Assembly: GCF_022347545.1 (NCBI RefSeq)
Contig: NZ_JAKREW010000008.1
Span: 1-64,000, forward strand
Direction of reading: 5' to 3'
Source: Terribium retamae
GTDB lineage: Bacteria; Pseudomonadota; Alphaproteobacteria; Rhizobiales; Rhizobiaceae
Length of the DNA stretch: 64,000 nt
Shown in pieces: positions 1-64,000 of this stretch. Under the pieces are notes generated by a model. The model searched no databases. It was given only the letters and a program-made list of their open reading frames with translations, and was not told where the DNA came from. Position 1 is the stretch's first letter. Every line of letters begins with the position of its first letter. Made by a program: the position numbers and the translations under genes.

Positions 1-282
1 AGGCTGGGCCTGGGATTGCGGCTGCGGCTGCGGCTGCGGCTGGGCCGGAGGTTGTGGCTGAGGTGTAGCCGGCTTAGGCGCGAACACCGTCTGCTGGGCT
101 GGCGCAGCCTGCTCGCCGGGCTTCACGAATTTGCGCTTCGTCTCCACGACGACCTGCTTGGTGCGGCCATGCGAGAAATTCTGGCGCACCGTGCTCTGTT
201 CGATGCCCGGGCGCTTCAGCGTCAATGTCTTCTTGGGCGTAACACTCAGCGTCTTGTCGTCGCCCGAATTCGTATCACTCAT
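1..282 (-). CDS. infB: Translation initiation factor IF-2, N-terminal part (cut by window edge)
   Basis: This is the first 94 codons of IF-2, the GTPase that places initiator tRNA on the 30S subunit. The start is an ATG at 282 that overlaps the stop of the upstream ylxR gene as ATGA, so the two are translationally coupled. The visible protein opens [18 protein letters not shown], contains a [11 protein letters not shown] segment typical of the alphaproteobacterial IF-2 N-terminus, then runs into a low-complexity stretch rich in Pro and Gln (PQPQ repeats) at the window edge. The G domain lies outside the window. The identification rests on the N-terminal sequence plus the nusA-ylxR-infB order, which is standard in bacteria. 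Confidence 0.93.
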
Positions 283-938
283 TCCATATCCTCTGCGGCA
301 TCATCATCGCCGGCAACAGCCGCAATCATTGCCAGATCGTCCGGGGAACCGCCCCGGTAACGGTCGAGCGCAACCATGCGCTTCACGGCCGCCTTACCCG
401 CGTCGCTCGCGAGAACGGCAGCATGTATCACATTTGTCCCCCCCAATGCCAAACCCAAATCCGCTTCCGCGAAAAGTTTGTATGCGGGAATAGCGGGGCC
501 GCCGAGATGGGCGGTGGCCCGGCGTGCCTGGGTGATCTTTCGCACTCCGTCCTCGGAGGCTTCGAATGCGTGCAGGACAAGTGCCGCCTTGCCGGAGCGC
601 ACGACACTATCGACCTTGGCGGCGCCAAGCGCAACCACACCGGCCTTACGGGCTAATCCGAGTGCACCCAGGGCCGAGCGCACGAACAACCCCTCGACCA
701 TCGCGCCGAGTTCCGGCGGAACGATGACCTGCTTTTTGAAGGCCCGGGCAAAGTGCCCCTTGGCCGAGGCTTTATCGACGGTGGCGCGGTCGGCGCTGAC
801 CCAGCAGCCCCGACCAGGCAGTGACCTTTTGAGGTCTGGAACGACAGCCGAATCCGGACCGACGACAAAACGGATCAGTTCATCCGTTTCGGCGGTCTTC
901 CTTGTGACGATGCAGGTGCGATCGTTCATCTCGGACAA
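279..938 (-). CDS. YlxR-family RNA-binding protein with L7Ae-like C-terminal domain
   Basis: A 219-residue two-domain protein between nusA and infB. The N-terminal YlxR (DUF448) domain, about residues 5-85, carries the family signature RTCIVTRK and the LPGRGCWV turn. The C-terminal half (about 100-190) looks like the ribosomal L7Ae/L30e fold, with [12 protein letters not shown] and an [10 protein letters not shown] strand. This fusion is usual in alphaproteobacteria, where YlxR is a small nucleoid/RNA-binding partner of the translation-transcription operon. The start is uncertain: TTG at 938 has a GGAG six bases upstream, while ATG at 929 (MNDRTC) is a more ordinary start without well-placed Shine-Dalgarno. 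The stop overlaps the infB ATG by four bases. Confidence 0.9.
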
Positions 939-961
939 GGGCTGCTCCGGCCGGTCTCATC

Positions 962-2554
962 TTACGCGCCGGCTGTTTCGGCGTCGGCAGCCTCGGCCTG
1001 GGCTTCCTCTTCGGAAATCCAACCAGCCTTGAGGCGCGCAGCCAAAACCATCTGCTCGGCTTCGGTCTTGGAGATCCCGTGCGCGGCAAGCACGCCCGGG
1101 AACACCTTGGTTTCGCCGTCCTTGCGCTCTTTCCAGCCGACAAGATCGTCGGCGGCGTAGCCGGCGAAGTCCTCTATGGTCTTCACGCCGTCTTCGCCCA
1201 GCGTCACCATCATGGCGGTGGTCACGCCTGGAATTTCACGCAGTTCGTCCTTGACGCCCAGCTTTTTGCGGGCGGCGTCGTGCTCGGCCTCGACCTTTTC
1301 CAGATATTCGCGGGCGCGATTCTGGATTTCGGTTGCGGTATCTTCGTCAAAACCGTCGATCGAGGAGATTTCTCCGGCCTCGACATAGGCCACTTCCTCG
1401 ACCGAGGTGAAGCCTTCCGAAGCCAGCACCTGGCCAACCATCTCGTCCACGTCGAGAGCTTCCATGAACAGGTTCGAGCGCTCGACGAATTCCTTCTGGC
1501 GACGCTCGCTCTCTTCCTGTTCGGTCAGGATGTCGATATCCCAGCCGGTCAGTTGCGAGGCAAGGCGCACATTCTGGCCGCGGCGGCCGATAGCCAGCGA
1601 CAGCTGATCGTCAGGCACCACCACCTCGATGCGCTCGGCATCTTCGTCCAGAACCACCTTGGCGACCTCTGCCGGCTGCAAGGCATTGACGATGAAGGAA
1701 GCAGCCGAAGGCGACCACGGGATGATGTCGATCTTTTCGCCCTGCAATTCGCCGACAACGGCCTGGACGCGGGAACCGCGCATACCGACGCAGGCGCCGA
1801 CCGGGTCGATCGAAGAATCGCGGCTGATGACCGCGATCTTGGCGCGCGAGCCCGGGTCGCGGGCCACCGACTTGATCTCGATGATGCCGTCGTAGATTTC
1901 CGGCACTTCCATGGTGAAAAGCTTCGCCATGAACTGCGGATGCGTACGTGACAGGAAAATCTGCGGGCCGCGCTGTTCGCGGCGCACGTCATAAACATAG
2001 GCGCGAACGCGGTCGCCATACTTGTAGTTTTCGCGCGGGATCAGTTCATCGCGCCGGATGATCGCTTCGCCACGACCAAGGTCGACGATAACGTTTCCGT
2101 ATTCGACACGCTTGACCGTGCCGTTGACGATCTCGCCGATACGATCCTTGTATTCGTCATACTGACGGTCGCGCTCCGCTTCGCGGACCTTCTGCACGAT
2201 GACCTGCTTGGCGGACTGAGCGGCAATGCGGCCGAAATCCATCGGCGGCAGCTGCTCCGCAATGAAATCGCCAATCTGCGCGTCGGGGTTACGCTCGCGC
2301 GCCGAGAGCAAAGCTATCTGCGTGGCATAGTCCTCGACATTCTCGACCACTTCCATCAGCCGCTGCAGCTTCATCTCGCCGGTGTTCGGGTTGATGTCCG
2401 CGCGAATGTTGGTCTCCTGGCCATAACGCGAGCGCGCAGCCTTCTGGATCGCGTCGGCCATGGCGGCAATGACGATCGACTTGTCGATCGACTTTTCGCG
2501 CGCGACCGCATCCGCAATCTGCAGGAGTTCGAGCCTGTTGGCGCTTACAACCAT
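962..2554 (-). CDS. nusA: Transcription termination/antitermination factor NusA
   Basis: A 530-residue protein opening [17 protein letters not shown], the standard rhizobial NusA start; the ATG at 2554 has GGGAGA eight bases upstream and is preferred to an in-frame start eight codons further up. Domains in order are an N-terminal RNA-polymerase-binding domain (1-130), an S1 domain (about 135-200), two KH domains with [13 protein letters not shown] and [13 protein letters not shown], and two C-terminal helix-hairpin-helix repeats ending in an acidic Ala/Glu tail. It binds elongating RNA polymerase and tunes pausing, termination and antitermination. It is the second gene of rimP-nusA-ylxR-infB; NusA is known to autoregulate this operon in enterobacteria. 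Confidence 0.97.
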
Positions 2555-2598
2555 CTTTGTCTCCCTGAACAGGGCCACCTATGCCGGCGGCCGCTCAT

Positions 2599-3216
2599 TC
2601 ACTTCTCAGCTTCGGTTTCTTCTGCGGCATCTGCTTCGCCGCGGTGTTTCTTGGCTTCCTTGCGCGCCCGGTTGTCCTTGGACAGGGCTTCGCGGATCAA
2701 GTCATCGGTCAGCACGAGATGAGCCTCGGCGATCGTGTCATAAGGAATGCGAACCGTCGGCTCCTCGCCGTAAGCCGCCTTGTCGCGCTCCAGCAGGATG
2801 CCGGCGGCATCGGCTTCGGCGATCTTGCCCTTGAAGCGCTTCCGGTCGGCGACGAGAACCGAGGTCTCCAGCTTGACCAGATGGCCGGTCCACGTGACGA
2901 AATCCGAAATGCGCACCAGCGGCCGGTCGATCCCAGGCGAGGACACTTCCAGATGATACGCCTTCTCGATCGGATCGTCGACATCCAGCGCCGGTGAAAC
3001 GGCACGGCTGACTTCTTCGCAATCCTCGACGGTCATGGTGCCGTCTTCACGCTCGGCCATGATCTGCAGCGTCAAACCATGCTGACCCGACAGACGTACG
3101 CGCACGAGACGGAAACCCATGCCGCGCAGCACCGGCTCGACGATGATGGCGATGCGTGCATCAATACCGCTCTCGCGGATGATACGATCGTCGCTATCGG
3201 CCTGGCTTGATGTCAT
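2599..3216 (-). CDS. rimP: Ribosome maturation factor RimP
   Basis: A 205-residue RimP, needed for maturation of the 30S subunit. The core shows the family segments [29 protein letters not shown] and the [12 protein letters not shown] motif, followed by an SH3-like C-terminal domain and a basic/acidic tail ([16 protein letters not shown]) that makes it longer than the enterobacterial protein. The start is the ATG at 3216 ([10 protein letters not shown]); a longer reading frame exists upstream, but it would translate through a terminator-like hairpin. It heads the rimP-nusA-ylxR-infB operon. The ATG overlaps the stop of a short upstream ORF (see the 3213-3440 entry). Confidence 0.95.
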
Positions 3217-3440
3217 CCGGTGTCCGCTGTTCGAATCTCTTGGCGACGGCCGGTAACAAAAAAGAGCGGGACCGGGTGGACCCACTCTTCGTCATACCGA
3301 CCAAGAATTTGAAGCCGATATAACAACCACAGCAGAGAATTGCAAGGCTGCACTGCCATACACCAAACATGGCCGCCAAACACGGTACCCATGCGGAAAC
3401 CGCATAGCAGGCTTGCCGCGAAAGGCCTGTTAGTCGACAC
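3213..3440 (-). CDS. Possible leader ORF overlapping the rimP start (75 codons)
   Basis: A short ORF that I do not recognise. It starts at a GTG (3440) with GGAGG five bases upstream, reads [18 protein letters not shown] at its N-terminus, contains three Trp and three Cys, and its TGA overlaps the rimP ATG as ATGA. A terminator-like hairpin followed by six T lies within its 3' third. Strong Shine-Dalgarno plus exact coupling to rimP argues that it could be translated; against this, the amino-acid sequence shows no recognisable fold and such ORFs arise by chance in high-GC DNA. If real, it would be a translated leader rather than an enzyme. Confidence 0.3.
3258..3289 (-). terminator. Terminator-like hairpin in the rimP leader
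   Basis: On the minus strand a nine-base-pair stem AAGAGTGGG/CCCGCTCTT (one G-T pair), a mismatch, two further C-G pairs and a four-base loop are followed directly by six T. It sits about 41 bases upstream of the rimP ATG, with no annotated minus-strand gene ending in front of it. This has the form of an intrinsic terminator inside the operon leader, that is an attenuator, or the end of a short leader RNA. Confidence 0.6.
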
Positions 3441-3502
3441 GCGGGCCTCCTATCTTTTGTGCAGCGCAGCAAAACGTTGCGCCAGACAAATGGAGCAGAA
3501 CC

Positions 3503-3661
3503 GTGCGTACCAGCAGAACCGCGATCCGCAACCTGATCGATATCGTCGGCAGCGCGATCAATGCGGCCGGCGCCGTGGAAGGCAACCATAATCCAAAGGG
3601 CCGCGACCTGCGCCGCCTTGGCATCGACCCTGTCGAATTCGCCAAGATCCGCCGCATCTGA
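3503..3661 (+). CDS. Small DUF1127-like protein (52 aa, GTG start)
   Basis: A 52-residue protein, MRTSRTAIRNLIDIVGSA at the N-terminus and RDLRRLGIDPVEFAKIRR at the C-terminus. The C-terminal part resembles the short DUF1127 (YjiS-like) motif of alphaproteobacteria, a helix with an L-x-x-L-G-I/L-x-P/R pattern; some members bind RNA or affect stress and phosphate physiology, but that is not shown here. The start is a GTG with GGAG seven bases upstream. It is divergent from rimP and is followed 14 bases later by a perfect ten-base-pair hairpin. Confidence 0.65.
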   Translation: MRTSRTAIRNLIDIVGSAINAAGAVEGNHNPKGRDLRRLGIDPVEFAKIRRI

Positions 3662-3675
3662 CCGCCTTATTGAAA

Positions 3676-3699
3676 AAGCGGAGGTGCAAACCTCCGCTT
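3676..3699. terminator. Bidirectional hairpin terminator, small gene / tctA
   Basis: A perfect ten-base-pair stem AAGCGGAGGT/ACCTCCGCTT with a GCAA loop on the plus strand. On the minus strand it is followed by a T-rich run (complement of TTGAAAAA), about 45 bases after the tctA stop, so it fits best as the tctCBA terminator. It also lies 14 bases after the stop of the converging small gene. Confidence 0.75.
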
Positions 3700-3743
3700 C
3701 GATGGACGCGGTCCGGCGATTGCGCGCCGGTCGAAGCGTCAGA

Positions 3744-5258
3744 TCAGTCTTCGTCGCCGCCGAGCTGCGACAGGATCTTGTCCTTGCCGCGCCAGCGTAG
3801 GTAGAGCGGCACCAGTACCGCTGCCGCCGCAAGCAGCCACAACACAACAGCGATCCAGGAATGGAACAGCGCCGAAGGGTCGCCCTGGCTGATGGCGACT
3901 GCGCGCCGCAATTGCTGTTCGGCCAGTGGTCCGAGAATCAAGCCCACCACCACCGGTGCGATCGGATAGTGGAACCGCCGCAGGCCGTAGCCGAGCAGGC
4001 CGAACGCCAGAAGCAGACCGAGTTCGAAGGTCGACGGGTTCGCACCGATGGTGCCGAGCGTCGCGAACATCAGGATGCCGGCATAGAGCCATGGTGTCGG
4101 GATGGTCAGCAGTTTTACCCACAACCCGATCAGCGGCAGGTTGAGAACGAGCAGCATCAGATTGGCCACCAGCAGGCTGGCGATCAGCCCCCAGACCAGT
4201 TGCGGGTTGCTGGTGAACAGCAGCGGCCCTGGCTGCAGACCGAACTGCTGGAAGCCCGCAAGCATGATGGCTGCGGTCGCCGTCGTCGGCAGGCCGAGCG
4301 TCAACAATGGCACCAGGGTGCCTGCCGCGGAGGCGTTGTTGGCCGCCTCGGGCCCTGCAACGCCCTCGATGGCGCCGTTGCCGAATTCCTCCGGCTTTGT
4401 CGTCAGCTGCTTTTCCACCGAATAGGACAGGAATGTGCCGATCTCGGCGCCCCCGGCCGGCATGGCGCCGATCGGGAAGCCGATCGCGGTGCCGCGCAGC
4501 CATGGCTTCCAGGACCGGCGCCAGTCTTCGCGCGTCATCCAAACGGAGCCCTTGATCGCCTGGATCGTCGAATCGCCCCCTTTGGTCGCAGCCACTGAAA
4601 GTGCCTCGCCGATGGCGAAAAGGGCGACAGCCAGCGTCGTCACCTCGACACCGTCGAGCAGGTCCGGAATGCCGAAGGCAAGCCGTGCCTGGCCGGTTTG
4701 CAGGTCGATGCCGATCAGGCCGAGCAGGAGCCCGATAAACAGCGACGTCAGCCCGCGCAGTGTCGACTCTCCAAAAGCGGCTGAAACCGTCATGAAGGCC
4801 AGCACCATCAGCGCGAAATATTCCGCCGGGCCGAAGGAAAGCGCCAGCTTCACCACTGTCGGGGCCACGAAGGCAAGGCCGATCGTGGCGAGCAGGCCGG
4901 CGACAAAGGAGCCGATGGCGGCGGTGGCAAGCGCTGGGCCGCCGCGTCCGGCCCTTGCCATCTTGTTTCCTTCGAGCGCCGTGACGATAGAGGAGCTTTC
5001 GCCCGGCGTGTTGAGCAGGATCGACGTGGTCGAACCGCCATACATGCCACCATAATAAATGCCGGCGAACATGATGAGTGAACCGGCCGGGTCGAGCTTG
5101 TAGGTAACCGGCAGAAGCAGGGCGACTGTCAGTGCCGGACCAATGCCCGGCAAGACACCGACAGCAGTACCCAAGGTCACGCCAATCAGCGCATAGAGCA
5201 AATTCATCGGCTGCAGGGCAACCACGAGCCCGTGCGCGAGAAGTTCGAACGTCGTCAT
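3744..5258 (-). CDS. tctA: Tripartite tricarboxylate transporter, large membrane subunit TctA
   Basis: A 504-residue, highly hydrophobic protein with about 12 membrane segments and the TctA family signatures: [20 protein letters not shown] near residue 30, [14 protein letters not shown] near 75, and a second internal repeat with [17 protein letters not shown] and [13 protein letters not shown]. It is the permease of the TTT system, which imports carboxylates such as citrate or other organic acids captured by the TctC binding protein, driven by an ion gradient. The start is ATG 5258 ([10 protein letters not shown]). It is the last gene of tctC-tctB-tctA, 16 bases after tctB. The substrate cannot be told from sequence. 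Confidence 0.95.
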
Positions 5259-5274
5259 GGGTCTTGTCCGCCAA

Positions 5275-5763
5275 TCAAAACAAAAGGTGTTCAAGCGGGC
5301 CGGTCGGCAGCGACAGCGACAGGCCACGGGCGAAGATCACCCAGACGATGTAGGCAAGCACGGTGCCGAGCGGGATCGTCTTCCACAACGGCCCCCTGCC
5401 GAAGGCGCGGGCGGTGGCAGCGAACAGAAGTCCGGTCGCGATCGAGAAACCGGCGGTCTTCAAAAGCAGCATTTGCGCAGCCAGGCCGCCGACGATCCAC
5501 AGGATGGGGCTGATCTCTTGACGCTCGCGCTCGGGAAAATCACCACGCCAGGCTTCGAACGCCGTCCAGATCGCAAGAATGAAGAAGGCACCGGCGATCA
5601 CATAGGGGAATGTCGTGGGTCCGATGCGGGCGTAGCTCGCGGCTCCGCCCTGCCGCGCCGTCGACCACACGACCACAGCGGCGACCACTGCCAGGATGAC
5701 GGCAATGGCAAGCGCCGCCCAGTCAGGGCGGCGCGTCGTTTGTTTGGCGGGCGTTTCGCTCAT
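5275..5763 (-). CDS. tctB: Tripartite tricarboxylate transporter, small membrane subunit TctB
   Basis: A 162-residue protein with four predicted membrane helices: one at about 14-36 ([19 protein letters not shown]) and three more spread over residues 50-155, the usual TctB topology. It partners TctA in the membrane. ATG 5763 overlaps the tctC stop as ATGA, which shows tight coupling; longer in-frame starts would lie inside tctC. TctB sequences are poorly conserved, so the call depends on topology, length and position between tctC and tctA. Confidence 0.9.
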
Positions 5764-6704
5764 TTGACCAGGCCGATGTCCTTGAGGATGCCGGCGGTGA
5801 GCTCGGTGTCCTTCTTCAGCTGTGCGGTGAATTCGTCGCCGGCCAGATAGGTGTTTTCCCAACCCTTGTCGGTCAGGATCTTCTGCCACGCGGCGGACTT
5901 GGCCATCTTCTCGATGTCGGCCAGGATCGCTGCCTTCTGTTCGGCGCTGATGCCGGGGGCGGCGGCCACCATGCGCCAGTTCTGGATGGCAACGTCAACG
6001 CCCGCCTGCTTGAAGGTCGGCGCGTCGATGCCAGCCACCGGCTGCTCGCTGGAAATAGCCAGCAGCCGCAGCGTGCCGGCCTTCACCTGCTCGGAGAATT
6101 CGCCATAGCCGGAGATACCTGCCGTGACCTGGTTGCCGAGCAGAGCCGCCAGCGCCTCGCCACCGCCCGAATAGGCGATGTAGTTGACCTTAGTCGGATC
6201 GACGCCGACCGCCTTGGCAATCAGGCCGGCGGTGATGTGATCGGTGCCGCCAGCCGAGCCGCCGCCCCAGGAAACCGAACCGGGATCGGCTTTCAGCTTG
6301 GCGATCAAGCCGGCCATGTCCTTGATATCGGATGCCGCAGGCACCACGACGACTTCATATTCGCCGGTCAGTCGCGCAATCGGCGTCACCTGCTCCAGCG
6401 TCACCGGCGAATTGTTGGTGAGAATGCCGCCGACCATCACATAGCCGCCGACCAGCAATTGCGACGGGTCGCCATTGGCCTGGTTGACGAACTGCGCAAG
6501 TCCGATGGTACCGGCAGCGCCCGGAACGTTGGTCACCTGCACAGACCCGGAAATCTTCTCGTCCTGCAGCGCGGTCTGCATGGAACGTGCAGTCTGGTCC
6601 CAGCCGCCGCCCGGTGCTGCGGGAGCCATGATCTTGTAATCAGCGGCGAAGGCCGGAATGGCCATCACGCTTGCCACGATGGTCGCCAGAAGGAATTTCT
6701 TCAC
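5760..6704 (-). CDS. tctC: Tripartite tricarboxylate transporter substrate-binding protein TctC
   Basis: A 314-residue periplasmic binding protein (Bug/TctC family). Residues 1-20 form a signal peptide ([19 protein letters not shown]) cleaved before [20 protein letters not shown], the canonical TctC ligand-loop motif. Further family segments are [16 protein letters not shown] and a [13 protein letters not shown] loop. The start is the GTG at 6704, which has GGGAG eight bases upstream; an in-frame TTG further up has no such site. It delivers its carboxylate ligand to TctAB. First gene of the operon; probably controlled by the TctD/TctE-like pair at 8.2-10.3 kb. Confidence 0.94.
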
Positions 6705-6882
6705 AGTCTCTCTCCCTTGGGGCGCGGCCAATTGGGGTCAGCTGGCGCCATGTTCGCATTGGTTCGCGCCGCACGCTTGGCGTCGCGTCGAGACAACCCT
6801 GGGAGAATGGTGACTTTGGATGGTGTCGCGGAAGGCTATTGCCTTGCCCCCGACGCCGGCCGTTGCGGCCCCTCTCCTCCCA

Positions 6883-6922
6883 GACCTGCAGGTCAAGCCG
6901 CCTCCAACAGCCAGACCTGCAG
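6883..6922. promoter_or_regulatory. Palindrome and repeated half-site upstream of tctC
   Basis: The 308-base gap between tctC and the next gene holds no ORF that I trust. It contains a perfect 12-base palindrome GACCTGCAGGTC (6883-6894), and CAGACCTGCAG occurs twice (6881-6891 and 6912-6922), 31 bases apart, about three helical turns. This is the layout of an operator for a dimeric regulator, possibly the TctD-like response regulator encoded nearby; no binding site for it is known to me. Confidence 0.4.
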
Positions 6923-7012
6923 AAATGCTAACCGAGCAAGCTGACATCTGACTGACATCCTGCCCGTCCCGTGATCATGACCCAAACATCCGGACTTGGC
7001 CACAGGCTGCTG

Positions 7013-8077
7013 TCAGCGGCCCTGCAAGGCGGCATTCCAGCGTTCCACCAGGCGGTTGCGTTTGACCTGGTCGAGGTAGACGAGAAGACCGGGGCTGACC
7101 GGAACAGGACGAAGCTGCGCGCCCATCGTGGCCTGGATGGCATTGGCGGTGTTTTCGCCCGACACATCCGGATTGATGGCGGCGATATGGAGTTCGCGCG
7201 CCATGATGGTCTGGCCCTCGGCCGACATGAAATAACCGAGCAGCGCACGGCCAAGATCCGGCGAGGCCGCGGCTTTCGGAACGAGACCGATGCGCGACAT
7301 GACCACCGTATAGTCCCTCGGCATGACGATGCCGACATCGGGATTGCGCGCCGCCCAATCCGTCGCATAGGAGCCCAGGATATTGTATCCCAATATTGCA
7401 CGCCCATCGGCTATGCGTTCCAAGATCGCGGCACTCCTCGCATAGAGCTTCACACCGGCCCTTCCCATGCTGCGGATCACCGACCAGACGTCGGGAAACT
7501 GCTCCTGATCGCGCGCCATGAACATGAAACCGACACCGGACCGCTGAATGTCATAGGTGGCGATCCTGCCTCGGACGACGTCCGCATTGCGCTCGAGATA
7601 ATCGACGAACTGCGCGCGAGTGGCCGGCGGCGAGACATTGCGGAAACTCGGCTTATGGTAGACGAAGACAGCCGGTTCGAAGGTCAGCGCATACGCGGTG
7701 TTGCGCCAGTTCGCCCAGCGCGGCCAGCGTGCGCTCATCGGCAGATCGCTTTCCTGCGCATAGCCGTCATTGGCAAGCTTGACCTGGAGATCCATCGCCG
7801 AAGAAAAGGCCACGTCGCCGGTCTTTTGGCCGGCGTTGGTCTCTTCGATGATGCGCGTATAGATATCGCCCGTGAGCAGTTCCTCATAGCGCACGGCAAT
7901 AGCGGGATTTGCGCGACGAAATCCTTCGATCATGCCTTTGGCCAAAGGCGCGTCGAGCGCTGAATAAACGATAACGGTTCGCGCGCCGGCGTCGCCGTTG
8001 AGAGCAGGAAAAAGTGTCGTCTCAGCCAGCGCGGGCCTGGCAAATAAAGTCAGCAGAACAAAGATAAGAAAACGCAT
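7013..8077 (-). CDS. Periplasmic solute-binding protein (ABC/iron-type), orphan beside a two-component system
   Basis: A 354-residue exported binding protein. Residues 1-18 (MRFLIFVLLTLFARPALA) form a signal peptide; the mature part begins ETTLFPALNG and shows the extracellular-solute-binding family 1/Fe(III)-type pattern (VIVYSALDAPLAKGMIEGF, then a GDVAFSSAMDLQVKLANDG ligand segment). No permease or ATPase gene is adjacent. Instead it is divergent from a TctD/TctE-like response regulator and kinase, 122 bases away. Binding proteins in this position often act as ligand-presenting partners of the kinase; that role here is inference. ATG 8077 is chosen because it begins the signal peptide. Confidence 0.82.
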   Translation of the reverse strand: MRFLIFVLLTLFARPALAETTLFPALNGDAGARTVIVYSALDAPLAKGMIEGFRRANPAIAVRYEELLTGDIYTRIIEETNAGQKTGDVAFSSAMDLQVKLANDGYAQESDLPMSARWPRWANWRNTAYALTFEPAVFVYHKPSFRNVSPPATRAQFVDYLERNADVVRGRIATYDIQRSGVGFMFMARDQEQFPDVWSVIRSMGRAGVKLYARSAAILERIADGRAILGYNILGSYATDWAARNPDVGIVMPRDYTVVMSRIGLVPKAAASPDLGRALLGYFMSAEGQTIMARELHIAAINPDVSGENTANAIQATMGAQLRPVPVSPGLLVYLDQVKRNRLVERWNAALQGR

Positions 8078-8199
8078 GGCGGTCAACTTGCCTGAGCCCG
8101 CTGTCATCCACAAGCTGTCGCCTGTCGCGGGTGGTTTGGCGTGTACGAAACTCCTGCTAAGTTGTTTTGGGAAAACGATATCCGAGCAAGGAGTCCTGG

Positions 8200-8865
8200 T
8201 TGCGCATTCTGGTGGTGGAGGACACGCAGACCCTGGCCGACGGCCTTGTGGCCGTGCTGAAGGGCAGCGGCTATGCAGTCGACCACGTCATCGATGGGCA
8301 ATCGGCACTGGCGGTGCTCGCTGCCGAGCGGGTCGACCTCGTCATCCTCGATCTCAACCTGCCCGGCATGGACGGCTTACAAGTGCTGCGCAACATCCGC
8401 ACCCGCCAGGATGGCCCTGGCGTGCTCATCCTCAGTGCACGCGCCGACCTGCATGACAAGATCAAGGGATTGGACCTCGGCGCCGACGACTACATGACGA
8501 AACCTTTCGACGTCGATGAGCTCGAAGCGCGCGTCCGCATGCTGCTGAGGCGTCATGCCGGCCTCAAATCGTCGCTTGTGTCGTTCGGCGACGTAACCTT
8601 CGACCTCACTTCGCGCAGCTTTTCCGGCAGCGGCACCCCGCTCGATTTGCCGGCGCGAGAGGTGAGCCTGCTTGAAACGCTGTTCCTGCGCGCCGGCAAG
8701 GTGGTGCCGAAACAATCGATCCTGGAATCGCTCGCCGGCTTCGACGAGGAGTTGTCCTTCAACGCGATCGAACAATATGTCAGCCGGCTGCGACGGCGGC
8801 TTGCTCCCCACGGCGTGACCGTGCGTACTGCTCGCGGCATCGGCTACTATCTTGAGAAAGTGTAG
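8200..8865 (+). CDS. TctD-like two-component response regulator (OmpR/PhoB family)
   Basis: A 221-residue regulator: receiver domain (1-118) with acidic pocket E7/D8, phosphoacceptor D51 in VILDLNLPGMDGL and the conserved K in MTKPFDVDELEARV, then a winged-helix DNA-binding domain (about 130-218) with LPAREVSLLETLF and YVSRLRRRL. The start is best placed at TTG 8200 (MRILVVEDTQ), with AAGGAG six bases upstream; the only longer frame would add unrelated residues. It is followed 24 bases later by its kinase. The family controls carboxylate transport operons, and tctCBA lies 1.5 kb away. Confidence 0.92.
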   Translation: MRILVVEDTQTLADGLVAVLKGSGYAVDHVIDGQSALAVLAAERVDLVILDLNLPGMDGLQVLRNIRTRQDGPGVLILSARADLHDKIKGLDLGADDYMTKPFDVDELEARVRMLLRRHAGLKSSLVSFGDVTFDLTSRSFSGSGTPLDLPAREVSLLETLFLRAGKVVPKQSILESLAGFDEELSFNAIEQYVSRLRRRLAPHGVTVRTARGIGYYLEKV

Positions 8866-8889
8866 CTTGGGCATGGGGGACATTCGCTG

Positions 8890-10308
8890 ATGGCAGCCGC
8901 CGCGCCCTATTCGCTGCGCCGTCGGCTGCTGTTCTGGCTGCTCGTTCCATTGATAGCGATCGGGTTGATCGCTCTGCTCGACACCTGGAGAGAGGCGATC
9001 GGAACGGCAAACGCCGCCTCGGATCGTGTGCTTGCGGGATCGGCATTGGCCATTGCGGAACGTGTCGTGGTTTCCGAGGAAGGCACCCTCGAAGTGGATA
9101 TCCCCTATGTTGCGCTGGAAATGCTTACCTCAGCGGCACAGGACCGGGTGTTCTACCGCGTCGACGGTCCCCCGGGCACTTTCATCACTGGCTATGATAC
9201 GCTGCCGACCATGCCGGCACCGCCACCGGAGAAGGCGCAGTTTTCCGATGCGAGTTTCCGCGGCGAGCCGATCCGGCTCGCTGCATTGGCCCGCTCTGCA
9301 TCGACAGGGGTCGATTCCATCCCCTTCGTCGTGACCGTTGCCGAAACCACCATCGCGCGAACCCAACTCGCGCAGACGATCCTGCTGCACTCCGCTCTGC
9401 GGCTGGCTGTCCTGATCGGCGGTGCCGCCCTGATCGCGTGGTTCGCCGTCAATGCCTCCCTGCAACCGCTCTACAGGCTGCGGGCGGCAATCGCAGAGCG
9501 CAGCCCCGACGACCTTCATCCCATCGACGACCGGGTGCCTGGCGAGGTGCGTGGCCTGGTCGAAACGGTAAATTCCTTCATGGTCAGGCTCGGCGGCGCC
9601 CTGTCGGGCCTGCGCAACTTCACTGGCAATGCCAGCCACCAGTTGCGGACGCCGATGACCATCGTGCGCACGCAGCTTGCGCTTGCCGGCCGCGCGCGGT
9701 CGCTCGACGAGGCCAAGGCAGCAGCCCAGACTGCCGACAAGGCTATCGTGCGCGCCGAGCACGTCCTATCGCAACTGCTCCTCCTGGCGCGCATCGAGAC
9801 AGCTGCATCGAACGGGATCGAAGCGATACCGGTGGATCTCACCGCCATCACGATGGAAAGCGTCGCCGACCGGGTGATGAAAGCGGATGCAGCCGGTGCC
9901 GATCTCGGCTTCGAGGGCGGTGAAGTGGTTCCGATCCGGGCAGAAGCGCTGCTTATCGGGGAACTGGCCGGCAACCTCGTCGACAATGCTATTGCCTATG
10001 CCGGCAGCGGAGCCGAAATCACGGTGCGCGTGTCCGGTGGGGAGGAAGCGGTCCTGGAAGTCGAGGACAACGGCCCAGGCATTGCGCCGGAAAAACTCGC
10101 TGCGGTGCGAGCCCGGTTCTCACGCGGAGCGGGCGCCGACAAACCCGGCAGCGGGCTGGGCCTGCCGATCGTGGAGGAAATTGCCGAGCTTTTCGGGGGC
10201 AGACTCACGCTTGAACCTCGGGCCTCCGGCACGGGGCTCATCGCACGCGTAACGTTTCCGCGCTTGCCGGCCAGCAATCAGGCCGAAGAGAAAGCTACGA
10301 CCGAATGA
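8890..10308 (+). CDS. TctE-like sensor histidine kinase
   Basis: A 472-residue inner-membrane kinase. TM1 is at about 12-31 and TM2 at 168-188, enclosing a periplasmic 2CSK_N-type sensor domain of about 135 residues. A HAMP-like linker ([11 protein letters not shown]) is followed by the HisKA box NASHQLRTP with H250, and a HATPase domain with N-box LVDNAIAY, G1 VEDNGPGI and G2 [12 protein letters not shown]. It senses a periplasmic signal, possibly a carboxylate or the neighbouring binding protein in its bound state, and phosphorylates the upstream regulator. Its last 14 bases overlap the convergent trmB 3' end. Confidence 0.93.
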
Positions 10309-10996
10309 AGGTCAGGTAAGCAGTGCGACGCCCTTCGCGGATCGCCTTGGCTTCATAGCGGGTGCTTTCCCAGCCCGGATAGGAAGTATGCCAATCAGCT
10401 GCTTCCTGTGCCTGCCAGGCGAAGGCCGGGTGCGCCCGGCAATGCTGGAGTGTCCAATTCACGTAGGTGTCGATATCGGAAGCGAAGCAGAACCTGCCAC
10501 CCGGTTTCAACACACGCGCGAAACGGTCGAGATTGACCGGGCTAACGAAACGCCGCTTCCAGTGACGCTTCTTCGGCCATGGGTCCGGGTAGAGAAGGTC
10601 TATCCAATCAAGCGAGGCTTCGGGCAGCCAGTCGAGCAACAGAGCCGCGTCGTCGTCGAAAACACGCAGATTGTCGGCCGGCTCTTTTGCCAGCGCCACC
10701 ATCATCTTGGCCATGCCGTTGACGAAAGGTTCGGCGCCGATGAAGCCGGTGGAGGAATGCGTCAGCGCCTCCTGACGCAGATGTTCGCCGCCGCCGAAAC
10801 CGATTTCGAGCCGGATCGAAGAAACAGAGGCCCGGAACAGGCTGCCGAGGTCTGCCGGCGCCGGTCGCGCCAGATCGAGCCGATAGTGCTGGAGGCCAAC
10901 CTCCAATGCGCTCGCCTGCGCGGGACGGATGGTCTTCCCGCGCCGCCGCCCGAAAAAGGCTTCACTCATCCGGCTGCGGCGCGGTTCGTCTTCCAT
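10295..10996 (-). CDS. trmB: tRNA (guanine-N7)-methyltransferase
   Basis: A 233-residue TrmB, which methylates G46 in the variable loop of tRNA with S-adenosylmethionine. Visible motifs are the SAM-binding [11 protein letters not shown] near residue 70, [34 protein letters not shown] (the TrmB signature) and [11 protein letters not shown]. It lies 17 bases after metK, so the enzyme and the supplier of its cofactor are probably co-transcribed. ATG 10996 is used; a second ATG nine codons in ([12 protein letters not shown]) is also possible. Confidence 0.95.
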
Positions 10997-11013
10997 GTCG
11001 GAAACGGTCGCCC

Positions 11014-12297
11014 TCAGGCGGCCACCGCAACCTTGTTGGCGACAGCGTCCTTGAGTGCCTTCACCAGGTCGGTCTTCTCCCAGGAGAAGGAGCCGTCCCG
11101 GCCAGCCTTGCGACCGAAATGTCCGTAAGACGAGGTCTTGGCGTAGATCGGCTTGTTGAGATCGAGATGACGGCGAATACCGGACGGCGACAGGTCCATG
11201 ACCTCGCGCAGCGCCGCTTCCAGTTTGGCCTCCTCGACAGCGCCGGTGCCGTGCAGGTCGACATAGACCGACAGCGGCTGGGCAACGCCGATGGCGTAGG
11301 AAAGCTGGATGGTGCAGCGGTCCGCCAGCTTCGCGGCCACGACATTCTTGGCAAGGTAGCGGGCGGCATAGGCAGCCGAACGGTCGACCTTGGTGGTGTC
11401 CTTGCCGGAGAAGGCGCCGCCGCCATGCGGAGCTGCCCCACCATAGGTGTCGACTATGATCTTGCGGCCGGTGAGGCCTGCATCCCCGTCAGGACCGCCG
11501 ATCACGAACTTGCCGGTCGGATTGATGTACCAGTTGCAGTCATTCGCGATCTTCAGCTCGCCCAGCGCTTCGCGGATGAAAGGCTCCACGACCTTGCGAA
11601 CCTTCTTGGAATCCCAGCTTTCTTCGAGGTGCTGGGTGGACAGCACGATCTGCGTGACTTCGGCGGCCTTGCCGTCGACATACTTCACCGTGACCTGGCT
11701 CTTGGCGTCCGGACCCAGCTTGCCGGCATCGCCATGGTTCCTGTGACGCGCGTCAGCCAGCAGTTCAAGGATCTTGTGGCTGTAATAGATCGGCGCCGGC
11801 ATCAGGTCCGGCGTTTCACGGCAGGCATAACCGAACATGATGCCCTGGTCGCCGGCCCCTTCCTCACCCTGCCGGTCGGCGGCGTTATCGACACCCTGGC
11901 CGATATCGGGCGATTGTCCATGCAGCAGCACATCGATCTTGGCGGTCTTCCAGTGGAAACCCGATTGCTCGTAGCCGATGGCACGGATGGCCTTGCGCGC
12001 GACCGACTTGAACTTGGAAGGATTGACGACCGGGTGACCAGCGGCGTCCTTCACGATATTGCCGGCCTTGTCCTTCTTCAGCAGCGTGTCCGGCACGCGG
12101 ACTTCACCGGCGATGATGACACGGTTGGTGGTGGCGAGCGTTTCGCAGGCGACGCGGACCTTCCAAGGGTCCATCCCCGTCTTCTTGGCCTCGCGGTAGA
12201 CGAGATCGACGATTTCGTCGGAGATGCGGTCACACACCTTGTCGGGGTGGCCTTCGGAAACGGATTCGGAGGTGAAGAGATAATTCTGCCGCGACAC
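11014..12297 (-). CDS. metK: S-adenosylmethionine synthetase
   Basis: A 427-residue MetK, making S-adenosylmethionine from ATP and methionine in the cytosol. Signatures are [16 protein letters not shown] at the N-terminus, [12 protein letters not shown] (family signature 1) and [16 protein letters not shown] (signature 2, with the P-loop-like glycines). The start is a GTG at 12297 ([12 protein letters not shown]) with GAGGGGA about eight bases upstream; an upstream ATG frame would add 32 non-conserved residues. Just before the Shine-Dalgarno, the leader holds a hairpin (ATCGGC/GCCGAT, 12331-12347 on the plus strand). praR precedes it and trmB follows. Confidence 0.97.
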
Positions 12298-12497
12298 GGG
12301 TGTCCCCTCTAGAAAGCAATCGGCAGACTGCCGATCTGGCGCGCCACGTGTTAGCGGGGCCGCGCCAGCCTCGTCAAGACGATTGCTGAGCAACGAATAT
12401 CAAAGGCCAACGCAGCAATGGAACAAAATACCCAGGACTGCGAGATTGAGGGAGAAGCTTACCGCCGCATCTGCAACAGCGGAAAATCGCCTCTGGA

Positions 12498-12917
12498 TTA
12501 GCCTGCTTCGTCGCCAGCGAGCGACTTGACCAGATCGATGATCCGCCGGCGAACCTTGGGATCGGCAACCTTCACGAAAGCACGGTTGAGTTGGAGGCCC
12601 TCTGGGGTCGAGCAGAATTCCGCGGCGAGTGCCATCGCGTTGTCTTCTGCGAAACCGCCACGGCTGGTGCCCTCCTGCCCTGGGGCATCCTCGAAGAAGA
12701 AGGCAACGGGCACGCTGAGGATCGAGGCGATCGCCTGCAAGCGGCTGGCGCCAACACGATTGGTACCCTTCTCATATTTTTGGATTTGCTGGAAAGTTAT
12801 TCCGAGGTTTTCGCCAAGTTTTTCTTGGCTCATTCCAAGCATATTACGCCGAAGTCTAATGCGGCTGCCGACATGGATGTCAATTGGGTTTGGTTTTTTC
12901 TTGTTTTCTTCTACCAT
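12498..12917 (-). CDS. praR: PraR-type XRE family transcriptional regulator
   Basis: A 139-residue helix-turn-helix regulator. After a basic N-terminus (MVEENKKKPNPIDIHVGSR) it has an XRE domain at about 20-78 with RLRRNMLGMSQEKLGENLG and QQIQKYEKGTNRVGASRL, then a short C-terminal region. Sequence and position (next to metK) match the rhizobial PraR, a repressor linked in Rhizobium and Azorhizobium to quorum sensing, biofilm and symbiosis genes. ATG 12917 has AGGA just upstream; the longer frame would start in the lnt-praR gap. The gene's 5' half is visibly more AT-rich than its neighbours. Confidence 0.85.
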   Translation of the reverse strand: MVEENKKKPNPIDIHVGSRIRLRRNMLGMSQEKLGENLGITFQQIQKYEKGTNRVGASRLQAIASILSVPVAFFFEDAPGQEGTSRGGFAEDNAMALAAEFCSTPEGLQLNRAFVKVADPKVRRRIIDLVKSLAGDEAG

Positions 12918-13056
12918 CTTATCCTCGCCGAATTCTTCCGGCTTCTTGTGTTTTTGACGCCTAACCTCTGACCTCGGCTCCCACCTCATTCGAAAAAAGC
13001 GACAGCGTGCGAAAGATGCCAAACCACTCCATAATGGGTTTCTAAAATACTGGCTG

Positions 13057-14646
13057 TCAATTCGCCGGTAGCTTGTGCCTTACGGAAAAGGCGAAAGCAA
13101 TCAGGGCAAGGGCGAGCATAATCAGATATCCGTTAACGCGTCGTTGGCCGGCTGAGATGACATCCGACGACGATGCAACTGGGATGCTCAGATCGATGGT
13201 GTCGCGCGCATTGATGGCCAGCGCGTCGAGGATTCGGCCGCGCGCATCCACGGCTGCGGAGATGCCATTGTTAGCCGCACGTAACAGAGGCATTCCGTTT
13301 TCCACTGCGCGTATCTGTGCCTGACGAAAATGCTGGTATGGTCCGGGAGTATCGCCAAACCATGCATCGTTGGTAAGGTTCACAATAAGCTGGCTTGACG
13401 CAGCGTCAACTGCCACTTCCTCAGGAAAAATCACTTCATAACAAATGAATGGCAGACCCCGGACTGCACCGGGCAATGAAATCGGACGGCGATCGTTTCC
13501 GGCGGAAAACATCGTCGGCCCGGCAACCAACTGCTCGATGCCGACACGCCGCAGAAGATCCGCGAAGGGCAGATATTCGCCAAATGGCACCAGATGAATC
13601 TTGTCGAAAGCGTCTGCGATCTCGCCCTTGTCGTTGATGGCAACCACGGAATTGTAATACCGCGCGCCGGCATTGGCCGATGCCCCTTCCTCGCGCACAG
13701 CGCCGGCGATCAGCATCTGACCGTCGGCCAACATGTCGCCCAGCGCGGTCAACGCGTCAGGCCTCTCGGTGAAGAGAAAAGGCACGGATGTCTCCGGCCA
13801 GAGGATCAGCTGAGGCTTTTTTTTGCCAGTATCCGGTGTTTTCGACGACATGCCGAGCAAGGTTGCGAAGATACGGTCCCGTACCGAAGCGTCCCATTTC
13901 TCGCGCATGTCGACCGAAGGCTGAACGATACGGACATCGAGCGCCTTGTCGGCAGGCACCGGCGTCGTAAGCCGCAGGTAACCGAAACCGACATGCACAG
14001 CGACAAGAGCGAGCGCCAGCACCATGCCCGTGACGAGACCGCGCCGACCCGCCAGCAGTGCCGGCATGGCGAAGACGAAAACCGCTAACGCGTTGATGCC
14101 ATTCATGCCGATGGCGGATACGCTCTGCATCAGCAGGGGAACCGGCATCGCCGCGTAGCCGACCGCGTTCCAAGGGAAACCTGTCAGGACAAAATTACGC
14201 AACCACTCCGCCAGGGCAAAACCGAAAGCGAGTGCCGCAATTCGGCCCAGCCCGCTGCTCCACAACAGCCGCGCAACCGCGGTGCCGAAACCATAGAAAA
14301 AGGCGAGCAAAAGCGGGATACCGACCACCGCAAAGGGCAGCGCCCAAGCGTAATCGTCGGCTTCTACAAGCAGCGCCTGGCCAATCCACCACAGGCCGGC
14401 CAGAAAATAACCGAAGCCGAACCACCAGCCCACCGCGAAAGCTGGTCGCAGACGTCTGAGAAAGCCGCCCGACGCTTCGCCTGTGGTGCCGTCCAGCAGC
14501 CAAACCAAGACAGGAAAAGAAATGAAGCAGACGGCAAAAAAATCGTAGGGAGCCTGCCCGAACACCGCCAACGCGCCGGCCAGAAAGGCCGCAAGCGCGC
14601 GTCGCCAACCCCACAACAGAATTATACGGCCGGCGAGGCGCTCCAT
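13057..14646 (-). CDS. lnt: Apolipoprotein N-acyltransferase
   Basis: A 529-residue inner-membrane enzyme that adds the third acyl chain to the N-terminal Cys of lipoproteins. About six N-terminal membrane helices (residues 10-215) are followed by a periplasmic nitrilase-like domain (about 225-490) holding the catalytic triad: Glu in [12 protein letters not shown], Lys in [15 protein letters not shown] and Cys in [14 protein letters not shown] last helix closes the protein. Length fits the family (510-540). It is part of the conserved corC-lnt-praR-metK order, here separated from corC by the ArsR/SRPBCC pair. Confidence 0.96.
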
Positions 14647-14744
14647 GCATTCTTCCGAGTCGCGAGAATCATGGCCGCAGATGTATCAGGCCGTGCCCTG
14701 CGCTCCAAATACCGGCAGGGGCCGTCCCTGCCGGTTACACGGTT

Positions 14745-15242
14745 TCAAGCCGATTTCCGAGCAAGCCGTTCCGCCGGTTCGACCAGTTCGGCGAGTTGCC
14801 TGGCAACCGTACCCCAGCCGTCGTGGAAACCCATCTCCTCATGCATGTCTCGTTCAGCCCTGCTCTTGTGCATGACATGGGCTGTGTAATCCGTGCCTTG
14901 CGGATGTTCGCGCAGCGTGATGATCGCGGTCATGAAGGGTTGGTCGGCGGGACGCCAGCCTCCGGTGAGCGCGTTGGTGAAAACGATGCGTTCCTGCTCG
15001 TCGACGGCCAGGAAACAGGCGTCGAGATGCGGCTGGAACGGGCCACCGTCCTCGCTGATACGCGTGACGAGAGCACCACCAGGACGAAGCTCCATTTTCT
15101 CGACCCTGCATTTGGCCGGTGCCGGAACCCACCAGCGCGCGAAGCTTGCCGGATCGGTCCATGCGTTCCAGATAGCCGAACGCGGCGCCCTGATGATGCG
15201 TGACAGCGTCAGATCGGTCTCGGGATTCACGGTCTCGGTCAT
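14745..15242 (-). CDS. SRPBCC (AHSA1-like) domain protein
   Basis: A 165-residue single-domain protein of the START/Bet v1-like AHSA1 group, with LTLSRIIRAPRSAIWNAWTD at the start, FARWWVPAP and a C-terminal FHDGWGTVARQLAEL helix. The fold forms a hydrophobic cavity; the ligand is unknown. Its ATG overlaps the stop of the ArsR-type gene as ATGA. ArsR-SRPBCC pairs are widespread in bacteria, and the regulator presumably controls the pair. The pair interrupts the usual corC-lnt adjacency, so it was probably inserted. Confidence 0.85.
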   Translation of the reverse strand: MTETVNPETDLTLSRIIRAPRSAIWNAWTDPASFARWWVPAPAKCRVEKMELRPGGALVTRISEDGGPFQPHLDACFLAVDEQERIVFTNALTGGWRPADQPFMTAIITLREHPQGTDYTAHVMHKSRAERDMHEEMGFHDGWGTVARQLAELVEPAERLARKSA

Positions 15243-15583
15243 TCCGGCTTCTCCTTGTTCTGTTCGGCGAGAACGAAACGCTCCAGGCGATCATTGCGGC
15301 CTTCCCAAATCGCGCGCTGGGCCGACAGCCAGTTTTCGATCATCGCAAACTGCTTGGTTTCAATGGCGCAGGTCCGCACCCGCCCCTGCTTTTGTGTCCG
15401 GATCAGGCCGCTCCCTTCGAGGAAGTGGATATGCTTCATGAAGGACGGCAACGCCATGTCGAACGGCTTTGCGAGGTCGCTGATAGTGGCCGGCCCCTTG
15501 CCGAGTTCCACCAGAACGGCTCGCCGCGTCGGATCGGCGAGCGCCTGAAAAATCCCGTCCAATCGTGCTGAATACTGATCCAT
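15239..15583 (-). CDS. ArsR-family transcriptional regulator
   Basis: A 114-residue winged-helix repressor (MDQYSARLDGIFQALADPTRR) with the ArsR recognition-helix region ISDLAKPFDMALPSFMKHIHFLEGSG. It lacks the Cys metal-binding motif of metal-sensing ArsR proteins, as is usual for the subgroup paired with SRPBCC genes. ATG 15583 is chosen; a GTG five codons upstream lies inside a 7-13-7 inverted repeat that may be its own operator. It overlaps the downstream SRPBCC gene by four bases. Confidence 0.88.
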   Translation of the reverse strand: MDQYSARLDGIFQALADPTRRAVLVELGKGPATISDLAKPFDMALPSFMKHIHFLEGSGLIRTQKQGRVRTCAIETKQFAMIENWLSAQRAIWEGRNDRLERFVLAEQNKEKPE

Positions 15584-15586
15584 AAG

Positions 15587-15613
15587 GCTAAGTATCACTC
15601 CAAGACACTTAGC
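15587..15613. promoter_or_regulatory. Inverted repeat before the ArsR gene
   Basis: GCTAAGT (15587-15593) and ACTTAGC (15607-15613) form an inverted repeat with a 13-base spacer right at the start of the ArsR-type gene, in an AT-rich pocket of otherwise GC-rich DNA. ArsR proteins usually repress their own operon from such a site. Confidence 0.5.
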
Positions 15614-15641
15614 GCAAGGGCTAACTATAAAATATGAATCT

Positions 15642-16718
15642 CTACGCTTGTTCGGCGCGCGCGCGACGACGGCGCTCGATCGCCTTCTGGCTTTCGACGA
15701 TGCGAACGCGTTTCACGCGGCGCGGATCGGCATCGAGAATGTGGAACTCGAAACCCGGCACGGCCTGCACCACCTCGCCGCGCGCCGGTACACGGCCCAA
15801 TGTGTTGAAGATCATACCGCCGATCGTGTCGACCGATTCGCCATGTTCGCCGGCTGCGAAATCCTCGCCGATCATCTTGGTGACTTCATCGATCTCGGCC
15901 TTGCCGTCCACCACATAGATGCCGTCGCCAGCCTGGGTGATCATCGGCTCGTCGTCATCGTGCTCGTCCTCGATGTCGCCGACCACCATCTCGACGATGT
16001 CTTCCAGCGAAGCGAGACCGTCGGTACCGCCATATTCGTCGATGACGAGGGCCATCTGCGTCCGCGCGGCCTGCATGCGGCCCATGAGGTCGGAAGCCAG
16101 CATGGAAGGTGGCACGAACAACACCGGCCGGATCAGGCTGAGCTCGCCGATGGTGCGCGCGAGATCAACCTGGGTAAGATCGAGCAGCGCTGCAGCCGGC
16201 GTCTTGCGGCTGGCGCGACCGGGCCTCTTGACCCGTGCAAGACGCGTGATGTGAGCGAGCACGTCACGGATGTGAACCATGCCACGGGGATCATCCAGCG
16301 TCTCGAAATAGACAGGCATGCGGGAATGGCCGGACTGCTCGAACAACACCAGCAGGTCGCCCAGGGTCGTTCCGATCTCCACCGCCTGGATGTCGGCGCG
16401 TGGCACCATCACGTCCTCGACGCGAACCTCGCGCAAGCGCAGGATGTTGTTGAGCATCGCCCTTTCGCCGGGCGAGAAGGATTCCGTGCCAGACTCTGTC
16501 TCGGCTAGCGCGTCAGCGATTTCCTCGCGCAGTGAGGTTCCATTGCGCTGGCGGAAAAGACCCAGGACGCGCTCAAACAGGGAGGGGCCGGCAGGAGAAG
16601 ACTCGCTTGCTAAGCTGCCGGAGCTGGTACTCGGACTGGGCGTTTCTTCCGTCTTTCCGGAAGCCTTTAAGGCACTGCCGGCGTCCGTGGGGGCGGCAGT
16701 TTCTGATTTCTCGTTCAT
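15642..16718 (-). CDS. corC: CorC/HlyC-type CBS-domain protein
   Basis: A 358-residue soluble protein without the N-terminal DUF21 membrane part. A Ser/Pro-rich, probably disordered N-terminus (1-60) is followed by two CBS domains (about 90-230; EVRVEDVMVPRADIQAV and SMLASDLMGRMQA), the DEYGGTDGLASLEDIVE motif and a C-terminal CorC_HlyC domain (about 260-340). Members are linked to Mg/Co handling or membrane repair, but the exact role is unsettled. It follows ybeY by 26 bases and belongs to the conserved ybeY-corC-lnt order. Confidence 0.9.
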   Translation of the reverse strand: MNEKSETAAPTDAGSALKASGKTEETPSPSTSSGSLASESSPAGPSLFERVLGLFRQRNGTSLREEIADALAETESGTESFSPGERAMLNNILRLREVRVEDVMVPRADIQAVEIGTTLGDLLVLFEQSGHSRMPVYFETLDDPRGMVHIRDVLAHITRLARVKRPGRASRKTPAAALLDLTQVDLARTIGELSLIRPVLFVPPSMLASDLMGRMQAARTQMALVIDEYGGTDGLASLEDIVEMVVGDIEDEHDDDEPMITQAGDGIYVVDGKAEIDEVTKMIGEDFAAGEHGESVDTIGGMIFNTLGRVPARGEVVQAVPGFEFHILDADPRRVKRVRIVESQKAIERRRRARAEQA

Positions 16719-16744
16719 CGTCGTCCGGTCAATTGAATGTTTAG

Positions 16745-17227
16745 TTACGCATACGGATCGGGAATGGCAAGTCTTGCCAGCGCCGCGCGCTCGACTGCTT
16801 CCATCTCGTCAGCTTCATCGTCGGTCTCATGATCGTAGCCGAGCAGATGCAGCAAGCCATGGATCACAAGATGGGTCATATGGTTCTCAAGCGGCTTGTT
16901 TTCCTCTTGCGCCTCGCGCGCCACCGTCTCTGCGGCCAACACAATATCGCCAAGCATCGGCGGGAGTGGACCACCCTTGGCTGGCGGGAAAGCGGGGAAG
17001 GACAGCACGTTTGTGGGTTTGTCCTTGCCCCGCCACTCCGCGTTCAACGCGCGGATGGCGGCATCGTCGGTGAACATAACGCTGAGCTCTGACGTCCCGA
17101 CCAAGTCGAGTTCGGAGAAGGCGGCACCCACGGCGCGCTCCACAAGAGCGAGCAACTCCGCTTCCGACGGCCAAGCACCAGCTTCGACCGCAAGATCGAT
17201 ATCGAGTGGCAGATCAGGCGACGTCAT
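16745..17227 (-). CDS. ybeY: Endoribonuclease YbeY
   Basis: A 160-residue metalloenzyme needed for 16S rRNA 3'-end maturation and 70S quality control. The zinc motif H-x3-H-x5-H is visible as [11 protein letters not shown] near the C-terminus, preceded by [20 protein letters not shown], the conserved substrate-channel segment. ATG 17227 ([11 protein letters not shown]) is preferred to an upstream in-frame start that would overlap phoH. It lies 37 bases after phoH and 26 before corC, all on the same strand. Confidence 0.95.
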
Positions 17228-17264
17228 CGGAACTTGTCCTGGCAGACGAGCATGCTTGGCAGGA

Positions 17265-18314
17265 TCAGTTGTCTGCCCCCAGGCCGCGCGAAACCTTGCC
17301 GTCCCGGTCATAGGCCCGGACGATCTCGGCTACCAGCGGGTGACGCACGACGTCTCCGTCGGCGAAGCGCACCGTGACGATGCCGGGAACCCCGTCCAGA
17401 ACGCGCAGCGCTTCGACCAGACCCGACTTGGTGTTGGGCGGCAGGTCGATCTGGGTCGGATCGCCGGTGATGATCATGCGCGAGTTCTCGCCCAGACGCG
17501 TCAGGAACATCTTCATCTGCATCTGGGTGGTGTTCTGCGCCTCATCGAGGATGACGGCCGAATGCGCCAGCGTGCGGCCACGCATGAAGGCCAGCGGCGC
17601 AATCTCGATGACACCGGCCGCGATGGCACGTTCCACCTTGTCGCCCGGCATCATGTCGTAAAGGGCGTCGTAGAGCGGTCGCAGATAGGGATCGACCTTT
17701 TCCTTCATGTCGCCCGGCAGGAAGCCCAGCCGCTCACCTGCTTCGACCGCCGGCCGCGACAGGATGATGCGTTCCACCATGCCGCGCTCCAGCAGCATCG
17801 CCGCGTGCGCGACCGCCAGATAGGTCTTGCCGGTACCGGCGGGACCGATGCCGAATACCAGCTCCGAACGCTCCAGCGCACGCATATAGGCGTCCTGATT
17901 CAGCGAACGGGCATAGATCGTCTTCTTGCGGGTCGAAATCTGTGCGGCAGATACCTTGCCCTTGCGTTCCATCGTCGGCAGCACCAGTTGGTCGTCGGCG
18001 GCAACCGCCATACGCACGGCGCCATCCACATCCGACTGCGCGATATGGGCGCCTTTCTGCAGGATCTCGTAGAGGTTGTCCAAGGCACGTCGCGCCTGTT
18101 CGGCCGCGGTCGAGGAACCCTTGATGGTGAGCTGATTGCCCCGCGAGCGGATATCGACGCCGAGCTTCTGCTCAAGTCGCGCCAGATTCTCGTCGAACTG
18201 GCCGTAAAGCGCACTGGCCAGCTTGTTGTTATCGAAGGTCAGGACGATATGCGCCATGTCCGAGGCCCCGGATGCAGTGCTTGGGGGCACGTTCTTCAGT
18301 TCCGTGGCGCTCAA
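17265..18314 (-). CDS. PhoH-like ATPase (PhoL)
   Basis: A 349-residue PhoH-family NTPase. A KH-like N-terminal region ([19 protein letters not shown]) precedes the ATPase core with Walker [16 protein letters not shown] and Walker [22 protein letters not shown]. In bacteria this protein is encoded just before ybeY and is thought to act in RNA metabolism. The start is probably TTG 18314 (MSATELKN), with GAGGAG five bases upstream; a GTG 12 codons further up lacks a good site. It follows miaB by 39 bases. Confidence 0.93.
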
Positions 18315-18353
18315 ACGTCTCTCCTCATCTGACCCGTCATTTTGACCCACAAC

Positions 18354-19745
<1,392 letters not shown>

Positions 19746-19800
19746 GCGGCGGCTTCTAACGCTTTTCGATCCCGAAAAACAGCCGTTTCCGCCAACAGCC

Positions 19801-20595
19801 CTACTTCACGGGTTCGCTGAGTGCTGCCTGCATCATCCCGCGCACCCGTGCCTCGACAACGCGAGCCGTCTCCTTGCGGTTGGAGCGTTTGGAAAAAGCC
19901 ACAGGTTCACCGAAATGCACCTCGACATCGAGCCCCCCCTCGGCGAGCAAGGTCATGAGGTGGGGGCCAAGATCCTGATCGCCGATCCAGGACGCAACCG
20001 GCCGCCAGCGCCGGCCGAGCGGCACGCCATGCAGGCGGGTATAGGCGATCGCCACCGGCTGGATGAACACCTCGTCCGCCGCACCCTCGGCAATCGCCAT
20101 GGAAGCAGCACCGAACAACGTCGTCTTGAAAGGCAGCACCATATTGCCGTCACCGGTGGTGCCTTCGGCGAACAGCACCATAGCATCGCCCTTGGCCAGC
20201 CGGCCCGCGATCTCATTGGCCTGGTCACCGGATGTGCGCTTGCGCTCGCGCTCGATGAAGACCGTACGCTGCAGCTTCGACAGCTTGCCGATCGCCGGCC
20301 AGTTTTCCATATCGGCGCGGGCAATGAACTTCACATCGACCAGCGAGCCCAGCACGAGGATGTCCGTCCACGAGATGTGGTTGGAAGCAACCAGCAGCGG
20401 CCGCTGATTGGACAAAGTGCCGTGCACATGGACACGAAGGCCAAGAGCACGCGCCACGGCGCGATGCCAGATCTTCAGGATGACGGTTTCCGGCCACCAG
20501 CCCGTCTTCATCGAGATGAGTTGCAGCGGCACCAGCACCAAAGTCGCCAGCACGACATAAGCGAAGGCCAGAACTGTCCTGATTTTTCCGACCAT
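19801..20595 (-). CDS. plsC: 1-acyl-sn-glycerol-3-phosphate acyltransferase (PlsC-like)
   Basis: A 264-residue membrane-associated acyltransferase. An N-terminal hydrophobic anchor (about 4-28) is followed by the catalytic N-H-x4-D motif as SNHISWTD near residue 79 and the substrate-binding FAEGTT motif near 150. It transfers an acyl chain to lysophosphatidic acid in phospholipid synthesis. ATG 20595 is preferred to the GTG directly before it. It lies 27 bases downstream of rimI. Other LPLAT-type roles, such as ornithine-lipid acylation (OlsA-like), cannot be excluded. Confidence 0.85.
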
Positions 20596-20622
20596 CACGT
20601 CCCCGATTGCGGCATGAAGGCG

Positions 20623-21117
20623 CTAGCGGAGATCACGGCGCATGACAAGCGCGCCGGTGGGACCATGTTCGGGAGAACGATAATAATTCGGGCGCTTGCC
20701 CACTTCGCGGAAGCCGAGGCGGCGGTAGAGAGTCAGCGCTGCGAGGTTGGTTTCGTCCACCTCCAGGAACAATGCCTCTGCACGTTCGGCATGCAGATTG
20801 CGCAACACCGCATCCATCAATTGCCAGCCGAGGCCTTGCCTGCGGTGCGTGCGGGCGACCGCGACGGTGAGGATCTCGCCCTCTCCGGCGGCGAGCCTGG
20901 CCAGCACGAAACCGACCGGCGGTTCGGCACCGTGGCCGACCTCGCGGGCAGCGAAACCGAAAACAGTGTCCTGTTCGAGCAGCGTCGCGAATTCGCCGTC
21001 GGTCCACGGCCGCACGAAATCCTCCTGATGCAATGAAGAAACGGCGGCGGCATCGGCCACCGTCAGCGGGTCCAGCGCATATTCGCGACGGCGCGACGAT
21101 AGGAACGGAATGCGCAT
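20623..21117 (-). CDS. rimI: Ribosomal protein S18-alanine N-acetyltransferase-like GNAT
   Basis: A 164-residue GNAT protein with the acetyl-CoA pyrophosphate loop RTHRRQGLGWQLMDAVL and the C-terminal VDETNLAALTLYRRLGFREVGKR segment typical of RimI. Its ATG overlaps the tsaB stop (TGATG). The tsaB-rimI adjacency is classic and supports the name; the true substrate is not shown by sequence alone. Confidence 0.88.
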   Translation of the reverse strand: MRIPFLSSRRREYALDPLTVADAAAVSSLHQEDFVRPWTDGEFATLLEQDTVFGFAAREVGHGAEPPVGFVLARLAAGEGEILTVAVARTHRRQGLGWQLMDAVLRNLHAERAEALFLEVDETNLAALTLYRRLGFREVGKRPNYYRSPEHGPTGALVMRRDLR

Positions 21118-21791
21118 CAGCCGGCCCTCGGCAAAACAAAGCCTGCCTGCGGCTTGGCGTCCGCGTCGCGCAGATAGACGGGCCTGGGTTTTTCGCCAGG
21201 CTCCTTCAGCGCAGCCAGACGCGCATAGGTGGCGATGTCGGCGGTGGCCGCAAACGGACCAAGATCGAACCCGCCGCCTGCTGCAGCAGCAACCGTTTCC
21301 GCTGCCGTACCGACAAGCACGGCCGCATTGTTCCTGGCCATCCCGGAGGCTTCCTCCAAAGTGGCAATGGCAGGACCGTGGAGGACTGCACCATCCGCGC
21401 CAAACAGAGCGGCATGGATTTCGCCGCGCCCGCCGTCGAGCACGGCGAGCACGGCACGATCCGGAAAGGACTTCGCGGCTTCCGCCGCCAGCGCTTCCAG
21501 CGTGGTGACGCCGATCGCCGGGACCTTCAGTGCGAGCGCCAGACCGCGCGCGGCCGACACGCCGACGCGGATGCCGGTGAAAGAGCCTGGGCCGGTCGAG
21601 ACGGCAATCGCGCCGAGATCGGCGTAGGTGACGCCGGCTCCCGCCAGGGCGGTGTCGATGACTGCCATCAGATGCTCGGCATGCCCCTTGCCGAGATCGA
21701 GCACATGCCGGCCGACAAGCTGGTCCGTCGCCGTGTCATAGACACAAGCGGCGCACAGGCTGGCAGAGCAATCTACGGCGAGCAGTTTCAT
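21117..21791 (-). CDS. tsaB: tRNA N6-threonylcarbamoyladenosine factor TsaB
   Basis: A 224-residue ASKHA-fold protein (MKLLAVDCSASLCAACVY) with the conserved STGPGSFTGIRVGVSAARGLAL segment. TsaB pairs with TsaD and TsaE to make t6A37 on ANN-decoding tRNAs. It is the most upstream gene of the minus-strand housekeeping block and overlaps rimI by one base. Its upstream side borders the repeat-rich 21.8-22.35 kb region. Confidence 0.94.
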   Translation of the reverse strand: MKLLAVDCSASLCAACVYDTATDQLVGRHVLDLGKGHAEHLMAVIDTALAGAGVTYADLGAIAVSTGPGSFTGIRVGVSAARGLALALKVPAIGVTTLEALAAEAAKSFPDRAVLAVLDGGRGEIHAALFGADGAVLHGPAIATLEEASGMARNNAAVLVGTAAETVAAAAGGGFDLGPFAATADIATYARLAALKEPGEKPRPVYLRDADAKPQAGFVLPRAG

Positions 21792-21866
21792 GTCAGCTTC
21801 GCCTAACCGATCGCCGCGCCGGCTACAAGCCGGCTTGATGTTGGATCACTCGGCCTGCCGAGGCCT

Positions 21867-21988
21867 GGTGCTTCCTTCGAGGCTCGCCCGCCCAGGATTG
21901 CGCCTGCTGCTCCCTGCGGGCTCGCACCTCAGGATGAAGGCCGCGGTGCAGCGGCGTCCAAGCTTCGAGACGTTGTGGAACCTGGCCG
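21867..21988 (+). repeat. Palindromic intergenic repeat, copy R1
   Basis: About 122 bases with the pattern CTTCGAGGCTCGCCCGCC, a variable middle, GCGGGCTCGCACCTCAGGA, then GGCCGCGGTGCAGCGGCG and TTCGAGACGTTGTGGAAC. It is the inverted counterpart of R3 (22200-22335), matching through most of its length except the middle. The arms GGCTCGCCCGC and GCGGGCTCGC make it foldable, like RIME/REP elements of rhizobia. Confidence 0.8.
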
Positions 21989-21993
21989 CGATC

Positions 21994-22082
21994 ATGCGAC
22001 GGCCCTTGTCCGGAGGTGCGAGCCCGCAAAACGGTTGAAAGTGAGCGCGACATCTCGCGGGCGAGCCTAGAAGGACGCACCA
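21994..22082 (-). repeat. Palindromic intergenic repeat, copy R2 (shorter)
   Basis: A copy in the opposite orientation to R1 and the same as R3: GGAGGTGCGAGCCCGCAAAA, then GTGAGCGCGACATCTCGCGG and GCGAGCCTAGAAGGACGCAC. It matches 22243-22334 of R3 with scattered changes but lacks R3's TTCGAGACGTT-type end. It directly precedes the decayed glcB tail, as R3 precedes the intact glcB tail. Confidence 0.8.
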
Positions 22083-22101
22083 CAGGTTCCTTCAACAGCC
22101 G

Positions 22102-22197
22102 TTAGCCCTACTTGGCACTCAGCTCAAGGCGACGCTCATCCAGCACCGGCTCCGTGAGCCGTTCGATTGATCCTGGCCCTTGAACATCAGGCGGCGC
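22102..22197 (-). pseudogene. Decayed duplicate of the glcB 3' end
   Basis: About 32 codons that align with the C-terminus of malate synthase G at 22351-22447. In the glcB frame they read FKGQDQSNG, then EPVLDERRLELSAK, where the intact gene has [25 protein letters not shown]. The copy has an in-frame TAG at 22108-22110 in place of the final Gln codon, keeps a TAA at 22102-22104 at the native stop position, and has lost bases at two places. Together with R2 it forms one unit of a roughly 249-base tandem duplication, the other unit being R3 plus the living glcB 3' end. It is not expected to be expressed. Confidence 0.8.
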
Positions 22198-22199
22198 GC

Positions 22200-22335
22200 A
22201 TTGGCGACAAGTTCCGCAACGTCTCGAATCTTGAACGCCGTCGCACAGCGGCCCTCATCCTGAGGTGCGAGCCCGCAAAACGCTCGAAAGTGAGCATGAC
22301 ATCTGGCGGGCGAGCCTCGAAGGACGCACCCACCA
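22200..22335 (-). repeat. Palindromic intergenic repeat, copy R3 (full length)
   Basis: About 136 bases just downstream of glcB. Read on the minus strand: GGTGCGTCCTTCGAGGCTCG, CCCGCCAGATGTCATGCTCA, then GCGGGCTCGCACCTCAGGAT, GAGGGCCGCTGTGCGACGGC and TTCGAGACGTTGCGGAAC. It is the inverted partner of R1 and a close relative of R2. It may serve as glcB transcript 3' structure. Confidence 0.8.
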
Positions 22336-22350
22336 GTTCTTCGACAGCCG

Positions 22351-24522
22351 CTAGCCCTGCTTGGCCTTCAGCTCGAGCCGACGCTTGTGCAGAACAGGCT
22401 CGGTATAGCCGTTCGGTTGGTCGCGGCCCTTGAACACCAGGTCGCAGGCGGCGCGGAAGGCGATGGACTGATCGAAATCCGGCGCCATCGGACGATAGCT
22501 CGGATCGCCGACATTCTGCGTGTCGACGATGACCGCCATGCGCTGCAGCGAATCCAGCACCTGGATGTGCGAGCAGATGTCGTGGTGCAGCCAGTTGGCG
22601 ATGTGCTGCGAGGAGATGCGCAGCGTCGCGCGGTCTTCCATCAGGCCGATATCGTTGATGTCCGGCACTTTGGAGCAGCCGACGCCCTGGTCGATCCAGC
22701 GCACGACATAGCCGAGAATGCCTTGTGCATTGTTGTCGATCTCGCGCTGGATCTCGTCCGGCGTCCAGTTCGGACGCTTGACCACCGGAACCGTCAGGAT
22801 GTCGTCGAGCTTGGCCTTCGGCCGGCTCTTCAGGCTTTCCTGCACCGCGTGCACATCGACCTTGTGATAATGCGTGGCGTGCAGCGTCGCCGCTGTCGGC
22901 GACGGCACCCAGGCGGTGTTGGCGCCGGCCTTGGGATGGGCGATCTTCTGTTCCAGCATCGCCGCCATCAGGTCGGGCATCGCCCACATGCCCTTGCCGA
23001 TCTGGGCATGGCCGGCGAGACCGCATTCCAGGCCGGTGTCGACATTCCAGTTCTCATAGGCCGAGATCCAGGCGGCCTGCTTCATGTCGCCCTTGCGCAG
23101 CATCGCGCCGGCCTCCATGGAGGTATGGATCTCGTCGCCGGTGCGGTCGAGGAAGCCGGTGTTGATGAACACCACGCGTTCCCTGGCGGCGCGAATGCAT
23201 TCCTTGAGGTTCACGGTGGTGCGCCGCTCCTCGTCCATGATGCCCATCTTGATGGTGTTGGCCTTCATGCCGATCAGCTTCTCGACCCGGTCGAAGATCT
23301 CGACAGCGAAGGCAACCTCTTCCGGTCCATGCATCTTCGGCTTCACGACATAGAGCGAGCCTTCGCGCGAATTGGCGCGGCGACCGTTTTCGCCGACATC
23401 ATGCAGCGCGATCAGCGCGGTGATGGCGGCGTCCATGATGCCTTCAGGCACTTCCGCGCCGTCGGAGAGCAGGATGGCCGGGTTGGTCATCAGGTGACCG
23501 ACATTGCGCACCAGCATCAGCGAACGGCATTTCAGCGGAAAGGTCGAACCGTCCGGCGCGGTATAGTCGAGGTCGGGGTTGAGCTTGCGCGTGAAGGTCT
23601 TGCCGCCCTTGCTCACCTCTTCGGCCAGGTCGCCTTTCATGAGGCCGAGCCAGTTGCGATAGACGACGACCTTGTCCTCGGCATCAACGGCCGCGACCGA
23701 ATCCTCGCAGTCCATGATGGTGGTGAGCGCGGATTCCAGCCAGATGTCGGAAATATGAGCGGCATCGTTCTTGCCGATGGTCGAGTTCGGATCGATCAGG
23801 ATCTCGATGTGCAGGCCGTTGTTGGCAAGCAGGAACTGGCCTGGGCTGGCCGACTCGCCGAGATAACCGGCGAACTGTTCCGGCCGCTTCAGGCCCGTGG
23901 TGCGGCCGCCGTTCAGCGACACGCGCAGCGCACCGCCGGTCACCGTGAAGGAGCGCGCATCCTGCCAGGCGGCGCCGTCCAGCGGTGCGGCCTCGTTGAG
24001 GAAATCGCGCGCCCAGGCAATGACCTTTTCGCCGCGCTTCGGGTTGTAGTGCTTGCCCCTCTCGGCGCCGTCGGTCTCGGGAATGGCGTCGGTGCCGTAA
24101 AGCGCGTCATAGAGCGAACCCCAGCGCGCATTGGCGGCGTTCAGCGCATAGCGTGCATTCATCACCGGCACGACGAGCTGCGGACCGGCCACAACCGCGA
24201 TTTCCGGGTCGACATTCTCGGTGGAGACGCTGAAGGCCGGACCTTCCGGCAGCAGGTAGCCGATCTCCTTCAGGAAATCCTTGTAGGCGGCGAGATCGAC
24301 CGGCGCGCCGTTGTCGCGATACCAGCGGTCGATCTTTTCCTGGAAGTCGTCGCGTTTTTTCAGGAGCGCGCGGTTTTTCGGCGCGAGATCATGCACCAGT
24401 TTGGAAAAGCCGGTCCAGAAGTCGGCCGCGTCCACGCCAGTGCCGGCAACTGCCTCATTGGCAATGAAGTCGTGGAGTTCGCGGGCGATCTGCAATCCGG
24501 CGATCTCAATCCGATCGGTCAT
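22351..24522 (-). CDS. glcB: Malate synthase G
   Basis: A 723-residue malate synthase G, exactly the usual length, condensing glyoxylate with acetyl-CoA to malate in the glyoxylate shunt or glycolate use. Visible segments are [18 protein letters not shown] near residue 270, [41 protein letters not shown] and [21 protein letters not shown], which carries the catalytic Asp region. ATG 24522 ([11 protein letters not shown]) has GGAG nine bases upstream; the open frame further up is non-conserved. No isocitrate lyase gene is in the window. Confidence 0.97.
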
Positions 24523-24564
24523 ATATACAGTCTCCAGAAATGCCGCCTGGGAGCTGGGCGGCCA

Positions 24565-24650
24565 CGCAGGTTCCGCAAAGTGTCCCACGGTTTTGCGGTG
24601 GGAACCTGCGGCAAATAACAAGCCTGACCAGCCGTGCACGGTTGGTCAGG
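24565..24650. promoter_or_regulatory. Two inverted repeats upstream of glcB
   Basis: The 288-base gap before glcB has no credible gene. It holds CGCAGGTTCC (24565-24574) with its inverted copy GGAACCTGCG (24601-24610), plus an inner CCGCAAA/TTTGCGG pair, and a 28-base near-perfect palindrome at 24623-24650 whose outer arms are CCTGACCA and TGGTCAGG with a CCGTGCACGG core. They could be an operator of glcB or the terminator of the upstream hydantoinase gene; lack of a T run makes an operator more likely for the second. Confidence 0.4.
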
Positions 24651-24810
24651 GATGGGGCGGGCTTTGGCATGTCAGCGCCGCCCGGTCAATTCGTCGTCAG
24701 TCGCAAACCGGGTGTCGCTGGAAAACAATCGATTTAGAGTTTGCCACAAACAACGCGGTGCGATTTTGCGCATATTCAAGTAGGCCGAGTACCGCTTTAA
24801 ACCTGTGGCC

Positions 24811-26832
24811 TCACGCCGCGATACGCGGCCGCCCGGCTGCGGTCGCCACGATATGCGCCTCGATGAACATGCGCTGACCTTCGACGACCGATGCCCTGAT
24901 ATCCTGCGCGACGTCGATCTCGGCGGTGTCGGTGCCGGCTTCCCCGGCGCGCAGAGCGGCAAGCTTGCGCACATCGGCTTCCGCCTTTGCCATGGCTTCT
25001 TCTTCCCTGGTGAAGTCGCGCACACCCTCGCCGGACGAAACCCGGAATAGCCCTTCCTTCGGCTGGCTCACCCGCGCCTCCGCCGTCACCCGCACCTGGC
25101 CGACCACCGCCCCCAACGCATTGGCGACGTCGGTGTCGACCGGCACCACGCAATCGTTGCCGACCAGCGGAGACAGCGCTGCATAATGCAGGGGCGCCGA
25201 GGCACCGAGGCCGATCACTGGACGGTCGAGCGCCACGGTCAACCGTGCAATGCCCGGATGAGCGTCGACCGCGCGCTGCACCAGCGCGTGCGCCACGGTT
25301 GCGGCGCCGTCCAGCCCGTCCTCGGAAAAGGCCGTTTCCAGGATGACTTCCGCCGAGAACCGCGTCAGCGCCACCAACACCCGTTCGGAAATCTCCTCGG
25401 GCGAGGCGGCGATCGGCTGGCCGCGCCCATCCTTTCGGCGCGCAAAAAGTTCGGCGCCAAGACGAGCAGCGCCGGCGTGCCAGTTGGCCTGCTTGCCAAG
25501 CGTGTGCGCGGCATCCGAAGGCGTGAAACCGGCAATGTGGACCAGCCCGCGCGCCACCAGCCGGCTCAGCGTCGCGTTCTGCGCGTTGGAGGTGAGCAGT
25601 CGGTCGATCGGCAGCGGCACGCTGCCAATCGCCTCATAGAGCCTGGCCTCCGGCGCGGTCAGCCCCGCCGCCAGCCGCTCCGGCACGCCGGTGCGTACCG
25701 CAAAGCGTCCGTCCATGCGGCCGGGATTGGGTGCGCGCAGTTGCCGTTCCAGTTCGTCGATCACCGCCGCGCCATGGGCAAGGCCGGCCAGCGCCAGAGG
25801 CACGACGCGGCGGGGTCCGAGCTGGATCCTCGGCGTCAGCCCGCCCTCTTCGAGGGTGACCTCTGAATCCCCACCGAGCCCGAAAGTGCGCATGGCAACG
25901 GCTTCCACCATGGTGCGAAAACCGCCGACGGTAGCGCCTTCCGGATCGAGCCGTGGCCGGCCTTTGTCCAGCACGGCAACGTCAGTCGTGGTGCCGCCGA
26001 TGTCGGAGACGACGGCGTCGTCCACCCCGGTCATGTGGCGGGCACCGACCAGAGAGGCGGCCGGCCCGGAAAGAATGGTCTCGATCGGCCGCTGGCGCGC
26101 GAAATCGGCTGAAACCAGCGCGCCGTCGCCGCGCACCACCATCAGCGGCGCCGCGATGCCGCGCTCGACCAGGAACCCTTCGGTGGCCGCGACCAGCCGG
26201 TCGATCATGGCGATCAGCCGTGCATTGAGCAAAGTGGTCAGCGCACGGCGCGGCCCGCCGAGTTTCGACGACAGTTCGTGGCTGCAGGTGACCGGCAGCC
26301 CAGTCACTTCGCGGATCAGCTCGCGTGCGGCGAGCTCATGCGCGGGATTGCGGGTGGCGAAATAAGCGCAGACGGCGAAACCCGAGACCGAACGGCCCAG
26401 CTCCGGCAGCGCCGCTTCCAGTTCGGAAAGGTCAAGAACCGCGGCATTGCCATGCACATCATGCCCGCCGGGGCAGAACAACACCGGGTCCGTGCCGAGC
26501 GCTGTCTTCAGCCCGTCGCGCTCGAGATCGGCCTGTCCGAAGCCGATCATGATCAGGGCAACGCGTCCGCCCTGCCCTTCCACCAATGCGTTGGTGGCGA
26601 GCGTGGTCGACATCGACACCAGCTTGATCGAGGCAGGATCGGCGCCGGTCTGTTCCAGCACCTGCCCGACCGCGCCGGAAATCCCGACAGCAAGGTCGTG
26701 TCGCGTCGTCAGCGACTTCGCCTTGGCGACCACGGTGCCTTTGCTGCCCGTGTCTGACCACAGCACCGCATCGGTATAGGTGCCTCCGGTATCGATACCG
26801 AGGAAGAGCGGAGCGGAGGAAGAAGCAGTCAC
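24811..26832 (-). CDS. Hydantoinase/oxoprolinase family protein (HyuA-like)
   Basis: A protein of about 673 residues. The N-terminal ASKHA nucleotide-binding motif is FLGIDTGGTYTDAVLWS, the second is VVSDIGGTTTDVAVLDKG near residue 275, together defining the ATP-dependent hydantoinase A/oxoprolinase A family, which opens cyclic imide or lactam rings such as hydantoins or 5-oxoproline. No HyuB partner gene is adjacent, so the substrate is open. The start is unclear: GTG 26832 (MTASSSAPLFLGID) is used; TTG 26844 is an alternative, and neither has a clear Shine-Dalgarno. Confidence 0.85.
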   Translation of the reverse strand: MTASSSAPLFLGIDTGGTYTDAVLWSDTGSKGTVVAKAKSLTTRHDLAVGISGAVGQVLEQTGADPASIKLVSMSTTLATNALVEGQGGRVALIMIGFGQADLERDGLKTALGTDPVLFCPGGHDVHGNAAVLDLSELEAALPELGRSVSGFAVCAYFATRNPAHELAARELIREVTGLPVTCSHELSSKLGGPRRALTTLLNARLIAMIDRLVAATEGFLVERGIAAPLMVVRGDGALVSADFARQRPIETILSGPAASLVGARHMTGVDDAVVSDIGGTTTDVAVLDKGRPRLDPEGATVGGFRTMVEAVAMRTFGLGGDSEVTLEEGGLTPRIQLGPRRVVPLALAGLAHGAAVIDELERQLRAPNPGRMDGRFAVRTGVPERLAAGLTAPEARLYEAIGSVPLPIDRLLTSNAQNATLSRLVARGLVHIAGFTPSDAAHTLGKQANWHAGAARLGAELFARRKDGRGQPIAASPEEISERVLVALTRFSAEVILETAFSEDGLDGAATVAHALVQRAVDAHPGIARLTVALDRPVIGLGASAPLHYAALSPLVGNDCVVPVDTDVANALGAVVGQVRVTAEARVSQPKEGLFRVSSGEGVRDFTREEEAMAKAEADVRKLAALRAGEAGTDTAEIDVAQDIRASVVEGQRMFIEAHIVATAAGRPRIAA

Positions 26833-26926
26833 GGCAAGACCCAAGCAAGACAGAAGTTATGCGGGCTTTAGACCATCGCCGCCAACCGGGAAAGGCGGAT
26901 GGGCTGGGCCAGGCATCCCGAAGCGC

Positions 26927-27109
26927 CTAGGCGGGCCCGCGCTTCTGTTGCCCGGCTTCCTCCAGTTCCTGGCTGAGCGGCTTGATCGATGGATCGAGCG
27001 GCTCGGCGGTCTCGGGCACTGCGGTCTTGATCGGAGCCGGGGGCACCCGCTGCCCTGACGCGCAGGCACATAGCAGGACAAACAGAATTACGACGAGGGG
27101 ACGAACCAT
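26927..27109 (-). CDS. Possible small lipoprotein (60 aa)
   Basis: A 60-residue ORF, MVRPLVVILFVLLCACASGQ, with a hydrophobic N-terminus and a lipobox-like LCAC at residues 13-16, so Cys16 could be lipidated. The rest is Pro/Glu-rich (VPETAEPLDPSIKPLSQELE) and ends QQKRGPA. No Shine-Dalgarno is visible before the ATG, which lowers confidence. Small entericidin- or YajI-like lipoproteins are common and often missed. Confidence 0.45.
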   Translation of the reverse strand: MVRPLVVILFVLLCACASGQRVPPAPIKTAVPETAEPLDPSIKPLSQELEEAGQQKRGPA

Positions 27110-27341
27110 GGCGCAGGAGAGTAGGGCGAGGGTAGCGAGACAAGGAAGCACGAGAAAAGCACATTAGGGCAGATCGAGTTGTGCGCTTGAGCGATAATCT
27201 CTTTGAACTGCCCAGCACAAGTGAGAAAATCGGTCTTTTTCCGACACTTATTACAGTTGCGAGCACCGGCCATCACAGTGAATATTGACGACGAAAGTTC
27301 TCTAGGTAAATCTTATCGAAGAAGCTGGCGGGGTAAAATTC

Positions 27342-27950
27342 ATGTCAAAGTTCAAATTCAAATTGAAACTGACGGGGCTTGAGTTGGAGATGGAGGGATC
27401 TCGAGAAGACATTCCTCTGATAACTCAGAATATAGGGAATCAGCTAGCGGGGTTAATGAAACCCGCGGCAGACATTGCCTCCGAAAAAGACGGTACTGAG
27501 CCTTCATTTTCGCCCCTGACAATTAATCATTCGATCGAGGATAAATCCACGAACAAGAGAACAAAGCGCCGGCCTCGCACCAACCCTCAACCACAGGCCA
27601 ACGGCGCCAATATCCCTCCAATCGAATGGACCCACGACCCCTCCAAATTCGGCAATCCTCAGCAAACATGGAGCACCGCCAAAAAATCTATATGGCTGAT
27701 ATATGTTGTTTCTCAAATATCCAAAGTATCACAGCTACAGACCTCTCAAATAGTTGAAATTTTCAACAGAAAGTTTCGTCAATTCAAGACAATCAATACG
27801 AGTAATGTTTCAAGAGACCTCGGAAGGGCCAAAACGAGCAAGCCGTCGCTTGTTGGAGAAGATACGGCTAAATCTCCGACAGAGTGGTTTCTTACAGACG
27901 AAGGGATCAAATCTGCTCAAGAGTCTATCAGCGAAGGCACCAAGATTTAA
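27342..27950 (+). CDS. Unknown protein with C-terminal winged helix; first gene of AT-rich islet
   Basis: I do not recognise this 202-residue protein. An N-terminal strand-rich motif (FKFKLKLTGLELEMEGSRED, residues 4-23) with an acidic turn is followed by a disordered, basic linker with KRTKRRPR (72-79), then a helical C-terminal part (about 115-195) that looks like a winged helix: WLIYVVSQISKVSQLQ, IVEIFNRKFRQFKTINTSNV, SRDLGRAK, then the wing WFLTDEGIKSAQ. The region is clearly richer in A+T than the flanks and uses rare ATA and AGA codons, signs of transfer. Its TAA overlaps the next gene's ATG (TAATG), so both are probably made together. Start ATG 27342 has only a weak GGGG upstream. Confidence 0.75.
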   Translation: MSKFKFKLKLTGLELEMEGSREDIPLITQNIGNQLAGLMKPAADIASEKDGTEPSFSPLTINHSIEDKSTNKRTKRRPRTNPQPQANGANIPPIEWTHDPSKFGNPQQTWSTAKKSIWLIYVVSQISKVSQLQTSQIVEIFNRKFRQFKTINTSNVSRDLGRAKTSKPSLVGEDTAKSPTEWFLTDEGIKSAQESISEGTKI

Positions 27951-28732
27951 TGGGACTCATTGAGCGGTCGACCATAATATCCGCCCTTAGCCCTCCAGGA
28001 GACCATCTACTCGTCACCCAGTTGATAGATGAGTTTATCTCGGCCGAAAAACGCTTCATCCAAAGAGATTGGGAGCCTGCAGAACTCGACGGAGGGCAAT
28101 TCTCCGAAATTGCCGCTAGAATTTACTATCACATAGACAGCGGAACTTGTAATCGTTCGAAATCTTTCGATGATTGCCTGAAATATATTGAAAACGACAC
28201 CTTATCTCACGCGATCCAACCGCGTCACGATGCTCTGCACATTTCTAAAGTTCTTAGGACCGTATATAAATTTCGGAGCCAGCGTGGGGCAGTCCATGTA
28301 TCCCCCAATTACAGCCCGAACCACATGGATGCTCGACTAATCATCGAGAACATTCGCTGGGTCATGAACGAGACACTTCGAATATTTTGGAATGGAGATC
28401 GAGAAACCGTCGCGGTTGCCATTAGGGAATTGCTGCAATTTGATGTTCCCTGTGTCGGCAGATTTGAAGACGACATTCTAGTTCAACGCACAGACCTTAT
28501 TCCAGAAGAGGAGATCCTTGTACTTCTTCATTATGCCGGCGAAGCTGGCTTCAGCCGAAAACTGATTGGTCGCTTTGCGCGACTTTCTGCTCCGACCGTC
28601 ACTCGCACGCTACAGAAACTCTGCTCCCCTTCCATGCGGCAGGTTATCCTACTCAGTAGCGGGTGCTATCGACTAACGGACCTGGGCTCAAAGAGGATTC
28701 GCGACGAACTTTCCGCTAAGCTCATAATATAG
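27950..28732 (+). CDS. HEPN-like protein with C-terminal winged helix; second gene of AT-rich islet
   Basis: A 260-residue protein without a firm name. Residues about 85-145 form helices around FRSQRGAVHVSPNYSPNH; R109-x6-H116 fits the R-x4-6-H motif of HEPN ribonucleases and abortive-infection C-terminal domains, and the following MDARLIIENIRWVMNETLRIF helix also fits. Residues about 200-255 (FSRKLIGRFARLSAPTVTRT, then YRLTDLGSKRIRDEL) look like a winged helix. It overlaps the upstream gene by one base. AT-rich, foreign composition, inserted between a hydantoinase gene and lepA. A phage-defence or toxin-like role is plausible but not shown; the motif could be fortuitous. Confidence 0.7.
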   Translation: MGLIERSTIISALSPPGDHLLVTQLIDEFISAEKRFIQRDWEPAELDGGQFSEIAARIYYHIDSGTCNRSKSFDDCLKYIENDTLSHAIQPRHDALHISKVLRTVYKFRSQRGAVHVSPNYSPNHMDARLIIENIRWVMNETLRIFWNGDRETVAVAIRELLQFDVPCVGRFEDDILVQRTDLIPEEEILVLLHYAGEAGFSRKLIGRFARLSAPTVTRTLQKLCSPSMRQVILLSSGCYRLTDLGSKRIRDELSAKLII

Positions 28733-28790
28733 AAGTATAATATAAGATCTTTCTGTCTCCAGTCCGATTAGCTTCGCAGATGCAGCGTCC

Positions 28791-30599
28791 TTAATTATCC
28801 CCCATCTTCAGCGCTTCGATGAAGGCCGCCTGCGGGATGTCGACCTTGCCGAATTGGCGCATGCGCTTCTTGCCTTCCTTCTGCTTGTCCAGCAGCTTGC
28901 GCTTGCGGGTGACGTCGCCGCCGTAGCACTTGGCGGTCACGTCCTTGCGCAGGGCAGAGATCGTCTCGCGCGCGATCACCTTGCCGCCGATGGCGGCCTG
29001 GATCGGGATCTTGAACATGTGCTGCGGGATCAGCTCCTTCAGCTTCTCGCACATGGCGCGGCCGCGCTTTTCGGCCGCCGTGCGGTGCACCAGCATGGAG
29101 AGCGCGTCGACCGGCTCCTCATTGACCAGGATCGACATCTTGACGAGGTCGCCTTCCTTGTAGTCGGTCAGATGATAGTCGAAGGAAGCGTAACCCTTGG
29201 AGATCGACTTCAGCCGGTCGTAGAAATCGAACACGACTTCGTTGAGCGGCAGTTCGTAGACCAGCATGGCGCGCTTGCCGACATAGGACAGGTCGACCTG
29301 GATACCGCGCCGGTCCTGGCACAGTTTCAGGATGCCGCCAAGATAGTCGTCCGGTGTCAGGATGGTGGCGCGGATCCACGGCTCCTCGATATGGGCGATC
29401 TTGACCACGTCGGGCATGTCGGCCGGATTGTGCAGTTCCTTCACCGTGCCGTCGGTCAGTGCCATGCGGTAGACGACTGAGGGGGCCGTGGCGATGAGGT
29501 CGAGGTCGAACTCGCGTTCCAGGCGCTCCTGGATGATCTCCAGGTGCAAAAGGCCGAGGAAGCCGCAGCGGAAGCCGAAGCCGAGCGCCGCTGACGTTTC
29601 CATTTCATAAGAGAAAGACGCGTCGTTGAGGCGCAGCTTGCCGACGGCGGCGCGCAGGTCCTCGAAATCGGCGGCATCGACCGGGAACAGGCCGCAGAAC
29701 ACCACCGGCTGTGCCGGCTTGAAGCCCGGCAGGGGGTCCGTGGTCGGGCGACGGTCTTCGGTGATGGTGTCGCCGACGCGGGTGTCGGCCACTTCCTTGA
29801 TCGAGGCGGTGATGAAGCCGAACTCGCCCGGGCCGATCTCGTCGGCCTGGATCATCTTCGGCGTGAAGAAGCCGGTGCGCTCGACCGGATATTTGGCGCC
29901 AGTGCCCATCATGCGGATGGTCTGGCCCTTCTTGAGCACGCCGTCGATGACGCGCACCAGCACGATGACGCCGAGATAGGCATCGTACCAGCTGTCGACC
30001 AGCATGGCCTTCAGCGGCTTGGCGGCATCGCCCTCGCGTGGCGGCGGCAGCTTGGTGACGATCGCTTCCAGCACTTCCTCGATGCCGATGCCGGTCTTGG
30101 CCGAAATCAGCACGGCGTCGGAGGCGTCGAGGCCGATCACTTCCTCGACCTGCTCCTTGATGCGGTCCGGCTCGGCTGCCGGCAGGTCGATCTTGTTCAG
30201 CACCACGACGATCTCGTGATTGGCATCGATGGCCTGGTAGACATTGGCCAACGTCTGCGCCTCGACGCCCTGCGAGGCGTCGACCACCAGCAGCGACCCT
30301 TCGCAGGCGCGCAGCGACCGCGACACCTCATAGGCGAAGTCGACATGGCCGGGCGTGTCGATGAGGTTGAGGACGTAGTCCTTGCCGTCCTTGGCCTTGT
30401 AGTTCAGGCGCACGGTCTGCGCCTTGATGGTGATGCCGCGCTCGCGCTCGATGTCCATGTTGTCGAGCACCTGCTCGGTCATCTCGCGCGCCTCCAGCGC
30501 GCCGGTCATCTGGATGAGGCGGTCGGCCAGCGTCGATTTGCCGTGGTCGATATGGGCCACGATCGAAAAATTGCGGATGTTGGAAATGGGCGTGCTCAT
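28791..30599 (-). CDS. lepA: Elongation factor 4 (LepA)
   Basis: A 602-residue translational GTPase with G1 [14 protein letters not shown]3 [15 protein letters not shown] and G4 NKIDLP, domain II, EF-G-like domains III and V, and the LepA-specific C-terminal domain ([20 protein letters not shown]). LepA back-translocates or remodels stalled ribosomes and helps initiation and assembly. ATG 30599 ([14 protein letters not shown]). It stands alone here; the AT-rich islet lies just downstream of its 3' end. Confidence 0.97.
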
Positions 30600-30747
30600 G
30601 GCGCGGCCTTTATCAGGGGCGGAATGCTCCGGCAAGCGGTGGCACGGCTGGGTTTGAGCGGAACCGTTAAATCTTTAGAGGTTGCGTTAGCCGGGCGTTG
30701 GAAAGCTGGATGTTATCGGTACTGCGTCGTTGCCCCAGGAAACAACC

Positions 30748-31779
30748 ATGTCCAAGCTCAGCCCGAAGTTCCTGAAATCGGAAAGCGGCTCGTTCATGCC
30801 AGCCTTCGCTCTGTCGATGCTGCCGCTGTTCGCGGTGCTTGGCATGTCGGTCGACTACACCTCCGGCGTCAACAGCAAGAACGAGATGCAGAACGCGCTG
30901 GATGCGGCGACACTTGCCATCACCACGCTGCCGATCACCACGACGCTTGGCGAGCGGCAGGAAAAGCTGCAGGCTTTCTACCTTGCCAACAGGGGCGACG
31001 GCGTTGCGACACTGACCGGCTATACGGTCGACAGCGACGGCACGGCGCACGCCAAGAGCAAGGCAAGCTACGACATGCCCACCAACTTCATGCGGCTTGC
31101 GACCATCGACAATGTCTCGATCACGGTGACCTCCGCCGCGACCAAGACCCCGGCGCTGGTGGAAGCGACCTTCAAGATCGACAAGGTGTCGGGCTACTGG
31201 AGCAAGAAGATGACGCTGTTCGGCACAGCCATCGGCCAGACCACGGAAAAGGCACTGATGCTGATCGACTACCAGTATAACAATGGCGGCGGCACCAAAG
31301 GTTATGGCACGACGATAGTCTATACGCCCGATAAATACGGTAAGTTGACGGTTGTGCGGCAGACCCAGACATGCGCCACCACCGCGCTGACTAGCCCACT
31401 CAAGATCGGCGCTTTCCAGGACGGCAACAAGCAGGTCGTTTGCACCATGACCCCAGCCAACAGCCCCGGCGCAATCATCGACGTCAAGACGATGGAAAAG
31501 CTTTATCTGGAGATGAAGGTGCCCTCCGGCACCCCCCAGACACTGAGATCGAATGACAAGACCACCTCCAACCGGCTCTATCTTGACGGCGTCGAGGTAG
31601 AAACCGGCCAGACGGTGGACATCTTCCGGGTCGTGCCCTGCGGCAAATCGAGTTCACAGGCCTGGGAAGATGGCGGCAATGCCGTTCCGGCGCCGGTCTC
31701 CAACGCCGACTTCTTCTACACGGTGAGCGGCAAATGCGAATATTCGCAGAAGCCGTCGACCACCGCGCTCACCGAATAA
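30748..31779 (+). CDS. TadE/TadG-like pilus-assembly protein, short form
   Basis: A 343-residue protein. The N-terminal SESGSFMPAFALSMLPLFAVLGMSVDYT is the membrane-anchored motif of Tad pilus pseudopilins and TadG proteins, followed by KNEMQNALDAATLAI, the usual TadG sequel. The remaining 250 residues are soluble and periplasmic with two to three Cys (QTCATT, VVCTM, VVPCGKSS), but no clear von Willebrand A domain, so it is shorter than full TadG. It stands alone without other tad genes. ATG 30748 has AGGA seven bases upstream; a strong terminator follows. Confidence 0.75.
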   Translation: MSKLSPKFLKSESGSFMPAFALSMLPLFAVLGMSVDYTSGVNSKNEMQNALDAATLAITTLPITTTLGERQEKLQAFYLANRGDGVATLTGYTVDSDGTAHAKSKASYDMPTNFMRLATIDNVSITVTSAATKTPALVEATFKIDKVSGYWSKKMTLFGTAIGQTTEKALMLIDYQYNNGGGTKGYGTTIVYTPDKYGKLTVVRQTQTCATTALTSPLKIGAFQDGNKQVVCTMTPANSPGAIIDVKTMEKLYLEMKVPSGTPQTLRSNDKTTSNRLYLDGVEVETGQTVDIFRVVPCGKSSSQAWEDGGNAVPAPVSNADFFYTVSGKCEYSQKPSTTALTE

Positions 31780-31807
31780 TCCCTGCCCAGTTTACTCTCG
31801 TCTGCTC

Positions 31808-31844
31808 GACCCGCCCGGCTCTCGCCGCGGCGGGTTCTTTTTAT
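31808..31844 (+). terminator. Intrinsic terminator after the TadG-like gene
   Basis: A stem ACCCGCC (31809-31815) pairs with GGCGGGT (31829-31835), strengthened by internal CGG/CCG pairing, followed by TCTTTTTAT. It starts 28 bases after the stop codon. Confidence 0.8.
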
Positions 31845-31941
31845 CGCGGGATCACGAAGCGGTGATCGGGCGTAACGCGCACCCGTCCAGCCACGAATGC
31901 CCGGGATGAAGCCGCCTGGCGGCTGCCAACGGGAGCGTGCA

Positions 31942-32637
31942 ATGCGATCGAAGTTCATGGTTGTAAAAGGTGTGGCCGCCGGCGCCGTGCTGATGGCCGG
32001 CGTGGCGGCAGCGGCGGCGGAACCGCTGACGGTGGTCGAACTCTTCACCAGCCAGGGCTGCTCTTCCTGCCCGCCCGCCAACGCCAATCTGATCAAGGTG
32101 AAGGATCGGCCGGGCGTGCTGGCACTCTCCTTCGCCGTCACCTACTGGGACTATCTCGGTTGGAAGGATACCTTCGGCAGGCCGGAATTCACCCAGCGCC
32201 AGGTGACCTATGAACCGGCGCTCGGCCGCAGCGGTCCCTTCACGCCGCAAATCGTCGTCAACGGCCGCGCCGACACCGTCGGCAATCGCCTTTCGGACAT
32301 CGAAACGCTGATCGGCGAGGACAAGCCCTCGAACGGCCCGACCCTATCGCTGACCGACAGCAAGGCGGCCATCGGCTCCGGCACGGCACCTGCCGGCGGC
32401 GCCGATGTCTGGCTGGTGCATTACAGACCGGGTGTCGTGGACGTGCCTGTCGGGCGCGGCGAAAACAGCGGCCACACGCTGCCGCACGCCAACGTCGTTC
32501 ACGCGCTGACCCGGCTCGGCAGCTGGACCGGCGAAGCAGCGACGCTACCGCTGCCGAAGGCCGATGACGGCCTCGCCACAGCGGTTCTGGTGCAGGCCCC
32601 ACGTGGCGGGCCAATCCTGGCGGCCGCCATCAACTAG
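31942..32637 (+). CDS. DUF1223 thioredoxin-like exported protein
   Basis: A 231-residue protein with a signal peptide (VVKGVAAGAVLMAGVAAAAA, cleavage near residue 24) and a thioredoxin-like domain holding ELFTSQGCSSCPPANA, the C-x2-C motif of DUF1223. Conserved family segments follow: FAVTYWDYLGWKDTFG and FTPQIVVNGR. The family is periplasmic and presumed redox-active, but no function is established. ATG 31942 has GGGAG upstream. It sits before the Met-rich protein and MsrA genes, so a periplasmic redox neighbourhood is apparent. Confidence 0.88.
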   Translation: MRSKFMVVKGVAAGAVLMAGVAAAAAEPLTVVELFTSQGCSSCPPANANLIKVKDRPGVLALSFAVTYWDYLGWKDTFGRPEFTQRQVTYEPALGRSGPFTPQIVVNGRADTVGNRLSDIETLIGEDKPSNGPTLSLTDSKAAIGSGTAPAGGADVWLVHYRPGVVDVPVGRGENSGHTLPHANVVHALTRLGSWTGEAATLPLPKADDGLATAVLVQAPRGGPILAAAIN

Positions 32638-32735
32638 CTGTAGCGGACCCAGGCCGCTCGAATTGCACGGTCAACAGAGGCCGCGCACAACCGGCGCAGT
32701 CGGATGCGCCACCAAACCTCCAAGGAGAGAACAGC

Positions 32736-32984
32736 ATGAACCGTCCAATCAGCCTCAAAGCGCTGGCTTTCGCCCTTACCGCGACCGCTTTTGCTGCCAC
32801 TGGTGCTTATGCCGAAGACGCCATGAAGCCGGCTGACGCGATGAAACCCGTCGAAGCCATGAAGCCTGCGGACGCCATGAAACCCGCCGATGCCATGAAG
32901 CCCGCCGATGCCATGAAGCCCGCCGACGCCATGAAGCCCGCCGACGCCATGAAACCCGCCGATGCGATGAAACCTGCGCAGTAA
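32736..32984 (+). CDS. Exported methionine-rich repeat protein (AMKPAD repeats)
   Basis: An 82-residue protein: signal peptide 1-26 (ending FAATGAYA), then a mature part made almost only of nine hexapeptide repeats of the form D/E-A-M-K-P-A/V, giving nine Met, nine Lys and nine Pro in 56 residues and no other fold. It resembles the MXKDX-repeat family and MrpX of Azospira, a periplasmic methionine-rich peptide that scavenges hypochlorite and is recycled by a methionine sulfoxide reductase. AAGGAGAG precedes ATG 32736. An exported MsrA follows 103 bases later, which supports a sacrificial-methionine role; that role here is inference. Confidence 0.88.
   Translation: MNRPISLKALAFALTATAFAATGAYAEDAMKPADAMKPVEAMKPADAMKPADAMKPADAMKPADAMKPADAMKPADAMKPAQ
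32817..32978 (+). repeat. Nine 18-bp coding repeats of the Met-rich protein
   Basis: Nine tandem units, consensus GACGCCATGAAGCCCGCC. Units 4-8 are nearly identical in DNA, so recent copy-number change by slippage or recombination is likely. The repeat also leaves long open frames on the other strand and frames, which are artefacts. Confidence 0.95.
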
Positions 32985-33087
32985 AACCTGAATCCGGAAG
33001 GCGGTGCACGGGATCGTGAAATCCATTCGATCGCGATCGTCGTATAGTGCGTGCATCGCCGCCGGCCCTTTGAAAAGGAGTTCCTGC

Positions 33088-33831
33088 ATGATCCGAAACC
33101 GTAACTCAAAGGCGGCAAGGCCGTGGAAAGCTTTGGGCTTGTCCGCCCTGGCCGGTCTCGCACTGGCTGCGACCGCGCTCACTTTCCTGCAGGCGCCGAC
33201 ACAGGCAGCCGAAGAGGCGGTGAACATCCCGCCACCGGCGATTGACGAAAAGCCGGCTGCCGGGTTGCAGAAGGCGGTGTTCGCCGGCGGCTGCTTCTGG
33301 GGCGTGCAGGGCGTGTTCCAGCACGTCAAGGGCGTGACGAAAGCCGCTTCCGGCTATGCCGGAGGTGCCGCCGATACGGCCGACTATGAGCGCGTCGGCT
33401 CAGGCAACACCGGTCATGCCGAGTCGGTCGAGGTCACATACGACCCCGCCAAGGTCAGCTATGGCAAACTCTTGCAGGTTTATTTTTCGGTGGCGCACAA
33501 CCCGACCCAGTTGAACTATCAGGGCCCCGACTACGGCACGCAGTACCGGTCAACGGTATTCGCAGCCAATGCCGAGCAGCAGAAGATCGCCAACGACTAT
33601 ATTGCCCAGCTCGATGCCGTGAAGGCGTTTCCCAAAAAGATCGTGACGACGCTGGAAACCGGCAAGGCATTTTATCCGGCCGAGGACTATCATCAGGATT
33701 TCCTCGAGCGGAACCCGACCTATCCCTATATCGTCTACAACGACCTGCCGAAGATCGAGAATTTGAAGGCGATGTTCCCGGATCTCTATTCGGACAAGCC
33801 CGTTCTGGTCATGGCCAGCCCGAAGAGCTGA
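33088..33831 (+). CDS. msrA: Peptide-methionine (S)-S-oxide reductase MsrA, exported
   Basis: A 247-residue MsrA with a hydrophobic N-terminal signal sequence (about residues 12-41, ALGLSALAGLALAATALTFL) ahead of the catalytic domain, whose active-site motif AGGCFWGVQ holds Cys69. No other Cys occurs in the protein, so there is no resolving Cys; it must use an external thiol partner or sulfenate chemistry. Further family segments are GHAESVEVTYDP, GPDYGTQYRS and AEDYHQDFLERNP. AAAAGGAG lies seven bases before ATG 33088. It probably reduces Met-(S)-sulfoxide in the periplasm and its neighbour, the Met-rich protein, is the obvious substrate. Confidence 0.95.
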   Translation: MIRNRNSKAARPWKALGLSALAGLALAATALTFLQAPTQAAEEAVNIPPPAIDEKPAAGLQKAVFAGGCFWGVQGVFQHVKGVTKAASGYAGGAADTADYERVGSGNTGHAESVEVTYDPAKVSYGKLLQVYFSVAHNPTQLNYQGPDYGTQYRSTVFAANAEQQKIANDYIAQLDAVKAFPKKIVTTLETGKAFYPAEDYHQDFLERNPTYPYIVYNDLPKIENLKAMFPDLYSDKPVLVMASPKS

Positions 33832-33853
33832 CGAGCTGAACGCTGCCAAAATC

Positions 33854-33888
33854 AAACCGCGCCGCTTTTCGCCGGCGCGGTTTTTTTT
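33854..33888. terminator. Strong intrinsic terminator after msrA
   Basis: A perfect 11-base-pair stem AAACCGCGCCG/CGGCGCGGTTT with an eight-base loop and eight T on the plus strand. The A-rich left side gives a weaker T tract on the minus strand, so it can also end the convergent PepSY gene. Confidence 0.9.
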
Positions 33889-33903
33889 GATAGGAACGAG
33901 CCT

Positions 33904-34167
33904 TTACTGCAGGTTCATCGGTGTCGCAGTGACCGGGTCGTATTTGATCTCGACCTTCGCATCATCCTTGGTGAAATAAGTGACCTCGTAGCCCTTCTCG
34001 TCCCACTCCACATCCTTGATGTAGGAGAAGTCCGGCCGCTTCTCGACCGTGGCGATGATCTCCGACAGCTTCTTGGCATTCGGCGGCGGCACGTCGCGGG
34101 CCTGAGCATTCGCCGACACCGCGACAGCAATCAAGGCAACGGCCGAAAGAGCTGTGATGACACGCAT
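33904..34167 (-). CDS. Small exported PepSY-domain protein
   Basis: An 87-residue protein: signal peptide MRVITALSAVALIAVAVSANA (1-21), then a single PepSY domain with LSEIIATVEKRPDF, IKDVEWDEKGYEVTYF and VEIKYDPVTATP. PepSY proteins are periplasmic, often inhibitory or binding modules; this one has no partner gene nearby. ATG 34167 has GGAGGG seven bases upstream. The open frame further upstream is non-coding. Confidence 0.85.
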   Translation of the reverse strand: MRVITALSAVALIAVAVSANAQARDVPPPNAKKLSEIIATVEKRPDFSYIKDVEWDEKGYEVTYFTKDDAKVEIKYDPVTATPMNLQ

Positions 34168-34455
34168 TTGATCCCTCCGAGACTGACGCGCGACGCGCGT
34201 TTCAATATGCCCAAACGCCCTTTGCATAACTCACGGCATTGGCGATCGTTCCGCAAGCGCTGAAGAGACCGCCCAGTGAATTTTTGACATCGCAGAGCGG
34301 TCGACCGGCGGCTTCCCCGCGATTGGGAAGCTGCCCCCGTTCCTAACCACATGGCCAGTGGTGGCGAGATATGTCAGCAGGCGCCTTGATTTCGGGTTGC
34401 AGGAACCAACATTCAGGCGCACAACGCAAATCCTTTCCAATCAGACCTTTTCATC

Positions 34456-35378
<923 letters not shown>

Positions 35379-35382
<4 letters not shown>

Positions 35383-36143
35383 ACTACCGCGCCGTCTGGG
35401 CAATCTACAAGGTAGAGATGGCGCGCACGCTGCGCACCATCATGCAAAGCGTGATTTCGCCGGTCATTTCCACCTCGCTCTATTTCGTGGTGTTCGGCGC
35501 GGCGATCGGTTCGCGCATCACCGAGGTCAACGGCGTGAGCTACGGCGCTTTCATCGTGCCGGGGCTGATCATGCTGACGCTGCTCACGCAGTCGATCTCC
35601 AACGCCTCCTTCGGCATCTATTTTCCGAAGTTCGTCGGGACCATCTTCGAGATCCTGTCGGCGCCGATCTCCTATCTGGAGGTCGTCATCGCCTATGTCG
35701 GGGCGGCCGCCACAAAGTCCATCGGCATCGGCCTCATCATATTGGCCACGGCCTCGATGTTCGTCGAGCTCGACATCCAGCATCCATTCTGGATGCTTGC
35801 CTTCCTGGTGCTCACCGCCGTCACATTCAGTTTGTTCGGTTTCATCATCGGCATCTGGGCCGGCAGCTTCGAACAGCTGCAGCTCGTGCCGCTGCTGGTG
35901 GTCACGCCCCTCACCTTCCTGGGCGGCTCATTCTATTCCATCGACATGCTTCCCCCGGAATGGCGCACGATCTCATTGTTCAATCCGGTAGTCTATCTGG
36001 TCAGCGGCTTTCGCTGGGCCTTCTTCAATGGCGAGCCCGATGTGCCGGTGGAGATCAGCCTCGCCATCACGCTGGGTTTCCTGGCGTTGTGCATCGGTAT
36101 CGTCGGCTGGATCTTCAAGACCGGCTACCGGCTACGGACGTAG
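35379..36143 (+). CDS. ABC-2 type permease (YadH-like)
   Basis: A 254-residue membrane protein with about six helices and the ABC-2 family topology: [20 protein letters not shown] near residue 25, [20 protein letters not shown], and the late [20 protein letters not shown] loop before the last helices. It pairs with the overlapping ATPase gene. Enterobacterial YadH and NodJ-type exporters share this layout, but this pair is not next to nod genes. Confidence 0.92.
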
Positions 36144-36162
36144 CTCTCCCTGACCTTCGAGG

Positions 36163-37203
36163 TCAGATCGCTTTCAGCAATCTCAGCAAGGCCAGCATCC
36201 CGCTGGCGGTGCCGCGCCTGAACGCGATGTAGGCCGGCTCTTCCACGCCGTGGAAACGGCGCTTGAAGGCAGCCTGGCCCTGCAGGTTGAAGCGGTGGCG
36301 GTTGACCAGCTTGGAATCGAACGCCCGGCTGAACGCGCCGCGCCAGAACGCGCTTTCGGGAAAGCCGCTCGGCGCCATGTCGGCCAGCGGCGACAGGCCC
36401 AGCGTCACCGAAGAAAGGCCTTCCTTGCGGAACTGATCGACCGCGAACTTCGTCAGGCCGATCTCGGCGTGCGGCGTGGCGCCTGCCAGCTTGCGCTTGA
36501 AGGCGGTGGTGTAGCCGGTGACCTTGCCGCCCTTGGAGATCGGATCGAAGTCGAGCACCGCAGTCAGCTTGCCGTCCGGGTCGAGCAGCACGAAACGGCG
36601 CATGCCGGGGCCGGGCAGGATCGGAAACGGGCGGTTGAGGAACGCCATTTCGCGCCGCGCGACGATACGCCCAGCCCGCCATTCGTCGGACAGACGCCGC
36701 ACATCATCCGCGTCGACCAGATTGTCCGTGTCCTCGGCCAGCGTGAAACCTTTCTTGATCAGCCAGCGCTCCGAATAACGCACGGTCTCGTTGGGCTTGC
36801 CGGAGAAGTCATGCGCCGGCAGCGGCAGACGCGTGTCGTAGCCGATGCGGCTCACCTGATAACCGAGGCCCGACAGGATTTTCGCCGTTGCCTCACCGAT
36901 CTGAACGAACCAGGGCGAATCGGCGACCTCGACGAAGCGGCAAATCAGCGCGCTGCGATCGGCATCGCCGACGACCGGATCGGCCAGAGCATAGTGCCGG
37001 CCCATCATGGTCTGGAAAGCGACATAGCCGTTTTCGTCACCGAAATAAGAAAGAAGCGGCTGCGTGGCGGTGGAATAGGCAAGCGAGAAATCGCCGTGCT
37101 GGGCGAGCATTTCCAACCGCTTGGCAAGCGACAGGTTCGCGCGCGGAACAGCGGGAGCGCGATTGTCGAGGAAGCGGTCTATGCTCTTGCGGAGCGAGCC
37201 CAT
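36163..37203 (-). CDS. DUF2156 (phosphatidylglycerol lysyltransferase C-terminal domain) protein
   Basis: A 346-residue soluble protein that corresponds to the C-terminal GNAT-like catalytic domain of MprF/LPG synthases without the membrane flippase part. Visible are LAQHGDFSLAYSTATQPLLS near the start, GYVAFQTMMGRHYALADPV, and the late LGLSPLADMA segment. Stand-alone forms may aminoacylate lipids or other acceptors; substrate unknown. ATG 37203. It converges with the ABC-2 permease gene and is divergent from the flavin monooxygenase gene. Confidence 0.85.
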   Translation of the reverse strand: MGSLRKSIDRFLDNRAPAVPRANLSLAKRLEMLAQHGDFSLAYSTATQPLLSYFGDENGYVAFQTMMGRHYALADPVVGDADRSALICRFVEVADSPWFVQIGEATAKILSGLGYQVSRIGYDTRLPLPAHDFSGKPNETVRYSERWLIKKGFTLAEDTDNLVDADDVRRLSDEWRAGRIVARREMAFLNRPFPILPGPGMRRFVLLDPDGKLTAVLDFDPISKGGKVTGYTTAFKRKLAGATPHAEIGLTKFAVDQFRKEGLSSVTLGLSPLADMAPSGFPESAFWRGAFSRAFDSKLVNRHRFNLQGQAAFKRRFHGVEEPAYIAFRRGTASGMLALLRLLKAI

Positions 37204-37362
37204 GAATTACGCCCAGATGATAACCCGAAAGACAGCCCATCAATCCGGTTCCCGAATCAACAAGCCGCTGCCACCCCTCAGCCCTCTCTTGCCATATCGC
37301 GGTTCGTGCCACATAGCGCAATCAGAATGGACGGGGGTGTCGCGAAAGGATTTGGTGGAAAT

Positions 37363-38493
37363 ATGACCGAACCGATCGAAGAGGTGATCGTGATTGGCGC
37401 GGGCGCGGCCGGATTGGCTGCGGCGGATGCGCTGGCTCGGCATGGCATCAAGGCCAGCGTGTTCGAAAAGGAAGCCCACGTCGCCGAACCGTGGCGGCAA
37501 CGTCACGAAAGGCTGGCGCTCAACACACATCGCGACATGTCCTACCTGCCCGGCCTGCCCTACCCGAAAGGCGTTCCCGCCTTTCCTCCCAAGGCGGCTG
37601 TCGTTTCCTATCTGGAGACCTTCGCCGAACAACGCGGCATTGCGATCGAATTCGACACCGAAGTCGAGCGCGTCACCCGCGAGGGCAATCAATGGGTCGC
37701 TCACACCAACAAAGGCAGCCGCCGCGCCAGGAACATCATCATAGCCACCGGTCACGACAAGATACCCTGGATGCCGGATTGGCCGGGCGCATCGGAGTAC
37801 AAAGGACACCTGATCCATGCTGCTCGGTTCGGCAGCCCGAAGGATTATGAAGGCAAGAGCGTGCTGGTGATCGGCGCCGGCAATTCCGGCTTCGATGCGT
37901 TGAACTATCTGGTCGGCGCCAAGACGGCCATGATCTATCTGGCCGCCCGTGCCGGCCCGTCCATCCTGCCCAAGCGCATCGGAAAGATCGCGGTGCAGCG
38001 TTTTTCCAGGGTTACCAACGCATTGCCGGTCCCGGTCGGTAATTTCACAGTGGCGCTGGTGCAGCGCCTGCTATTCGGCGATTTGCGCAAACTCGGCTTC
38101 GCCCCGGTCAAAAAAGGCGGCATCAGCCGGCTGAAGGAGGACCACGTCGCGATTGCCGCCGACGATGGCGCGATCGCAGCCATCAAGGCTGGCCGCATCA
38201 AGGTCGTGCCATCGGTGACGGGCTTCACCACCGACCATGTAGTGCTGGCCGACGGCTCAACCGTCACAGCCGACGTCGTCATCGCCGCCACAGGTTACCG
38301 AACCGGACTGGACACGATGTTCGCCGGCCTCGACGTGGTGGACGGCAAGGGCATGCCCAAAACCCATGGTGACCAGCCGAGCAGCCCGGCCGGCCTCTGG
38401 TTCATCTCGATGCAGCCCAGCATCGTCGGCCACTTCTACGCCGCCGGGCAGGAGGCAAGGGCCATAGCAGCGAAGATTGCCGGGCAGCGCTAG
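37363..38493 (+). CDS. Flavin-containing monooxygenase-like NAD(P)H oxidoreductase
   Basis: A 376-residue flavoprotein: FAD dinucleotide motif VIGAGAAGLAAADAL near residue 10, NADPH motif LVIGAGNSGFDALNY near 168 and the late ATGYRTGLD motif typical of flavin monooxygenases and related indole-3-pyruvate (YUC-like) or Baeyer-Villiger enzymes. The full FMO fingerprint is not obvious, so the substrate is open. ATG 37363 (MTEPIEEVIVIG) has GGTGGAA upstream; a much longer open frame covering the neighbouring minus-strand gene is a shadow. Confidence 0.88.
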   Translation: MTEPIEEVIVIGAGAAGLAAADALARHGIKASVFEKEAHVAEPWRQRHERLALNTHRDMSYLPGLPYPKGVPAFPPKAAVVSYLETFAEQRGIAIEFDTEVERVTREGNQWVAHTNKGSRRARNIIIATGHDKIPWMPDWPGASEYKGHLIHAARFGSPKDYEGKSVLVIGAGNSGFDALNYLVGAKTAMIYLAARAGPSILPKRIGKIAVQRFSRVTNALPVPVGNFTVALVQRLLFGDLRKLGFAPVKKGGISRLKEDHVAIAADDGAIAAIKAGRIKVVPSVTGFTTDHVVLADGSTVTADVVIAATGYRTGLDTMFAGLDVVDGKGMPKTHGDQPSSPAGLWFISMQPSIVGHFYAAGQEARAIAAKIAGQR

Positions 38494-38525
38494 ACCTGCC
38501 GGGCAATCCACATTGCTGAACGACC

Positions 38526-40532
38526 CTACACGCCGATCTTGCCGCCATCCTGCTTGGTGATGGCGACGACGGAAGGCCGCACCGGCATGTCGGGCTTGAA
38601 GTCCGGCCAGCGGGTGGAGAGGTCTTCGTAGTAGGAAGGCCGGCCGAACGGCTCCCAATCGGTGCCGCCATCGCCAGGATGCTGCACGGCGACGAAGGCA
38701 GTCTTGTCGTCCGGCGCGAATTGCGGACCGCACAGCTCAGCCCCCACCGGCACGCGGAAGAACAGCTTGGAGGTCGCGCGCGCCGAACCTTCCGTATCGA
38801 CCGCCCACAGGCCGTCGGTGCGGCCGGTTTCCTTGGCGTTGTTGCCGTCGGTGGCCACCCAGAGCCGGCCGGCGGAATCCACGGCACAGTTGTCCGGCAT
38901 GCCGAACCAGCCATTGGCGGTGGTGGCGGTCGAGAAGGAGGCGCCGACATCGGCCACTGACGGGTCGCCGCATTTCAGCAGGACTTCCCACTTGCCCTTG
39001 GTGGCTGCGAAGTCACCGCCTTCTTCGGCGATCTCGATCATGTGACCAAAAGCATTCTTGGCGCGCGGATTGGCGGCGTCGATCTGGTCATCCTTGCGCT
39101 TGGTGTTGTTGGTCAGCATCACATAGACCTTCCCGTTGACGCCATTGGGCTGGATGTCTTCGGGGCGATCCATTTTTGTAGCGCCGAGCAGATCGGCGGC
39201 GCGGCGGGTTTCGATCAGCACGTCGGCCTGGCTGTTGAAGCCGTTTTCGGCGGTCAGCGGGCCCTGGCCGAATACGATCGGCAGCCATTCGACGCCGCCG
39301 TCTTCGGCGAACTTGGCGACATGAAGCGTGCCTTCATCGAGCAGATCCTTGTTTGCAGCCGGATTGGCCGGGTCGAATTTGCCCGCGGTGACGAATTTAT
39401 AGACGTAGTCGAAGCGTTCGTCGTCACCGAGATAGAAGACGACGCGGCCATCCTTGGCGACGATCGATTCCGCGCCCTCATGCTTGAAGCGGCCCAGCGC
39501 GGTCCGCTTCTTCGGCGTCGAGTTCGGATCGGTGACGTCGACCTCGACGATCCAGCCGAACCGGTTCGGCTCGTTGGGCTCCTTGGCAAGATCGAAGCGA
39601 TCGTAGTGCGCACCCCACTCATAGGAGCCTTCCGGAATGCCGAGGCGCTTGTAGTTTTCGGCCTCCTTGTTCCCTTCCGGCAAGGCACCGGAGAAATAGC
39701 CGTGGATGTTCTCCTCGGCCATCACATAGGTGCCCCAGGGGGTTACTCCGCCGGCGCAGTTATTGATCGTGCCGAGTACTTTGGTGCCCGATGGATCGGC
39801 ATTGGTCTTGACGCGGTCATGGCCGGCGACCGGACCGGAGAGTGCCATTTCGGTGTTCGCGGTAACGCGGCGGTTCAGCTTGCCGTCGCGCACCACCTGC
39901 CATTTGCCGCCGTCCTTGCGGATTTCGACGATGGTGCCGCCATGCGCGGCCATCTCGATGTCGACCTGTTCCTTGGTGAGGGGCGCCTGTTCGAGCGCCT
40001 TCTTGCCGTCCTTCTCAACCACCTTGACGATGCCAGGGAACATCAGATGCGGGTTGGTGTATTCGTGGTTGACCACCAGAAGGCCATGCTCGGCCGATCC
40101 CTCGAGCGGGATATAGCCCACGAAGTCGTTGTTGTAGCCGAACTGCCTGGCCTGCGCCTCAGCAGTCTGCTTGGCGGGATCGAAATCAGGCGCGTCGGCA
40201 AACAGCGGATCACCCCAGCGCAGCAGCACGTCAGCGTCATAGCCGGCGGCCACGTGATGCTTGTCATCGATACCGGCCTCGACTTCATCGAAAACGAAGG
40301 CCGAACCACCTTCGCCCGCGCGCGCTTCGTCGGCGCTCATCAGGGCGAGCGGGCTGACGGTGGCGGCGATGGCTGAAACGGCGAGCGAGCCCTTCAGGAA
40401 GCCGCGACGCGAGAAGCGTGCGGCGATGATCTCGCCCATGGTCCGGTTGTCGGTCGGGTTGATCGCCGGCCCTTCATTTTCTTCGAGCAGGCTGGTGCGA
40501 AAACGAATTTCGTCTTGCGTCTGGTCCGACAT
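38526..40532 (-). CDS. phoX: PhoX-like phosphatase (DUF839), Tat-exported
   Basis: A 668-residue protein with a Tat signal: ARFSRRGFLKGSLAVSAIAA near residue 38-57, followed by a DUF839/PhoX beta-propeller core with VNHEYTNPHLMF, NNCAGGVTPWGTYVMAEEN and a late MPDNCAVDSAGRLWVATDG segment. PhoX enzymes are calcium- and iron-dependent periplasmic alkaline phosphatases induced by phosphate starvation. ATG 40532. A possible Pho box lies about 65 bases upstream. Some DUF839 proteins are not phosphatases, so activity is inferred. Confidence 0.85.
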   Translation of the reverse strand: MSDQTQDEIRFRTSLLEENEGPAINPTDNRTMGEIIAARFSRRGFLKGSLAVSAIAATVSPLALMSADEARAGEGGSAFVFDEVEAGIDDKHHVAAGYDADVLLRWGDPLFADAPDFDPAKQTAEAQARQFGYNNDFVGYIPLEGSAEHGLLVVNHEYTNPHLMFPGIVKVVEKDGKKALEQAPLTKEQVDIEMAAHGGTIVEIRKDGGKWQVVRDGKLNRRVTANTEMALSGPVAGHDRVKTNADPSGTKVLGTINNCAGGVTPWGTYVMAEENIHGYFSGALPEGNKEAENYKRLGIPEGSYEWGAHYDRFDLAKEPNEPNRFGWIVEVDVTDPNSTPKKRTALGRFKHEGAESIVAKDGRVVFYLGDDERFDYVYKFVTAGKFDPANPAANKDLLDEGTLHVAKFAEDGGVEWLPIVFGQGPLTAENGFNSQADVLIETRRAADLLGATKMDRPEDIQPNGVNGKVYVMLTNNTKRKDDQIDAANPRAKNAFGHMIEIAEEGGDFAATKGKWEVLLKCGDPSVADVGASFSTATTANGWFGMPDNCAVDSAGRLWVATDGNNAKETGRTDGLWAVDTEGSARATSKLFFRVPVGAELCGPQFAPDDKTAFVAVQHPGDGGTDWEPFGRPSYYEDLSTRWPDFKPDMPVRPSVVAITKQDGGKIGV

Positions 40533-40595
40533 GGCTGACCTCTGGCTGTTCGGGTTGGCTAGGTTACGTGTCCGAAACCTGCCTAGCGGCCGGGC

Positions 40596-40613
40596 TTAAC
40601 AGTTTCATGACGC
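40596..40613 (-). promoter_or_regulatory. Possible Pho box before the phoX-like gene
   Basis: On the minus strand GCGTCAT, four bases, CTGTTAA. Each half matches the PhoB half-site CTGTCAT at five of seven positions, with the correct 11-base period. It is 64-81 bases upstream of the ATG. The match is imperfect, so this is a candidate only. Confidence 0.4.
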
Positions 40614-40764
40614 CGTGCGCGTCAACTGTTCCTCGTCTCCATGTGCGAGCAGTCAATGGAAGTCTGGCTGGAAAGAAGCCGCCTGCCCATCCTGTTATCC
40701 ACACCCTTGACCCGCGTCCGCGCTTCGGAAACAAGCTGGGCCAAGGCTGGCGAAGGGAAATCCG

Positions 40765-41103
40765 ATGAATGTGTTCGGCATGGCGCAACTCGGCGCTTCC
40801 ACCGTGATTTTCCTGCTCGCCGCGACGGCGGCCAAACAATGGGCACTGGCGCCGAGCCTCGGCAAGATCGTGATTACGCTGGCACTCTATACGCTTGGCA
40901 ATCTGATTATGTTGAAGCTCATCCGCGACTTCGGCATGTCGATTTCGCTCAGCCTCTCGGCAGTCATCCAGCTTGTGGCGGTGAATGTCGTGGCGCTGGC
41001 CTTCTTCGGCGAACGGCTTACCCCGATTCAGACCGTCGGCGTTGGATTGGCAATCATTGCAGTGGCACTCGTCACGCTGGGGCCTTATTTGCAGGGCCGA
41101 TGA
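40765..41103 (+). CDS. Small EamA/SMR-like membrane protein (112 aa)
   Basis: A 112-residue protein with four predicted helices: TVIFLLAATAAKQWALAP, GKIVITLALYTLGNLIML, LSLSAVIQLVAVNVVALAFF and TVGVGLAIIAVALVTLGPYL, with GERLTPIQ before the last, the pattern of half-size DMT/SMR transporters such as EmrE, ArnE and EamA halves. Such proteins act as dimers moving cationic drugs or lipids; the substrate here is unknown. ATG 40765 has GAAGGGAAA upstream. The PAP2 gene follows 61 bases later on the same strand. Confidence 0.8.
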   Translation: MNVFGMAQLGASTVIFLLAATAAKQWALAPSLGKIVITLALYTLGNLIMLKLIRDFGMSISLSLSAVIQLVAVNVVALAFFGERLTPIQTVGVGLAIIAVALVTLGPYLQGR

Positions 41104-41164
41104 CAGCGTTGCCGGGATTGGGAAATGCCGGCCTCCTTTGACAGACGGCATTTCGGCAGGACTG

Positions 41165-41869
41165 ATGCGAAAGACCATTTCGACACTTTATGACCGGATC
41201 GAATTCCCGGTGCTTCTCGCCGGCATCATCGTTGCCGGCGGTCTCTGGGGGTTCGTCGAACTGATGGAAGTCGCGCGCGATACGGCCCCGCACGCTTTCG
41301 ACACGCAAATCCTGCTTGCCTTCCGGGAGGCGGGCGACCCCGGCAACCCGATCGGCTCGCCACGCTTCGAGGGTGCGGTGCGCGACATCACAGCACTCGG
41401 CAGCGCCATCGTGCTGACGTTGATCACCGCGGCGACCGTCGTCTATTTCATGCTCATCAAGCGTTGGACGACTGCGCTGTTCGTGCTGGTGGCGGTCGGC
41501 GGCGGCCAGATCCTGTCCAGCGTGCTGAAACTCGGTATCGACCGACCGAGGCCCGATCTCGTGTCCCAACTCGCCGTCGAGACCTCGCTTTCCTTCCCAT
41601 CGGGTCACGCCATGCTTTCGGCGGTGACTTACCTGACCCTCGGCACTCTGGCGGCGCGCTTCCTGCCGGGTCACGTCACCAAGATCTATGTCTTCGTGCT
41701 GGCGGTTCTCTTGACGCTGATGGTGGGCATATCGCGTCTCTATCTCGGTGTGCATTGGCCTTCCGACGTGCTGGCGGGCTGGTGCGCCGGTTTCGCCTGG
41801 GCCATGCTGTGCTGGCTGGCCGCACGCTTCATGCCGCGCGGCAATAACGGCGAGAGCGAGCCGAACTAA
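41165..41869 (+). CDS. PAP2-family membrane phosphatase
   Basis: A 234-residue integral membrane protein with the three PAP2 motifs: KLGIDRPRP, the SFPSGHAMLSAV motif with catalytic His, and SRLYLGVHWPSDVLAG with the second His. Members dephosphorylate lipid phosphates such as undecaprenyl pyrophosphate or phosphatidic acid at the outer face of the inner membrane. ATG 41165 (MRKTISTLYDRIEF); longer frames upstream overlap the EamA-like gene and are not conserved. Confidence 0.92.
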   Translation: MRKTISTLYDRIEFPVLLAGIIVAGGLWGFVELMEVARDTAPHAFDTQILLAFREAGDPGNPIGSPRFEGAVRDITALGSAIVLTLITAATVVYFMLIKRWTTALFVLVAVGGGQILSSVLKLGIDRPRPDLVSQLAVETSLSFPSGHAMLSAVTYLTLGTLAARFLPGHVTKIYVFVLAVLLTLMVGISRLYLGVHWPSDVLAGWCAGFAWAMLCWLAARFMPRGNNGESEPN

Positions 41870-41956
41870 AGTATTATCAATTCATATTCATGTTTGACAC
41901 ATCATTATGAAAGCATCATATATTCATACTGCAGACTCAGACGGGAGTTCTGACCG

Positions 41957-42208
41957 GTGATTACTGCTGCACAGATGCGTGCGGCGCGCGCACTGGCCGG
42001 CATCGACCAGAAGACGCTCGCGGAACGGGCTGGTGTTTCGCTGCCGACCATCCAGCGTATGGAAGCCAGCGATGGCGTGGTGCGGGGCGTGGTCGACACG
42101 CTGATGAAGGTCATCCAGGCGCTTAACGAGGCCGGGGTGGAATTGATCGGCGACAACCAGGCCAGCGAGCGCGGCGGCAGGGGCGTGCGGCTGAGGAACT
42201 CCGTATAG
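41957..42208 (+). CDS. Small XRE-family regulator
   Basis: An 83-residue protein that is almost entirely one XRE helix-turn-helix (MITAAQMRAARALAGIDQKT, then LAERAGVSLPTIQRMEASDG). The start is a GTG at 41957 with GGGAG about nine bases upstream; ATG 41975 is an alternative. It lies 105 bases upstream of the sulP-like gene in the same direction, so it may regulate that gene or itself. The 87 bases before it form an AT-rich, probably promoter-bearing pocket (TATTATCAATTCATATTCAT). Confidence 0.85.
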   Translation: MITAAQMRAARALAGIDQKTLAERAGVSLPTIQRMEASDGVVRGVVDTLMKVIQALNEAGVELIGDNQASERGGRGVRLRNSV

Positions 42209-42313
42209 GATTCCCAGTCTGGGTCGGCTTAAAGGGTTCGCGACGGCGACCGCCGACTTTCCGCAAGACCATTGCGATGCCGACGATGCCGCCGCTTTTG
42301 CGGAAGGCACACC

Positions 42314-44023
42314 ATGGATCAGGTCCGTCGTCGCCAGGCTCACAAGGCCGGACCGACATTTTCCGATTTGTTCACGCCGAAACTGGTGACGGTGCTGCGC
42401 GAGGGCTACCGTCTGCCGCAGCTGCGTGCCGATGCCCTGTCGGGTCTGACCGTGGCCATCGTGGCGCTGCCGCTTTCCATGGCGATTGCGATCGCCTCCG
42501 GCGTGACGCCGGAGCGCGGGCTGTTCACCGCAATCGTCGGCGGCTTCATCGTATCGGCGCTCGGCGGCAGCCGTTTCCAGATTGGCGGGCCCGCCGGCGC
42601 CTTCATCGTGCTCGTGGCCTCCACCGCCGATCGGCAAGGCCTGGACGGGCTTCTGCTCGCCACGATGATGGCCGGCGTTTTCCTGCTTGCCATCGGCTAT
42701 CTGAGGCTCGGCACCTATATCAAATACATTCCTTATCCTGTGACCGTCGGTTTCACGGCGGGTATCGCGGTCATCATCTTTTCCGGCCAGATCGTCGAAC
42801 TGCTTGGCCTGAAACTGCCGGGAAAGGAGCCCGGCCCTTTCATCCCCAAGCTGACGGCGCTGTGGCAGGCCGGCGACACACTGAACCCATCCGCGGCCGG
42901 CATCGCCCTTCTTTCCATCGTCACCGTGGTGGCGCTGAAGAGATGGCGGCCGCATTGGCCCGGCATGCTGGTGGCGGTAGCGCTGGCTTCGCTGGTGGTG
43001 GCGCTTTTTGCCCTACCTGCAGACACGATCGGCTCGCGCTATGGCGGCATTCCGCGCAGCCTGCCCTTGCCTGCACTGCCGCCGCTCGGCTTCGACAAGG
43101 CAATCGCCGTACTGCCCGATGCGATCGCTTTTGCCCTGCTCGGCGCTATTGAATCCCTGCTGTCGGCGGTGGTCGCCGATGGCATGACCGGCCGCCGCCA
43201 CCGGTCCAATTGCGAACTGGTGGCGCAAGGCTTCGCCAATATCGGCTCAGCCCTTTTTGGCGGCATCTGCGTCACCGGTACCATCGCGCGTACCGCCACC
43301 AATGTGCGTGCGGGCGCATACGGACCGATCTCCGGCATGATGCATTCGGTCTTCCTGCTCGTTTTCATGCTGGTGGCGGCCCCGCTCGCCAGCTACATCC
43401 CCCTGGCGGCACTCGCCGGCGTGCTGGCTGTCGTTTGCTGGAACATGGTCGAGAAGCAGGCGATCGCGGTCTTGCTGCGCTCTTCCACGGCGGATGCGCT
43501 GGTACTCGCCGCAACGTTCCTGATCGTTGTCTTCCGCGACCTCACCGAAGGCATCGTTGTCGGCTTCGCGCTGGGTGCGGTGCTGTTCATCGACCGCATG
43601 GCCAAGGCCGTGGCGATTGCCGAAAACGAGCCGCCGTTGATTGCGGACGACGTCGCCGACACAACCAATGGCGACCGACGCGTCTATGATGCGGCCGAAG
43701 CCAGCGACCCTGACACCGTCGTATATCGTATTTCCGGCGCCTTCTTTTTTGGCGCTGCCTCGACGGTGGCGGCCGTGCTCGATCGCATCGCCGATCAGCG
43801 CAAGAACTTCATCCTCGACTGTTCCCAAGTGCCACTGCTCGATTCCACCGCCGCCAATGTCATCGAAAGCACGGCCCACAAAGCCAAGAAGGCCGGAGTG
43901 CGCTTTATCATTGCCGGCGCTTCGCCGCAGACCCGGCGCATGCTGATTACCCACGGCGTCAAGCGACCGCTGGTCACTTTTGCTGCCTCCGTCAAGGAGG
44001 CGAAGGCGCAGTTGACGGTCTGA
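42314..44023 (+). CDS. SulP-family anion transporter with STAS domain
   Basis: A 569-residue transporter: SulP signature near residues 40-60 (DALSGLTVAIVALPLSMAIA), the second signature GFTAGIAVIIFSGQIVELLG near 145, about 12-14 membrane segments, and a cytosolic STAS domain (about 455-565) with DTVVYRISGAFFFGAAS and FILDCSQVPLLDSTAANVIE, where DST is the STAS phosphorylation-loop motif. It may move sulfate, bicarbonate or a dicarboxylate. ATG 42314 has GGAAGG seven bases upstream. Confidence 0.93.
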   Translation: MDQVRRRQAHKAGPTFSDLFTPKLVTVLREGYRLPQLRADALSGLTVAIVALPLSMAIAIASGVTPERGLFTAIVGGFIVSALGGSRFQIGGPAGAFIVLVASTADRQGLDGLLLATMMAGVFLLAIGYLRLGTYIKYIPYPVTVGFTAGIAVIIFSGQIVELLGLKLPGKEPGPFIPKLTALWQAGDTLNPSAAGIALLSIVTVVALKRWRPHWPGMLVAVALASLVVALFALPADTIGSRYGGIPRSLPLPALPPLGFDKAIAVLPDAIAFALLGAIESLLSAVVADGMTGRRHRSNCELVAQGFANIGSALFGGICVTGTIARTATNVRAGAYGPISGMMHSVFLLVFMLVAAPLASYIPLAALAGVLAVVCWNMVEKQAIAVLLRSSTADALVLAATFLIVVFRDLTEGIVVGFALGAVLFIDRMAKAVAIAENEPPLIADDVADTTNGDRRVYDAAEASDPDTVVYRISGAFFFGAASTVAAVLDRIADQRKNFILDCSQVPLLDSTAANVIESTAHKAKKAGVRFIIAGASPQTRRMLITHGVKRPLVTFAASVKEAKAQLTV

Positions 44024-44090
44024 TCCTTCGCCTCAAGGGAGATGGCGGGCCAGTCGAGAGACGTTGCCCGGAAAAAATCTTCTCATCCGA

Positions 44091-44117
44091 TGTCACACCT
44101 CCCCGGCCTGTCCCGTC
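44091..44117 (+). promoter_or_regulatory. ECF41-type promoter (TGTCACA-N16-CGTC)
   Basis: TGTCACA at 44091-44097 and CGTC at 44114-44117 are separated by exactly 16 bases, the published ECF41 promoter consensus as I recall it. The site lies 21 bases before the first gene of the operon that encodes an ECF41 sigma factor, so autoregulation is expected. Confidence 0.8.
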
Positions 44118-44138
44118 AAAGGCCGAGGAGAAAACGAC

Positions 44139-44510
44139 ATGCGAACCTTGTTCATCTTCATCGGCCTCTATCAGGGCGCCAACGGCCTCTTCATGCTGCT
44201 AGCCCCGGCCCTCTGGTACGCGTCCATTCCGGGCGTGCCCGAGACCGGTCCCGCCAACCTGCATTTCATCCGCGATATCGGCCTCGCCTTCATCGCCGCG
44301 GGCGTCGGACTGTCCATCGGCGCCGTCAGGCAGGAGCGGCGAACGGTCCTCATCGCCTCCATTTTCCTTGGTGGTCATGCATTGCTGCATCTAGCCGAAA
44401 TGCTGCACGGCACGACGCCGTCGGATGCGCTGCGCGACGTCGTACTGATCGCGCTGCCCGGACTGCTGCCTCTCGCCGCGCTCACTGTTTCTGGCGGGAG
44501 GACCGCATGA
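44139..44510 (+). CDS. Small membrane protein of the ECF41 operon
   Basis: A 123-residue hydrophobic protein with about four helices (MRTLFIFIGLYQGANGLFML, HFIRDIGLAFIAAGVGLSIG, then FLGGHALLHLAEML). It resembles small DoxX-like or DUF4345-like membrane proteins but I cannot name a family with certainty. ATG 44139 has GAGGAG eight bases upstream. Its TGA overlaps the next gene's ATG. It is first in the operon, 21 bases after the ECF41-type promoter, and is thus a likely direct target. Confidence 0.8.
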   Translation: MRTLFIFIGLYQGANGLFMLLAPALWYASIPGVPETGPANLHFIRDIGLAFIAAGVGLSIGAVRQERRTVLIASIFLGGHALLHLAEMLHGTTPSDALRDVVLIALPGLLPLAALTVSGGRTA

Positions 44511-45070
44511 TGCTTGCCATGCTGCTCAAACGCGCCTTCCGCAAATTCGGTGGACGCTATGGGTATGACACCGGCTACCTCTGCGACCTCGCCGATACCG
44601 ACACCACGGGCACGCTGAAGGTTGGGCTGGTCTCTCTGTTCACGGATCATCGCTTCGGGCTGGACGCCGCGCCTTATTTTGCCGCGAAGATCACTGCAGC
44701 GCGTCAGACCGACTGTGGCTCGTGCCTGCGGCTCACCATTGCCATGGCCCGCGAAGCAGGTGTGCCTATGCGGGACATCCGTGCCATGCTTCTCGACGGC
44801 GCAAAAACTGCGCCACGCGATATTGCGCTTGGTCGCCACTATGCGGAAGCCGTGCTTGCGAACGATCCGGCGCTCCCGAACATCCTTGCAGCCTGCGAGG
44901 CGCGCTGGGGCAAGAAAGGTGTCGCCGGGCTTGCAGCCGCGACGGTTTCCGGTTCCTTCTACCCGCTGCTCAAGCGAGGACTTGGCCACGGCAATACCTG
45001 CGAGCCCGTGCTGGCCTGGCTGGCCGGAGACGCGAAAGAGGAGTCGATGCTGGAGACGAGCGATGGCTGA
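44507..45070 (+). CDS. Carboxymuconolactone decarboxylase/AhpD-like protein
   Basis: A 187-residue protein whose AhpD-like core includes DCGSCLRLTIAMAREAG, a C-x2-C motif near residue 70 that suggests peroxidase or thiol chemistry; the usual following His is not in place. ECF41 sigma genes are typically linked to carboxymuconolactone decarboxylases, oxidoreductases or epimerases (the COE group), and this is such a case. ATG 44507 overlaps the previous stop (ATGA); a second ATG follows at once. Its end overlaps the sigma gene by eight bases. Confidence 0.85.
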   Translation: MMLAMLLKRAFRKFGGRYGYDTGYLCDLADTDTTGTLKVGLVSLFTDHRFGLDAAPYFAAKITAARQTDCGSCLRLTIAMAREAGVPMRDIRAMLLDGAKTAPRDIALGRHYAEAVLANDPALPNILAACEARWGKKGVAGLAAATVSGSFYPLLKRGLGHGNTCEPVLAWLAGDAKEESMLETSDG

Positions 45071-45938
45071 GGACCCACGACTCGCCGCCTATCTCGGCGA
45101 ACGCCACCGACTGGCCCGGCTTGCCTATCGCTACCTCGGATCGGCAAGCGAAGCGGAAGACATCGTGCAGGATGCCTGGCTGCGCTTCGCTGGTGTCGAC
45201 GCCCCGGAAGATGCTCCCCGGCTGCTTTCGCGCATCGTCACCAATCTCTGCCTGGATCGGTTGCGTTCGGCACAGGCGCGGCGCGAGACCTATGTCGGGC
45301 CATGGCTGCCGGAACCGATCGTGGAAAGGGTTGGTGCTGTCGAACCCGACACCAACGATGCGGCCCTCGACATCTCATTTTCGGTGATGCGGGCGCTGGA
45401 ACGGCTTTCACCGCTGGAACGGGCAGCGCTCTTCTTGCACGATCTCTATGACGTACCGTTCGACGAGATCGCGGAGACGCTGAAACGCACGCCAGCTGCC
45501 TGCCGGCAAATGGCGTCGCGGGCACGCAGGATGCTGAGGCAGGAGCAAAGCCGCTTCCCGGCTTCGAACGAGGACGTGGCCCGCTTCGTTGCCGTATTCG
45601 AGAAAGCGATGCGCGGTGGCGACATCGAGCCCTTGAAGGCATTGCTGGCCGCCGACGTCGAATATGTTTCAGACGGCGGCGGCAAGGTCCTGGCGGCAAT
45701 CAACGTGCTTTTGGGCAGCGAAGCCGTGGCGAAATTCATGGTCGGCGTGGCGCGCAAGAACCCGGATCCGGTGCATACCGTCGTGGCGCCCGCCGTCATT
45801 AACGGCTCTCCAGGACTTGTCGTCACGATTGCCGGCAAGCTCGAACAGACGATGAGTTTCGAGGTCAACGCCCATGGGGCGATCTCGGGCGTCTATGTGG
45901 TGCGCAACCCTGAAAAGCTGGCGGATGTGAAGATGTGA
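45063..45938 (+). CDS. ECF41-family RNA polymerase sigma factor
   Basis: A 291-residue sigma factor: sigma2 region 5-75 (ASEAEDIVQDAWLRF), sigma4 region about 108-160 (ERLSPLERAALFLHDLYDVP), then a fused SnoaL-like C-terminal domain (about 170-290). The ECF41 hallmarks are all present: WLPEP at 81-85 in the linker, DGGGK at 204-208 and NPEKL at 282-286 in the C-terminal domain, which acts as a built-in anti-sigma. ATG 45063. It closes the three-gene operon whose promoter at 44091-44117 carries the ECF41 consensus. Confidence 0.93.
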   Translation: MAEDPRLAAYLGERHRLARLAYRYLGSASEAEDIVQDAWLRFAGVDAPEDAPRLLSRIVTNLCLDRLRSAQARRETYVGPWLPEPIVERVGAVEPDTNDAALDISFSVMRALERLSPLERAALFLHDLYDVPFDEIAETLKRTPAACRQMASRARRMLRQEQSRFPASNEDVARFVAVFEKAMRGGDIEPLKALLAADVEYVSDGGGKVLAAINVLLGSEAVAKFMVGVARKNPDPVHTVVAPAVINGSPGLVVTIAGKLEQTMSFEVNAHGAISGVYVVRNPEKLADVKM

Positions 45939-45984
45939 GCGTCGGGCAGGCAGGCGGCTTGGCAGGCACCGGATTCGATCGATC

Positions 45985-46911
45985 TCAAGCTGCCCAAAGC
46001 GTTGTCGTCGAAATGGCGGAGAATTGAAGACGCAGCTTCTCGGTCAATTTTGCGATCTTGCGTTTCCAGTCATGCTCGAAGAGGTCTTTCGCGCCAGCCA
46101 GGCTTTCCTTGCGCAGGCGCTTCGTCTCATCCTTGAGGTCCTTTTCGATCACCGTCCGCGCTTCCGGTGAAACCAAGGTTTCTTTCTTCAGCAACACGTC
46201 CAGAACGGCGAGGTCATTCAGCTCGCCGAGTTTGCCGCCCAGCTTGTTCAATGCCTTTCGGCGCGCCTTGTCCCCACCGGGCCAAAGCTTGCCCAGAACA
46301 TCCAGTTGGGCAGCGTGAACCTTGACGGCCTTGCGCAGGTCGTGGAAGTCCTCTTCCTCGCCGCGCGAACGCGCTTTGGTCAGTGCCTTCTTCGCGCGGT
46401 CGAGACCTCTTTGCACGCCCTCCGCAACGATAGCGGCTGCGGCATTCGGATCGGCCGGCAGAGATAGAGCGCCTATCCTCAGCAATCCTTGGCGGCAGGT
46501 CGCTGTGGCCGCGTCGATGATGGAAGCGAAGGCGGAAATATCGCTCATGACGACGTCGCGACGCTCGAGCAGCACAGCACGAAGGCCAGCATAGATGTCT
46601 GCATGGTGCGGGTGCGCCCCAGCAAGCCGATCGACCGTTTCGATCAGCGCGGTTGCTTCCCGCGGTCCCGCCAGGCTCGCTGCCACGTCGCGGTAACGCG
46701 CATTCTCTTCCTTGAAGAAAGTCTCGTCGCCGGGCCGCACAAGCCGCAGCACTGCTCGCACGGCCTTTAGCCGACGCCGGCATTTATGCAGATGTTCCTC
46801 CGGCTCGATATGCGCCTGCGCCAGATGGTCCAACGCCAGATGCACATCCTGCCGCAGCAGACGCATGGCGTCGTTTGCCAGAGGCAGGTTCGCGTCGAGC
46901 GTGACGCTCAT
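45985..46911 (-). CDS. CHAD-domain protein
   Basis: A 308-residue, mostly helical, His-rich and basic protein of the CHAD family, known to bind polyphosphate. Conserved His/Arg/Lys positions appear in EEHLHKCRRRLKAVRAVLRL and FHDLRKAVKVHAAQLDVL. ATG 46911 (MSVTLDANLPL) overlaps the CYTH gene's stop (ATGA), so the two are coupled. CYTH and CHAD occur fused in other bacteria (for example ygiF-type proteins), but here they are separate. Confidence 0.9.
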   Translation of the reverse strand: MSVTLDANLPLANDAMRLLRQDVHLALDHLAQAHIEPEEHLHKCRRRLKAVRAVLRLVRPGDETFFKEENARYRDVAASLAGPREATALIETVDRLAGAHPHHADIYAGLRAVLLERRDVVMSDISAFASIIDAATATCRQGLLRIGALSLPADPNAAAAIVAEGVQRGLDRAKKALTKARSRGEEEDFHDLRKAVKVHAAQLDVLGKLWPGGDKARRKALNKLGGKLGELNDLAVLDVLLKKETLVSPEARTVIEKDLKDETKRLRKESLAGAKDLFEHDWKRKIAKLTEKLRLQFSAISTTTLWAA

Positions 46912-47381
46912 GGCACCAGTTCCGGAAAACCGTTCAGCGCCAGCGAAGCGTTGGAGAAGCGCAGTTCTCCTGTCACCTCGCGCCCGAGCCAAGCGGGCAG
47001 CAGGGCGTCCGGCACGCTGTCGGTTGTCTCCAGTTCAGCCACAACCAGCCCGTCCAGCACGTCATTGAAGACATCGACCTCGTAGACATAGCCGCCATGG
47101 CGCACATGATGGCGGGTCTTGCGGATGATGTTGCCGATGGCAAAGGTCATCATTTCGCGCGCCTCGGCGAGCGGCACCGGATATTCGAATTCGTCGCGGA
47201 CGCGCAAGTCGGACCCGAACTTCAGCGTCAGCTTGGCAGCCTTGCCGTCGCTGATGCGCATGCGTACCGACCGCTCCGCGGAAATGGCCAGATAAAACTG
47301 GATGATAGCGACGCTGCGCTCAACCGCCTTGCGCCAACTCTCGTCCCTTATCAGAAACTTGCGTTCGACTTCCTTGGCCAT
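46908..47381 (-). CDS. CYTH-domain protein (inorganic triphosphatase-like)
   Basis: A 157-residue protein beginning MAKEVERKFLIRDESW, where E-x-E-x-K is the CYTH signature for triphosphate and metal binding. Alternating charged strands follow (RSVRMRISDGKAAKLTLKFG, EVDVFNDVLDGLVVAELE), consistent with a triphosphate tunnel. Bacterial members hydrolyse tripolyphosphate or act as thiamine-triphosphatase or adenylate-cyclase relatives. It is coupled with the CHAD gene downstream. Confidence 0.92.
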   Translation of the reverse strand: MAKEVERKFLIRDESWRKAVERSVAIIQFYLAISAERSVRMRISDGKAAKLTLKFGSDLRVRDEFEYPVPLAEAREMMTFAIGNIIRKTRHHVRHGGYVYEVDVFNDVLDGLVVAELETTDSVPDALLPAWLGREVTGELRFSNASLALNGFPELVP

Positions 47382-47454
47382 CAGCAGGAATAAAGCGCGG
47401 CGGCGGTTGCAAATCAACCGCAATTGCTGGTGGTGGGCATGCGCCGGCGGTACG

Positions 47455-48684
47455 TCACTGTGTGCGGAAAACACAATCCGCCAGTAGCGCCACGACGGCT
47501 ATGGCGGTGCCGATAACACAAACCGTCAGCCAGCCACCCCACGCCCAGGCAACGCCGGCGACTGCAGAACCGGCAGCGCCGCCAAGGAAAAACAGACCGA
47601 CGAACAGACCGTTGAGCCGGCCCCGCGCTTCCGGCTGCAAAAGGTTGATGACACGCCGCCCGAGCGTCTGGTCGCCGGTGACACCAACATCGAGGATAAT
47701 CGCGCTGGTCCCGAGCAGCAGGAGCGGCAGAAGCCACGAACCGGAACCGGACCGAGCAAAGCCCGCCCACGCAGAAATGGCGAAAGCAAGAACCATGAGA
47801 CAATGCGAAAAGATCGTACCCGTTCGCGTCCAGCCGCGATCACCAGCACGCCCGAACAACGGCGTCACCACCGCGCCCCCGGCGCCCGCAAGGGCAAAGA
47901 GGGCTATGCCACGCTGACCGAGACCGAAAGGAGGCTCGGCCAGCCGAAGCGCCACGGAAGTCCAGAACAGGCTGAATGCCGCCATGGAGAGGCTGGCGGT
48001 GAAAGAGTGGCGCCGCAATTCAGGCTCCGAGCGCAGCAGGTGCCAGAGCGACGCGACCAATGCCGGATACCCGGTATCGCCCAGTGGTCGCCGTAGCGGC
48101 AATCGCATCGCCAAAACCACAGCCAGCAATGTCATCACGGCAGCGCTGGTGGCGTAGAAAGCCCGCCATCCGAAGGTGTCCGCGATCATGCTGGCAGCGG
48201 GGCGGGCCAGAAGGATGCCAATCATCAATCCGCTCATCACATCGCCGATGACGCGGCCACGCCGCTCGGGCTCCGCCATCGACGCCGCAATGGGCACAAG
48301 GATCTGGATCGCCGAACAGGCTGCGCCGAGAGCAAAAAGAACCACCATCAGCAGAGCGGCGCTGGGAGCAAATGCCGCGGCAGTCGCGGCGAGCACGGCG
48401 CAGCCCAGCATCTGCAGGACGAGCGTGCGGTTCTCCAGCAGGTCTGCCAACGGAACGAGGAAGAAGAGGCCTGCGGCGTAGCCGAGCAAGGTCGCCATCG
48501 CCACCAGCCCGCCTGTCCCTGCCTCGAAGCCGAGGGTTGGCCCAATCATGCCGACAAGGGTCTGCGGAGCAAAGAGGTTCGTCACGATGACGCCGACCGC
48601 AACCGCGAACAGGAACACCTGCCAACCGGTGATGGAATCGGGACGCGAGATGCCGCTGGCTGCATCGGTGATATCGCAGGACAT
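47455..48684 (-). CDS. MFS transporter (drug/metabolite exporter-like)
   Basis: A 409-residue permease with 12 predicted helices and the MFS-1 loop motif between helices 2 and 3 (VPLADLLENRT). The likely start is ATG 48684 (MSCDITDAASGISR) with GGGGAG nine bases upstream; two in-frame starts further up are less likely. It is divergent from a LysR regulator gene 103 bases away, the classical arrangement for a regulated exporter. Substrate unknown. Confidence 0.9.
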   Translation of the reverse strand: MSCDITDAASGISRPDSITGWQVFLFAVAVGVIVTNLFAPQTLVGMIGPTLGFEAGTGGLVAMATLLGYAAGLFFLVPLADLLENRTLVLQMLGCAVLAATAAAFAPSAALLMVVLFALGAACSAIQILVPIAASMAEPERRGRVIGDVMSGLMIGILLARPAASMIADTFGWRAFYATSAAVMTLLAVVLAMRLPLRRPLGDTGYPALVASLWHLLRSEPELRRHSFTASLSMAAFSLFWTSVALRLAEPPFGLGQRGIALFALAGAGGAVVTPLFGRAGDRGWTRTGTIFSHCLMVLAFAISAWAGFARSGSGSWLLPLLLLGTSAIILDVGVTGDQTLGRRVINLLQPEARGRLNGLFVGLFFLGGAAGSAVAGVAWAWGGWLTVCVIGTAIAVVALLADCVFRTQ

Positions 48685-48765
48685 GGAAATGCTCCCCAAA
48701 CAAACTCGCATGTTCGTTGAGAGCTTTATTTGCATCTTGCATTATGATACAAATCAAAATTGCGG

Positions 48766-48776
48766 ATAATGATTAT
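48766..48776. promoter_or_regulatory. ATAAT-N-ATTAT palindrome between MFS and LysR genes
   Basis: A perfect inverted repeat ATAAT, G, ATTAT in the 103-base divergent gap, 12 bases before the LysR gene's ATG. The gap is AT-rich (ATTATGATACAAATC just upstream). A LysR regulator would be expected to bind here, controlling both genes. Confidence 0.4.
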
Positions 48777-48787
48777 GCGAGTTTCGC

Positions 48788-49696
48788 ATGAATCTTCAAG
48801 ATCTCGAAGCGTTCGTTGCTGTGGTGGAGACCGGCTCCATCGTAGGAGCTTCGGCGCGATTGAACCTGACCCAGCCGGGTGTGACGCGACGTATCCAGAA
48901 TCTTGAAGACAGGTTGAAGGCGACGCTTCTTGACCGCCAGTCGAAGCCGTTCAAGCCAACAGCCGCGGGCCGGGAAGCGTATGAGCATGGCCGCCGCGTG
49001 TTGCGCTCACTGGATGATCTGAAGGCTGGCGTTTCGCCGGTCGGGGATATCGAGGGCGAATTCAGGCTCGGCATCATGCCTTATCTTTCCGATGCGGCGC
49101 TCGCCCTTCCGATCGAGCGGCTGCGGACCGATTTCCCGAAGCTGACGCTGCGCGTCACTTCCGGCTGGTCACCGCGCCTCGTGGAACAGGTTCTGCGCAG
49201 CGAACTCGACGCCGCAGCGGTTTGCCTCGCCGACGGTCTGCAGCCCCCGGATGAACTCGTCAGCGAGGACCTTGGAACACAGTCTGTAGTGCTCGTCGCG
49301 GCAAACGGCCTTCTTCTGCCAAAGCCGGCGAGCCTGGAAGACCTGTCGAAATTCCCCTGGGTGATGAACGAGACCGGATGTGGTTTCCGCGCCTTCATCC
49401 GTCGCCAGTTCGAGGCGGCGCGGCTGCCCTTCAATGTCGGGGTTGAGGCCTTGAGTGCCGACCTGCGTTTGTCGCTGGTAGCGCGCGGCCACGGCATCGG
49501 CATCATCACGCCGGCCGCCCTAGCTGGAAGCCCGTGGCAGGATCAAGTCCAGGTCCTCGAGGTGCGGGATTTTCGCCCTCTGGTGCGTGCCTGGATGCTA
49601 CATCGCCCGCCCGCCGGACGGCTTGCGCGGCCGATTGCAGTCTTTCGCGACGCGCTGCTTGAGGGGCTGAAAGTGCCTTCTCCCTTCATTTCGTAA
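48788..49696 (+). CDS. LysR-family transcriptional regulator
   Basis: A 302-residue LysR protein with the N-terminal winged helix (LEAFVAVVETGSIVGASARL, then NLTQPGVTRRIQNLE) and a periplasmic-binding-protein-like effector domain (about 90-290). The effector is unknown. It is divergent from the MFS gene and probably controls it. The C-terminus ends LEGLKVPSPFIS. Confidence 0.92.
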   Translation: MNLQDLEAFVAVVETGSIVGASARLNLTQPGVTRRIQNLEDRLKATLLDRQSKPFKPTAAGREAYEHGRRVLRSLDDLKAGVSPVGDIEGEFRLGIMPYLSDAALALPIERLRTDFPKLTLRVTSGWSPRLVEQVLRSELDAAAVCLADGLQPPDELVSEDLGTQSVVLVAANGLLLPKPASLEDLSKFPWVMNETGCGFRAFIRRQFEAARLPFNVGVEALSADLRLSLVARGHGIGIITPAALAGSPWQDQVQVLEVRDFRPLVRAWMLHRPPAGRLARPIAVFRDALLEGLKVPSPFIS

Positions 49697-49718
49697 GAAG
49701 AACGGGTGTCCACTTTAC

Positions 49719-49740
49719 TTTAATCATTCGATTGATTAAA
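49719..49740. promoter_or_regulatory. 22-bp operator palindrome before the TetR gene
   Basis: TTTAATCA (49719-49726) and TGATTAAA (49733-49740) form perfect eight-base arms around a six-base centre TTCGAT, ending eight bases before the TetR ATG. Such a site overlapping the translation start region suggests direct autorepression of the exporter operon. Confidence 0.7.
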
Positions 49741-49748
49741 TTGCAGTG

Positions 49749-50456
49749 ATGTCGACCCAATCGCAAAAACCACTTTCCTCGCCCGCCGATATGACGAAAG
49801 CAGCGCTTGTGCGCGCCGCGCTCAGACTGTTCGGCCGGCAAGGTTATGACGGCACCTCGACACGGGAGATAGCCGCGGCCGCCAAGGCCAATATCGGCTC
49901 GATCGCCTATCATTTCGGCGGCAAGGAGGGTCTGCGAGCCGCCGTTGCCGACCATATAGTCGGGACAATCCAGTCCATTGCCAACCAAGCCTTGGGCGGC
50001 ATGAGCGGTCCTGACTCCGCCACCTTGACACCGGAGACGGCGCGCGAGCAGCTGAAAGCCACATTGCAAGGCATGGTTACCTTCCTGGTGGCACGCCCGG
50101 AAGCCGGCGAGATCGTGCAGTTCATGCTGCGGGAACTCTCCGATCCTACGCCTACACTCGACCGCATCTATGCCGGACTGTTCGAGCCGACGCACAGAAG
50201 GCTTTGCCTCATCTGGGAGCGCGCCACCGGCGAGCCGGCGGAAAGCGAGGCGACCCGGCTAACCATCTTCTCGCTGATCGGCCAGGCCGTTTATTTCCGC
50301 ATTGGCCGGGAGCCCGTGATGCGCCGCATGGGCTGGACAACAATCGGCCAGGATGAAGCCAGCAAGATCGTCGCGACGTTGCACGCCAATCTCGACGCGA
50401 TGCTCGGCGTAAGGAGCGCAACAACCAGACGCCACGAAGGGGGCGATGCGAAATGA
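49749..50456 (+). CDS. TetR-family regulator, CecR-like (DUF1956)
   Basis: A 235-residue repressor with the TetR helix-turn-helix near 20-65 (ALRLFGRQGYDGTSTREIAA, NIGSIAYHFGGKEGL) and a DUF1956-type ligand domain with EIVQFMLRELSDPTPTLDRI. It matches the CecR (YbiH) group of E. coli, which regulates the ybhGFSR exporter; the same order regulator-HlyD-ATPase-permease appears here. ATG 49749 is used, one codon after a GTG. Its stop overlaps the HlyD-like gene's ATG by four bases. Confidence 0.9.
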   Translation: MSTQSQKPLSSPADMTKAALVRAALRLFGRQGYDGTSTREIAAAAKANIGSIAYHFGGKEGLRAAVADHIVGTIQSIANQALGGMSGPDSATLTPETAREQLKATLQGMVTFLVARPEAGEIVQFMLRELSDPTPTLDRIYAGLFEPTHRRLCLIWERATGEPAESEATRLTIFSLIGQAVYFRIGREPVMRRMGWTTIGQDEASKIVATLHANLDAMLGVRSATTRRHEGGDAK

Positions 50457-51403
50457 GCTTGTTGTGTTCACTGCCCTTGGCAGCGCAGCTGTTTTCCGCC
50501 TGCAGCGCAGCCACTCCACTCGCCGTCGGATATGTCGAAGGCGACTTCGTCCTGCTTGCTCCCATCGAAGTGGCAGAAGTGAAAGCTGTCTCGGCCCGCC
50601 GCGGCGATCGTGTCGGCCCCGGTCAACCGGTCGCGACGCTGGAAAGTGCCGACGCCGAAATCGCCGTGGCCCAGGCCAAGGCAGCACTCGCCCAAGCGCA
50701 AGCACAGCTCGCCGACCTGCAGGTGGGCAAACGACCGGAAGAGATCGCCGTGCTGGAGGCCACCCTGCGCTCGGCCAAGGCGCAGGCTGCAGATGCGGCC
50801 CGCACGCTCGCCCGCACGCAGGATCTGCTGAAGCGCGGCGTCGCCACCCAGGCGCAGTTTGACGATGCGGCCACACAATCCGAAGTCGCCGAAGCGGCCA
50901 TCGGCCAGGCCACCGCCAATCTCGCGGTCGGCAACTTGCCGGCACGACCCGAGACGATCAAGGCGGCCGAAAACCAGGTGAAGCAGGCAAGGACCGCTTT
51001 GGACCAGGCGGAGTGGCAACTTTCCAAGCGCACGCTTGTGGCGCCTGCTGCCGGACGCGTCGACGACATCATCCGCCATGCCGGTGACACTGCGGGGCCA
51101 AGCGCACCGGTGCTTTCGGTGCTGCCGGACGGCGCCGTGAAGCTGACCGTCTATGTGCCTGAAGCCAGCCTCTCTTCGATCAAGGTCGGAGGCGACCTTG
51201 CCGTCCGCTGCGACGGCTGCCCGCAAGGCCTCAAGGCGCGTATCAGCTATGTATCTTCCGATCCCGAATTCACGCCGCCGGTCATCTACTCCCTCGAGAA
51301 CCGCCAGAAGCTTGTCTACCTCGTTGAGGCGCGACCCATCGGTGACGCAGGGCCGTTGCAGCCGGGACAGATCGTCGACGTGGATCTGGCGAATAACGAG
51401 TAG
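50453..51403 (+). CDS. HlyD-like membrane fusion protein (YbhG-type)
   Basis: A 316-residue periplasmic adaptor: N-terminal hydrophobic signal/anchor (LPLAAQLFSACSAA; the Cys could also be a lipobox), biotinyl-lipoyl-like half-motifs flanking a long coiled coil (about 65-180, AQAKAALAQAQAQLADL), then a beta-barrel domain with LVAPAAGRVDDIIRHAGD. It links the ABC-2 exporter to the outer membrane. Its stop codon TAG lies inside the GTAGGCA repeat that follows. Confidence 0.9.
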   Translation: MSLLCSLPLAAQLFSACSAATPLAVGYVEGDFVLLAPIEVAEVKAVSARRGDRVGPGQPVATLESADAEIAVAQAKAALAQAQAQLADLQVGKRPEEIAVLEATLRSAKAQAADAARTLARTQDLLKRGVATQAQFDDAATQSEVAEAAIGQATANLAVGNLPARPETIKAAENQVKQARTALDQAEWQLSKRTLVAPAAGRVDDIIRHAGDTAGPSAPVLSVLPDGAVKLTVYVPEASLSSIKVGGDLAVRCDGCPQGLKARISYVSSDPEFTPPVIYSLENRQKLVYLVEARPIGDAGPLQPGQIVDVDLANNE

Positions 51404-51513
51404 GCAGTAGGCAGTAGGCGGTAGAGAGACATCCGAGATGCCAAGCGTTTCAAGATACACGTGGTGGGGTCCTTCAAAGGCCCCGTCACCTACTGCCTAC
51501 TGCCTACTGCCTG
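51400..51513. repeat. Heptamer-built inverted repeat (AGTAGGC arrays)
   Basis: Left arm 51400-51424 is three tandem copies of the heptamer GTAGGCA-type unit plus a degenerate fourth; right arm 51489-51513 is CCTACTG/CCTACTG units in reverse. The arms match at 22 of about 23 positions and enclose about 65 bases. The left arm includes the stop codon of the HlyD-like gene. The structure sits inside the operon, between the HlyD and ATPase genes, and could form a large mRNA hairpin; ORF-like frames through it are artefacts. Confidence 0.85.
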
Positions 51514-51547
51514 TTTTCAACCAGTTCGTCCCCTGGCGCAGCACCCG

Positions 51548-52468
51548 ATGAACGCCATCGACGTCAAAAATCTGGTCAAACGCTTCGGCGACCGCACCGT
51601 CGTCGACCACGTCTCGATGAGCGTGGCGGAGGGTGAGATCGTCGGCTTTCTCGGTCCCAACGGCTCCGGCAAGACCACGACGATCCGCATGATGTGCGGG
51701 CTTTTGACAGCCGACGAAGGCGAAGGCACCGTGCTTGGTTACGATCTGAGGACTGAAAGCCTGAAGATCAAGAACGAGGTCGGCTACATGACGCAGAAGT
51801 TCTCGTTCTACGAGGACCTGACGATCGCCGAGAACCTTGAATTCGTCGCCCGCCTTTATCGCCTGAAGCCGATAGAGGATCATGTCGACAGGACGCTGGG
51901 AGAGCTTGGCCTGGCCAGCCGGCGCAACCAGCTTGCCGGCACCCTTTCTGGCGGCTGGAAGCAGCGGCTGGCACTGGCTGCCTGCATCATGCACAAGCCG
52001 CGCCTGCTTCTGCTCGATGAACCGACTGCCGGCGTCGATCCGAAGGCGCGGCGTGAATTCTGGGACGAGATCCATCACCTCGCACATGGCGGGCTCACCG
52101 TCCTGGTCTCCACCCACTACATGGACGAAGCCGAGCGCTGCCATCGCATCTCGTATATTTCCTATGGCAAGCTCCTCGCCACCGGCACCGTGGCCGAGGT
52201 GGTGGACAATGCCGGCCTCACCACCTTCATCGTCGAAGGGCCGCGCCTCGACGCCGTGACGACCGCTCTCGAGGGCCGGCCAGGCGTCGATCAGGTGGCC
52301 CCCTTCGGCGCGACGCTGCATGTCGTGGGTTCAGACGCTACCGCACTCAAACGTGCATTGGCCGATATCGAGAAGACGCATCCCGGGGTCAAGGTGAGGC
52401 CCGGCGAAACCAGTCTAGAAGACGTCTTCATCCAGTTCATGGCCGGCTCGAAGGACAATATGGCGTGA
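51548..52468 (+). CDS. ABC transporter ATP-binding protein (YbhF-like, single domain)
   Basis: A 306-residue ATPase: Walker A FLGPNGSGKTTTIRMM, signature GTLSGGWKQRL, Walker [17 protein letters not shown] and H-loop STHYMDEAERC, with a C-terminal domain ending SLEDVFIQFMAG. E. coli YbhF is a tandem-domain ATPase; this one has a single domain. ATG 51548 (MNAIDVKNLVKRFG) has no strong Shine-Dalgarno; upstream frame reads through the repeat. GTGA overlap with the permease gene. Confidence 0.92.
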   Translation: MNAIDVKNLVKRFGDRTVVDHVSMSVAEGEIVGFLGPNGSGKTTTIRMMCGLLTADEGEGTVLGYDLRTESLKIKNEVGYMTQKFSFYEDLTIAENLEFVARLYRLKPIEDHVDRTLGELGLASRRNQLAGTLSGGWKQRLALAACIMHKPRLLLLDEPTAGVDPKARREFWDEIHHLAHGGLTVLVSTHYMDEAERCHRISYISYGKLLATGTVAEVVDNAGLTTFIVEGPRLDAVTTALEGRPGVDQVAPFGATLHVVGSDATALKRALADIEKTHPGVKVRPGETSLEDVFIQFMAGSKDNMA

Positions 52469-53601
52469 GCAACCTGTTCTCTCCCGCCAGGCTCGGCGCG
52501 CTGCTGACGAAGGAATTCATCCAGATGCGGCGCGACCGCGTCACCTTTGCGATGATGCTGGGTGTGCCGCTGATGCTGCTCATCCTGTTCGGCTTCGCCA
52601 TCAACAGCGACCCCAAGCGGCTGCCGGCGGCGCTCCTGGCAATGAGCAACGACCAGTACACCCGCGCCATGGTTTCGGCGCTCGAGAACACCAATTACTA
52701 TCGCTTCGACTACATCGCCCGCACGGAGGCCGAAGCGGACTTCCTGCTGGCGCGCGGCGATGTCTCTTTCGTGGTCACCATCCCGGCTGATTTCGGCAAG
52801 AGGGTCGAGCGCGGAGATCGTCCACAAATCCTGATCGAGGCCGACGCGACCGATCCGTCATCGGCAAGCGGCGCCATCTCCACCCTGGGCACCGTTGCGT
52901 CCCAGGCCCTGCTGCGCGCCCGCGGCATGGAGGCGGCCGCCGCCGAGAGCAAGGCAAGTCAACTCGATGTCATCGCCCATCGCCTCTACAATCCCGAAGG
53001 CATCTCGCAATACAACATCGTGCCCGGCCTGCTCGGGGTGATCCTGCAGATGACCATGGTGATGATGACTTCGATCGCGCTGACGCGCGAAACCGAGCGC
53101 GGCACGATGGAGAACCTGCTCGCCATGCCGGCCAACCCGTTGGAAATCATGCTGGGCAAGGTGCTGCCCTATGCCGGTGTTGGCGCAGTGCAGGTGGTGG
53201 TGGTGCTGTTCGCAGCAAAGCTCTTGTTCCATGTGCCCTTCGTCGGCGGCATCGGACTGCTCCTGTCGTCGATCCTCGTCTTTGTGCTGGGGCTGGTTTT
53301 GCTCGGCTACACGATTTCGACCGTATCACGGACGCAGATGCAGGCCATGCAGCTAACCTTTTTCTTCTTCCTGCCGTCGATCCTGCTATCCGGCTTCATG
53401 TTTCCCTATCGCGGCATGCCGGGTTGGGCGCAGACACTCGGCGAGATTTTTCCGCTCACGCATTTCCTGCGCATCGTGCGCGCAGTGATGCTGAAAGGCG
53501 CGGAATTCCCTGCCATCGCCTCCGAGGTCGGCTGGCTGCTGTTCTTCGTGGCGCTGTTTGCGGGGCTGGCGCTGCTGCGGTTCCGCCGTACACTCGACTA
53601 A
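52465..53601 (+). CDS. ABC-2 permease (YbhS/YbhR-like)
   Basis: A 378-residue permease: one N-terminal helix (VTFAMMLGVPLMLLILFGFA), a long periplasmic loop (about 50-180), then five C-terminal helices, with the YHYH-like ALTRETERGTMENLLAMP coupling segment and LSGFMFPYRGMPGWAQ. GTG 52465 overlaps the ATPase stop. Only one permease gene is present where E. coli has two (ybhS and ybhR), so it probably works as a homodimer. Confidence 0.92.
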   Translation: MSNLFSPARLGALLTKEFIQMRRDRVTFAMMLGVPLMLLILFGFAINSDPKRLPAALLAMSNDQYTRAMVSALENTNYYRFDYIARTEAEADFLLARGDVSFVVTIPADFGKRVERGDRPQILIEADATDPSSASGAISTLGTVASQALLRARGMEAAAAESKASQLDVIAHRLYNPEGISQYNIVPGLLGVILQMTMVMMTSIALTRETERGTMENLLAMPANPLEIMLGKVLPYAGVGAVQVVVVLFAAKLLFHVPFVGGIGLLLSSILVFVLGLVLLGYTISTVSRTQMQAMQLTFFFFLPSILLSGFMFPYRGMPGWAQTLGEIFPLTHFLRIVRAVMLKGAEFPAIASEVGWLLFFVALFAGLALLRFRRTLD

Positions 53602-53625
53602 AACGACGGGGTCAGCGCATCTGCA

Positions 53626-54606
53626 TCAAGCCGCTGCCATGATCCTGGCGTAGGTGCCGAAATCGACGTTGCCGCCGGAAAGCACCACCGCAACGCATTT
53701 TCCGGCAAGGTCGATTTCGCCGGACGAAAGGGCTGCCAATCCGACACAGCCACCGGGCTCCACCACCAGCTTGAGACAGGCCATGGCATCGCGCATGGCC
53801 GCCGCCGTCGCTTCTTCCGATACGGCAATGGACCCGGCGAGATTCCTGCGGTTGATCTCGAAAGTGATCACGCCCGGCTCATGGGTGAGAATGGCATCGC
53901 AGATTGAGTCGTGACCGGGTTCGTTGCCGACGCGCCGGCCGGCGACGAGTGAACGGCGGGTGTCGTCGAAATATTCGGGCTCCGCCACCCAGACAGCGGT
54001 CTGCGGCGAGGCATCCTTGACCGCGATCGAAATGCCGCTGGACAAGCCGCCGCCACCGCAGGGCATCACCACGGCGTCGAGCATTACGCCCAAGGCCGCA
54101 GCCTGAGCCATCAGTTCCAGCCCGATCGTGCCCTGACCGGCGATGATGGCCGGGTCGTCGAAGGGCGGCACCAGCGCCATGCCTTGCTCCATCCACGGCT
54201 TCACCACCGCCATCCGGTCATCGCGGAAGCGATCGAAGCGCACCACCTCGGCGCCCATGCGCCGCACATTGGCAACCTTGGTTTCGGGCGCATCCGAAGG
54301 CATCGCGATCACACTTTTCAGGCCGAACATGGCTGCGGCCGCCGCGACGCCTTGTGCGTGATTGCCCGAAGAGAAGGCAACTACGCCACCACGGCGCTCC
54401 TCCTGCGACAACGAGGAAATCTTGTTGTAGGCGCCACGAAATTTGAACGAACCGGTACGCTGCAGCGTTTCCGGCTTGAACAGGATTCGGCCGCCGAAAC
54501 GCTCGTTGAGCACCGGAGATTCGATCAAAGGCGTGGTCACGATCAGACCCGCCAAGCGTTCGGCGGCATCGCGAACGTCGGCAATATCGGGAAGTGAAGC
54601 TGTCAT
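53626..54606 (-). CDS. Threonine dehydratase-like PLP enzyme (or serine racemase)
   Basis: A 326-residue fold-type II PLP enzyme: PLP Lys in TGSFKFRGAYNK, SSGNHAQGVA, the GGGGLSSG phosphate loop and the C-terminal VVLSGGNVD motif. No ACT regulatory domain, so it is the short catabolic type of threonine ammonia-lyase, or a serine racemase/hydroxyaspartate dehydratase relative; sequence alone does not decide. ATG 54606 (MTASLPDIADVR) is used; the frame further up is unconserved. It converges with the exporter operon. Confidence 0.88.
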   Translation of the reverse strand: MTASLPDIADVRDAAERLAGLIVTTPLIESPVLNERFGGRILFKPETLQRTGSFKFRGAYNKISSLSQEERRGGVVAFSSGNHAQGVAAAAAMFGLKSVIAMPSDAPETKVANVRRMGAEVVRFDRFRDDRMAVVKPWMEQGMALVPPFDDPAIIAGQGTIGLELMAQAAALGVMLDAVVMPCGGGGLSSGISIAVKDASPQTAVWVAEPEYFDDTRRSLVAGRRVGNEPGHDSICDAILTHEPGVITFEINRRNLAGSIAVSEEATAAAMRDAMACLKLVVEPGGCVGLAALSSGEIDLAGKCVAVVLSGGNVDFGTYARIMAAA

Positions 54607-54824
54607 GCGGAACCCACCAAGACACATATTCGCCTTCATCATGTGCGCGAAGCAGGGGCGAGCGCCAATGAAAAGATGTAACCGTGACAATGTTCATTCG
54701 CTTCATATCAGCGGTTCATCAGGGACGTCGGAGGTGCTCACCGATTGTTTCTGACTTAAGCGAAATCTGACTTGAACAGGATGGTGCCGCCTGACCTTGT
54801 GCGGCGATGAGAGGAGGCCTCCAA

Positions 54825-55256
54825 ATGCGCAAGTTCCTTACCCTTTCCACCCTCGCCATGACGCTGGCGCTGACGAGTCTGCCGCTGACCACGGCATCGG
54901 CCCAAGATCTGAACATCCAGATCGGCCCCGACGGCCCGGTGATCATGCGCGACCGTCGCTGCGACCCGGACCGCGAATATTGCGGCGAACGCCGCCGTTC
55001 CGATGAATGGCGCAGCGAGGACGACTACGGCCGTCGCCGCTCCGACGAGTGGCGCAGCGAGGATGATGACGGCTACCGCCGCCGCGAATGCAACCCCGAC
55101 CGTGCGCTCGACAAGGCCGAACGCATGGGCGTACGCCGTGCCCGCGTCGTCGGCGTCGGGCGCCGTACCATCGAAGTGCGCGGCATCTCCCGCAGCGGGG
55201 AGCGCGTACGCCTGATCTTCGGTCGCCGCGATCCGCGCTGCCCGCTGATGAGCTGA
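54825..55256 (+). CDS. Exported Arg-rich repeat-bearing protein of unknown function
   Basis: A 143-residue protein: signal peptide MRKFLTLSTLAMTLALTSLP (cleaved near ASAQD, about residue 27), then a charged mature part that contains two copies of R-R-S-D-E-W-R-S-E-D-D in tandem (about 60-85), four Cys (RRCDPDREYCGE, ECNPDRA, RCPLMS) and a C-terminal beta-like domain VGVGRRTIEVRGISRSGERV. I do not recognise a family beyond this. ATG 54825 has GAGGAG about nine bases upstream, and a terminator follows. Confidence 0.75.
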   Translation: MRKFLTLSTLAMTLALTSLPLTTASAQDLNIQIGPDGPVIMRDRRCDPDREYCGERRRSDEWRSEDDYGRRRSDEWRSEDDDGYRRRECNPDRALDKAERMGVRRARVVGVGRRTIEVRGISRSGERVRLIFGRRDPRCPLMS

Positions 55257-55280
55257 CCTGTTTCAACGGTTACAATGCGA

Positions 55281-55309
55281 ACGGGCGCCATCAGGCGCCC
55301 GTTTTGCTT
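55281..55309 (+). terminator. Intrinsic terminator after the Arg-rich protein gene
   Basis: A perfect nine-base-pair stem ACGGGCGCC/GGCGCCCGT with an ATCA loop and a TTTGCTTTG tail, 25 bases after the stop codon. Confidence 0.85.
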
Positions 55310-55350
55310 TGAAGGCGGAGATGCGACCTTTCGGTGATGTGGGCCGTTTT

Positions 55351-55674
55351 TTAGCCCAGCAGCGTAGGCTTGCGTTTGTTGCCGCCGACCTTGCGCCAGG
55401 CGTTGAAGCGGTGAGTGGCGGCGGCGAAAGAAATCTTCATCTTCTGCGAGACCGAATAGCGCGATTCACCTCTGTCGAAGAGCCGGTAGCAACATTCGAC
55501 ACCCTCGTCGGTCAGTTTACCGTCCGTTGTCTTGTTATGCGGATTGGCGGGATCGAAGGGTTCGATCTGCGCCGACACCATGTCTTTCAAGCGGGCAAGG
55601 TCCGCCTCTATCGAGGCGATGAGGTCGAGTACCGGTTTGGCATCGATATGCTTCGCGCGCTTGGCAGTCGTCAT
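55351..55674 (-). CDS. Conserved hypothetical protein (107 aa)
   Basis: A 107-residue protein with a coiled, charged N-terminal half (VLDLIASIEADLARLKDMVS) and a C-terminal segment GESRYSVSQKMKISFAAATH, then RFNAWRKVGG, that resembles a helix-turn-helix. I cannot name it. It is divergent from mbfA; the 149-base gap between them holds the ICE palindrome. Whether iron also controls this gene cannot be read from the sequence. ATG 55674. Confidence 0.7.
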   Translation of the reverse strand: MTTAKRAKHIDAKPVLDLIASIEADLARLKDMVSAQIEPFDPANPHNKTTDGKLTDEGVECCYRLFDRGESRYSVSQKMKISFAAATHRFNAWRKVGGNKRKPTLLG

Positions 55675-55785
55675 GCAAAATCTCCAGGTTGGTTTTCCTT
55701 CATATAGGTGAACATTCGCCGATAAAAAGGGCAACCGCCACTGCTCTCGCCGCGCAGCGAATGCTTGACCCAAGCGGGGCACACA

Positions 55786-55812
55786 TCTAGTTTAGAATGA
55801 TTCTAAACTAGA
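55786..55812. promoter_or_regulatory. Iron control element (ICE/Irr box) before mbfA
   Basis: A perfect inverted repeat of 12-base arms, TCTAGTTTAGAA (55786-55797) and TTCTAAACTAGA (55801-55812), around a 3-base spacer TGA. The core TTTAGAA-N3-TTCTAAA is the known Irr-box/ICE motif of rhizobia. It ends 11 bases before the mbfA ATG, so Irr bound there would block transcription or initiation. Confidence 0.92.
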
Positions 55813-55823
55813 GATAATTCGTC

Positions 55824-56807
55824 ATGCTTTCCCGTGTCTTCGGCTTCGGCCGCCGTCCTTTTTCCTCGCTTTCCGAACAGGAAATCCTGGCACTCGCCAT
55901 CTCTTCCGAAGAAGACGACGCGCGCATCTACCGCTCCTACGCAGAAGGGTTACAGGTGGATTATCCGCATTCAGCCAGGATGTTCGAGGAAATGGCAGCG
56001 GAAGAAGACAGGCACCGCGCGCTGCTCATCGAGTTGCATCGGAAGCGTTTTGGCGAACACATCCCTCTGATCCGTCGTGAGCATGTGAAAGGTTATTACG
56101 AACGCAAGCCCGATTGGCTGGTGCGGCCGCTTGGCATCGACAAGGTACGCCAGCAGGCCGAGCAGATGGAGCGGCAGGCGCAACTCTTTTACCTTGAGGC
56201 GGTCAAGCGGACGTCGGATGCCTCCACGCGGAAATTGCTCGGCGATCTCGCCGCTGCCGAGCAGAACCACGAGAACCTCGCCCATAAGCTCGAGCAGCAA
56301 TATGTGCCGGGCGACATACGCGAGGAAGAAGCAGCGACCGAACGGCGGCAGTTCATCCTCACCTACGTCCAGCCGGGCCTGGCCGGACTGATGGATGGGT
56401 CGGTCTCGACGCTGGCCCCGATCTTCGCCGCCGCCTTTGCCACGCACGACACCTGGCAAACCTTCCTGGTTGGCCTGTCGGCCTCGATCGGCGCCGGCAT
56501 CTCGATGGGTTTCACGGAAGCTGCGCATGACGACGGCAAACTCTCCGGGCGCGGTTCGCCACTGAAGCGCGGCCTTGCCAATGGCATCATGACCTCGCTG
56601 GGCGGCCTAGGCCACGCCCTGCCCTACCTTATTCCGAATTTCTGGACAGCGACTTCCGTGGCGGCCGCGGTTGTGTTCGTGGAATTGTGGGCGATCGCCT
56701 TCATCCAGAACCGCTACATGGAAACACCCTTCCTCCGTGCCGCCTTCCAGGTGGTGCTCGGCGGTGCGTTGGTGTTTGCGGCCGGCGTACTGATCGGTAA
56801 TGCGTAA
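55824..56807 (+). CDS. mbfA: Membrane-bound ferritin MbfA
   Basis: A 327-residue protein: N-terminal ferritin-like (erythrin/VIT-associated) domain, about 1-165, with di-iron carboxylates visible in SSEEDDARIYRSYAEG and RMFEEMAAEEDRHRALL, then a VIT1-like membrane domain (about 185-325) with GLAGLMDGSVSTLAPIFAAA and about five helices. MbfA exports iron and protects against iron and peroxide stress; in Bradyrhizobium and Agrobacterium it is repressed by Irr under iron limitation. The ICE box directly upstream agrees. ATG 55824 has AGAGATAA upstream. Confidence 0.94.
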   Translation: MLSRVFGFGRRPFSSLSEQEILALAISSEEDDARIYRSYAEGLQVDYPHSARMFEEMAAEEDRHRALLIELHRKRFGEHIPLIRREHVKGYYERKPDWLVRPLGIDKVRQQAEQMERQAQLFYLEAVKRTSDASTRKLLGDLAAAEQNHENLAHKLEQQYVPGDIREEEAATERRQFILTYVQPGLAGLMDGSVSTLAPIFAAAFATHDTWQTFLVGLSASIGAGISMGFTEAAHDDGKLSGRGSPLKRGLANGIMTSLGGLGHALPYLIPNFWTATSVAAAVVFVELWAIAFIQNRYMETPFLRAAFQVVLGGALVFAAGVLIGNA

Positions 56808-56849
56808 GGGGCAAGAGCCCAGGCGCCCTCCCACTTCGCGAAGGCGGCG

Positions 56850-57179
56850 CTATCTCACTAAAGCTGCATGCGGCGCGGATGCCAGCTTCAGGAAAATACG
56901 GTCTTCCCTGACGATAAAGTTTTCGCGCCGGGCGAACTCGAAATTCGCTTTGCCTGCGGGGTCCGCGGCAAGGCGGGCGCGATAGGCTTCATAGGCCGCC
57001 AGGCTGTCGATGTTGTAGAGCGCATAGGCCGTCGTGGCCGAGCCTTCGTGTGGGGCGAAGTAACCGATCAGATCTGCACCACAACGCGGGATCGCCTGCC
57101 CCCAATTGCGGGCATATTCCTCAAAGGCCGCTTTCTTGAATGGGTCGATTTCGTAACGGATGAAGCAGGTGATGGTCAT
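56850..57179 (-). CDS. NIPSNAP-family protein
   Basis: A 109-residue single NIPSNAP domain (dimeric alpha-beta barrel): [20 protein letters not shown] at the start and [19 protein letters not shown] near the end. ATG 57179 has AAGGAG six bases upstream; the frame further up is open but non-coding. Function of the family is largely unknown. It is convergent with mbfA. Confidence 0.88.
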
Positions 57180-57261
57180 GATCATCTCCTTGGCAAGGGC
57201 ATCGACACTTCGATCATGATCGAAACATCGGCAGGACAATTGGATTAGGCTCGCACCGCGA

Positions 57262-57480
57262 TCACATTCGCCAGAAGGATTTTGCGCATTCGCGCCGTAC
57301 ATCCTCCGGCGTAAGGCCGAGATCGTTGAGTTGCCACGCGTCGAGATCGGCAAGGTCGAGCCGCTGCAGATACCGGTCGCTCCGGCGCATCAAAAGCGAT
57401 CGCAGCCCGCACCAGAACCGACGAAGGCGGAACCGGGCGTAGCCGGCACCCGAGTGGGTAGGATGGGAGAGATTGGTCAT
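57262..57480 (-). CDS. DUF1127 small protein
   Basis: A 72-residue protein whose C-terminal DUF1127 motif is [21 protein letters not shown], preceded by an Arg-rich N-terminus. DUF1127 proteins are abundant in rhizobia, where some bind RNA. ATG 57480 has AAGGAG upstream. It is divergent from the ArsR-type gene (57549), so may be regulated with it. Confidence 0.85.
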
Positions 57481-57548
57481 CGTCGTCTCCTTGAACTTCC
57501 ATCAGATTAGTGGTTTTCTTGCAGCAATGCTTTGATGGAGATCGAACC

Positions 57549-58226
57549 ATGAAAGACGGACCGGATATCGCCCGCATCGCCAGCCTGGTTGGCGACCCCG
57601 CCCGCGCCAACATGCTGACGGCGCTGATGACGGGTGCCGCGTTGACGGCAAGCGAACTGGCATTGGAAGGGGGTGTGACCCTGCCGACAGCATCGTCGCA
57701 TCTGGCCAAGCTGATCGATGGCGGGCTGCTCACCGTCGCAGCCCAAGGCCGTCATCGCTATTACGCCCTGGCAGGACCGCAAGTGGCGGCGATGCTGGAG
57801 GCCATCATGGGTGTGGCGGCAGGCGTCGGGCCGAAGCGAACCCGCCTAGGCCCGCGTGAGCCGGCAATGCGCGAAGCGCGTGTTTGCTATGACCACCTGG
57901 CCGGCGAGCATGCCGTGAAGATGATGGATACCTTCCTCGCCCGAGACATCCTGGTGCGCGATGGTCGGGAAATCCGGATCGGGCCGAACGGCCACTCGCA
58001 TTTCACCGCTGTCGGCATCGACGTGGAGAAGCTCAAGCCGTCGCGCCGGCCGGTCTGCCGCGACTGTCTCGACTGGAGCGTGCGAAGATCGCATCTCGCC
58101 GGGCAGTTGGGTGCAGCGATTCTCGACAAGATCCTTGCCGAGAAATGGGCACGCCGTGAAAAGGACAGCCGGGTCGTGACCTTCTCGCCCAAGGGGCGTC
58201 GCGCGTTCGAGAAAGCATTCCTCTAA
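57549..58226 (+). CDS. ArsR-family regulator with C-terminal extension
   Basis: A 225-residue protein: winged helix (about 5-95; IASLVGDPARANMLTALMTG and LPTASSHLAKLIDGGLLTV), then an extra domain of about 120 residues with CYDHLAGEHAVKMMD and RRPVCRDCLDWSVRRSHLAG, typical of the long ArsR group found next to DUF1127 or NIPSNAP genes. The Cys pair C-R-D-C may serve redox or metal sensing. ATG 57549 has GGAG nine bases upstream. Confidence 0.9.
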   Translation: MKDGPDIARIASLVGDPARANMLTALMTGAALTASELALEGGVTLPTASSHLAKLIDGGLLTVAAQGRHRYYALAGPQVAAMLEAIMGVAAGVGPKRTRLGPREPAMREARVCYDHLAGEHAVKMMDTFLARDILVRDGREIRIGPNGHSHFTAVGIDVEKLKPSRRPVCRDCLDWSVRRSHLAGQLGAAILDKILAEKWARREKDSRVVTFSPKGRRAFEKAFL

Positions 58227-58240
58227 GTTAAACCAACCCG

Positions 58241-58735
58241 CTATTTGCGCCGCAGGTTCCTGACGAACTCGGTGAATGACGATGCCAGGGGTAGCACATA
58301 ACCCCAATCCTTGGAGGCAGCCTCCTCAAGGGTCCAATCGTCGTCTTCCGGCGAGAGCTCATGGTCGATGAAGCAGAGCTGCCCCTCGTTCCCGTCGTCG
58401 AGCCGGAGGCAGATCGGATTGCCGCCATGGTCACTCATGATCCACAGCAGATCCTCGTGGAGGGGCCAGGGTGGAGATTTCCGATTGTGCTCCAGTGAAT
58501 AACGCGGATTCTTCTGCAGACCGCCAACGTCTTCCACGTATCCGGCCCACACGCCATTCGGAAAATCGAACGAAACTTTTTGCAGGCATCTACCGCCGGC
58601 ACAGGCCATGAGAAAAGCGCAATAATCATCGGGGAGGAAGATACCCGTCCTCTCCTCAAACCGCTGTAGATCACCCGGCATTGCCGGCCGCTCACCTGCC
58701 TGGTTGATAGCGTCGATGAATCGCCAGAGTTCCAT
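58241..58735 (-). CDS. SMI1/KNR4 (SUKH) family protein, orphan
   Basis: A 164-residue SUKH-1 domain protein: LPDDYCAFLMACAGG is the family core motif, followed by a VWAGYVEDVGG strand and LCFIDHELSPEDDDWTLEEA. SUKH proteins are usually immunity proteins beside polymorphic toxins; no toxin gene is adjacent here, so it may be an orphan immunity gene or have another role. ATG 58735 has GGGA seven bases upstream; GTG 58741 is also possible. It converges with the ArsR-type gene. Confidence 0.85.
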   Translation of the reverse strand: MELWRFIDAINQAGERPAMPGDLQRFEERTGIFLPDDYCAFLMACAGGRCLQKVSFDFPNGVWAGYVEDVGGLQKNPRYSLEHNRKSPPWPLHEDLLWIMSDHGGNPICLRLDDGNEGQLCFIDHELSPEDDDWTLEEAASKDWGYVLPLASSFTEFVRNLRRK

Positions 58736-59078
58736 TCGCACGTCCCTGCAGATTGCGATTCACGCGTGGCAGCGTAGTGGCGAAACAGCCCTTTCCGCAA
58801 CTCTCGCGAGCAACCCCATCACTCAGGATCTGGGGAGAGGAAGAGAAACCAAACCGCGCATTTTCGAGTCTCAAACGAAACCGCCTGTGGCATAAAAGCG
58901 ACAGCGCTAACAAAGGCGTCAAATGGCGCCAAAACACCGTGAATCCGCCACTTTGCGGCCACGATTCGTAGAGGTTTCGCCCGAAGATTAACATCCCGTT
59001 CACCGACTATTCACGCCTTCTCGCTAGGATGCACCCAATCGGACGGGACATCCGAAAATCGGGACAGGGAATAGAAGA
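58736..59078. other. Gene-free stretch before a small ORF
   Basis: I see no gene, RNA or clear repeat here. The 3' half is relatively A-rich, and GATTAACATCCCGTTCACCG at 58986-59005 is a weak CtrA-like TTAA-N7 half-site pair; one half deviates. Confidence 0.5.
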
Positions 59079-59225
59079 ATGACCATCTGGAACCAGTTCA
59101 AGGGCTACGCCGCCGCCATCCGCGAATTCATCGCACCGACCTACCGGCCGGAGCGCCACTACATGCGTGGCCCTGGCCCTGCCTGCGCTCGCCGCGCCCA
59201 TACGCTCGGCGTGAGCGCTCATTGA
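59079..59225 (+). CDS. Small protein of unknown function (48 aa)
   Basis: A 48-residue ORF, MTIWNQFKGYAAAIREFIAP, then TYRPERHYMRGPGPACARRA. An AGGGAATAG lies ahead of the ATG. A second micro-ORF of 34 codons (59225-59329) starts in TGATG overlap and repeats the TYRP motif (TTYRPLRPG). A terminator follows at 59364. The pair may be a small transcription unit or one frameshifted gene; I do not recognise either. Confidence 0.45.
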   Translation: MTIWNQFKGYAAAIREFIAPTYRPERHYMRGPGPACARRAHTLGVSAH

Positions 59226-59363
59226 TGACGCTGGAAAGCCGTCACGACAGCCGGGTCGCTCGTCCCGCCGGCGAGCACCGCACGACCACCTATCGGCCGC
59301 TGCGGCCAGGAATTCCTGCGCGCCCTTGACACGCCGTCCAGCCTAACCATTCCCTCGATCTTC

Positions 59364-59402
59364 AAACCGCCGACGCCCTCCCGCGTCGGCGGTTTTTGTT
59401 TT
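59364..59402 (+). terminator. Strong intrinsic terminator
   Basis: A perfect 13-base-pair stem AAACCGCCGACGC/GCGTCGGCGGTTT with a CCTCCC loop and a TTTTTGTTTT run. It ends the small plus-strand unit at 59.1-59.3 kb and insulates the DGPF/ECF42 operon. Confidence 0.9.
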
Positions 59403-59511
59403 GCGGCACGCCGCAGAATTTTTTCGCAGAGCTTGTCGAAATCAGGCAAGCTCACGCGTCATTCGTCCGGCCGGCAAGGGCGCGGCCTTTGAGAAACGCG
59501 GGAGACCCCTG

Positions 59512-59862
59512 ATGCAATACATGCTGCTGATCCACGTCGATGAATCGGCGTTCGCCAAGATGACCCCGGAAATGCAAGGCGTGATGTCGGAACCGTACAT
59601 GGCCTACAACGCCGCACTCGCCAAAGCCGGCGCCATGGTGGCCGGTGAAAGACTGCAACCATCCCACGTCTCAACCACTGTGAAGATCCGCGGCGGCAAG
59701 ACAGAGGTGCTGGATGGCCCCTTCGCCACCACCAAAGAGCAATTGGGCGGCTTCTACCTTATCGAGGCGCCAGATCTCGATGCCGCGCTTTCCTGGGCCG
59801 CGCGATGCCCTGCTGCCACGCACGGTGTCGTCGAAGTAAGACCGATCTGGACGACGCGCTGA
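59512..59862 (+). CDS. YCII/DGPF-domain protein
   Basis: A 116-residue DGPF protein: MQYMLLIHVDESAFAKMTPE at the start and the name-giving motif VLDGPFATTKEQLGGFYLI. ATG 59512 has GGGAG eight bases upstream. The family is genetically tied to ECF42 sigma factors, whose targets are DGPF genes; the sigma gene follows four bases after the stop. Molecular function unknown. Confidence 0.93.
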   Translation: MQYMLLIHVDESAFAKMTPEMQGVMSEPYMAYNAALAKAGAMVAGERLQPSHVSTTVKIRGGKTEVLDGPFATTKEQLGGFYLIEAPDLDAALSWAARCPAATHGVVEVRPIWTTR

Positions 59863-59865
59863 GCG

Positions 59866-61113
59866 ATGACCGACGCTGCGGCATTGGCGCGGGCGGCGGC
59901 AGAAACGGCCGCCCGCCAAAGCTATGGCAAGTTGGTCGCTTTCCTCGCCTCCCGCTCGCGCGATGTCGCCAGCGCCGAAGATGCGCTTGCCGACGCCTTC
60001 GCGCTGGCGCTGGCGAAATGGCCGGAAACGGGCGTGCCGCAGCACCCTGAAGCCTGGCTCCTGGCTGTCGCCCGCCGCCGGGCCACCGACCAGCACCGCC
60101 GACGCCGGACGCGCGAGGCGGCCATTCCCCATCTCAGGCTCATGAGCGATGAGGCGGAGGAAGAGGCCTTGCGCGAGAAGCTGCCTGACGACCGTCTCGG
60201 CCTGATCTTCGCTTGTGCCCATCCTGCAATCGATCCTGGCGTGCGGGCACCGCTGATCCTGCAGACTGTGCTCGGCTTTGATGCAGCCACCATCGCCTCC
60301 GCTTTTCTGATTTCTCCAGCGACGATGAGTCAGCGGCTCGTGCGTGCCAAATCGCGCATTCGGGAAGCAGGCATCCCCTTCCGCATTCCCGACCGACCCG
60401 AATTGCCGGCGCGGCTATCCGCGGTGCTCGAGGCGGTCTACGCCGCCTTCACCGAGGGCTGGACGGATCCTGTCGGCACCGAGACCCGTCGCCGTAACCT
60501 GGCGACCGAGGCGATCTGGCTGTGCCGACTGGTAACCGAACTGATGCCGGAAGAACCGGAAGCGTGCTCGCTGCTTGCTCTTATGCTCTACGCCGAAGCT
60601 CGGCGCGAGGCGCGGCGCAGCGCGGACGGCGACTTCGTGCCCTTGAGCGACCAGGACATGAGCCAGTGGGATGCAGTTCTTATCGGAGAAGCGGATGCGC
60701 TGCTGCAGCGTGCCAGCCGTTTCCCGGGCCTTGGTCGCTACCAGATCGAGGCAGCAATCCAGTCGACGCATGTGGCCCGGCGACTGCTCGGCAAAACCGA
60801 TTGGGGTGCGATCAGGCAATTCTACGACGCGCTGTCCCTGGTCGCCGGTTCGCCGGTCGTAACCATCAATCGTGCGGTGGCGATCGGCGAGACAGATGGC
60901 CCTGCCGCCGGGCTGGCCGAACTCGACACAGTCGCCGAAGACCGCCGCATCGAAGACTACCAACCTTACTGGGCTGCCCGCGCCGGCCTGCTGGCCGATC
61001 TCGGCCGGTCTGGCGAGGCGAGGCTGGCCTTTGAACGCGCGATCGGGCTGGAGCGCGATGAAGCGGTGCGGCGGTTCCTCACCGCAAAGAAGTCAACACT
61101 CGCAATTGAGTGA
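59866..61113 (+). CDS. ECF42-family RNA polymerase sigma factor
   Basis: A 415-residue protein: sigma2 (about 15-95, SRDVASAEDALADAFALAL), sigma4 (about 115-175, LPDDRLGLIFACAHPAIDPG and ISPATMSQRLVRAKSRIREA), then a 240-residue helical TPR-like C-terminal extension (DUF6596), the mark of ECF42. Its start is ATG 59866, right after the DGPF gene. In Streptomyces, ECF42 activates DGPF genes and the extension is needed for activity. Confidence 0.93.
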   Translation: MTDAAALARAAAETAARQSYGKLVAFLASRSRDVASAEDALADAFALALAKWPETGVPQHPEAWLLAVARRRATDQHRRRRTREAAIPHLRLMSDEAEEEALREKLPDDRLGLIFACAHPAIDPGVRAPLILQTVLGFDAATIASAFLISPATMSQRLVRAKSRIREAGIPFRIPDRPELPARLSAVLEAVYAAFTEGWTDPVGTETRRRNLATEAIWLCRLVTELMPEEPEACSLLALMLYAEARREARRSADGDFVPLSDQDMSQWDAVLIGEADALLQRASRFPGLGRYQIEAAIQSTHVARRLLGKTDWGAIRQFYDALSLVAGSPVVTINRAVAIGETDGPAAGLAELDTVAEDRRIEDYQPYWAARAGLLADLGRSGEARLAFERAIGLERDEAVRRFLTAKKSTLAIE

Positions 61114-61142
61114 ACTGCCTTCGCCGGCCCCAACAGGCGACC

Positions 61143-61778
61143 TCAGGCAGGCCACATTTCATGCGGTTCGTTGAGCGCGGCAAGCATGGGATCATCGCGT
61201 AATCTGGCGCAGATCCGCTCGACATCCGGCCAAATCGCCCGAGCCCTGCCTTGATCAGGATACCAACACACCAGCATCAGCATGTAGACGTCGGCAATGG
61301 TGCGGCTGTCACCCACCAGCCAGTCACGGCCTCTCAGCGCGCGATCCAGGATGCTGATTTCCTTATCCATCTCGGCGACCGCCGCCTGTTTGACCGCAGC
61401 AATGCCGGCGGCATCCGTGGTCGAGCGGTGTGGATAGTAATAGCGCAAATTGGCCATGTAGATCGCGGTCGCCATGAAGGCCATCCAGCGCAGGAAGTCC
61501 GCTCTGCCCGGCTCGCCGGCGATCGGACCGAGCCCCTTTCCGGGATGCAATTCGGCAAGCAGAAGCGAGATCGCCGCCGTCTCCGGAACGGCATGACCGT
61601 CCGGCAGAACCAGCACCGGCACCTGATGCATCGGGCTGATCTTGAGAAATTCCGGATCCAAATCCAGCGTCTTCGGCACGTCGATGTGTTCGAAAGGGAC
61701 GCCGGCCAGCTTGAGTGCGGCCTCGATCACAAACCCGCCCGAGCCCGGACGTGTGTAAAGCTTATACATTTCAGTCAT
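61143..61778 (-). CDS. Glutathione S-transferase-like protein
   Basis: A 211-residue cytosolic GST: N-terminal thioredoxin fold (MYKLYTRPGSGGFVIEAALK, with the QVPVLVLPDGHAVPETAAI cis-Pro/ligand loop) and an all-helical C-terminal domain. The catalytic residue is not obvious; a Ser or Tyr/Gly at position 12-15 is possible. ATG 61778 lies very close to GGGAG; ATG 61769 (MYKLYTRPG) is equally plausible. Confidence 0.88.
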   Translation of the reverse strand: MTEMYKLYTRPGSGGFVIEAALKLAGVPFEHIDVPKTLDLDPEFLKISPMHQVPVLVLPDGHAVPETAAISLLLAELHPGKGLGPIAGEPGRADFLRWMAFMATAIYMANLRYYYPHRSTTDAAGIAAVKQAAVAEMDKEISILDRALRGRDWLVGDSRTIADVYMLMLVCWYPDQGRARAIWPDVERICARLRDDPMLAALNEPHEMWPA

Positions 61779-61875
61779 CTTCTCCCGCCCCCCGACCTTA
61801 GAGCCTGGGATTTGACCTGTGATTGCTCCGCACTCAAGCCACCGGCAACGGTGCCAGCAGGTTTTTCGCTGGGCC

Positions 61876-61900
61876 AGAGCGGAAACCTATTTCCCGCTCT
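61876..61900 (-). terminator. Hairpin downstream of cysK
   Basis: On the minus strand AGAGCGG and CCGCTCT pair (with an inner AAA/TTT and one bulged G) about 20 bases after the cysK stop. There is no T run, so it may stop transcription only with help or protect the mRNA end. Confidence 0.35.
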
Positions 61901-61920
61901 TCCCCTTCAGGCGGAAAAAC

Positions 61921-62901
61921 TTACGCGCCGAGCCCTTCGAAAAGCACGGTCGAGAGATAGCGCTCAGCAAAGGACGGAATGACGACGACAAGGTTCTTGC
62001 CTTTGTTCTCCAGTCGCGAGCCGACGACGATCGCCGCCTGCAATGCCGCGCCCGATGAGATGCCGACCGGTACGCCTTCCAGGCGGGCGACGAGGCGGGC
62101 ATTGGCAACGGCATCCTCATTGGAGACCTTGACGATCTCGTCATAGATGGTCGTGTCGAGGATCTTCGGTGCAAAACCGGCGCCGATGCCCTGGATCTTG
62201 TGAGGACCAGGTTGGCCGCCCGACAGCACAGGCGAAGCTTCCGGCTCGACCGCTACGACATGCAGCGACGGCTTGCGCTTCTTGATCACCTGGCCGACGC
62301 CGGTGATGGTGCCGCCGGTGCCGATGCCCGAGACGAAGATATCGACTTCTCCCTTGGTGTCGTTCCAGATTTCTTCTGCGGTGGTTTCGCGGTGGATCTC
62401 GGGATTGGCCGGATTCTCGAACTGCTGCGGGATGATGGCGTCCGGTAGCGACGCAGCCAGTTCGTCGGCCTTGGCGATGGCGCCCTTCATGCCTTTCGGC
62501 CCTTCGGTCAGCACAAGCTCGGCACCGAGCAGCGCCAGCATCTTGCGGCGCTCGACCGACATGGTCTCCGGCATGGTGAGGATCAACTTGTAGCCCTTGG
62601 CGGCGGCGGCAAAGGCAAGCGCGATGCCGGTGTTGCCGGAGGTCGGCTCGATCAATACCGTTTTGCCGGGCGTGATCTTGCCGTCGCGCTCCAGCGCCTC
62701 GATCATGGCGACGCCGATACGGTCCTTCACCGAAGCGATCGGGTTGAAGAACTCAAGCTTTGCAAGGAGATTGGCGACAATGCCCTTTTCCTTCGCGAAC
62801 TTGTCCAGCCTAACCAGCGGCGTATCGCCGATCGTTTCGGTGATCGAGTTGTAGATGCGGCCGCGGCCGGGGACGCGTGCGGAGGTTGCAGGCTTATTCA
62901 T
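61921..62901 (-). CDS. cysK: Cysteine synthase A
   Basis: A 326-residue O-acetylserine sulfhydrylase: PLP Lys in [15 protein letters not shown], substrate loop [26 protein letters not shown] phosphate loop and C-terminal [11 protein letters not shown]. It makes cysteine from O-acetylserine and sulfide. ATG 62901 has GGGAG eight bases upstream. Standard length for CysK. Confidence 0.95.
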
Positions 62902-63064
62902 TGATTTCGCTCCCTGAAACGAGGCTGCCTTATGCGGCTTTTCGACGAAAGAAGATAGGCCGCCGGCCGACTATATCCGAGGCGGCGGCGTGCTGGAAAC
63001 AACAGGCAGCTGGAACAATTTTCCGGATTGTGTCGATTTCGGCGCTGGCCCTGAAAAAGCAATC

Positions 63065-63682
63065 TCAAGACCTGGTGGCGATCGCAGCCGCGGCCCCGAC
63101 CATGAAACCGGCTGCCGTGCGGTTCAGCGCTTTCAACGCGCGCGGCGAACGCAGGAACCAGCGCGCTTTCGCGGCAAGCGCCAGATATGGCACCAGGACG
63201 ATGAGCAGCACCGCGGCGGTGATGGCGGCCAGGATGCCGTAGTCGCCCAAGGTCAGCGATTTCAGGTCGACGATGGTCGGCGTGATAGCCAGATAGAAGA
63301 TCATCGTCTTGGGATTGCCAAGCGTGACGGCAAGGCCGGCCAGCACCGAGGGCACGAAACCATCCCTGCCCTTGCGGGCCTCGACCGCCTCCGGCGTGAT
63401 GCCGGCCGTCCAGAAACTCCAGGCGAGATAGGCAAGGTAGAGAACTCCCAGCCATTTGATAACCAGGAACACCATGCCGAAGCTCTGTGCCACCAGTGCA
63501 AGACCGAGCACGACCGCGGTGAGATAGGTCAGATCGCCTAACACGAGCCCGAGCGACATCGCCAGCGATGAGCGGAAGCCGGAACCGAGGGCCCGTGCCA
63601 CCAGAGCGGTCACGCCGGGACCGGGAATGGCGGCAGCAACCGCAAGCGCGGCGGAATAAGCGAGAAATCCGGCAAGGGTCAT
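63065..63682 (-). CDS. LysE/RhtB-type amino acid exporter
   Basis: A 205-residue inner-membrane protein with six helices and the LysE hallmarks AAIPGPGVTALVARALGSGF near residue 20 and GLAVTLGNPKTMIFYLAITP near 115. It probably exports an amino acid such as threonine, homoserine or cysteine-related metabolites; the neighbouring cysK suggests the latter, but that is only context. ATG 63682. Confidence 0.92.
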   Translation of the reverse strand: MTLAGFLAYSAALAVAAAIPGPGVTALVARALGSGFRSSLAMSLGLVLGDLTYLTAVVLGLALVAQSFGMVFLVIKWLGVLYLAYLAWSFWTAGITPEAVEARKGRDGFVPSVLAGLAVTLGNPKTMIFYLAITPTIVDLKSLTLGDYGILAAITAAVLLIVLVPYLALAAKARWFLRSPRALKALNRTAAGFMVGAAAAIATRS

Positions 63683-63886
63683 TGGGAAGCCTCGGAAACA
63701 CCGGCGGTTTTATCGCATGGATTGCAGGTCCGAGGAAATGGCTCAGCGCTTGGTCCAGCCGCTCACATTTTTCTGAAAACGCTGACAGGCCATCGACATT
63801 TCATCCTCGGTCCTGTAGGCGCACGGTCCCGCTGCGGCTAGCGTCGACAAGGCCGCGCCATTTAAGCGAACATTCAGGATGAGACG

Positions 63887-64000
63887 ATGCGACCGGCTTT
63901 CGGCGGCATAGACTTTGGCACCTCCAACTCCACCGTCGGCGTGATCGAAAACGGCCGGCCACATCTGGTGGCGCTGGAGGACAATAACGCGACGCTGCCC
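63887..64000 (+). CDS. Hsp70-family protein, N-terminal part (cut by window edge)
   Basis: The first 38 codons of a chaperone-like ASKHA protein, MRPAFGGIDFGTSNSTVGVI, with the phosphate-1 motif GIDFGTSNS of the YegD/DnaK-like family, and the strand ENGRPHLVALEDNN after it. AGGATGAG precedes the ATG by a few bases. The rest lies outside the window; YegD-like rather than DnaK is likely from the motif. Confidence 0.85.
   Translation, partial: MRPAFGGIDFGTSNSTVGVIENGRPHLVALEDNNATLP

Follow-up and report, generated by a model that had tools for sequence, protein, structure and literature searches.

Our analysis identifies a pair of overlapping genes, A and B, inserted at the 3′ end of lepA in Terribium retamae, which probably constitute a two-gene chromosomal conflict module, anti-phage activity by abortive infection being its most likely form. 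Its second product, B, is very probably a HEPN RNase that also carries a C-terminal winged helix, and the first, A, is its proposed DNA-binding partner. The pair lies within a 64,000-nucleotide stretch of contig NZ_JAKREW010000008.1, referred to here as the window, with the following layout:

27342..27950, + strand: gene A, 202 aa, stop codon TAA at 27948-27950; proposed DNA-binding partner or regulator
27950..28732, + strand: gene B, 260 aa, ATG at 27950; proposed RNase effector
27113..28792, no strand assigned: AT-rich insertion, from the left flank to the 3′ end of lepA
28791..30635, - strand: lepA (EF-4), identified by eye; the slot is marked by its 3′ end

The gene names lepA, groEL, thiC, hydantoinase and malate synthase are our presumed assignments. 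An earlier, sequence-only reading of this DNA had described A and B as translationally coupled through a TAATG overlap, set in an AT-rich pocket and rich in rare codons. The overlap is exact, with A ending and B starting at 27950. The GC content of the pair is 0.473 and the window mean is 0.619; a scan of 1,261 overlapping 1-kb segments found GC below 0.52 in 26, every one of which starts between 26801 and 28051, on the A/B islet, making it the sole strongly AT-rich spot in the window. GC at third codon positions is 0.490 for A and 0.492 for B, and the 34 other genes of the window average 0.761 with a minimum of 0.615. With those 34 genes as reference, the codon-adaptation index is 0.38/0.39 for the pair versus a minimum of 0.53, so that the codon usage of both genes lies beyond the range of their neighbours.

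This unusual composition, and nothing else, would speak for A and B being chance open reading frames within an AT-rich stretch, an artefact of composition or annotation. That reading is vanishingly improbable and already refuted by the relatives of the two proteins: 1,159 protein clusters match B at an E value of 0.01 and 58 proteins match A. The frames are conserved at full length in the relatives listed, and in the pairs compared dN amounts to a small fraction of dS, so the gene pair is under purifying selection. A sister protein of B draws 3,990 clusters at the same threshold (90%-identity clusters; the two cluster sets may overlap). Between the two Rhodopseudomonas loci L003 and L004, dN and dS are 0.014 and 0.314 for B and 0.017 and 0.226 for A; between the B genes of L064 and L065 (225 codons) they are 0.138 and 1.509. 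Promoter-like sites occur at chance level only, all on the minus strand, and terminator-like sites number 4 versus 1.7 expected. Upstream of A lies one 9-nt imperfect palindrome.

Comparison with close relatives defines the islet as an acquired segment. Homology to the closest congener, G301 (L054), ends at 27112 and restarts at 28793, where lepA has its stop codon, and the segment of about 27113-28792 is therefore foreign. In G301, whose LepA is 98.8% identical, the same flanks lie about 105 bp apart (L054 7863-7968). The pair was inserted cleanly at the 3′ end of lepA, where G301 has a near-empty site. In G346, the second closest congener, the slot is occupied by another AT-rich islet, about 2.6 kb long, which encodes a 307-aa protein and a few very small ORFs resembling helix-turn-helix proteins (L055:2095-4278). 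The longest repeat that the insertion flanks have in common is inverted, measures 8 bp and is probably due to chance. No tRNA was found within the window, no Rfam match around the insertion site and, by eye, no recombinase among the ORFs listed for 22-34 kb.

The same slot is variable across the genus. LepA was detected in 59 of the 61 genus genomes searched, and the region downstream of lepA was surveyed, as the only slot, at 56 congener loci (L054-L061 and L088-L135, the region at L111 being only about 1 kb), leaving out the own genome and two partial matches. At 41 of these 56 loci, an AT-rich islet 1 kb or more in length starts within about 500 bp of lepA. Because the 112 ORFs of these islets fall into 95 clusters, the cargo differs between genomes. 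From 80 cluster representatives of at least 100 aa, 66 islet proteins were picked by eye; they matched 314 PADLOC models at 1e-5 versus 28 for 56 control proteins, which are the other predicted genes of the window rather than islets from elsewhere, a rough contrast and not a gene count since the models are redundant (a single methyltransferase hit 36 of them). The best matches of the control proteins bear generic names, such as mad3, Csa3, AriA and RmrA. When 20 of the 66 were picked by eye, one each from 20 of the 41 islets, 11 matched PADLOC at 1e-10 and 9 did not, a proportion that is accordingly not an unbiased rate. PADLOC-recognised proteins thus occur in at least 11 slot islets.

The systems represented are diverse. 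PADLOC matches include DRT UG13a, Drt6/Drt4, PDC-S28, Hachiman HamB, LmuB and PD-Lambda-5 A, as well as a ThsA-like SIR2, a SIR2 of a pAgo-associated model, Vsr, a type II methyltransferase and a DpdB-like protein. Among the 66 proteins, Pfam recognises SIR2_2 in five, together with HamA, Vsr, Fic, SocA_Panacea, GmrSD_N and nSTAND_NTPase5, and also two HEPN families, Hypoth_Ymh and HEPN_MAE_28990; Ymh is counted as HEPN in a published HEPN survey (PMC3710099). In this genus, short AT-rich islets, many with defence genes, accumulate at the 3′ end of lepA, which makes it a chromosomal hotspot. That the slot of the pair holds known defence genes in relatives, by both PADLOC and Pfam, strengthens the earlier idea of a small defence or toxin-type system; we consider a defence role for the pair quite probable. 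By eye, the slot of G343 (L056:6216-7562) contains a HigB-HigA-like toxin-antitoxin with a SecB-like chaperone.

The pair itself adjoins the lepA 3′ end at four of the 26 loci tested, namely the window, L002, L003 and L004. At L002, which belongs to the sister subfamily, the pair is convergent with lepA as in the window, and the protein is identical to one of Aureimonas mangrovi; in the two Rhodopseudomonas genomes (L003, L004) it stands in tandem with lepA. Elsewhere the pair adjoins the presumed groEL (L005 and L023; further away in L017) or thiC (L008, L009). Inspection by eye found neighbours resembling a SIR2 protein (L011), an AbiE-type nucleotidyltransferase (L014), a DNA methylase (L017) and an MNT/HEPN module (L022), and no such neighbour beside the other copies.

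Protein B was modelled with AlphaFold2 at full length (mean pLDDT 85.7, pTM 0.62), and its elements map to the window as follows:

27980..28396, + strand: HEPN domain as predicted, B residues 11-149
28106..28120, + strand: helix-2 E53-x3-R57, corresponding to the HEPN acidic Ex3[KR] element
28274..28297, + strand: R109-S-Q-R-G-A-V-H116, corresponding to the HEPN Rx4-6H motif
28493..28729, + strand: MarR-like winged helix, B residues 182-260, from structural matches and a weak Pfam MarR match below cut-off

According to the HEPN survey, the hallmarks of the fold are an Rx4-6H motif at the end of helix 3 or in the loop to helix 4, a polar residue after the arginine, an acidic residue in helix 2 that typically forms Ex3[KR], and an insert between helices 2 and 3, with poor sequence conservation outside these motifs (PMC3710099). 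The model of B places helices at residues 19-37, 49-64, 92-112 and 125-146, and an insert at 65-91, containing a helix at 73-81, between helices 2 and 3. R109 stands at the end of helix 3, and residues 113-116 have pLDDT below 50. Both the placement of the motif and the helix 2-3 insert agree with the HEPN definition.

The proposed active-site residues are strictly conserved. Across 266 aligned relatives of B, 142 from its own subfamily and 124 from the sister subfamily (20-27% identity to B), R109, R112 and H116 show no variation and E53 is invariant. R57 is present in all 142 members of B's own subfamily, and the sister subfamily mostly has T or S at this position. Residue 110, which follows R109, is S in 140 of 142 proteins of B's own subfamily and N in 120 of 124 of the sister subfamily, polar in either case. 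The 240 proteins listed from the searches, the best 120 of 1,159 and the best 120 of 3,990, are the closest relatives and were not selected by motif; loci L003-L023 are not independent motif evidence, having been found with two patterns of which one was YKFRSQRG. The conservation of R109, R112 and H116 is more than chance. The R109-x6-H116 motif noticed in the sequence-only reading is thus present at those residues, and a metal-independent RNase site formed by E53, R109 and H116 is predicted to be intact.

Structural comparison gives a consistent picture. The best 50 Foldseek matches of B are to winged-helix proteins or patchy, and none reaches an E value of 0.001, so that the HEPN fold match rests on a second look at these 50. 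Only two of them cover the HEPN half of B, and both are HEPN domains; the nearest solved folds are AF0298 (2hsb) and sacsin (3o10). The structural comparison proposed at the outset therefore found the HEPN helices, R109 at the end of helix 3 and exclusively HEPN matches over that half, and the C-terminal winged helix proposed for B was likewise borne out by structural matches of the model. Overall, B has the appearance of a HEPN protein whose C terminus carries a winged helix. Searches by sequence profile (Pfam; hhalign against Abi_C) gave no match to any named HEPN family, which is no bar to membership given the poor conservation outside the motifs noted in the survey (PMC3710099), and B had no significant sequence match in the PDB (best E 0.072).

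Two winged helices in one cassette also invite a regulatory explanation, in which a non-catalytic, perhaps RNA-binding, HEPN domain and its partner would control transcription of host or element genes. Some HEPN domains are indeed thought to be non-catalytic, as proposed for that of MtlR in the survey, which ties such use to loss of the motif (PMC3710099). The invariance of R109, H116 and E53 in all 266 relatives runs counter to this and renders a purely regulatory role distinctly improbable.

Despite sharing features with several known systems, the pair differs from each of them. Among HEPN RNases, B has the helical arrangement, the Rx4-6H motif, the polar residue, the Ex3[KR] element and the helix 2-3 insert, whereas its MarR-like C-terminal winged helix with a winged-helix partner is a combination not met in the available text of the survey (PMC3710099). 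According to the survey, AF0298 typically lacks the canonical histidine, in contrast to B with H116 (PMC3710099). EC042_2821-type and MTES_1575-type proteins resemble B as HEPN-wHTH fusions found in conflict contexts (PMC3710099), but include a REase, Zn-ribbon, helicase or other domain, and no such domain was detected in B.

Several members of the abortive-infection domain Abi_C (PF14355) share with B, by eye, an LRN-x5-H motif with a six-residue spacer, although in the members fetched Abi_C forms the C terminus and the HEPN domain of B is N-terminal. As a parent family for B, Abi_C was rejected, with no Pfam match and no support from hhalign: a profile built from 14 of 17 loci (L076, L086 and L087 left out) scored 18.5, and the reversed profile and the unrelated A profile, used as controls, did about equally well with 15.0 and 17.9. 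HEPN/MNT (HepT-MntA) is, like A/B, a two-gene module with one HEPN member, whereas A has no Pfam match and no nucleotidyltransferase was found, the C-terminal half of A being a winged helix and its N-terminal half poorly modelled. Csm6/Csx1 CRISPR ancillary RNases include a winged-helix part. As in B, their HEPN domain belongs to a multidomain protein (PMC3710099); unlike them, B has no CARF/Rossmann match in Pfam scans and has its HEPN domain at the N terminus. No CRISPR gene was seen by eye among the ORFs listed for 22-34 kb.

Protein A is characterized by a modular architecture in its AlphaFold2 model (mean pLDDT 80.6):

27342..27485, + strand: N-terminal module, A residues 1-48, with pLDDT blocks of 41-80 (low to middling)
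27555..27578, + strand: basic linker KRTKRRPR, A residues 72-79, pLDDT about 53-63 nearby
27660..27947, + strand: winged helix, A residues 107-202

The basic linker noted earlier was located at residues 72-79 and is disordered or flexible in the model, and the C-terminal winged helix proposed for A is upheld by the model and its winged-helix structural matches. DNA binding by A is predicted from this winged helix. Residues 1-48 can be aligned with partners from the sister subfamily (hhalign, 38 columns, probability 68.8%, E 4.5e-5, in a single comparison); between the subfamilies the N-terminal module aligns and the winged helix does not. A also diverges faster, with 32-45% identity to the window protein versus 62-68% for B at L005, L006, L007, L009, L010, L012, L013 and L016.

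The association of the two genes recurs well beyond the window. Twenty-nine copies of B were considered (window, L002, L003-L023, L063-L065, L070, L136 and L137), and 28 are testable because L011 starts at a contig edge. A co-directional gene lies immediately 5′ of B in 27 of these 28, the sole exception being a plasmid copy in Natronomonas pharaonis (L070). In L014 and L015 this upstream gene comes in two parts, and in L022 some of it is masked. A profile of A, with the window included in its build, strongly matches 14 of 25 upstream proteins, the window among them, and that of L021 weakly; the remainder are identified by position and build only and may have replaced A instead of being homologous to it. 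Measured gaps between B and the gene upstream of it range from -14 to +26 nt, except in L015 (37) and L017 (162). The linkage anticipated for the pair is therefore found elsewhere, as a co-directional upstream gene at 27 of 28 loci and as a clear A homologue in 14 of 25. In Mesorhizobium sp. XAP10, homologues of A and B carry consecutive tags, P3C58_20595 and P3C58_20600. Three-gene versions with two genes before B occur at L136:488-2244 and L137:61-2256, and these two-gene upstream sets suggest an expandable set of partners.

Type II toxin-antitoxin modules form compact operons in which the regulator usually precedes the toxin. A compact operon with an upstream partner is the layout at 27 of the 28 testable loci. 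We infer RNase activity, toxicity, gating by A and phage resistance. The intact HEPN site suggests that B would cut RNA, coupling and gene order that A would restrain B, and the lepA-slot hotspot that infection would be the trigger. In the proposed mechanism, A and B would join in a complex associated with DNA, within which A would keep the HEPN RNase inactive, probably by means of its N-terminal module; infection would disturb A or its contact with DNA, and the freed B would cleave RNA so that growth stops before phage release. Whether A is such an antitoxin-like inhibitor, rather than a sensor required to activate B, is to us an evenly balanced question.

Were A a sensor, B alone would be harmless, and A would recognise a phage component or foreign DNA and then recruit and activate B. 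The faster divergence of A than of B in the same genomes would suit such a role, as would the alignment between subfamilies of its N-terminal module alone while the HEPN core of B stays fixed, and the two upstream genes in two relatives. A fast-evolving antitoxin is also compatible with this divergence, however, and type II toxin-antitoxin systems usually put the regulator first and couple it tightly to the toxin, which makes activation by A rather doubtful.

The distribution of the pair is broad and patchy. The 21 genome loci include alpha- and betaproteobacteria, Bacteroidetes, Acidobacteria, Phycisphaerae, Ignavibacteria and Nitrospinaceae, as well as a Nostoc bin and a Saccharibacteria bin. 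The pair occurs in 4 of 146 genus genomes and 2 of 297 family genomes, and in at least 3 of 397 order genomes and at least 1 of 398 phylum genomes (the own genome alone), the last two counts being lower bounds because at most six candidates were scored per genome. A tree of 26 B proteins requires six phylum changes, the least possible for all groups together, and so gives no evidence of transfer between phyla; what points to transfer of the pair is its patchiness, its composition and the near-empty site.

No relative of B was found in plasmids, phages or viral contigs, the viral search being sensitive to close relatives; the sister protein had no phage match and, in plasmids, one distant match, from Natronomonas. 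This bears on whether the pair could be a selfish toxin-antitoxin that stabilises chromosomal segments by addiction and confers no anti-phage benefit. The coupled two-gene layout and the position of the pair in lone islets adjoining housekeeping genes would fit, but the absence from plasmids, apart from that distant and partnerless copy, and the use of the slot by defence systems make such a unit unlikely. The Natronomonas copy, on plasmid PL131 (L070:5935-6807), has the motif RNNRDSVH and lies one gene from an ISH6-like transposase.

In Pfam, PADLOC, NCBIfam and PHROGs alike, both proteins stay below the threshold of every family, PADLOC-DB 2.0.0 contains no family for A or B at E values up to 10, and the sister subfamily likewise has no Pfam or PADLOC description. 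Neither the pair nor a lepA defence hotspot is named in the titles and first abstract lines of the open-licence literature searched. The earlier impression that no described system has this pair agrees with these libraries and with that literature. We see about an even chance that the pair exemplifies a large, uncatalogued immune system, spread across bacteria and with a partnerless haloarchaeal relative, in which one or two winged-helix adaptors with exchangeable DNA-binding domains gate a winged-helix-bearing HEPN RNase, converting DNA occupancy or its disturbance into RNA destruction, and which is one of many interchangeable cargoes of the lepA hotspot in this genus.

HEPN RNases are central effectors of immunity, and the large HEPN-like family considered here is undescribed in Pfam and PADLOC. 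Because the system is small (two genes, 1.4 kb), with evident candidate catalytic residues and its partner present, the choice between toxin and sensor can be tested directly. The lepA slot also provides a cheap route to further systems, as its islets hold uncharacterised genes beside known defence genes. At 32736-32984 of the window, a short ORF consists largely of MKPADA-type repeats. At the acidobacterial locus L012 (5305-7871), the pair is flanked, by eye, by two peroxiredoxin-like ORFs that resemble each other, an arrangement that would fit an insertion accompanied by duplication of the adjacent gene.
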